This document shows positions 1 through 26,067 of a DNA stretch of 26,067 nt, in pieces. The translations under genes and the position numbers were made by a program. Numbering within the stretch: position 1 is the stretch's first letter; each line of letters starts with the position of its first letter. This DNA comes from a virus: positions 1-26,067 of the IMG/VR virus record IMGVR_UViG_3300033571_000586; one strand, written 5' to 3'. The notes under the pieces are model-generated. The model did not search any database. It worked only from the letters and a program-made list of their open reading frames with translations, and was not told the DNA's origin.

Positions 1-1524
1 AGCCTGTGCAATCACCAAAGAGTTAGTAGCATTAAACTGGTCACGCTGTGTCTCTAGCTGAGCATTAAACTTCTTGGTAGCATTAGTCTCACCAGCATTG
101 AATTGCTTTATGGCATTGCTTTGCTCTGCATTGAAGAGGCTTACACGGCTAGTTAGGTCTGCAAAGAATTGGTTAGTCTGATTCTCACTCGAAGCATTGA
201 ACTGTGCTGCAGCGTTCTTTGCTGCTTGATCCGTAAACAATGCCTGGATGTTAGACTGCGCTCGGAACATAGCAGTTTGCTGTTCATTGCTCATATTAGT
301 CAAGTCCATCTGTAGGAAGGACTGAGCGTTCTGAACAGCAGCTTGTTGACGATTGCTTAGGTTAGCTACGTCGAGGTTAGCAAGGGCAGCAGCCTGAGCC
401 ATCACCATAGCTTGACGATTATTCAGGTTCTCCAAGTTTACCGTGTTGACAATGCGGCTGTTCTCCATCGCAATGTTTTGTTCTGCGGTGAAGTTCATAT
501 TAGCGATGTCTGAAACCTTAGCGGCATTCATAACACGAGTCTGGAAGTTCTGGTCAAACTCTTGGCCAAGGAAGGTAGCACGTTGCTGAGCAGAAAAGAG
601 CGCAGTCTGCTGTCTATTGGAAAGGTTCTGTCCCTCGAACTGTGCGAAGGTACTGGCATCAACTTGAGCAATAGGTAGCGCAGACTCCATAGCAGCCTGA
701 ATGACAGCCTGTCCAGCCAGAGATGAAGCACCAAGCCCACGAGCAACCAGAGCAGCGTTAGCAGCCCGCATAGCCCCTGCTGCCCATGCTGGTGTCTCAC
801 CACCTTCGAACTGTTTCATCAACCCTTCAAGCTGACCTTGTACAGTAGCTTGCTTAGAAGGAGTAGCTTCGGCTGCTTGGATACTCTCAGCCAGTTTGTT
901 AACTTTGGCTGCATCAACAGCAGAGCCAGAGATAATCTCCCCCTCTTCCACCTTACGCTGCACAGGATTTTCCATAAGGATGCCTGTACCTTGAGCAGCC
1001 TTAAGGCCCTCTAGAGAACTCTCAGTTTGCTGTGCAGCTTTAACTGTAGCATCCTCTGATACAGTTCCAGTAACAGGCTGTAGTGCCTCTGTCTCTTTCT
1101 TAACTTCAGGGGCAGCAGTAGTAGCCTGTATCAAGCTAGTAGGAGTGGGAGTAGGGGTTGCTGCTGTAGTAACATCTGCGATGGTGGTTGGGGTTACTAC
1201 TGGTGCAGTTTCAACCTGCCCAACATTAGAACCAATAAGAGTCTCTGGGGTAACTGCAATATTAGCTACAGCAGCTTGTTCAGTAAGACTTCCCGGATCA
1301 CGGATAACTGCTTGGGTCAGCGTATCACTTGTAGATAATGTCTTGGGTACAGTACCACCAGCGGCCATACCTGTACGCTTCTGTAAGACACGAGTGAACT
1401 TACCCATACGTGCTGCTGCACCGGGATTAGACGACAGGAAAGCTTCCATCATCTTAGGGTCTGTTGGCCCATTGTAGCCCATCTGTGTGAGCAAGTTATG
1501 CTGCTGTTGGGGATTAAAGTCCAC
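1..1524 (-). CDS. Repeat-rich virion/injection-type protein, 3' end outside window
   Basis: This is an open frame of exactly 508 codons from GTG at 1524 to the window edge, with no stop, so it is the N-terminal part of a larger protein. GGAGA lies about 7 nt before the GTG. Residues 1-290 are Pro/Thr/Ala-rich with a 'GMAAGGTV' stretch near residue 50. From about residue 299 it becomes a repeat region rich in Asn, Gln and Ala. NLSNRQQ-type units recur near 300, 364, 387 and 409, then QFNA-type units recur about every 8-17 residues to the edge. Such Asn/Gln/Ala helical repeats are familiar from large structural proteins of marine phages. A role in tail structure or DNA injection is inferred from that resemblance and from its place after the fibre genes. 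Nothing enzymatic is visible in this part. Confidence 0.8.
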   Translation of the reverse strand, partial: MDFNPQQQHNLLTQMGYNGPTDPKMMEAFLSSNPGAAARMGKFTRVLQKRTGMAAGGTVPKTLSTSDTLTQAVIRDPGSLTEQAAVANIAVTPETLIGSNVGQVETAPVVTPTTIADVTTAATPTPTPTSLIQATTAAPEVKKETEALQPVTGTVSEDATVKAAQQTESSLEGLKAAQGTGILMENPVQRKVEEGEIISGSAVDAAKVNKLAESIQAAEATPSKQATVQGQLEGLMKQFEGGETPAWAAGAMRAANAALVARGLGASSLAGQAVIQAAMESALPIAQVDASTFAQFEGQNLSNRQQTALFSAQQRATFLGQEFDQNFQTRVMNAAKVSDIANMNFTAEQNIAMENSRIVNTVNLENLNNRQAMVMAQAAALANLDVANLSNRQQAAVQNAQSFLQMDLTNMSNEQQTAMFRAQSNIQALFTDQAAKNAAAQFNASSENQTNQFFADLTSRVSLFNAEQSNAIKQFNAGETNATKKFNAQLETQRDQFNATNSLVIAQA

Positions 1525-1591
1525 TCTATGTCTCCAGACGTTTGTTGTATCTTACACTAAAAAGGGTTTGGTTGCAAGAGTTTATTAGAGG

Positions 1592-1744
1592 TTATTCCCA
1601 AGAAACAGACGCAGTACCTGAGTCAAACGTGTTGGCCCCTATCGTGGTATGTAGTTGTGTTAGGGTAGCAGAAAGCGCCTTTGACCCCGCAATTATATAT
1701 GCTAGTGCGCCATCAGTGATCGTGTCTACTTTGATCTGGCTCAT
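1592..1744 (-). CDS. 50-aa protein with N-terminus copied from the S74 fibre
   Basis: The first 13 codons (MSQIKVDTITDGA) match the start of the neighbouring S74 fibre gene base for base over 39 nt, and then the sequence diverges completely. Translation continues LAYIIAGSKALS and ends in ...ASVSWE before TAA. AAGGAG precedes the ATG, and the ATG overlaps the fibre stop codon as ATGA, so translation looks possible. It is either a remnant of a second fibre gene that lost its body, or a short protein using the fibre's N-terminal module. The shared N-terminus may be a virion-attachment segment (inference). I do not recognise the remaining 37 residues. Confidence 0.55.
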   Translation of the reverse strand: MSQIKVDTITDGALAYIIAGSKALSATLTQLHTTIGANTFDSGTASVSWE

Positions 1745-2511
1745 GCTGAGGCTCCTTTTAGTGTAGCAACTTCGGCTTTCAGGTATTCAATCTGGGCCTG
1801 CTGTTCCTGAATGGCAGCGGTTAGAGTGGCAACCAAGAACGAGGTATCAACCCCCTGATACTCTGGCTTACCATCTGCATCTAATCCATCTTTTTCCCCG
1901 ATGACGCAATCTGGTACGATCTCTTGCAGTTCGTGCGCGATAAAGCCCTGACCATCACTGCCATCCGTTTTCCATGTGTATGTGACAGGTTTTAGTTGAG
2001 CAACCACGCCAAGCGCGCCCGTCATTGGCTGGATGTTCTCCTTGAGGCGGTAGTCGGATGACGTGACGTATGCAGTGGCCGTAGAGCTAGTCGTGATAGA
2101 CCCGTTCAGGATTTCGCGTCTAAAGAATCTAATCATAGACCGCGCAATGTTATCATTGGTGCTTTGGTTAATGTCTAGGGGGGAGCCAGTGGTGACGTTT
2201 ATAGTGGTTTCTCCACTAGAAGCTACGTTAACGCCATCGCCATCAAACACGCCAGAGGTGGTTGATCCGCAAAAGAAAACTGTACCTGCGCTATCGACGC
2301 GCATACGCTCAGAGCCACCTGTAGTCACAGCCACAGTGTCAGCAGCAGGAAACAGAATACCTGTGTTCAGGTCGCCAGTGTTGGTAATAGAGGGCGCTGC
2401 GGCTGTCCCATCATCAAAGGCTGTTTGACCGACTACACCTAGCCCGTTTGGAAAGCTCGGTGCGCCTGTACCTGCGCCATCAGTGATCGTGTCTACTTTG
2501 ATCTGGCTCAT
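1741..2511 (-). CDS. Tail fibre/spike with C-terminal S74 self-cleaving chaperone
   Basis: The protein has 256 aa. The N-terminal half is beta-rich fibre sequence of low complexity (GDLNTGILFPAADTVAVTT, then SERMRVDSAGTV), a pattern common in phage fibres. The C-terminal part, from about residue 152, is an intramolecular chaperone of the peptidase S74 family. It has the signature SSDYRLKENI with the Ser/Lys pair used for self-cleavage in this family, then GFIAHELQEIVPD and VDTSFLVATLTAAIQEQQ, and ends in a heptad-like helix. In the family this domain trimerises the fibre and then cuts itself off just before the catalytic Ser. Its start overlaps the previous gene's stop (ATGA). It is probably a receptor-binding fibre; the receptor cannot be read from the sequence. 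Confidence 0.88.
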   Translation of the reverse strand: MSQIKVDTITDGAGTGAPSFPNGLGVVGQTAFDDGTAAAPSITNTGDLNTGILFPAADTVAVTTGGSERMRVDSAGTVFFCGSTTSGVFDGDGVNVASSGETTINVTTGSPLDINQSTNDNIARSMIRFFRREILNGSITTSSTATAYVTSSDYRLKENIQPMTGALGVVAQLKPVTYTWKTDGSDGQGFIAHELQEIVPDCVIGEKDGLDADGKPEYQGVDTSFLVATLTAAIQEQQAQIEYLKAEVATLKGASA

Positions 2512-2711
2512 GCTTCTAGCTCCCGAATTTCGTCACGCCATGCCTTACGCTGCGCCAAAACATCTGGCTTATTCTTGTCGTAGTCTGCAAGAGCAACATA
2601 ATCAGTGTCCCGCAGGAGCTGCTTTAGCTCCGCGATACGTGCATCCTTAGCGGCTTGTGCAGTCTCAGCAGCTTTCTGCTCAGCAGTCTTTAGTTTGGAC
2701 AGATCAATCAT
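2508..2711 (-). CDS. Tail fibre assembly chaperone-like protein
   Basis: This is a 67-aa, mostly helical, charged protein. The N-terminal half is an Ala/Lys/Glu helix. The C-terminal part, LLRDTDYVALADYDKNKP followed by LAQRKAWRDEIREL, resembles the C-terminal module of phage tail fibre assembly proteins (DUF4376/XkdW-like; recognised by eye, not searched). It overlaps both neighbours by ATGA, so it should be made in step with the fibre downstream. It is much shorter than full assembly chaperones and probably works with the protein encoded just upstream (inference). Confidence 0.6.
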   Translation of the reverse strand: MIDLSKLKTAEQKAAETAQAAKDARIAELKQLLRDTDYVALADYDKNKPDVLAQRKAWRDEIRELEA

Positions 2712-2998
2712 TGAGGCAACTCCAGAAGTCCATCTGTAGGGTCAAGCAGGGGTGTTGGGAAACGAGCAGCATAGGATGCCTTTGCACCATGTGGGAGGAT
2801 CAGCGTCAAGTGCAGAACACCATCAACACGTTCTACGTCTGAGGCAAGCCATGTGCAGTCAACTGCATCCTTTGGCAAGTTAGCACCCTCAGGGACTACA
2901 GAGAAATCATAATCCACGCCGTTGATGGTTAGTGTGTCACCAGCTTTGATTACTTCCAGAGTATCATCACGGCGCTGTGGAGATAGGGTAATTTTCAT
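2708..2998 (-). CDS. Fibre-associated protein, conserved in phages, role unknown
   Basis: The protein has 96 aa from the ATG at 2998, preceded by AAAGGA. An upstream in-frame start at 3025 lies inside the previous gene's end and has no better site. The sequence MKITLSPQRRDDTLEVIKAG, then TINGVDYDFSVVPEG and DGVLHLTLILPHGA, resembles a small protein often found next to tail fibre assembly genes in phages and prophages of proteobacteria. It is beta-rich and has no membrane segment or catalytic motif. It ends in an ATGA overlap with the assembly-like gene. A role in fibre folding or attachment is inferred from context. Confidence 0.6.
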   Translation of the reverse strand: MKITLSPQRRDDTLEVIKAGDTLTINGVDYDFSVVPEGANLPKDAVDCTWLASDVERVDGVLHLTLILPHGAKASYAARFPTPLLDPTDGLLELPQ

Positions 2999-3008
2999 TT
3001 TGTTTCCT

Positions 3009-3479
3009 TTAGAACCATTGTCCAATAGCTATGGCCTGCAGAGTACTCGTAACAAGCGACCCGTTGCTCGTCATAACTGCGCTGACAGTTGTGGTAGACC
3101 GCGATGTGAACTTGGCTGTAAAGTCCGATGCCGAGACGTTGGTGTTAGTCCCGCCCACAACGATGTAGGTATCATTAATAAAGGTGGCGGGCAGTGTCTT
3201 TGTAGTACCACCACTAGTGCTTGTAGTGACAGTAAACGTACAGATCATTGTCCCGTCTGCGAATTTGGTAAACTCACCATTTGCGTTTGATCCACGCTCA
3301 ATGATGCCGCCAGTAGGGACACCAGCAGACTCACTGACTGTTCCAACAATATTACCTTGGTTAAACATGATACCAGAAGTATCAGGTAGCGTCAGGGTGC
3401 GGTTAGTGTTGCTGTTAGGCGCTGCGATAGTGAAAGTCCCCGTGCCACTTGCATTCGGCGTAAGTGCGATGTTGCTCAT
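3009..3479 (-). CDS. Small tail fibre protein B, paralogue of the next gene upstream
   Basis: The protein has 156 aa from the ATG at 3479, with AAGGA 7 nt upstream; a longer frame to 3500 has no ribosome site. It carries the central block GSNANGEFTKFADGTMIC, shared with the upstream gene (GSNANGEYVRYADGTQIC), preceded in both by a GN(I)(V/L)GTVS...SGVPTG stretch. Both end in Trp-Phe (AIGQWF here, ATGRWF there). 'ADGT.IC' followed by a beta-rich Thr/Ser-rich end is a common receptor-contacting tip design in phage fibres. The two genes look like a tandem duplication whose distal parts diverged, giving two alternative or cooperating fibre tips (inference). Confidence 0.7.
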   Translation of the reverse strand: MSNIALTPNASGTGTFTIAAPNSNTNRTLTLPDTSGIMFNQGNIVGTVSESAGVPTGGIIERGSNANGEFTKFADGTMICTFTVTTSTSGGTTKTLPATFINDTYIVVGGTNTNVSASDFTAKFTSRSTTTVSAVMTSNGSLVTSTLQAIAIGQWF

Positions 3480-3490
3480 TTTGTTTTCCT

Positions 3491-3925
3491 TTAGAACCAA
3501 CGCCCAGTTGCCATAACCATTGTATCGACAGTCCCAGACGCTGTGACAGCCGAAAAGTGCCTAAAATCAGCAGTCGTAGTTGTTACTGCACCCACAGCCC
3601 CAAACCTAGAAGCTATGTTAGGCGCAGCTATAACTACAGGAGCTACAATAAAAACCTTTGGAAAAGTCCATGTAGCTTCCGTAGCAGTTCTAAACAAACT
3701 GCCTGTAGCTGCAGTAGAAGCTAAGCTACCTGCGTTGTAATTCCAACAGATTTGTGTACCGTCAGCATATCTTACATACTCACCATTGGCATTACTGCCT
3801 TTTTCAAGAATAGACCCAGTAGGTACACCAGAGGTCTGACTAACTGTACCAAGGATATTTCCCTCAGCATAAACGTCACCATTGGTCGTTGTAATACCTG
3901 TTGTTCCGTCTAGAGTAATTGCCAT
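3491..3925 (-). CDS. Small tail fibre protein A
   Basis: The protein has 144 aa and begins MAITLDGTTGITT, a start common among short phage fibre proteins. The middle holds GVPTGSILEKGSNANGEY, then ADGTQICW, and the C-terminal third is beta-rich and ends GRWF. It is paralogous to the gene just downstream (see 3009-3479). It follows the large repeat fibre with a 1-nt gap. A role in the fibre tip or in receptor recognition is inferred from sequence type and position. There is no catalytic motif and no S74 domain. Confidence 0.7.
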   Translation of the reverse strand: MAITLDGTTGITTTNGDVYAEGNILGTVSQTSGVPTGSILEKGSNANGEYVRYADGTQICWNYNAGSLASTAATGSLFRTATEATWTFPKVFIVAPVVIAAPNIASRFGAVGAVTTTTADFRHFSAVTASGTVDTMVMATGRWF

Positions 3926-3926
3926 A

Positions 3927-5906
3927 TTAGATTACCACATATCTTGCGCCAGTGCTTACCGTTATGGTTACACCAGAGTTAATTGTAATTGGGCCAGTTG
4001 ACATAGCGTTCTTGTCCGCTGGAATTGTATAGCTCGTTGTAACTACTTGACCATTCTGAATGAAGATATCATCCGAGCCACCACCAGTTGCACCACCGCC
4101 ACCTACAGCACCCCAAGCAGTACCATTGTAACCCTCGAACCTAGTGGTGGTTGAGTTAAACCTAAAGTACCCTGCAGTAGGAGTACCATCACGCTCGCCT
4201 GTTGTACCAGCGGGGACTACTGCAGAACCAGTTGCTGCTGTCTTAGCTACGTAAGCTGTACTGTTTGTAGTAGCTGCTGTACCGAGGCCAGAGATATCAG
4301 TACTTGGGATAGTTGCAGATGCTGTAAATGCTGAAGTACCATTACCCTTAACATAACCAGTAAGGGTCGATACACCAGTACCACCATCAGCTACAGCTAG
4401 GTCAGTGATCCCCGTGATAGACCCACCAGTAATAGTTACACTTGGTGCAGTGACAGAAGTGAATGTACCAGCAGCAGCAGTGGTAGCACCGATAGTAGCA
4501 CCATCAATAGTACCACCGTTAATATCAGCCGTGTCTGCAACTAGAGAGTCAATGTTAGCCGTACCATCAACCCATAGGTTACGCCACTCTCTGGTAGTAG
4601 AGCCAAGATCATAAGCATCATCTGCACCGGGGAGAACATGACCATCACCAGTAACTTCTACACGAGTAGCAACAGCACCAGCAGAAGCAGTCTGTAGCAA
4701 CATAGAGGTTTTGTTTACTGTAGCATCAAAGGTAGCATCCGACACAGCTTTAATACTGGCCGTAACCAGAGTAGCATTACCGCCACCAGATACGTTAGGT
4801 GCTTGGAAGTCTACTGCACCAAGAGTCTCACCTGTGATGATTGCACTGTCATTTCTTTGTAGGGTGACAGCACCACCAGTCGAAGTGATAACTGTAGCAG
4901 CACTCAGGGTAGCAGTACCCGCACTGATAGCAGCCGTATCCGCAACCAGAGAGTCAATGTTTGCCGTACCAGTAATGTACAGGTCTTTCCACTCACTCCC
5001 AGTTGCACCTAGGTCATAGGTATTGTCTGCCGAAGGGATCAGGTTAGAGGCAACATCAGCAGTGACAGTCACCGTATCTGTATCAGCATTACCCAGAGTG
5101 GTATTACCGTTTACAGTAAGGTTAGCCGTAATGGTAGCTGACTCGTCTACCTGCAGGGTGTCTACCTGAGCAGTACCGTCGATATAGATATTGCGCCACT
5201 CATCTGTAGCAGACCCAAGATCGTGTGTGTCATCTACAGAAGGGATTAGATTAGAGGCAACATCTGCAGTGATAGTGACTATATCCGTGGCTGCATTGCC
5301 TAGGGTAGTATTACCGTTTACAGTAAGATTAGCCGTAATGGTAGCTGACTCATCTACTTGAAGAGTATCAATAGTAGCAGTACCATCAATCCAGATATCA
5401 CGCCATTCATCAGTCGAAGCACCAAGGTCATAGGTGTTGTCTACAGAGGGGGTCAGGTTAGAGGCTACATCAGCAGTCACAGTGATAGTGTCAGTTGCAG
5501 CATTACCGATAGTAGTGTTACCATTAACTGTTAGGTTGGTGCTGATAGTAGCATTACCTGTGACAGTAAGGTTAGCAGCAATAGTGGCTGACTCATCAAC
5601 TTGGAGGGTATCTACATAAGCAATACCATCAATATACAAGTCCTTGAACTCAAGAGTGCTTGTACCGAGATCAATGGTGTTATCAGTCTTAGGGCGCAGT
5701 GTACCAGTAGTAATAACAACGTCCTGCACTGGGCCAACAGAAACAATAGGCGCACCACCACCTACAGTACCATCATGAATATGGCCCGTAGTAGCATCCA
5801 TAGCAGATTGGATTCCATCAAACTCTAGGTCTAGGTCTTCGGCATTGATAATGTTGCCATTGTTAATGTTGTTTGAAGTGTCTCTACGAGTATAACCTGT
5901 TGCCAT
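3927..5906 (-). CDS. Large tail fibre with tandem 69-aa repeats
   Basis: The protein has 659 aa. The N-terminal region (1-55) includes AEDLDLEFDGIQSAMD and the HIHDGT motif typical of the virion-proximal end of phage fibres. Modules of the type DNTYDLG-x3-EW(R/K)(D/N)-x2-I(D/T)GTA-x2-D(T/S)L begin near residues 70, 151, 220, 289 and 424. The 151, 220 and 289 copies are spaced exactly 69 residues apart, visible in the DNA as a 207-bp period around 5041, 5248 and 5455. The units between them read as beta-strand repeats (ITANLTVNGNTTLGNA). A Thr/Gly-rich tail follows. It lies directly after the nozzle gene, as expected for the main fibre. Confidence 0.82.
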   Translation of the reverse strand: MATGYTRRDTSNNINNGNIINAEDLDLEFDGIQSAMDATTGHIHDGTVGGGAPIVSVGPVQDVVITTGTLRPKTDNTIDLGTSTLEFKDLYIDGIAYVDTLQVDESATIAANLTVTGNATISTNLTVNGNTTIGNAATDTITVTADVASNLTPSVDNTYDLGASTDEWRDIWIDGTATIDTLQVDESATITANLTVNGNTTLGNAATDIVTITADVASNLIPSVDDTHDLGSATDEWRNIYIDGTAQVDTLQVDESATITANLTVNGNTTLGNADTDTVTVTADVASNLIPSADNTYDLGATGSEWKDLYITGTANIDSLVADTAAISAGTATLSAATVITSTGGAVTLQRNDSAIITGETLGAVDFQAPNVSGGGNATLVTASIKAVSDATFDATVNKTSMLLQTASAGAVATRVEVTGDGHVLPGADDAYDLGSTTREWRNLWVDGTANIDSLVADTADINGGTIDGATIGATTAAAGTFTSVTAPSVTITGGSITGITDLAVADGGTGVSTLTGYVKGNGTSAFTASATIPSTDISGLGTAATTNSTAYVAKTAATGSAVVPAGTTGERDGTPTAGYFRFNSTTTRFEGYNGTAWGAVGGGGATGGGSDDIFIQNGQVVTTSYTIPADKNAMSTGPITINSGVTITVSTGARYVVI

Positions 5907-5907
5907 T

Positions 5908-7881
5908 TTACTGCCTGTCGTTATTAAGATACTCTATGGTGATAGCATCCAGAGAGAAGGGGGGTGATATGCTAGAGAAGTTATACTGAAGACTTATAGT
6001 GAAACCAGAACCAACCATCTGAGAAGTGAACGTGTACGTCAGCTTACCCCCGTATGTTGCAGTACCATAAACAGCAGAGCCGTATAGGAAAGGGGTGTCA
6101 GCGGTGTTGCTCAGAGAAATTGTTGGTGGCTGTATTACGCCAAGTTGGCTAAAGTTTAATTCTGGGTTAACTGTGCCAGAGATAGAGCCTTCTGGATTAA
6201 CGTAAGTGGTTAGTTTGTAGAAGGTTTTTCGTACCCTAGGATCAGACACTGGAATGTGTGGTGTAAAGTACTGAGAAGAGATAGCTGTATTATCAAAACT
6301 GTTCCCAGACTCCATGCGATACACATACCCATCCTTATTAGCAAAGAGTAGTGTCTCAGCAGAGTCTACAGTAGAATAAACACTGTCAGCTACATAAGCA
6401 AGGATGCCATTTACCTCTGCCCAAGCCATACCCTGTACCGTTTGGTCTACGAACTGTGTAGCTAAAACACCTGCAGCAGTTGAGGGAGTTCTACTTGAGG
6501 AGTATCCAAAAAGTCTATACTGGTTTTTACCACGAATTACACAAGAAGTAAAGCTAGTATTTGAGTTTACAAGATCATCTACTTCAGACTGGATTGGGCG
6601 GGATGCAACTGCAAAACCAAAGTCACCAATCTTATCGGTTGCACTGAGAAGTCTAACACCGTCTGGCCCAAGGAAAGCAATGTCACCACCAACTTCTTGG
6701 ATCGTATCCGTTCTCACACAACCAATGTCAGTAGAGATAGGCTGCAACTGGAAGTCTGAGATGGTGTTCCCAACGATCCTGTGTATCTGATCTGTACTAA
6801 AGATGATTAGCTGTTCACGGAAAACAATCATACCTGTAACTACATGAGCGAGGTTGATTGAACCAGCACCATTAGCTGCAGAGAAGTCTGTGTCTGAATA
6901 GGGTGCAGTAAAAGTTAGGTTTGTTCCATTAGCAAAAAACAGGTGGTTCTTAAACTGTGTTACATGACTAGCACCAATGATATCTGAGGGTGCAGTACTA
7001 ATTACAGAGAAGGTAGAACCAGAATACTTAAACGGACGATTAGCTCCATCTACCCCAACAATGGCAGGAGTACCTGAGAAGTTGTAACGCTCAAACCTCA
7101 TCTTGGAACTATCAGGACGGCCAGAGCTACGGAAGGTAATAGCTGCATTGTCTGCTGGAGAGGATGCTAGTGCAGGAGAGATAGCAAAAGTTGCACCACC
7201 AGAGGTTACAGTAACACCACTGGTAATAGCATAAACCTTTTCTACACCTGCAATAGTAAAGGTATCACCCTGCTGTGGTGTCCCAGTAATTCCATCGACT
7301 ACAAGAGTTGAACCAGTCTGGCTTCCACCATTGACAAGCACTGTGCCATAAGATGGGTTGTTGATCTTGTTCCAACCTGTTCCATCAGATGACCAGAGGT
7401 TACTACCACGAGCAACAATAGCTCTCTGGCCAAAGTACGCCAAACCTTCGATTAGGCTTGTGTTATTCCCAAAGGTCACTGCTGCTTTATCTGCAGGAGA
7501 AGAGGCCAACGAAGTGCCAAGTGTCAGGGTAGCAGTCTTTGCAGCACTGGTAAAAGTTACAGCAGTTACTGTGTAGGTTCCAGTTAGCCCTGCAACAGTC
7601 AACGTGTCCCCTACAAGGGGTGTATCATATATGTTTGCAATAATAAGGGTTGAGCCTGTCTGACCACTACCCTGAACAAGAGGTTCACCATAGGGTGGGA
7701 CAAATGCGGTATCAAACTTTGTGTAGCCTAGGATACGCTTATAGCCACCCTCAATAGAAGGCTCAAAGTTAACCAAACGTCTGGCTGATCCCGGTGCTGT
7801 AATACCCTGTTGAAGTGGGGAGATGTTTGTGACTAGGCCACCCTTAACTTCAATAGGAAACGTTTCCCATGCTGTTGGCAT
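5908..7881 (-). CDS. Tail nozzle / tubular protein B
   Basis: The protein has 657 aa. The order adaptor-nozzle-fibre, the size, and the start (ETFPIEVKGGLVTNIS..., GSARRLVNFE, GGYKRILGYTKF) fit the podovirus nozzle family (T7 gp12/P22 gp10-like). These proteins form the distal tail tube. Two related insert domains lie near residues 70-138 and 183-250. They share GSxQTGSTL at the start and LASSPAD-x-AA-x-TF at the end, so they look like an internal duplication of an Ig-like or beta-sandwich insert. The start codon overlaps the adaptor stop (TAATG). Confidence 0.8.
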   Translation of the reverse strand: MPTAWETFPIEVKGGLVTNISPLQQGITAPGSARRLVNFEPSIEGGYKRILGYTKFDTAFVPPYGEPLVQGSGQTGSTLIIANIYDTPLVGDTLTVAGLTGTYTVTAVTFTSAAKTATLTLGTSLASSPADKAAVTFGNNTSLIEGLAYFGQRAIVARGSNLWSSDGTGWNKINNPSYGTVLVNGGSQTGSTLVVDGITGTPQQGDTFTIAGVEKVYAITSGVTVTSGGATFAISPALASSPADNAAITFRSSGRPDSSKMRFERYNFSGTPAIVGVDGANRPFKYSGSTFSVISTAPSDIIGASHVTQFKNHLFFANGTNLTFTAPYSDTDFSAANGAGSINLAHVVTGMIVFREQLIIFSTDQIHRIVGNTISDFQLQPISTDIGCVRTDTIQEVGGDIAFLGPDGVRLLSATDKIGDFGFAVASRPIQSEVDDLVNSNTSFTSCVIRGKNQYRLFGYSSSRTPSTAAGVLATQFVDQTVQGMAWAEVNGILAYVADSVYSTVDSAETLLFANKDGYVYRMESGNSFDNTAISSQYFTPHIPVSDPRVRKTFYKLTTYVNPEGSISGTVNPELNFSQLGVIQPPTISLSNTADTPFLYGSAVYGTATYGGKLTYTFTSQMVGSGFTISLQYNFSSISPPFSLDAITIEYLNNDRQ

Positions 7882-8603
7882 TAACCCACCCGCATATTTA
7901 CAGTAGTACCCTTCAGGATACGAGTATCTCTGATATAATCATAACGATTGATATAGAGGCTACGCATATCTTTGATACCATCATTGAATTTTTGTAGGTG
8001 CAGGGTTGCGTCTTGAGTATTACCACGGAAAGTGTATGCGTAGTACATGGCCCCATCCACAATCACAGGACGGAACTGCTCTGGATACACAGGAACATCT
8101 GTAGCATTATCTAGCTCAACAGTATTCTTGTAGTATTCATACACCAACTCATATGCATAGTTTGGTACAGGGTGTACACCATACTGCTGGTTAGGAGTCC
8201 TGAAGACTCTCTTGGGAAGACTTCTGATTGAGGTGTTCGTAGTGTTATACTCATCGTCCAGATAGTTCTCTAGGTAATCTTCATAAGCGATGATCTGGAG
8301 CTTCTGGGTAGTATTGTTGAAAGTACTATTACGCTTAATACGAAAGGAGTCAAAGTCTATTGTCTTTGCATCACTAGGATAAGCGTAACGAACTGTACCT
8401 GCAGTCAGCGTTTGGTCTTTTGTGAAGTGGTTAAAGGGCCACTCAAACTGGTTCTGACCAAGATACTGTAGTGCAGAGTTAATGGAGTCTTTAGCCGAGG
8501 AATAGAAACCTGTGGCTGTAGCAAAGTTAGCAGATGTCAACTCAACTTCATTGAGCCTACGATTCACATCATTAACAAGGCCAAGAAAATTATAAGCTGA
8601 CAC
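7881..8603 (-). CDS. Tail adaptor / tubular protein A
   Basis: The protein has 240 aa, starting at GTG 8603 with AAGGA about 8 nt upstream. The opening AYNFLGLVNDVNRRLNEVEL, the central aromatic-rich part (NQFEWPFNHF, YEDYLENYLDDEY) and PVYPEQFRPVIVDGAMYYAY followed by a helical end match the gp11/gp4-type head-to-tail adaptor of podoviruses. This protein forms a ring between portal and nozzle. It lies directly upstream of the nozzle gene with a 1-nt overlap. The gene is preceded by a terminator-like hairpin, so its expression may depend on read-through. Confidence 0.8.
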   Translation of the reverse strand: MSAYNFLGLVNDVNRRLNEVELTSANFATATGFYSSAKDSINSALQYLGQNQFEWPFNHFTKDQTLTAGTVRYAYPSDAKTIDFDSFRIKRNSTFNNTTQKLQIIAYEDYLENYLDDEYNTTNTSIRSLPKRVFRTPNQQYGVHPVPNYAYELVYEYYKNTVELDNATDVPVYPEQFRPVIVDGAMYYAYTFRGNTQDATLHLQKFNDGIKDMRSLYINRYDYIRDTRILKGTTVNMRVG

Positions 8604-8616
8604 GTTGTCTATCCTT

Positions 8617-8651
8617 AAAGTTAAAAGAGTACCCCCGTGAAGAGGTACTCT
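8617..8651 (-). terminator. Terminator or attenuator before the tail genes
   Basis: In leftward RNA, AGAGTACC (8651-8644) pairs perfectly with GGTACTCT (8633-8626) around a 10-nt loop and is followed by a U-rich stretch (TTTTAACTTT). This is a good intrinsic terminator shape between the decoration-like gene and the adaptor. It may separate highly expressed head genes from tail genes. Confidence 0.65.
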
Positions 8652-8668
8652 CTGTTATCTTAGGCTAA

Positions 8669-9160
8669 TTAAGCCAGAACGTCACGATCAACTTCTGCAG
8701 CAGTTTGACGCGCATCAACATCCATAAGGATAGCAAACACACGAACCACGCCCGAAGTTGGTGCAGTCGTAGCAGTAGCAATCAGCAAGTCAATCGTATC
8801 AGCAGTGCCACCAATAACGATAGGTTGGAAAGCAGCAGCATTCTGAGCATAAGCACCAGCAGCAGCAGCATCTAGGTCAAAGCCGTCAATGAAGATATCA
8901 GGCTCAGTCGTGGTGACACCAAGGTCAACAGTCGTGTCATTCGACTCACCACCAGCAACGGTGATAACTTCCAGACCAGCGTTCAGGATGATGGTGTCAG
9001 CAGGTACCGAGATTGCTTCAATAACGTCAGCAGCAGCCAGAGCCGAGCCTTTTGCAGTTGCAGCAGCAGCAAAGTCAATCAGAACTTCTTTGAAGTAGGG
9101 CATACGCCCAGCGGTGAAACCATCAACCGTTCCGCCCGCAAGAGTAGTAACAGTAGCCAT
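8669..9160 (-). CDS. Putative head decoration/structural protein
   Basis: The protein has 163 aa, is very rich in Ala, Thr, Val and Asp, acidic, and has no Cys. Its place directly after the major capsid gene, and the beta-rich pattern (VLIDFAAAATAKGSA, then ISVPADTIILNAGLEVI, then VVRVFAILMDVDA), suggest a capsid decoration or accessory head protein. AAGG sites precede the ATG. Terminator-like hairpins sit on both sides (9198-9217 and 8617-8651), so its level is probably set separately from the tail genes. I do not recognise a named family. Confidence 0.55.
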   Translation of the reverse strand: MATVTTLAGGTVDGFTAGRMPYFKEVLIDFAAAATAKGSALAAADVIEAISVPADTIILNAGLEVITVAGGESNDTTVDLGVTTTEPDIFIDGFDLDAAAAGAYAQNAAAFQPIVIGGTADTIDLLIATATTAPTSGVVRVFAILMDVDARQTAAEVDRDVLA

Positions 9161-9194
9161 TTAAATTCCCTTTCCTAGGTTTATGGCAGAGTTA

Positions 9195-9217
9195 AGAGAT
9201 ACCCCCGAAGGAGTATC
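9195..9217 (-). terminator. Hairpin with UUCG loop after the capsid gene
   Basis: In leftward RNA, GATACTCC-TTCG-GGGGTATC forms an 8-bp stem with one U:G wobble and a UUCG tetraloop, followed by TCTTAACTC. The T-run is weak, so it may be an attenuator or a stability element that protects the capsid mRNA end rather than a full stop. Confidence 0.55.
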
Positions 9218-9233
9218 CCATAGTAACTTAGCG

Positions 9234-10307
9234 TTAAGCTAGGTTGTACTTTGCAGTGGTGATTGCTTCTGGACGCAGAATCTTACGGCCATACAAGTGC
9301 ATACCACGGATGATGTCTGCAAACGAGTCAGGGTCACGGTAGGTTTCGGTCTTGTTGATCTGCTCAGCCGTAGCAATAGCCGAGTCATGACCAGCAACGA
9401 TCACACCGTAGTTTGCGTTCTGGTTAGCAACACCAGTCGTAGCAGGCCCAGTACCAACCGAAGGCAGGTTGTTCGAGACATACACACGGAAGCCGTTCCA
9501 GTTCGTCAGAACCAGACCATTACGCAGTGCGCCCGAATCACCGAAGTCAGCATTCAGGAAGCGCGAGTCTTCGTCCATCAGTACTTCCATCAGCACGGGG
9601 TCAATCACAACCCAACGGCCAGCCTTATCGACATTCTGTTGATCCAACAGACGGCCCATACGGTTGATCAGCATGACAGGCGATACGTACTCAGTAGGCA
9701 GAGCAGTAGCACCGGGCAGACGAGCAGCTACGGGGATCGAGTGTTCACCAGCCGAAGCGGTCGTGATGTTGCCGAAGCTACCCTTTTTCAACTTCATCGA
9801 AGTCAGCAGTTCGTCAGAACCAGCAGTCGTGATAGCCTTCGTGCCGTTCACAACGTCATTCACAGTATCAGCATTGTCATGCAAAGCCGACTGCTTGTAG
9901 CCCGACAGGTAGCCCAGAACTTCTTGGTCATGCTGGTCAGCCAAACGGTAAGCCGCACGGTTGGTAGCCAAGTCCATGAAGTTAACGTGCGAGTGAGCTT
10001 CTTCAATGTCGTCGATCTTGAATGCAAAGTAGTTAGCTTTGTCGATCACCAACGAGAAGTCAGCGTCCTGCAGGTCTTGTGCTTGTACCTGAGTACCACG
10101 AGCATACGAAGACACCGAGATTTCTGGTTCTTTGATAATACGAACAGTGTCACCCTGCGAAGAGATTTCACCGAAGTAGTCCGAATTGGTAATGTCGCCA
10201 ACGATGGTTGCTTTACGGAAAGCAAGTTGGACTTTTTTGGAATAGATAACCGAAGAGAAGTTACCGTTTGGCAAATTGCCATAACCAGCAGATGCTTGGA
10301 AAGCCAT
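9234..10307 (-). CDS. Major capsid protein
   Basis: The protein has 357 aa, with AGGAG about 7 nt before the ATG. It sits between scaffold and tail adaptor and has the size of a major head protein. The sequence begins MAFQASAGYGNLPNGNFSS, then KKVQLAFRKATIVGDITNSDYFGEI, a long charged helix around residues 98-130, and a C-terminal HLYGRKILRPEAI. This resembles HK97-fold coat proteins of podovirus-like marine phages by eye. Codon choice is unusually uniform, and the antisense strand stays open over nearly its whole length; I take that as a by-product. It has its own upstream promoter and leader. Confidence 0.85.
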   Translation of the reverse strand: MAFQASAGYGNLPNGNFSSVIYSKKVQLAFRKATIVGDITNSDYFGEISSQGDTVRIIKEPEISVSSYARGTQVQAQDLQDADFSLVIDKANYFAFKIDDIEEAHSHVNFMDLATNRAAYRLADQHDQEVLGYLSGYKQSALHDNADTVNDVVNGTKAITTAGSDELLTSMKLKKGSFGNITTASAGEHSIPVAARLPGATALPTEYVSPVMLINRMGRLLDQQNVDKAGRWVVIDPVLMEVLMDEDSRFLNADFGDSGALRNGLVLTNWNGFRVYVSNNLPSVGTGPATTGVANQNANYGVIVAGHDSAIATAEQINKTETYRDPDSFADIIRGMHLYGRKILRPEAITTAKYNLA

Positions 10308-10465
10308 GAGAAATACTCCTATGATATTTGGCTTTGATAAGAAGCTAAACAGAGCGATAAGAGGCTGAGTCTTTCCTAGGGTGCATCTTCTCTTTAGGTT
10401 GATCGACCTTCGAGAGACGGGCCTGTACTTGTCAGGTGAGTCTTATTTAGTTTAGACTTTAGATA

Positions 10466-10512
10466 GGCAAGTAGCATTGGGTAGTCTTAATCAGAGTCCT
10501 ACGCTACTTGCC
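10466..10512 (-). promoter_or_regulatory. Stem-loop at the 5' end of the capsid mRNA
   Basis: A perfect 10-bp inverted repeat, GGCAAGTAGC (10466-10475) and GCTACTTGCC (10503-10512), encloses 27 nt in which GTAG and CTAC can pair again. The upstream promoter would start RNA near 10509-10510. The stem would therefore form at or within a few nt of the mRNA 5' end, or the right arm could be an operator over the start site. Leader length to the ATG would be about 200 nt. Confidence 0.6.
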
Positions 10513-10515
10513 CTA

Positions 10516-10543
10516 GTTATACTAAGTTTACCTTAGATGTCAA
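10516..10543 (-). promoter_or_regulatory. Leftward promoter for the capsid gene
   Basis: TTGACA (10543-10538), a 16-nt spacer, then TATAAC (10521-10516): an almost ideal sigma-70-type promoter in the 239-nt gap between scaffold and capsid genes. The same -35/-10 pattern occurs before two other leftward genes. Confidence 0.65.
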
Positions 10544-10546
10544 GCA

Positions 10547-11389
10547 CTATCTTGCACCACCACTCATATCATAAACAAAAGTACCATTTTGCATTGCAGC
10601 TTGAATACGCTTTTCCATTTTAGCAAAAGTATCCATGTTCATCTTAGCAACATCAGACTCACGAATAGTCTCACTACCACCATCAAGATCAACACTAGCC
10701 TTGCTCTTTGTAACTACAGAAGATGCAGCTTCCTTAGCACTGGCTTTCTTGGCAGCAGGGTTAAGACCCTTATCAACTTTATACAGGTCAATGACACGAA
10801 TTACAGCACGAGCATCTTCTTCATTCTCATAAAGAACGTCCTGTACCCACTTTGGTTGTTCATCTGCCCAGTCATGGAAAGTATCTGACTTACGAAGATC
10901 ATCAAAATCAGGGTGACTCTCACGAATAGCATTAAGGGCTTTGTTGCGGATAGTCTCAGCACTCATTTGTTCATACTCAGTAAACTGACGTTCATACTTC
11001 GAGAGTTTCTCAGCAGCCTTCTTGTCAGCAATAGTCTCCACAATGGATGCCACATCAGGATACTTACGCGCCCATGCTGCAATGTCTTCATCCGACTTAG
11101 GTGGAAGGATTGGGTTATTAGTTGGTTGAGCTTTCAGTGACTCAAACTTCTTCTCCCACTCTTTTTCTTTTTCAGACATATGCCGACGAAGATCACCATA
11201 ACGCTTTTTAAACGAACGTTCTTCTGGGTCTGCAGGTTCTACTTCTGTAGGTTCAACTTCTGCAGGTTTTTCCTCTGCAGGTTCCTTACCCTGCATAAGG
11301 TCATTGAGTTCCTGTTCTGCGTCAGCAATCCGTTGACGATTCTTACGCCCAGAAGCATTGTGGTCTACGAGTACTTTAGTGATAGCCAT
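10547..11389 (-). CDS. Capsid scaffold protein
   Basis: The protein has 280 aa, highly charged and predicted helical almost throughout. It has a Glu/Pro/Val-rich acidic stretch near residues 35-57 (EEKPAEVEPTEVEPAD), then a coiled-coil-like region (KKRYGDLRRHMSEKEKEWEK). The C-terminus is basic-amphipathic (AKMEKRIQAAMQNGTFVYD), the kind of segment that contacts coat protein in scaffolds. It lies immediately upstream of the capsid gene, as scaffolds normally do. There is no Ser-His-Asp protease signature, so it looks like a pure scaffold. Confidence 0.8.
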   Translation of the reverse strand: MAITKVLVDHNASGRKNRQRIADAEQELNDLMQGKEPAEEKPAEVEPTEVEPADPEERSFKKRYGDLRRHMSEKEKEWEKKFESLKAQPTNNPILPPKSDEDIAAWARKYPDVASIVETIADKKAAEKLSKYERQFTEYEQMSAETIRNKALNAIRESHPDFDDLRKSDTFHDWADEQPKWVQDVLYENEEDARAVIRVIDLYKVDKGLNPAAKKASAKEAASSVVTKSKASVDLDGGSETIRESDVAKMNMDTFAKMEKRIQAAMQNGTFVYDMSGGAR

Positions 11390-11429
11390 GTGTTATCCTT
11401 ATAGTGGGGTCAGCCGAGGCTGAGTTGCC

Positions 11430-14400
11430 TTATTGTTTTCCTGCCAGACCTTTTGTCTTAGCACGGGTCTTCTTTGGTTTAGTTACAAGTCCACCTTCTT
11501 CAAAACCTGCTCGTCCGCCTTGAGGAACTGTAGGGGTAGGCTTAGGGGTAGGAATAGGGCCACCTGCTGGGCCAGTGGAGGTTGTTTTAGGTTTAACTGG
11601 GGTGTACCCTGCACTACCTGAACCATAGGTAGAGGAACTGTAGTTGCCCCCACCTTGAGAGGAAGTTGTTACAGGCTTACTAACTATTCTATCTTTGCCT
11701 GAACTTCTTCCAACAGAAGAAACTCCACTACCTCCACTGGTGCCTGTGCCTTCTCTACGTGCATCTGCAGATTGCCCACCAGAACTCTTTGCAGGAGGCG
11801 CAGCAGCAGGGGGTGTAGCAGGAGGTGTAGCAGGAGGTGTAGCAGCGGGGGTTTGTTTTGCTTTCTCTTCAATAGCCCTCATATAGGCATTACCAGTACC
11901 AGCAACTTTAGAAAGCACTAAGCCTTGCTCTAGTGGAGAGATTTGTGCAATGTAAGCTTTAACCTTTTCAGTCAGTATCTTATAGTTTTCACTACCAGTA
12001 AGACCTTTAGATTCCATAATTTTCAAAGCAGCATTTGCATTTGCAATGTTTTGAATGTCTTTATCTTTTCCTGTAAGGATGCCGATAAGTCCACCAGCCA
12101 AACCTTTTGAATCAGCTTCTTCTTGAGGCTGAAGGGCATTCATCCCAAACTCAAAAGGGTTGCTGGTAATAGCTTCATAGTTTTGGTCTGCCCAAGAAGA
12201 GTATGCAGTAGAAGGGGTTGTATCTCCTCTATTGTCATCTCTCGATTTTCTTGAGGACTTTGGTTTTTCCTCACTCTTATTAGCATCATACGTATCTTGT
12301 AGGAGTTGTGTCCAAGGAACAAAACCCGGAGGGATACTCCCCATAGCTGTACCAGACATGAAGCTAATATTCATTTTTTTCCCCGTAGTGGGGTTAAAGT
12401 AAAGACGCTCTTCAACAGGGCTACCTACACCAGTAGTGCCATAGCTAGGCATTGTAAATTCTGTGCGGTCAAACGCAACACCGCCCTCAGCCATACCAGA
12501 TGGTAGAGACATAGCTTGTGCCAGCATCTGTTCTTCTTCAGGGGTAAGCTCCTCGTCTTGCCCTTCCACAGGTACACCGCTACCATCTACCGGAACACCA
12601 CCAATACGTCCCTCAGACTCCATCTCCATCATGCCTTGCTTAGCCTGAGCGCGTAGGTCTTCAAAGAACCTTACACCATAATAACGCAACACATCTGCAG
12701 GCACAACATATTCACCGCCAGACAGCTTTGCATCTACATTATCACGAACCTCAGATGCCAAAGCACCGGGAGGAATATCATTACCAGTTACAGGTTCTCT
12801 TGACATACCATCATCGGCCATGCCGCCCTCTTGCATTAGTCTATTCATCTGTTCTTCCTCTACCATGCCACCTTCGGCAAATGATCCAATATTGAAATCT
12901 ACATCCTTAAGTCCACTAAAGTCAATTTGGATTGCTGTGTTATCTAATGTTTGCTCTACCCCATTAGCATATCCCTTGTCACTAAAGTATGGTAGTTCAA
13001 TGGTTTTTATCTGGATTCCATCCCCAAACTGTTCTTTAAGTTGGGAGATAAAATTTTGCACCCCATCTTTGTAAGTCTTAGTAAAGCCACTTGATTTACC
13101 CATATAACTATCATACTCTTTAGAACCAAGTCGCGCTCTACCAGAAGTAACAATACGCTGTAAGTTTGGTATAACAATAGAAGAAACACTTTCTTGACTC
13201 GCCTTTGACATAGCAACTTGTAATGCTAAACGCACAGCATCTGAGTCTTCTGTAAGGGGTGAATTACCTATAGCCCTCATTCTTTTTTCTGCAATAGGTG
13301 GGGACTCATAAGAGTAGTTAGTGATCTGATTTAGAAAAGCTTTTGCATCGTAATCTTTATTACCAAAGGCACGGCCCATTTCCTCTATGTCAAAAGTTTC
13401 ACGTAGCTTGGCTGACCTTGCTTCAAGTTTAGCTTCTTCTTCTACTGAAACAGGTAAGCCATCTTTTTTTGCTTTGGAGAGACGAGTATCCTCTGAACCA
13501 ATTTTAAAGTACTCTGTAAGAGCTTCTTTATTTTTCTTAAAGAATGCTTTGTCATCTTTACCCATAGGCATATTTTCAAGGAGTTCACTGTATGCTACAT
13601 CTCTTGACACTGGCCCGCGAGATTTTGCTGCACCTTTTTGAACAAGGTCTGACTGTATCTCTTCAACCAGAAGATATTTTTCGCCGTTGTTATTTTCCCT
13701 GATAGAAACACGAGAGTGTACAATAGTAGAGTCGTTGTAGTGTGTTCTATCTAGATTAGGGTAAAATGCTGGGGAGTCTGGAGAGTTTGGAATAGCATCC
13801 ACTACAAGTGTAGTTGAAGAGACTTCTCTATCTTTAACTTGTTGACGTTGCACACTAGTATTAGCTGGGTCATCATACTCTTTTGCAGTAACCTTGTAAG
13901 CTTTGTTTTCTGCAAGAGCTACAGCTTCTTCTCTAGTGTAGCGTTTCATTGGATCAATGCCAATGTCCATAGCATCAAGTTCTGCCCTACGTACACCGGG
14001 AGCTTTTGTCTGCAAGAATTTTACAAGTTCGCTACCTTTATACCCCTTTGAAGGAAACTCCATAGACTTAATTGCCTCAACAGTTGGGCTGTAAAATTCC
14101 ATAAGAGCTTCAGGGTTTAATTTAAGCTTACCATCTTCTGTTGTAGCAAACATTCTTGGTTTAGTTAATTTAGGTTTTGCGTTACTAGATAACTCACTTA
14201 CTGTTGACTGGTTTTTAAGTTGCACAGGTTCACCTAGCGGTAGGCTACCAAACTCATCTGCTATGGACTTTCTTGCAGCTTGGGCTGCTTCTGGCAAAGC
14301 GTCAACAGCACCCTTACCTAATGCAGCAGCACCCTTGGCTGCTGTACCAACGACTTTAGCAACAGGGATAACTCCCGCTACGGTCATCACATCACTAGCA

Positions 14401-14810
14401 ACAACTTCCCTTGCTTTAGTCACCTGATCAGGAGTAGCCTCTTCATAGCTTACTCCGTACATACGGTTTAGTTTTTCATCTAGGTCTTCTGTAGCAACTC
14501 TTTTGATACTGCCAGCAGTGTCTTCAACGATTCCCTTGACACCTTCATAAGGATTTCTAACAAAATCTACAATGCCCTGTGCAAGACCAGTAGCCATATT
14601 CCCTAGTGTGCCATAGGTGTCTTCTCTAAGGGCTTTCTTTAGAGTTTCACCAGTGGACTCATACTCGTTATCAAGACCGTAGATGTTATCAAAGAAAAGG
14701 TCTGAGTAAGACAAACCTTTTTGTTCTGGTGTCTCTGCCCTAGCCTTTAGGTACGCGTCCCTACGATTTGACGGAGAGAAGGCACTCTGTGTTTGCTCAT
14801 TTTGATCCAT
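11430..14810 (-). CDS. Giant virion-associated protein with EIQSD-type domain
   Basis: The protein has 1126 aa and lies between portal and scaffold. Residues 1-200 are helical with an Ala/Gly-rich, possibly membrane-active stretch (about 140-172). Residues about 255-640 match, by eye, a domain that recurs in large polyvalent proteins of phages. It has ELVKFLQTKAPGVRRAELDA, then YTREEAVALAENKAYKV, the signature VEEIQSDL (382-389), SPPIAEKRM, and a YFSDKGYANGVEQ end. Residues about 685-720 hold NVDAKLSGGEYVVPADVLRY, a common virion-protein motif. The short motif (F/M)(A/E)EGG(M/L/V) recurs near 644, 773 and the C-terminus. Residues about 975-1126 are low complexity with TPPATPPATPP. The role may be ejection of DNA and proteins into the cell; no catalytic activity is proven. 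It overlaps the 66-aa gene by 14 nt. Confidence 0.7.
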   Translation of the reverse strand: MDQNEQTQSAFSPSNRRDAYLKARAETPEQKGLSYSDLFFDNIYGLDNEYESTGETLKKALREDTYGTLGNMATGLAQGIVDFVRNPYEGVKGIVEDTAGSIKRVATEDLDEKLNRMYGVSYEEATPDQVTKAREVVASDVMTVAGVIPVAKVVGTAAKGAAALGKGAVDALPEAAQAARKSIADEFGSLPLGEPVQLKNQSTVSELSSNAKPKLTKPRMFATTEDGKLKLNPEALMEFYSPTVEAIKSMEFPSKGYKGSELVKFLQTKAPGVRRAELDAMDIGIDPMKRYTREEAVALAENKAYKVTAKEYDDPANTSVQRQQVKDREVSSTTLVVDAIPNSPDSPAFYPNLDRTHYNDSTIVHSRVSIRENNNGEKYLLVEEIQSDLVQKGAAKSRGPVSRDVAYSELLENMPMGKDDKAFFKKNKEALTEYFKIGSEDTRLSKAKKDGLPVSVEEEAKLEARSAKLRETFDIEEMGRAFGNKDYDAKAFLNQITNYSYESPPIAEKRMRAIGNSPLTEDSDAVRLALQVAMSKASQESVSSIVIPNLQRIVTSGRARLGSKEYDSYMGKSSGFTKTYKDGVQNFISQLKEQFGDGIQIKTIELPYFSDKGYANGVEQTLDNTAIQIDFSGLKDVDFNIGSFAEGGMVEEEQMNRLMQEGGMADDGMSREPVTGNDIPPGALASEVRDNVDAKLSGGEYVVPADVLRYYGVRFFEDLRAQAKQGMMEMESEGRIGGVPVDGSGVPVEGQDEELTPEEEQMLAQAMSLPSGMAEGGVAFDRTEFTMPSYGTTGVGSPVEERLYFNPTTGKKMNISFMSGTAMGSIPPGFVPWTQLLQDTYDANKSEEKPKSSRKSRDDNRGDTTPSTAYSSWADQNYEAITSNPFEFGMNALQPQEEADSKGLAGGLIGILTGKDKDIQNIANANAALKIMESKGLTGSENYKILTEKVKAYIAQISPLEQGLVLSKVAGTGNAYMRAIEEKAKQTPAATPPATPPATPPAAAPPAKSSGGQSADARREGTGTSGGSGVSSVGRSSGKDRIVSKPVTTSSQGGGNYSSSTYGSGSAGYTPVKPKTTSTGPAGGPIPTPKPTPTVPQGGRAGFEEGGLVTKPKKTRAKTKGLAGKQ

Positions 14811-14997
14811 CTACATTCACCTTGTCACGAAGTTTTTGTAGTTTGCGTAGGGCAAGTAGTTCTCCCTGAGCGCGATATACCTCAATAGGGTCTTTCACCT
14901 GTTCCAGAGTTTTATAACACAGTTGGATCATAGTGTCAAGTTCTTTGAGGAACTCTGGCCACAGCTTAGGGTCATTCACAAGAAGCTTTAGACTCAT
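14797..14997 (-). CDS. Small helical protein between portal and giant virion protein
   Basis: The protein has 66 aa and is almost entirely helical with heptad-like Leu spacing (LWPEFLKELDTMIQL, then GELLALRKLQKLRDKV). The ATG overlaps the portal stop as ATGA. It overlaps the downstream gene too, so the three are translated as a chain. I do not recognise the family. Small helical proteins at this position can be head-completion or internal proteins, but this is only inference. Confidence 0.65.
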   Translation of the reverse strand: MSLKLLVNDPKLWPEFLKELDTMIQLCYKTLEQVKDPIEVYRAQGELLALRKLQKLRDKVNVDGSK

Positions 14998-17075
14998 TGC
15001 ATAGCTCCACCAGTGTTGGCACTAAAGCCCTGCTCTCCGGGAACAGGCACAGAGCCAGTACCCATGTTACCACCACCAGAGCCAGTAGTATCCTGAGCCT
15101 GCACTCCTGCGGGAGCCTGTTGCCCTTGAGGAGCCTGAGGCTGTTGTGGCTGTGAAGCTTGGAATGTCTTGAGGATTTCAGCCTGAATGGCTGCACGTTG
15201 CATAGAGTTGGCAACCTTGTCTGGGTCAAGCTCCATCGACTTAGCAATCTCACGAACAATGTAGTCCAGTCGAGCAAAGGGTGCTAGGATTGGGTTCTGT
15301 ACCACACCAAGGAACTGCATCAGACGCTGCGAACGTACTTCATTAGCCATCAGTGATTCTGTACCAGCAGCCTTAACTTCTAGGTCACCCTTAATCTCTG
15401 GGTCAAAGTCAAACTGCATATTGAAGCTGAACAGTGCCTTACCCAGTGGGGCCAGCAGGTAGTCATCAATGTTCTTTACAACAGTACGGATAGAACCATT
15501 GGCTGCTGACATAAGCATAGAGATACCAGATGCAGTACGACCCACACCAGAGATACCTGTCTGACCATGAGCAAATGATGGGAAACCAGTAGACTCATCC
15601 GCCAAGACACGAGCCTTGTCAAACATCTGCATATTCTCGTTGGACACGTTAGGGAACTTCGTACCAAAGATAGCCTGTCCGGGAGCGCCACCCTGTCTAC
15701 GGAACACCTTTCCGGGATACACTGATAGGTCTTGTCCGGGAACTAGGTTGGTTTCATCCACTTCGATCAATAGGTTACCGCTTAGTGCAGCGTTATCCAC
15801 AGCCATACGCATGAAGCCGTTCATCAAGGTCTGAGTATCATCCATGTTCTCAGCAACACCTACGCCCCACATGGAGTATGGGTTTACTTCATAGGGAACA
15901 ACATAAAATGGGATGATGCTAGGAGTAAAGGGGTTAAGGACTAGGCGCAGGACACGGCCATTGCATAGCCAGATGTTCACAGCAATGTTATCTTTGTCTC
16001 TTAGTTCCTTAGGGATATCAACTTTGTGATCCTCAAGTACCGATCTCTCAACATTACCCCAGAACTCTAGGACTTCAAAACGATTGACCGCAACTTGCTG
16101 CGTATCGTCTTCCATTGCCTGCTCCCACCACTCTTTAGTATAGCTAGGGCCAAACTTTAGTGCAGTCTCAATCTCATTCTTACGGAAGTAAGGACGCTTG
16201 CCAAGCTTACGCAATTCACTATGAGACATCTTGTGCCGTTCAATAGCGTACTCGACTTCTTCCATGTTGTGTGCATCTGGGTCTGGATAGAAGTTCCATA
16301 CGGATACGTTAGACACCATTGGTACAGTCTTAATTGTGGGTGTATAGTTACCCTCTTCATCCCACTTGGGGTATTCTTTGTCTACAGCGAATGGCCCCTT
16401 CATAATGCCAGTGCCAAACAGTGCGCACTCTAGGGCAGTAGCACGGAGATGCTTATTAGCTGAGGACTCTTCCAACTGGTCATGGATTTTCTTTTCCATC
16501 TTCTTGGCTGCGATCATAGCAGGCTCAAAGGTGATCTGTGTGGGGGTCATACCGGGGCCATGACGAACATCCTGAACAGGGCCAAGTTCATTCTTCATAG
16601 AACCAAGACGTTCCATGTAGGTCTGCATGGTTTCTCCGGGAAGTAGTGGCTCAATGCCAGCAGCCTTCTCAGCCTTCTTAACCTCGTCATTGGTTTCGAT
16701 ATGGAAAGACTCTACCACACCCTCAGGCAATGTCGTAGGGTCAATAACAATGGGGAATCGACCATTACCAAAGAGAACCTCAGACATTTGACCATAGGCA
16801 GCAAGCACCTTAGTCTTAGTCACCTTAACGAACACACGAGACTTTTCAGCGTTGGTAAACTTTACATCTTCACCATAGATACCACGGTAATTTTTGTAAG
16901 CAGTAAGCCAACGATTCTCTTCCGTCTTACGGGAAGTTTCTGCCTTACTGAAACGCTCTTCAACGTAGGCTACGATACCACCAGCAGGTTTATCTAGAGG
17001 GGTTTCTCCAGAGGTGTCTTTCACAGCTAGCATCTTAACGCTATCAGTCGAGAGGTTGTCTTCTTCCATCTTCAT
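14994..17075 (-). CDS. Portal protein
   Basis: The protein has 693 aa. It follows the large terminase and precedes the head genes, with the size of a podovirus portal (600-730 aa). Features include AAYGQMSEVLFGNGRFPI, VSNVSVWNFYPDPDA, a long helical and mixed core with NPYSMWGVGVAENMDDTQTL (portal-clip-type 'G.a..l.d.Q'), and a Gln/Pro/Gly-rich C-terminal tail (SQPQQPQAPQGQQAP, then SGGGNMGTG). The portal forms the 12-fold ring through which DNA is packed and released. Either Met1 or Met3 (17069) could be the start; the GGGA before them suits Met3 slightly better. Confidence 0.85.
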   Translation of the reverse strand: MKMEEDNLSTDSVKMLAVKDTSGETPLDKPAGGIVAYVEERFSKAETSRKTEENRWLTAYKNYRGIYGEDVKFTNAEKSRVFVKVTKTKVLAAYGQMSEVLFGNGRFPIVIDPTTLPEGVVESFHIETNDEVKKAEKAAGIEPLLPGETMQTYMERLGSMKNELGPVQDVRHGPGMTPTQITFEPAMIAAKKMEKKIHDQLEESSANKHLRATALECALFGTGIMKGPFAVDKEYPKWDEEGNYTPTIKTVPMVSNVSVWNFYPDPDAHNMEEVEYAIERHKMSHSELRKLGKRPYFRKNEIETALKFGPSYTKEWWEQAMEDDTQQVAVNRFEVLEFWGNVERSVLEDHKVDIPKELRDKDNIAVNIWLCNGRVLRLVLNPFTPSIIPFYVVPYEVNPYSMWGVGVAENMDDTQTLMNGFMRMAVDNAALSGNLLIEVDETNLVPGQDLSVYPGKVFRRQGGAPGQAIFGTKFPNVSNENMQMFDKARVLADESTGFPSFAHGQTGISGVGRTASGISMLMSAANGSIRTVVKNIDDYLLAPLGKALFSFNMQFDFDPEIKGDLEVKAAGTESLMANEVRSQRLMQFLGVVQNPILAPFARLDYIVREIAKSMELDPDKVANSMQRAAIQAEILKTFQASQPQQPQAPQGQQAPAGVQAQDTTGSGGGNMGTGSVPVPGEQGFSANTGGAMQ

Positions 17076-17087
17076 TTCCCGTCTAGG

Positions 17088-18653
17088 TTAGTAACCAAAT
17101 TTTGAGTCAGCAATCTGTGCATCGTAGTTGCTGTAGTCTGTACCCGTATCGAACATCCCAGTGCTTGGGCGAGTCATCACACCGTACCGTAGAGCGTCAT
17201 AGAGGTGGTCTTCAGAGTGTGTATCAACGTCCTCAGGGTTTGTCTTGCTGAGAGGTATAGAGGGTAGCTGAGAGATCAGGTTTCGGCACGTATGGAAGAT
17301 AACCATGCGGGGTTCACCCGTGTACTCATCCACTTGTAGTCTTCTGTGTATCTCGTTCTTGCCTGCAATACGTGACCCACGGCTTCTGTCTGCTGGACGC
17401 CAGCGGCAACCCTTGAGGATCATACGCTCTGCAATACTTGGGCCAGTATCACCACGCTTGTGCCAGAGGGAAGAGTCAAGTACACCATACCGAATCTTCT
17501 CACCATACTCTGCCTCTAGTACTTGGTCAGCCAAATCCTCTGCCAACACTTTAGATACATATAATTCCCTGTACACAACCAACTGACCACTAGGAGCAAT
17601 AGCAAACCAGACAATACCACTATAAGAACTATACCCGTAGTCTGCTGCACGGAATCTTGGCCAATTACTTGGGATATCAAAAGGTTCAATCGTGTGTATC
17701 TTACGGTTAAACTCTGAGAACGCTGCACCCTCTGCTACATCCCAGTTGCCTTCAAGGAGTTGCTTACGTTGATGCTCAGGTAGAGACATCAGGTTAGCTT
17801 CGTACATCCCATCTTCGGCAAGGTATGGGTTATCATAAAGAGTAGCAGGAATAAACCTGCGTTGAAACAATGGCTCACCAGCACGAACATGGTTGTCTGG
17901 CCACTTAAGTATCTCACCTGTTTCTGGATCAATGGCCCAAAAAGCTTTACCCGGTTTTGCAGGATCAATGAAAGCTTTCTTTACCCAACCATGTCCAGCA
18001 CCACCGGGGTTAGTTGTAGCTCTTTGGTATAGCTTCAAGCCACTAGCTTTGGTAGTACGTAGACGAGAACGCATATAGTTCCAAGCAAAGGGACTAGCCC
18101 ACTGAGTAAGTTCGTCGAAACCAATCCAGTTATAGGCTTGACCCTGATAGCGAGTAACGTCATCATCAGCATCAAGATAACTCATCCAGAGTGTTGCACC
18201 TGATGGGGCTACCCAAGTCTTATCTCTCTCAAGAAACTTAATACCGGGGATAGCCTTAGGATATAACACCTTAGAAACTGATACAAGTTCACGTAGTTCT
18301 TCTGTAGACTTACGCACCAAGAGCATCTTAGCGTGTTCGTTGTTCAGAAAGCGTACTGGGTCTGCCAACATAGCGTATGACTTACCACCACCTGCCGCAC
18401 CACCATAAAGAACTTCTTGCTCATTAGCAGAAAGGAAGGCTGTCTGTGGGCCATCATTAGGCTTAAAGATAACCTCTCTGGCTTTCTTTGTGTCAATCTG
18501 TGCTGGCTTCGGCTGGGCTGGTACTGTCAGCTTCACCTCTGGTTGCTGCTCCACCGACTCTGGCTTCAAGCTTTTCGGCTTTCGAGATGGCTTCTTTGTA
18601 CCTTTCGGCAAAGTATCTGTGTGTTGCAGCTTCTGTCTTACGCTTGTACTCAA
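17088..18653 (-). CDS. terL: Terminase large subunit
   Basis: The protein has 521 aa. The ATPase part shows Walker A GGAAGGGKS (84-92), Walker B WIGFDE (176-181) and the RATTNPGG motif (211-218). The C-terminal nuclease part shows the acidic residues expected of the RNase H-like fold: RAADYGYSS (D338), VLDSS (D393) and EDHLYDALRY (D482/D486). It cuts and pumps DNA into the head through the portal encoded next. The frame opens at a TTG (18653) with AAGAGG about 7 nt before it. The first 60 residues are Lys/Pro-rich linker. A GTG further in is an alternative start, which would shorten the 161-nt overlap with the upstream gene. Confidence 0.92.
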   Translation of the reverse strand: MSTSVRQKLQHTDTLPKGTKKPSRKPKSLKPESVEQQPEVKLTVPAQPKPAQIDTKKAREVIFKPNDGPQTAFLSANEQEVLYGGAAGGGKSYAMLADPVRFLNNEHAKMLLVRKSTEELRELVSVSKVLYPKAIPGIKFLERDKTWVAPSGATLWMSYLDADDDVTRYQGQAYNWIGFDELTQWASPFAWNYMRSRLRTTKASGLKLYQRATTNPGGAGHGWVKKAFIDPAKPGKAFWAIDPETGEILKWPDNHVRAGEPLFQRRFIPATLYDNPYLAEDGMYEANLMSLPEHQRKQLLEGNWDVAEGAAFSEFNRKIHTIEPFDIPSNWPRFRAADYGYSSYSGIVWFAIAPSGQLVVYRELYVSKVLAEDLADQVLEAEYGEKIRYGVLDSSLWHKRGDTGPSIAERMILKGCRWRPADRSRGSRIAGKNEIHRRLQVDEYTGEPRMVIFHTCRNLISQLPSIPLSKTNPEDVDTHSEDHLYDALRYGVMTRPSTGMFDTGTDYSNYDAQIADSKFGY

Positions 18654-18933
18654 GTTTAATCCTCTTATACAGACCTACGTGAGAGATTACTCTTCCACTC
18701 TGCTCACTAAGCCAAGCTGCTACTGCACGATATGAGTAACGCTTAAGGTGTTTCTTTGCTTGTTCTAGAAGTTCCAATTCCTTAACAACAGGAACCAGAA
18801 TATCTTTATCTTCTGTGTCTTCTGTATACCCAAAGGGTACTTGTCTACCTATACGAACAACTGGCTTCCACTCGAAGTGGTCACCATGATCTGTAGGTTT
18901 AGGTAGCTTCCATTCTTTTTTAATTTTTGCCAT
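18493..18933 (-). CDS. HTH-type protein upstream of terL, possible DNA-maturation factor
   Basis: The protein has 146 aa. The central part, RYSYRAVAAWLSEQSGRVIS followed by HVGLYKRIKLEYKRK, reads as a helix-turn-helix of the resolvase/terminase-small type. A coiled basic helix and an Ala/Glu/Ser-rich tail follow. The 3' end overlaps terL by up to 161 nt in another frame. The ATG has no ribosome-binding site and lies 6 nt after a TATAAG box, so the mRNA may be leaderless. It could be the DNA-recognising small terminase, or a partner of the other candidate just upstream (18965-19327). Confidence 0.65.
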   Translation of the reverse strand: MAKIKKEWKLPKPTDHGDHFEWKPVVRIGRQVPFGYTEDTEDKDILVPVVKELELLEQAKKHLKRYSYRAVAAWLSEQSGRVISHVGLYKRIKLEYKRKTEAATHRYFAERYKEAISKAEKLEARVGGAATRGEADSTSPAEASTD

Positions 18934-18939
18934 GTATGA

Positions 18940-18968
18940 CTTATACTAGATTTTGCTATACTTGTCAA
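18940..18968 (-). promoter_or_regulatory. Leftward promoter, probably giving a leaderless mRNA
   Basis: TTGACA (18968-18963), a 17-nt spacer, TATAAG (18945-18940), then TCATAC and the ATG of the HTH gene. A start 7 nt after the -10 box falls on the A of that ATG. The -35 box overlaps the end of the small-terminase candidate gene. Confidence 0.6.
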
Positions 18969-19327
18969 TCACTGCTTTTAGCAGGAAGGATAAACAGTGG
19001 GGTGTCAGTCTCAACCTTAAGCTCATCCTTAGCCTTAAAGCCACCACGGTCTAGGATATCCTTAGCCGCAATCATCTTCTCCTTGTTGCCAAGAGCAGTG
19101 GGATCATTCATAACTTCAAACATAGTGAATGCAGCCTTAACCCCAATATGGGCAATGAACTTCTTAGTAAGCTCAGCGATCTCATCCTCAAGGCTAGTCA
19201 CAATGTCCTTAGTGGAATAGTTATCACTGTAGCCAGCCAGCTTCTTAGCCTGTACAAAATCACCCCGTGCCTCTTCAAAGAGGACAGAAAGGAATCTCTG
19301 TTGGTTATCTGTAAGCTCTCTAGCCAT
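18965..19327 (-). CDS. terS: Terminase small subunit candidate
   Basis: The protein has 120 aa from the ATG at 19327; a TTG 12 nt upstream is less likely because it would overlap the previous gene. The N-terminus, ELTDNQQRFLSVLFEEARGD followed by FVQAKKLAGYSDNYS, matches the DNA-binding helix-turn-helix start of many small terminases ('LT..Q..F......G....A...AGYS'). A helical oligomerisation region (EDEIAELTKKFIAHIG) and KMIAAKDILDRGG, also typical, follow. It lies two genes upstream of terL. It would recognise the phage DNA for packaging. Confidence 0.7.
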   Translation of the reverse strand: MARELTDNQQRFLSVLFEEARGDFVQAKKLAGYSDNYSTKDIVTSLEDEIAELTKKFIAHIGVKAAFTMFEVMNDPTALGNKEKMIAAKDILDRGGFKAKDELKVETDTPLFILPAKSSD

Positions 19328-19331
19328 GTTC

Positions 19332-19688
19332 TTATCCAATCGGAATAAAAGTTTCCGTTACAGTACAGGTAGCATCTAGTCTAAAGGCACTGTTAGTAGT
19401 ACACTTAACCTTTAAGGTGTTCCCTGCTTGAAGTGCTAAGGTTGCACCTGTGAGAAGGACATATTCACCAACAGCAATATTCTTACCTCCAAGGATATGA
19501 CAGACTGCACCATCTTCCCAAGTGACATCTACACTAGGGCTATCCAGAACGCCTGTGAGTAGAATCATAGACACTTCAGCTACACAGTTTGAAGGACAAG
19601 TATAGAGAGTATAGTTAGTCCCACTCACTGTGCAGCTTACGTGCTGGCTTTTCACTCTGGATGGTTTACCCTGAGATACAAGTGCCAT
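19332..19688 (-). CDS. Small beta-rich protein, probably structural
   Basis: The protein has 118 aa and begins MALVSQGKPSRVKSQHVSCT. It is rich in beta-forming Thr/Val/Leu with five Cys (CTVSGTNYTLYTCPSNCVAE, then VCHILGG, KCTT and ATCTV), a pattern seen in small virion proteins of marine phages. There is no signal peptide or membrane segment. It ends 4 nt before the terminase-small candidate. A decoration or neck role is possible, but I cannot name a family. Confidence 0.6.
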   Translation of the reverse strand: MALVSQGKPSRVKSQHVSCTVSGTNYTLYTCPSNCVAEVSMILLTGVLDSPSVDVTWEDGAVCHILGGKNIAVGEYVLLTGATLALQAGNTLKVKCTTNSAFRLDATCTVTETFIPIG

Positions 19689-19691
19689 TAG

Positions 19692-20171
19692 TTACCCTTT
19701 GTACTTAGAAAATCCACCGCCAGAGAGAATGTCCCTCAGTTTTTGGAAAGGCTTATTTGCAGTGGGCTTTGTGGTAGTTGTAGTGGCAGTGGCTACTTTT
19801 GGTTTATTAGCTGCACGACTCTTTTCACGAGCAGCTTTAGCATCTGCCTTAGCTTTCTCCATCATGCTCATCTTAGGTGCTACCTTACCAGCAACACTAC
19901 GCGATGCACCACTCAAGCTTGGAGCAGCTTTCTGACCAGAAATTTCTGCAGCTTTAGCAGGACGTTTTGCAGCAGAAGAAACTTTAGGTGCAGCACCTGA
20001 GGCTGAGTTTAGTCCAGCAGGTTTAGCTTTTGGTTTTGTCCCTGTAGCTGAGGCAGCTTGCTTTTTATCATCAGCTCTGTCTGTAGAGTAAGACTTACCT
20101 TGCCACATGAAGGTTTTGCCAGCACCTTTCTCTTTACGAGCAGCAGCGAAAGCTTCCTTAAATGTTGCCAT
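19692..20171 (-). CDS. Lys/Ala-rich basic protein with conserved start
   Basis: The protein has 159 aa. The N-terminus, TFKEAFAAARKEKGAGKTFM followed by WQGKSYSTDRAD, is a recognisable short module seen at the start or end of small phage proteins. The rest is low-complexity Lys/Ala/Ser (AAKRPAKAAEISG, then TTTTTKPTANKP). It is very basic, probably disordered, and likely nucleic-acid- or virion-associated (inference). It belongs to a run of small basic proteins between the lysis genes and the terminase. Confidence 0.6.
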   Translation of the reverse strand: MATFKEAFAAARKEKGAGKTFMWQGKSYSTDRADDKKQAASATGTKPKAKPAGLNSASGAAPKVSSAAKRPAKAAEISGQKAAPSLSGASRSVAGKVAPKMSMMEKAKADAKAAREKSRAANKPKVATATTTTTKPTANKPFQKLRDILSGGGFSKYKG

Positions 20172-20173
20172 AA

Positions 20174-20377
20174 TTACTTCTTACCCTTCTTAGCCATGCC
20201 GCCCTTGGCCATACCCATAGGCTTGGTCATAGTCTTATCTGTCATACCACCATATGCCATACCCTTGGACATTCCAGTCTTAGGCAGCATGATTGGGGTT
20301 ACAGGCTTTTTTGGCATAGGGGTAGGCTTCTTCGAGGTAGGCGCAGGCTTCTTTGGCATTGGAGTAGGTTTAATCAT
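20174..20377 (-). CDS. Low-complexity Pro/Lys/Met-Gly protein
   Basis: The protein has 67 aa: Pro/Lys-rich repeats (PTPMPKKPAPTSKKPTPMPK) followed by Gly/Met-rich units (MAYGGMT, MAKGGMAKKG). It has no folded domain and no membrane segment. It fits the tight gene order with 2-nt gaps on both sides. The Gly/Met units resemble the 'AEGG' motifs in the giant virion protein, so a virion role is possible. It is not recognised as a named family. Confidence 0.5.
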   Translation of the reverse strand: MIKPTPMPKKPAPTSKKPTPMPKKPVTPIMLPKTGMSKGMAYGGMTDKTMTKPMGMAKGGMAKKGKK

Positions 20378-20379
20378 GA

Positions 20380-20562
20380 TTATTTCTTCCCTTTGATTTT
20401 GCCAGCTTCGCTTAAAGCTATGGCGATTGCTTGTTGCCGACTCTTTACAACTCGTGCTTTCTTTGGCCCCTTAGGGTCAACACCAGAATGTAACTTCTTA
20501 TCCTTGAACTCGCCCATAACCTTGGCGATCTTGGCTTGTGCTTTGGTAGGTTTCTTAGCCAT
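20380..20562 (-). CDS. Small basic DUF6496-like protein
   Basis: The protein has 60 aa. The pattern KVMGEFKDKKLHSG followed by KSRQQAIAIALSEAGK matches a short family common in phages and in some bacterial genomes (DUF6496-like; recalled, not searched). Function is unknown. Its start overlaps the upstream stop as TGATG, so it is translated together with the DUF5872-like gene. The charge is strongly positive. Confidence 0.65.
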   Translation of the reverse strand: MAKKPTKAQAKIAKVMGEFKDKKLHSGVDPKGPKKARVVKSRQQAIAIALSEAGKIKGKK

Positions 20563-20942
20563 CAGGATTTCTTTCTAAACTTAGCTGTCTTGGCTGCAAT
20601 AGCCTTGGGCTGCTTTACAAACTGTTTGCCTGCTGCTGTTCCTGCACGTTTTGCTTTGGTAGTTGCAGCATATTCAGAATCGGATAGAGCTTCTCTAGCT
20701 TTCTTCGGGAGATATCTTTCACCAGTCTTATTAGAAGGCTTACCACTCTTTGTTCCCCAGTCCTCTTTTGTCCACTTAGTCATAGACTTCTGAGCTTGGG
20801 TTTTCTCACCAGTATATTTTCCACCAGCATCCTTGTAGTATTTACCTGCAAGTTGCATTGCTCTGGCTGAGTGTTCTCCACCCATCTTAGCCTTAGCTTT
20901 TGCTTTAGACTTTTCCCAGAGGGCTTCGTTAGTACGTCCCAT
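20562..20942 (-). CDS. DUF5872-like basic protein
   Basis: The protein has 126 aa. The core TKWTKEDWGTKSGKPSNKTG, then GERYLPKKAREALSDSEYAA and GKQFVKQPKAIAAKTAKF, is the hallmark of the DUF5872 family, found in phages, giant viruses and some cellular genomes. The function is unknown. The N-terminal part (ALWEKSKAKAKAKMGGEHSA) is an extra helical stretch. It is strongly basic. The likely role is DNA- or virion-associated, by charge only. Confidence 0.7.
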   Translation of the reverse strand: MGRTNEALWEKSKAKAKAKMGGEHSARAMQLAGKYYKDAGGKYTGEKTQAQKSMTKWTKEDWGTKSGKPSNKTGERYLPKKAREALSDSEYAATTKAKRAGTAAGKQFVKQPKAIAAKTAKFRKKS

Positions 20943-20944
20943 GA

Positions 20945-21343
20945 CTAGTCTTCTTCTTCTTCTTCATACTCTGCCATAGGGTCACAGTTTTCCCATGCTT
21001 GGCATACACGTAGGTTGTGGCAGATAAAGTCAAACTTCTTGCAGTAGCCACGGCCACCACCAGTAGCATCAAACTCATTGAAAGGAATCTGTTCCAAAGC
21101 TTTTAGCATCTTCGGAGTATCCACAAAGTACTCACAGTTAGCACAAAGCTGACGACGAGCTTGCTTCTCATCAATATTCCAGACTTTAGCAATCTCAGAC
21201 CAGAAGGGAGCGTTATCTCCGGGCTTCTCAGAGCCTACTTCAGGCCCAAGCGACCAGTATTCCATCAGCCATTTGGTTGTTTCAAGATTCTCTTTAGCCG
21301 TTGGAATCTCTTCAGTAGGGATCATCAGTCCAAGCATTGTCAT
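20945..21343 (-). CDS. Cys-rich, possibly metal-binding phage protein
   Basis: The protein has 132 aa. After an acidic/helical N-terminus (WLMEYWSLGPEVGSEKPGDN) it has a cysteine cluster: CANCEYF (about residue 86), then YCKKFDFICHNLRVCQAW and C near 119. This spacing resembles small iron-sulfur or zinc-binding proteins ('C-x2-C ... G.C..F...C...R.C..W') that recur in phage genomes. It ends in a Glu/Asp-rich tail (EYEEEEED). It could bind a metal or an Fe-S cluster; the ligands cannot be settled here. Confidence 0.6.
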   Translation of the reverse strand: MTMLGLMIPTEEIPTAKENLETTKWLMEYWSLGPEVGSEKPGDNAPFWSEIAKVWNIDEKQARRQLCANCEYFVDTPKMLKALEQIPFNEFDATGGGRGYCKKFDFICHNLRVCQAWENCDPMAEYEEEEED

Positions 21344-21347
21344 TTAT

Positions 21348-21641
21348 CTACCATTTCACTTTATGCGACCAGTATTTTGCAGATAACTTGGTCGAAGGTT
21401 TTCCTTGAGCGTCATGTCTAGCATAATAGCTCTTTTTTCTTGCTTTATCTGCAGCAGACTTGGGATTATCACCTGCACCTACCACACCCTGCTGCCCAAA
21501 ACGTACAACTTTGTACTTTTCGCCCTCTTTAGCCATTACAACATGGGATTTAGTGGGGTGAGAAGGGGTTTTTTTGGGCTTATTTACACCAGATACGCCT
21601 ATTTCCGCCATTTTAGTTTTGACACGAGGTGGGACAGCCAT
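21348..21641 (-). CDS. Conserved small basic phage protein (KVVRFGQQG type)
   Basis: The protein has 97 aa. The middle, KYKVVRFGQQGVVGAGDNP followed by ADKARKKSYYARHDAQGK and AKYWSHKVKW, is a conserved block in small proteins of many podoviruses and cyanophages. Function is not established. AGGA lies about 9 nt before the ATG at 21641. The first 43 nt overlap the spanin-like gene in another frame. A Met at residue 11 could be a second start but lacks a ribosome site. Confidence 0.7.
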   Translation of the reverse strand: MAVPPRVKTKMAEIGVSGVNKPKKTPSHPTKSHVVMAKEGEKYKVVRFGQQGVVGAGDNPKSAADKARKKSYYARHDAQGKPSTKLSAKYWSHKVKW

Positions 21642-22024
21642 AGATAAATCCTACTTCCGATGTATTGTGGTGTTGGTAGTACCCATGCTATCATCAACAT
21701 TACGATAAGCCACGGGGAAGTCTCGTTGATTACAACATTTTCAACAGATTCAGTCTTAACCCTGTTATCTTGTGCTTGAATCTGCTCAACTCTATTGCTA
21801 TGACCCTCGATCTTATCAATCTTTTGATCACCACTAGTCTCTGACGTACCTATCGTTTGGGTTGCTACCTTAGCCACTTGAGTATTAGCTGCTACGTTTG
21901 GCCCCGCCCCCGTCAGGAGCTTCATTGGTAGGCTGCTGCAACTGCTTAGCCCAACTATCAAGACCAAAGGCAGCACCAAGGAACGCAAAGATAGGCCACA
22001 CAAGTATTTCGACAATGTTAGCAT
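21599..22024 (-). CDS. Lipoprotein with C-terminal membrane segment, unimolecular spanin-like
   Basis: The protein has 141 aa. N-terminal lipoprotein signal: basic start, hydrophobic SLVLPLVLIVG, lipobox LSSC with Cys29 as the lipidation site. Next comes a polar linker starting LLTGAGPNVAANTQV, a stretch seen in lysis-region proteins of marine phages. Near residues 103-128 is a membrane segment (SPWLIVMLMIAWVLP), then a basic tail. Lipid at one end and an inner-membrane segment at the other is the layout of one-piece spanins (T1 gp11 type), which join inner and outer membranes at the end of lysis. GAGG precedes the ATG. It starts inside the holin-like gene, overlapping it by 140 nt. Confidence 0.65.
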   Translation of the reverse strand: MLTLSKYLCGLSLRSLVLPLVLIVGLSSCSSLPMKLLTGAGPNVAANTQVAKVATQTIGTSETSGDQKIDKIEGHSNRVEQIQAQDNRVKTESVENVVINETSPWLIVMLMIAWVLPTPQYIGSRIYLWLSHLVSKLKWRK

Positions 22025-22094
22025 CCTTCACCTCAACGACATAAGCCAGCCAGATCAGAAGGGCCACGGCAACTTCTCTCTTGTAGGTCTTCAC
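21885..22094 (-). CDS. Holin-like membrane protein
   Basis: The protein has 69 aa from GTG 22094 (overlapping the upstream stop as GTGA), with GGTGGA about 8 nt before it. It has two hydrophobic stretches (EVAVALLIWLAYVVEV and IVEILVWPIFAFLGAAFGLD) and a polar tail (QQPTNEAPDGGGAKRSS), fitting a small holin. Holins let endolysin reach the cell wall at a timed moment. The last 140 nt also encode the start of the spanin-like lipoprotein in another frame. Confidence 0.6.
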   Translation of the reverse strand: MKTYKREVAVALLIWLAYVVEVKDANIVEILVWPIFAFLGAAFGLDSWAKQLQQPTNEAPDGGGAKRSS

Positions 22095-22327
22095 TTGATC
22101 AGTCCACCATTGATGACCCAGACAACTGCAGCAGATATAAATCCTCCAACAACAAACAGTAGTGACTTGTCACGAAGTTCAGTTCTACGCTTCTCAGATG
22201 CACTCATACTCTCCACTGTCTTATTCAGAACAGCGATAGTCAGATTGAGTTCATTGATGGTTGCACAGAGTCTGGCAATTTCTTCTTCCAGTCTCTCAAC
22301 TCGCCTAAGCGTATCTTCTTCGGCCAT
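22091..22327 (-). CDS. Coiled coil plus membrane segment, lysis accessory
   Basis: The protein has 78 aa. Residues 1-50 are a coiled coil (EEIARLCATINELNLTIAVL), followed by a basic stretch and one membrane segment near 53-73 (SLLFVVGGFISAAVVWVI). This is the build of XhlA-type or antiholin/holin-partner proteins found in phage lysis cassettes. Its start overlaps the endopeptidase stop (TAATG). It could set holin timing or be a second holin; sequence alone cannot decide. Confidence 0.6.
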   Translation of the reverse strand: MAEEDTLRRVERLEEEIARLCATINELNLTIAVLNKTVESMSASEKRRTELRDKSLLFVVGGFISAAVVWVINGGLIK

Positions 22328-22728
22328 TACTTATAGACCTTTGCAGATAGTTGATGATGGGGTGCATCCCAGCCCCAGTCCCATCCATGTTCCATCTCAA
22401 TGTCTAAATCTTTGGCAGCTTGCTTCATAGCTTCATAGATTGGCTTGTACGCATCCCAGTCATCTGAGTTAGGGATACCATCAACATCATGATCCCCTTT
22501 GTAGGGATGTGGGTGTAGGTCTACAGCATGTCCAGTGAGATGGCGAGAGTTCATGGTACGAGAAGCACCACTGGCTACCAGCCGCTTCTGACGCTCTAGG
22601 CTACGTACACCTTCACCAACTGTAAAGTCTTGAGTAGTAGTTGTGATAGCCTTCTCGACCACCTTAATGAGATCGGCGTGGACACCCTTAAGGTTCTCTC
22701 TGGATTTTGCCCCAAGACTAAAGCTCAT
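22327..22728 (-). CDS. Endolysin, M15-type L-Ala-D-Glu/DD-peptidase
   Basis: The protein has 133 aa from the ATG at 22728, which overlaps the upstream stop as ATGA and has GAGGGA upstream; an ATG two codons earlier lies too close to that site. Zinc motif SRHLTGHAVDL (61-71: His63, Asp70) and the C-terminal WDAPHHQL (His124 region) are the signatures of peptidase family M15, which cuts peptidoglycan stem peptides. There is no signal peptide, so it depends on a holin, and the holin-like gene lies just downstream. The length fits single-domain phage endolysins. Confidence 0.9.
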   Translation of the reverse strand: MSFSLGAKSRENLKGVHADLIKVVEKAITTTTQDFTVGEGVRSLERQKRLVASGASRTMNSRHLTGHAVDLHPHPYKGDHDVDGIPNSDDWDAYKPIYEAMKQAAKDLDIEMEHGWDWGWDAPHHQLSAKVYK

Positions 22729-22967
22729 TCCCATTCCCTCTTACGATCTGGTTCAAAGACATCCCGTTTCCTAAGATGTCCCTCAAGGTACATTGCTCTC
22801 TCAACTCTATCCAGACTGTACCTAACGCCAGTATCCTGATGAATCGCTTCTCGCACATAGAACACATCAGAACGAGGGATGTGAACCCTTTGCAGAACCT
22901 TTTCGTCACCAGCAGCAAGTGCCTTGTAGAACTGACCTAGTACGTCTTCATCTGAGAAATACTTCAT
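22725..22967 (-). CDS. First gene of the leftward block, role unknown
   Basis: The protein has 80 aa, charged, helical (EDVLGQFYKALAAGDEKVLQ, then YSLDRVERAMYLEGHLRKR), with no membrane segment. VREAIHQDTGVRYSLDRVER reads like a small winged-helix or RFX-type DNA-binding segment, but this is weak. Its stop overlaps the endolysin start. The start codon lies 5 nt after a TATAAC box, which suggests a leaderless mRNA from the nearer promoter. Confidence 0.65.
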   Translation of the reverse strand: MKYFSDEDVLGQFYKALAAGDEKVLQRVHIPRSDVFYVREAIHQDTGVRYSLDRVERAMYLEGHLRKRDVFEPDRKREWE

Positions 22968-22972
22968 CCGTA

Positions 22973-23000
22973 GTTATACTCCAAGTATGTCCATAGTCAA
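22973..23000 (-). promoter_or_regulatory. Leftward promoter for the lysis block
   Basis: TTGACT (23000-22995), a 16-nt spacer, TATAAC (22978-22973), then TACGG and the ATG. This would start RNA at the first codon. GGAG further up would fall outside the RNA, so translation would be leaderless from this promoter. Confidence 0.6.
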
Positions 23001-23038
23001 GCTTTTTCTTGATTGAACTACAAAACAAAAGAAATTTG

Positions 23039-23275
23039 CATAAGGTACTTGAAATTCACTTTCTCCTACCTAAGTATATACTTAAAGAGATACATGATGA
23101 GATACATGATGTTGTACTTTATGCTTCCTTATGTTTCTCTTATTTTTATATAATATATAAGTAATACTTAAGGTATCATTATGAAAGCATTAAGTACACT
23201 TAGGTAGCTTAAGGTAGCATAATGAGTACCTTATGTCTCTCATGGTGTATCTCATCATGTATCTCTTTAAGTATA
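23039..23275. repeat. AT-rich control region with 30-bp inverted repeat and iteron-like repeats
   Basis: A perfect 30-bp inverted repeat (23077-23106 and 23246-23275) encloses 139 nt of AT-rich DNA. The left arm region holds a 12-bp direct repeat, GAGATACATGAT (23087-23098 and 23099-23110). A further 11-bp pair, CATAAGGTACT (23039-23049) and its complement (23225-23235), interleaves with the arms. Two 19-mers of the type CTTAAGGTA-N-CAT-N-ATGA start near 23166 and 23207. This is the densest repeat structure in the window and lies between the divergent gene blocks. Candidate roles are replication origin, control region or a MITE-like element. Confidence 0.7.
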
Positions 23276-23282
23276 CTTAAGT

Positions 23283-23311
23283 AAGATACCCGCGATTCAC
23301 CCTTTTGTCAA
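23283..23311 (-). promoter_or_regulatory. Second leftward promoter, at the edge of the inverted repeat
   Basis: TTGACA (23311-23306), a 17-nt spacer, TATCTT (23288-23283). Start of RNA would fall near 23276, the first base of the 30-bp repeat arm. The transcript would begin with one arm and carry the other arm 170 nt later, so it could fold into a 30-bp stem before reaching the lysis genes. Confidence 0.45.
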
Positions 23312-23561
23312 TACCCTATTTCATATTTATTTAAGAATAATCCAAGATACAGGCTACACCTAAGCTCTCACCATGCTGAATCACCCGCTGTCTGGTGTAC
23401 AGCCTTAAGATAGCTAAAAGCGCCACGGAGCGAGACGCTGGATGGGGTATAGAGGTTTTTCTAGGTGAGGGTAGCGGAGACATCTAGAGGCTCTGTAGGG
23501 TGTCTCCTAGGGCTTCTACAACTGTGGTGTCAGAATACCGTGTATGTGTGGAGCATGATGT

Positions 23562-23592
23562 TGTTAACCATGTGCCTTCTTTCTGGTTAACA
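23562..23592. repeat. 9-bp inverted repeat TGTTAACCA / TGGTTAACA
   Basis: Perfect arms at 23562-23570 and 23584-23592 with a 13-nt centre. The spacing (22 bp between arm starts, about two helical turns) suits a dimeric DNA-binding protein. No gene is nearby on either side, so its target is unclear. Confidence 0.5.
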
Positions 23593-23847
23593 CTTATTGG
23601 TTTTACTAATTTCTGGCAGAGTGTGTATATACGTACGTGACACCCCCGTATGGCCCATGCCCGCCCCCCTGATCCGCCCGGATAGGCATAGGTATAGGGC
23701 TTCGCCCCAGAATGTTTGTCTTCGGGATGCCAACACATTGATTTTCAACAACAAAATACAGAATGAATCTTTATGCTTTACCGAAGGTAGGGGAGTTTTT
23801 GGTGGGGTTTCCCACATCATGCCGCAATGCAGCGAAAGCATGAACGT

Positions 23848-23890
23848 CATCATGCCATCATCATGTCATCATCATGCCAGCATCATCATG
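23848..23890. repeat. CATCATCATG minisatellite
   Basis: About four tandem units of CATCATCATG plus one to four variable bases, the first unit shorter than the rest. It lies between the control region and the first palindrome. It has no coding sense in any convincing frame. Confidence 0.65.
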
Positions 23891-23957
23891 TTCGCTTTTC
23901 CTTGCGCATTATGCTCGCCAAAAGATTGCCGTCTCACAGCTCCCCTTTTCGTCCCCT

Positions 23958-23971
23958 CTCCCTTTAGGGAG
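23958..23971 (+). repeat. CTCCC-TTTA-GGGAG hairpin next to palindrome 1
   Basis: A 5-bp stem with loop TTTA that touches the conserved flank of the first TGTCGGA palindrome. Related C4/G4 hairpins with A/T-rich loops occur at 24093-24103, 24543-24554 and 24811-24826, all within the rightward region. Confidence 0.5.
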
Positions 23972-23972
23972 G

Positions 23973-23993
23973 ATATGTCGGATCGTCCGACAG
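23973..23993 (+). promoter_or_regulatory. Palindrome 1 of the TGTCGGA-N3-TCCGACA array
   Basis: The palindrome core is 23976-23992 with centre TCG. The left flank reads GGATA and the right flank GGTC. It stands 126 nt before the start of the first rightward gene and before a TTGACA box, so it heads the whole operon. Confidence 0.75.
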
Positions 23994-24031
23994 GTCAGCC
24001 TTTTGGCCCACTACCTTCGGTAAAATAGGGC

Positions 24032-24062
24032 TTGACAGCGGTTTCGTTTTGAGGTTTTGTTA
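24032..24062 (+). promoter_or_regulatory. Possible rightward promoter
   Basis: TTGACA at 24032-24037 is a perfect -35 box. The expected -10 position (TTTTGT after 17 nt, or TTGTTA after 19) is poor. It may need an activator or a phage factor. It is the only such box between the first palindrome and the first rightward gene. Confidence 0.35.
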
Positions 24063-24092
24063 ATAGGCCAAGTCGGCAAATCACTTGAAACA

Positions 24093-24103
24093 CCCCAAAG
24101 GGG
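24093..24103 (+). repeat. CCCC-AAA-GGGG hairpin in the leader of the first rightward gene
   Basis: A 4-bp GC stem with an AAA loop, 4 nt before the CGGAG ribosome site of the gene starting at 24119. It could modulate translation; it is one of four similar elements in this region. Confidence 0.45.
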
Positions 24104-24118
24104 AAACGGAGAAAAATC

Positions 24119-24706
24119 ATGGCTAACATTGCTAACGTAGTTATCGCTTCGGATTCTGTCGTTATGGTCGGCAAGAAAAAATTCACCCTCGATGCAGCGG
24201 TCAAGCATGCCGTTGCCGTCTATGATGCCATGTGGCTGCTTCAAGAGAAGCAGTTGGGCCACTACAAGGAAATCGGGGAAATCCTCCTAGGATTGCAAAG
24301 CCTCTTTGGCGACAACAAAGTTGCCTTTGGCAAATATCTTGAAGGTTCTGACATTGGTCAGATGTCACGTCAGGATCGTTCTGATGCCATGTTCCTCGCC
24401 GCAAACTGGACTAAAGTCCAGCAAATGAACAAAAGCGGTGCATTGGATACTCTTGGAGTATCGGCAATCCGTAAGCGTCTCAAAGCTGCCGAAGGCAAAG
24501 GTTCCAATGGGGCTGGAAAGCGGAAAGAGGATCAGGCCGTATCCCCTAAAGGGGAAACCGAAGGTGATGCAGCCCCTAAGGCAAAGCCTTTGGCTGTACA
24601 GAACGAGGCTGAATTGGCCGCTATGGTGATGCAGATTATCGTAGATAATAAGTTCAACATGACTGTGTTTGCCAAGGCTCTGGCAGAACTGCGGAAGGGG
24701 GCGTAA
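24119..24706 (+). CDS. Putative DNA-binding/early protein, first rightward gene
   Basis: The protein has 195 aa, with CGGAG 7 nt before the ATG. After a beta-rich start (ANVVIASDSVVMVGKKKF) it is helical. The part around residues 40-110, EKQLGHYKEIGEILLGLQSL, then FGKYLEGSDIGQMSRQDRSD and ALDTLGVSAIRKRLKAA, resembles DUF3102-type and other phage HTH proteins that act on DNA (by eye). A Lys/Gly/Glu-rich linker and a C-terminal helix (MVMQIIVDNKFNMTVFAKAL) follow. The stop codon sits in the loop of a GGGGGC/GCCCCC hairpin. It could be the regulator that binds the palindromes around it, but that is only a hypothesis. Confidence 0.7.
   Translation: MANIANVVIASDSVVMVGKKKFTLDAAVKHAVAVYDAMWLLQEKQLGHYKEIGEILLGLQSLFGDNKVAFGKYLEGSDIGQMSRQDRSDAMFLAANWTKVQQMNKSGALDTLGVSAIRKRLKAAEGKGSNGAGKRKEDQAVSPKGETEGDAAPKAKPLAVQNEAELAAMVMQIIVDNKFNMTVFAKALAELRKGA
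24543..24554 (+). repeat. CCCC-TAAA-GGGG element inside the gene
   Basis: A copy of the C4/G4 hairpin type within the linker region of the 195-aa gene, so the element is not limited to non-coding DNA. Confidence 0.4.
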
Positions 24707-24712
24707 GCCCCC
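24697..24712 (+). repeat. Hairpin enclosing the stop codon
   Basis: GGGGGC (24697-24702) and GCCCCC (24707-24712) enclose GTAA, with the TAA stop in the loop. It may stabilise the mRNA end or act with the terminator just downstream. Confidence 0.5.
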
Positions 24713-24743
24713 CACTACCTCACCCACATCATAGCACTGCATT

Positions 24744-24763
24744 AACCCCTACGGGGGTTTTTG
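24744..24763 (+). terminator. Intrinsic terminator after the first rightward gene
   Basis: AACCCC-TACG-GGGGTT followed by TTTG: a short GC-rich stem with a U-run. It ends the first transcription unit 38 nt after the stop codon. A second small hairpin, TAGTGC-AAA-GCACTA, follows at 24768-24782, directly before palindrome 2. Confidence 0.65.
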
Positions 24764-24784
24764 TCGTTAGTGCAAAGCACTAGG

Positions 24785-24805
24785 ATATGTCGGACGATCC
24801 GACAG
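24785..24805 (+). promoter_or_regulatory. Palindrome 2 of the array
   Basis: The core is 24788-24804 with centre CGA. Flanks are GGATA on the left and GATAG on the right. It lies just after the terminator and 37 nt before the next start codon, so a new transcription or translation unit begins here. Confidence 0.75.
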
Positions 24806-24810
24806 ATAGC

Positions 24811-24826
24811 ATCCCCTTTAGGGGAT
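24811..24826 (+). repeat. ATCCCC-TTTA-GGGGAT hairpin after palindrome 2
   Basis: A perfect 6-bp stem with loop TTTA, between palindrome 2 and the GGAGA ribosome site at 24832. It is the longest of the C4/G4 hairpins. Confidence 0.5.
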
Positions 24827-24841
24827 AGATTGGAGAACGAT

Positions 24842-24913
24842 ATGCGATACTGGATGCTTGCCCTAGCGGCATATGGCTTGTGCCTCACCCTTGCCTATGC
24901 GTTAATGACATGA
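24842..24913 (+). CDS. 23-aa hydrophobic microprotein
   Basis: The sequence MRYWMLALAAYGLCLTLAYA followed by LMT gives a single membrane-helix-sized peptide. A good GGAGA lies 6 nt before the ATG. The stop overlaps the next start as TGATG. Small single-helix proteins encoded early in phage infection often act on host membrane proteins; no specific role can be read here. Confidence 0.55.
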   Translation: MRYWMLALAAYGLCLTLAYALMT

Positions 24914-25119
24914 TGCACAGGCGTGATCGTATGGCGCAGCGCGCTGACAAGTGGTGGCGTAGCGTGTGGCATATGCAGATGTGTATGTCCGCGCGTGGCC
25001 CAGTGACGAGTCCCAAAACCTTGACAGACGGGGCAGATCATGCCAATGTCATTGGACTAAAGCGAAACCAGACCAGATATGTCGGACGATCCGACAGGTC
25101 GAACCAACAGGAGGAATGA
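24913..25119 (+). CDS. Possible small basic protein overlapping palindrome 3
   Basis: The frame has 68 codons from ATG 24913 (the stop of the microprotein overlaps it as TGATG). It is basic and Met/Trp-rich at the start (DKWWRSVWHMQMCMSARG). It ends 1 nt before the next ATG. Palindrome 3 and the next gene's ribosome site lie inside its 3' end, which argues against strong constraint on its protein. It is either a weak real gene or a stretch that merely stays open. Confidence 0.4.
   Translation: MHRRDRMAQRADKWWRSVWHMQMCMSARGPVTSPKTLTDGADHANVIGLKRNQTRYVGRSDRSNQQEE
25077..25097 (+). promoter_or_regulatory. Palindrome 3 of the array
   Basis: The core is 25080-25096 with centre CGA, left flank AGATA, right flank GGTC. 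AGGAGG and the ATG of the next gene follow within 25 nt. A TTGACA occurs 59 nt upstream (25021). Confidence 0.75.
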
Positions 25120-25120
25120 T

Positions 25121-25393
25121 ATGTGGAATGTAGTTATGGCAAAGGTGTGGATGTCGTTTGTGTACCTTGAGTGGGAGCGTGAATGCAATGGCATCATGCA
25201 GCACCTGAGTGTGCAGTTGTATAATGAGGGGCCTATGGATGTGCGTGTGACCTGCACCACTCCCGTCAAGGCTGACGAGTCCCGCTTCAAGCGCACCTTT
25301 GAGATGGGTGAGATGGCCCGCCGCTACCTCAAGGATGACGAGTCCCTTGATGACCTGTTCAACCACGTATTTTTCAACGGAAAGGGTTGCTAA
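25121..25393 (+). CDS. 90-aa early protein, unknown
   Basis: AGGAGG lies 6 nt before ATG 25121, the strongest ribosome site of the operon; a longer frame from 25079 would start inside the palindrome and is unlikely. The protein has aromatic and acidic stretches (FVYLEWERECNGIMQHLSVQ, then RYLKDDESLDDLFNHVFFNG), is soluble and has no known motif. Its stop is 1 nt before the next ATG, so the two genes should be coupled. I do not recognise it. Confidence 0.65.
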   Translation: MWNVVMAKVWMSFVYLEWERECNGIMQHLSVQLYNEGPMDVRVTCTTPVKADESRFKRTFEMGEMARRYLKDDESLDDLFNHVFFNGKGC

Positions 25394-25394
25394 G

Positions 25395-25664
25395 ATGCTG
25401 ATCACAATGAAATCTGAGATGACTGGTGTGATCCACACCAAGGACATCAGCATGACCCAAGACCAGTATGATGACTGGCTGATGGGTGCTGACCTGATCC
25501 AAGATGCCCTACCCCACCTGTCTGACAGTGAGCGTGAGTTCCTGATGACGGGGATCACTGACGAGGAGTGGGATTCTTTAGCGGATTCCCTCACGCTGGA
25601 TGATGACTATGACGGGTGGGATCACGAGGATGACCCGTCAGAGGATGATATGCTGTTTGGTTGA
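25395..25664 (+). CDS. 89-aa acidic early protein, conserved phage type
   Basis: Starts at ATG 25395 after GGAAAGGG. The middle, SMTQDQYDDWLMGADLIQDA, then LSDSEREFLMTGITDEEWDS, is a pattern seen in small acidic phage proteins ('...REFL.TGIT.EEWD'). The C-terminus is Asp/Glu-rich (DDDYDGWDHEDDPSEDD). Acidic early proteins can mimic DNA or inhibit host enzymes, but there is no direct evidence here. There is no palindrome between it and the gene upstream. Confidence 0.65.
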   Translation: MLITMKSEMTGVIHTKDISMTQDQYDDWLMGADLIQDALPHLSDSEREFLMTGITDEEWDSLADSLTLDDDYDGWDHEDDPSEDDMLFG

Positions 25665-25670
25665 CAGAGT

Positions 25671-25701
25671 ATTGCACCTTAGGCTAGGCTTAGGGTGTAA
25701 T
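25671..25701 (+). repeat. Hairpin before palindrome 4
   Basis: ATTGCACC (25671-25678) pairs with GGTGTAAT (25694-25701), with one G:U in RNA, around a TTAGGCTAGGCTTAG-type loop. There is no U-run, so processing or attenuation is more likely than termination. A TTGACA (25661) overlaps the end of the preceding gene. Confidence 0.45.
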
Positions 25702-25721
25702 GCTAAGGCAATCAACCAAGG

Positions 25722-25742
25722 ATATGTCGGACTGTCCGACAG
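25722..25742 (+). promoter_or_regulatory. Palindrome 4 of the array
   Basis: The core is 25725-25741 with centre CTG. It runs straight into GATAGGAGA, so only 4 nt separate the palindrome from the GGAG ribosome site. Anything bound here, or an RNA stem, could block ribosome entry. Confidence 0.75.
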
Positions 25743-25755
25743 ATAGGAGATTATG

Positions 25756-25992
25756 ATGAATGGCTGGAAGAACAAAGAGACATGGCTGGTCAACGTGTGG
25801 CTGGGTGACATGATTAATGACATCGTGGAGGAGAGTGGGGTTGACCCTACCCCTGACTACATTGAGACGTTGGTGTGTGATGCACTGGGTGGTGAGTTGG
25901 TTGAGGGTAACTCTGGCCTACTCACTGACCTACTCAACTGTGCGCTGGGCGAGATTGACTACCACGAATTGTCTGAACACTACAAACAATAG
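25756..25992 (+). CDS. 78-aa conserved phage protein (NGWKNKETW type)
   Basis: ATG 25756 is preferred over 25753 because it stands 6 nt, not 3, from GGAG. The opening MNGWKNKETWLVNVWLGD is a recognisable start found in many small phage and plasmid proteins ('NGWKN.ETW.V..W'). The remainder is acidic and helical (IVEESGVDPTPDYIETLVCD, then CALGEIDYHELSEHYKQ). The function of the family is not known to me. It is flanked by palindromes 4 and 5. Confidence 0.7.
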   Translation: MNGWKNKETWLVNVWLGDMINDIVEESGVDPTPDYIETLVCDALGGELVEGNSGLLTDLLNCALGEIDYHELSEHYKQ

Positions 25993-26013
25993 ATATGTCG
26001 GATCGTCCGACAG
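25993..26013 (+). promoter_or_regulatory. Palindrome 5 of the array
   Basis: The core is 25996-26012 with centre TCG, followed by GATAGGAG. The layout is the same as for palindrome 4: 4 nt between stem and GGAG. It begins just after the stop of the preceding gene. Confidence 0.75.
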
Positions 26014-26026
26014 ATAGGAGAACACG

Positions 26027-26067
26027 ATGGACTACTTGAGCAAGACAACACCCCTGTACACCAGTGA
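26027..26067 (+). CDS. Start of another early gene, cut by the window edge
   Basis: ATG 26027 with GGAG 6 nt upstream; 13 codons are visible (MDYLSKTTPLYTS) plus two bases. The spacing after palindrome 5 is the same as for the gene before. Nothing can be said of its function. Confidence 0.55.
   Translation, partial: MDYLSKTTPLYTS

Follow-up and report, generated by a model that had tools for sequence, protein, structure and literature searches.

A predicted promoter and arrays of palindromic sites precede the late genes of HMO-2011-type marine phages

Results

A gap between divergent gene blocks in an HMO-2011-type phage

The window, by which we mean the whole stretch of 26,067 nucleotides that was analysed (IMG/VR record IMGVR_UViG_3300033571_000586), is a 26-kb tailed-phage fragment from a marine phage of the HMO-2011 type. 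Phages of this type rank among the ocean's most abundant (PMC6918029). The terminase encoded in the window is approximately 58–74% identical to those of HMO-2011 and the CRP phages, the coat and small first late genes also match HMO-2011 and the Roseobacter CRP phages, and besides the terminase, shared gene content and the late/early layout place the fragment in this group. The minus-strand genes up to position 22967 encode virion and lysis proteins, and the plus-strand genes from 24119 onwards are early genes. The two divergent blocks are separated by a 1.15-kb gap that holds an inverted repeat, and the features in and around it are listed in Table 1. The same layout is found in a relative (L004, comprising L106–L108; contig IMGVR_UViG_3300043399_000099), whose genome closes into a circle of about 56,384 bp, the contig ends sharing a 238-bp overlap at 99.6%.

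Table 1. Positions of predicted promoters, repeats, palindromic sites and genes at the late end of the divergent gap (window coordinates).
Feature	Position	Strand	Remark
P1, sigma70-like promoter TTGACA-N17-TATCTT	23283..23311	-	predicted start about 23277-23276
Palindromic site TACTTAAGTA, between P1 -10 and start	23274..23283	.	exact match to group consensus
Promoter-side arm of perfect 30-bp inverted repeat	23246..23275	.	includes site-like CTTTAAGTA and 12-bp units
Site TACTTAAGGTA	23165..23175	.	invariant leader stretch
AT-rich core between the arms	23134..23193	.	83% AT, the highest for any 60 bp in the window
Gene-side arm of the inverted repeat	23077..23106	.	1-2 inverted units in relatives
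Degenerate site TACCTAAGTA, adjoining the gene-side arm	23067..23076	.	
P2, TTGACT-N16-TATAAC, predicted	22973..23000	-	-35 at 23000-22995, -10 at 22978-22973
First late-block gene, 80 aa	22725..22967	-	conserved throughout the HMO-2011-type group
Endolysin, late-block gene 2	22327..22734	-	PHROG 465, E 1.6e-46

Two other sets of repeats were noted in the window. The palindrome TGTCGGA-N3-TCCGACA occurs five times in the early block (at 23976, 24788, 25080, 25725 and 25996), with each copy embedded in ATATGTCGG..CCGACAGRT and with differing centres, and two of the copies immediately precede a Shine-Dalgarno sequence and ATG. Four copies are present in L004 and four in a further relative, L013, and none was found in the HMO-2011 or CRP sequences searched; it looks like a repeated operator or an RNA hairpin. 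In the divergent gap, three tandem TCATCATGCCA-like copies with an 11-bp spacing occupy positions 23847–23886.

A predicted promoter is conserved ahead of the late block

The initial annotation had placed a TTGACA-N17-TATCTT promoter, termed P1 here, directly against the inverted repeat, and this was confirmed, with the -35 hexamer at 23311–23306 separated by a 17-nt spacer from the -10 hexamer at 23288–23283. The start predicted for P1, from sequence only, lies 309 nt from the ATG at 22967, which is the distance to the first late-block gene that had been proposed. Close relatives were represented by 13 IMG/VR contigs with the locus, one of which (L012) ends inside the region and two of which (L003 and L004) are identical there; both hexamers are preserved in 12/12 of the close relatives that hold the region.

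The comparison was then widened using the first late gene, relatives of which number at least 583 in viral contigs. Of 80 loci retrieved, 72 extended far enough upstream to be analysed. A P1-like promoter scoring at least 10/12 is present in 97% of the 72 homologous leaders compared with 21% of shuffles and 14% of the other strand, and one scoring at least 11/12 in 85% compared with 1.9% and 1.4%, respectively; as the 72 loci are mutually related these counts are not independent, and they overstate independence.

The inverted repeat is a local arrangement of 12-bp units

The arms of the inverted repeat are perfect over 30 bp and lie 139 nt apart, in agreement with the initial annotation, and can be extended (23077–23111 and 23241–23275) to 35 nt at 94%. 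The repeat scores 30, whereas the best score reached by dinucleotide shuffles of the window leader is 10.5, and an inverted repeat of such length is not due to chance. The AT-rich loop that had been described between the arms is likewise present (Table 1).

A 12-bp unit, GTATCTCATCAT, and its inverse make up both arms. Among relatives the number of units ranges from one to seven in the promoter-side (right) arm and from one to two in the gene-side (left) arm, and the best arms are 11 to 35 nt long and mostly mismatched. Conservation of the arms, which the original proposal led one to expect, was therefore not seen: the perfect 30-bp repeat is not kept. The promoter-side arm is near-constant while the gene-side arm drifts, and compensating changes are absent. 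On this comparison, the 30-bp inverted repeat is best described as a lineage-specific expansion of 12-bp units beside oppositely oriented sites, and as the local version of a predicted group-wide control region made up of a promoter and repeated palindromic sites.

Palindromic site arrays follow P1 throughout the group

In the 72 leaders of the wider group, P1 is followed by arrays of a 10–11-bp palindrome (TACTTAAGTA / TACTTWAAGTA) that flank an AT-rich core, and in another branch GTTWAAC-like sites replace the TACTT-type palindrome. Counted over these related loci, CTTWAAG occurs 156 times compared with 9.5 in shuffles, and GTTWAAC 55 times compared with 10.3. One leader (L128) carries CTTAAGTA 12 times, both strands counted, in two clusters around an AT-rich stretch. 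The first site mostly lies within 30 nt of the P1 -10 in homologues, and some sites are located upstream of P2, the second predicted promoter. As in repressor-type arrays, these are short palindromes at a promoter whose position is conserved across relatives, and they overlap or closely follow the predicted transcription start.

A motif cluster is enriched in the leader relative to the remainder of the genome in HMO-2011, CRP-2, CRP-9, CRP-13 and CRP-207, with a different motif variant in each of these phages. Repeated motifs are also present in CRP-603, CRP-1 and CRP-345, for which the comparison covered short flanks only. The sites resemble the Caulobacter CtrA box, TTAA-N7-TTAA, in having a TTAA core in a 10–12-bp register. 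However, TTAA spacers of N6, N7 and N8 are about equally frequent here (36, 40 and 34), with no preference for N7, and a host CtrA box was rejected as a candidate.

A second array lies upstream of the integrase gene in some relatives

Many HMO-2011-type phages carry integrases. Nine relatives with the TACTT-type site have a second cluster upstream of the integrase gene. In five genomes of the CTTWAAG type (those with ACTTWAAGT arrays) this cluster is directly upstream of the integrase ORF, about 5–6.5 kb from the main array, and in four contigs of the window group it is upstream of the integrase, about 9–10 kb from the main array. The integrase was identified by Pfam PF00589 in L004, L202 and L203 and by homology in the others. 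CRP-9 and CRP-13, which have no annotated integrase in the stretches read, carry a second cluster in an early intergenic gap, and a search of HMO-2011, CRP-2 and CRP-207 found none. Promoter matches at the second array are weak to moderate in these five genomes, and in the window group no clear match was found before the integrase cluster.

Other features were observed close to the integrase. A tRNA-Arg (TCT) gene separates the second array from the integrase in L206 (1850–1926); in L004 (L106, 10997–11073) such a gene precedes the integrase by about 3 kb. A GGGTAGCAC...GTGCTACCC hairpin is located just before the integrase ATG, after the second site cluster, in L210–L212 and L207.

P2 and the 80-aa protein

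A second promoter had been annotated after the stem, and P2 matches it. In the window 5 nt separate the end of P2 from the ATG at 22967, a spacing that predicts a leaderless mRNA. A P2-like match (TTGAC-N16/17-TATAAC or a near variant) is present in 65/72 homologous loci, the evidence being weaker in several CRP phages because the -10 falls inside annotated coding sequence. In relatives such as L154, L184, L186 and L198, a TTTGTCGT-like word also precedes P2 by about 15–25 bp, and 19 of the 72 loci have TTGTCGT or TTGCCGT no more than 110 nt from the ATG.

The 80-aa protein has no Pfam match, and its homologues give only weak PHROG matches. A structural model (mean pLDDT 75) gave no confident match to a DNA-binding fold, and family and fold searches gave no firm assignment of the protein, as a CI-like HTH repressor or otherwise. 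When motif class was compared with the sequence of the 80-aa protein there was no clear correspondence. A scan of bacterial and archaeal genomes for the gene returned two matches, one near-full-length at 71% identity on a Blastopirellula MAG contig (L208), which is possibly a misbinned phage contig, and one of 21 residues only in an Ignavibacteriales MAG. By position alone, the 80-aa protein is a candidate binder of the palindromic sites.

Discussion

The initial annotation offered four readings of the repeat: a regulatory leader, a source of small RNA, a replication origin or a MITE-like element. A regulatory region at a promoter is the part that stands, P1 and the array recurring across the group, whereas the RNA reading, as far as it depends on the 30-bp stem, was not supported, and the MITE reading was rejected. 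On balance, we think that the element is probably a promoter-operator region. It would let a phage protein, most likely a repressor, govern transcription of the late genes and, in some members of the group, of the integrase operon as well. Host RNA polymerase would start at P1 and read leftward through the late block. A phage DNA-binding protein, probably a dimer, would bind the predicted TACTT(W)AAGTA palindromes at the P1 start and then about 100–200 bp downstream, on both sides of the AT-rich core, and would most likely block or loop P1. The 80-aa protein would have a transcript of its own from P2, probably leaderless, and where sites lie upstream of the integrase gene they would place both operons under one regulator. 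What is read from sequence comprises the sites, the matches to P1 and P2, the conservation of these and the second cluster, and from this we infer protein binding, repression and a candidate for the binder. Repression is preferred since P1 is near consensus and the sites cover its start; the choice of probable repression over activation is based only on where the sites lie.

Operators of this general kind are already known. The arrangement resembles OL/OR and CI of phage lambda in having several palindromic sites on a promoter and two separated clusters, and the cI mRNA of lambda is likewise leaderless. In contrast to lambda, the phage sites here are 10–11 bp long, lie on or downstream of the start of a predicted late promoter and flank an AT-rich core, and no CI-like protein was identified. 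The stoperators of mycobacteriophage L5 are many copies of a short repressor site in one genome; the L5 sites are asymmetric and scattered, whereas the sites described here are palindromic and gather at one or two loci. A search of papers available without subscription turned up no previous account of this module in phages of the HMO-2011 type. These phages are not known to have a phage RNA polymerase, and no mechanism is known to time their late genes.

The region could instead be a replication origin: DNA would unwind in the AT-rich stretch between iteron-like repeats, and leading-strand synthesis would be primed by RNA from P1, as it is by transcription at T7. This is unlikely, although no other 60 bp in the window is as AT-rich as the core, the tandem 12-bp units lie as direct repeats beside it in the manner of iterons, a strong promoter is situated just ahead of it, the location is between divergent gene blocks, and relatives carry replication genes in the early block. 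The primary origin of T7, where transcription primes leading-strand synthesis, consists of phi1.1A/B and an AT-rich region, and it too has a strong promoter directly before the AT-rich stretch. Here, however, there is a host-type sigma70 promoter, together with palindromic arrays and, in some genomes, a second array; in nine relatives matching sites also precede the integrase gene, which fits an operator better. GC skew was discarded as evidence, since in six genomes the sign change tracks gene orientation and not the antipode, and it is thus uninformative on an origin.

It is quite unlikely that the protein bound to the same predicted array activates P1 or P2, as a middle or late activator would. 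Late genes require delayed expression and sites are present upstream of P2 too, but P1 departs little from the sigma70 consensus, and the sites fall on the start and early transcribed region, the usual place for a repressor.

A structured leader or small RNA, folded from the P1 transcript around the 30-bp stem, is very unlikely. All leaders of the window group do fold far below shuffles (z -4.6 to -8.7), but inverted DNA sites produce such folds by themselves. The RNAalifold consensus of 12 sequences omits the 30-bp stem, its covariation term gives no support, and the leader has no Rfam match. The copy number of units in the two arms varies independently, and since changes in the arms are not compensated a conserved RNA stem is unlikely.

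The second cluster adjoining the integrase gene in nine relatives might suggest arm-type sites for an integrase or excision factor. Such a recombination site is highly improbable, because arrays are kept in phages without an annotated integrase (CRP-9 and CRP-13, in the stretches read); moreover, the main array is about 5–10 kb from int and abuts the promoter in nearly all leaders. Finally, the chance that the inverted ends seen in the window mark a MITE-like mobile element with 30-bp ends is negligible, as these ends are not conserved among relatives and a search of viral contigs found the repeat as an element only at the homologous site, other matches being isolated and single, with no dispersed copies.

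Returning to the promoter-operator region, its predicted regulator may have a candidate in the 80-aa protein. It is conceivable, if unlikely, that this protein, made from its own leaderless mRNA, represents a new family of DNA-binding regulators that would repress late transcription and, in genomes with the second array, the integrase operon, as a lysis-lysogeny switch. If so, the 80-aa regulator would be the lysis-lysogeny switch in one of the most abundant marine phage groups. The analysis names a probable late promoter and a predicted operator for HMO-2011-type phages, tied in part of the group to the integrase operon, and the question of their regulation becomes testable in cultured CRP phages.
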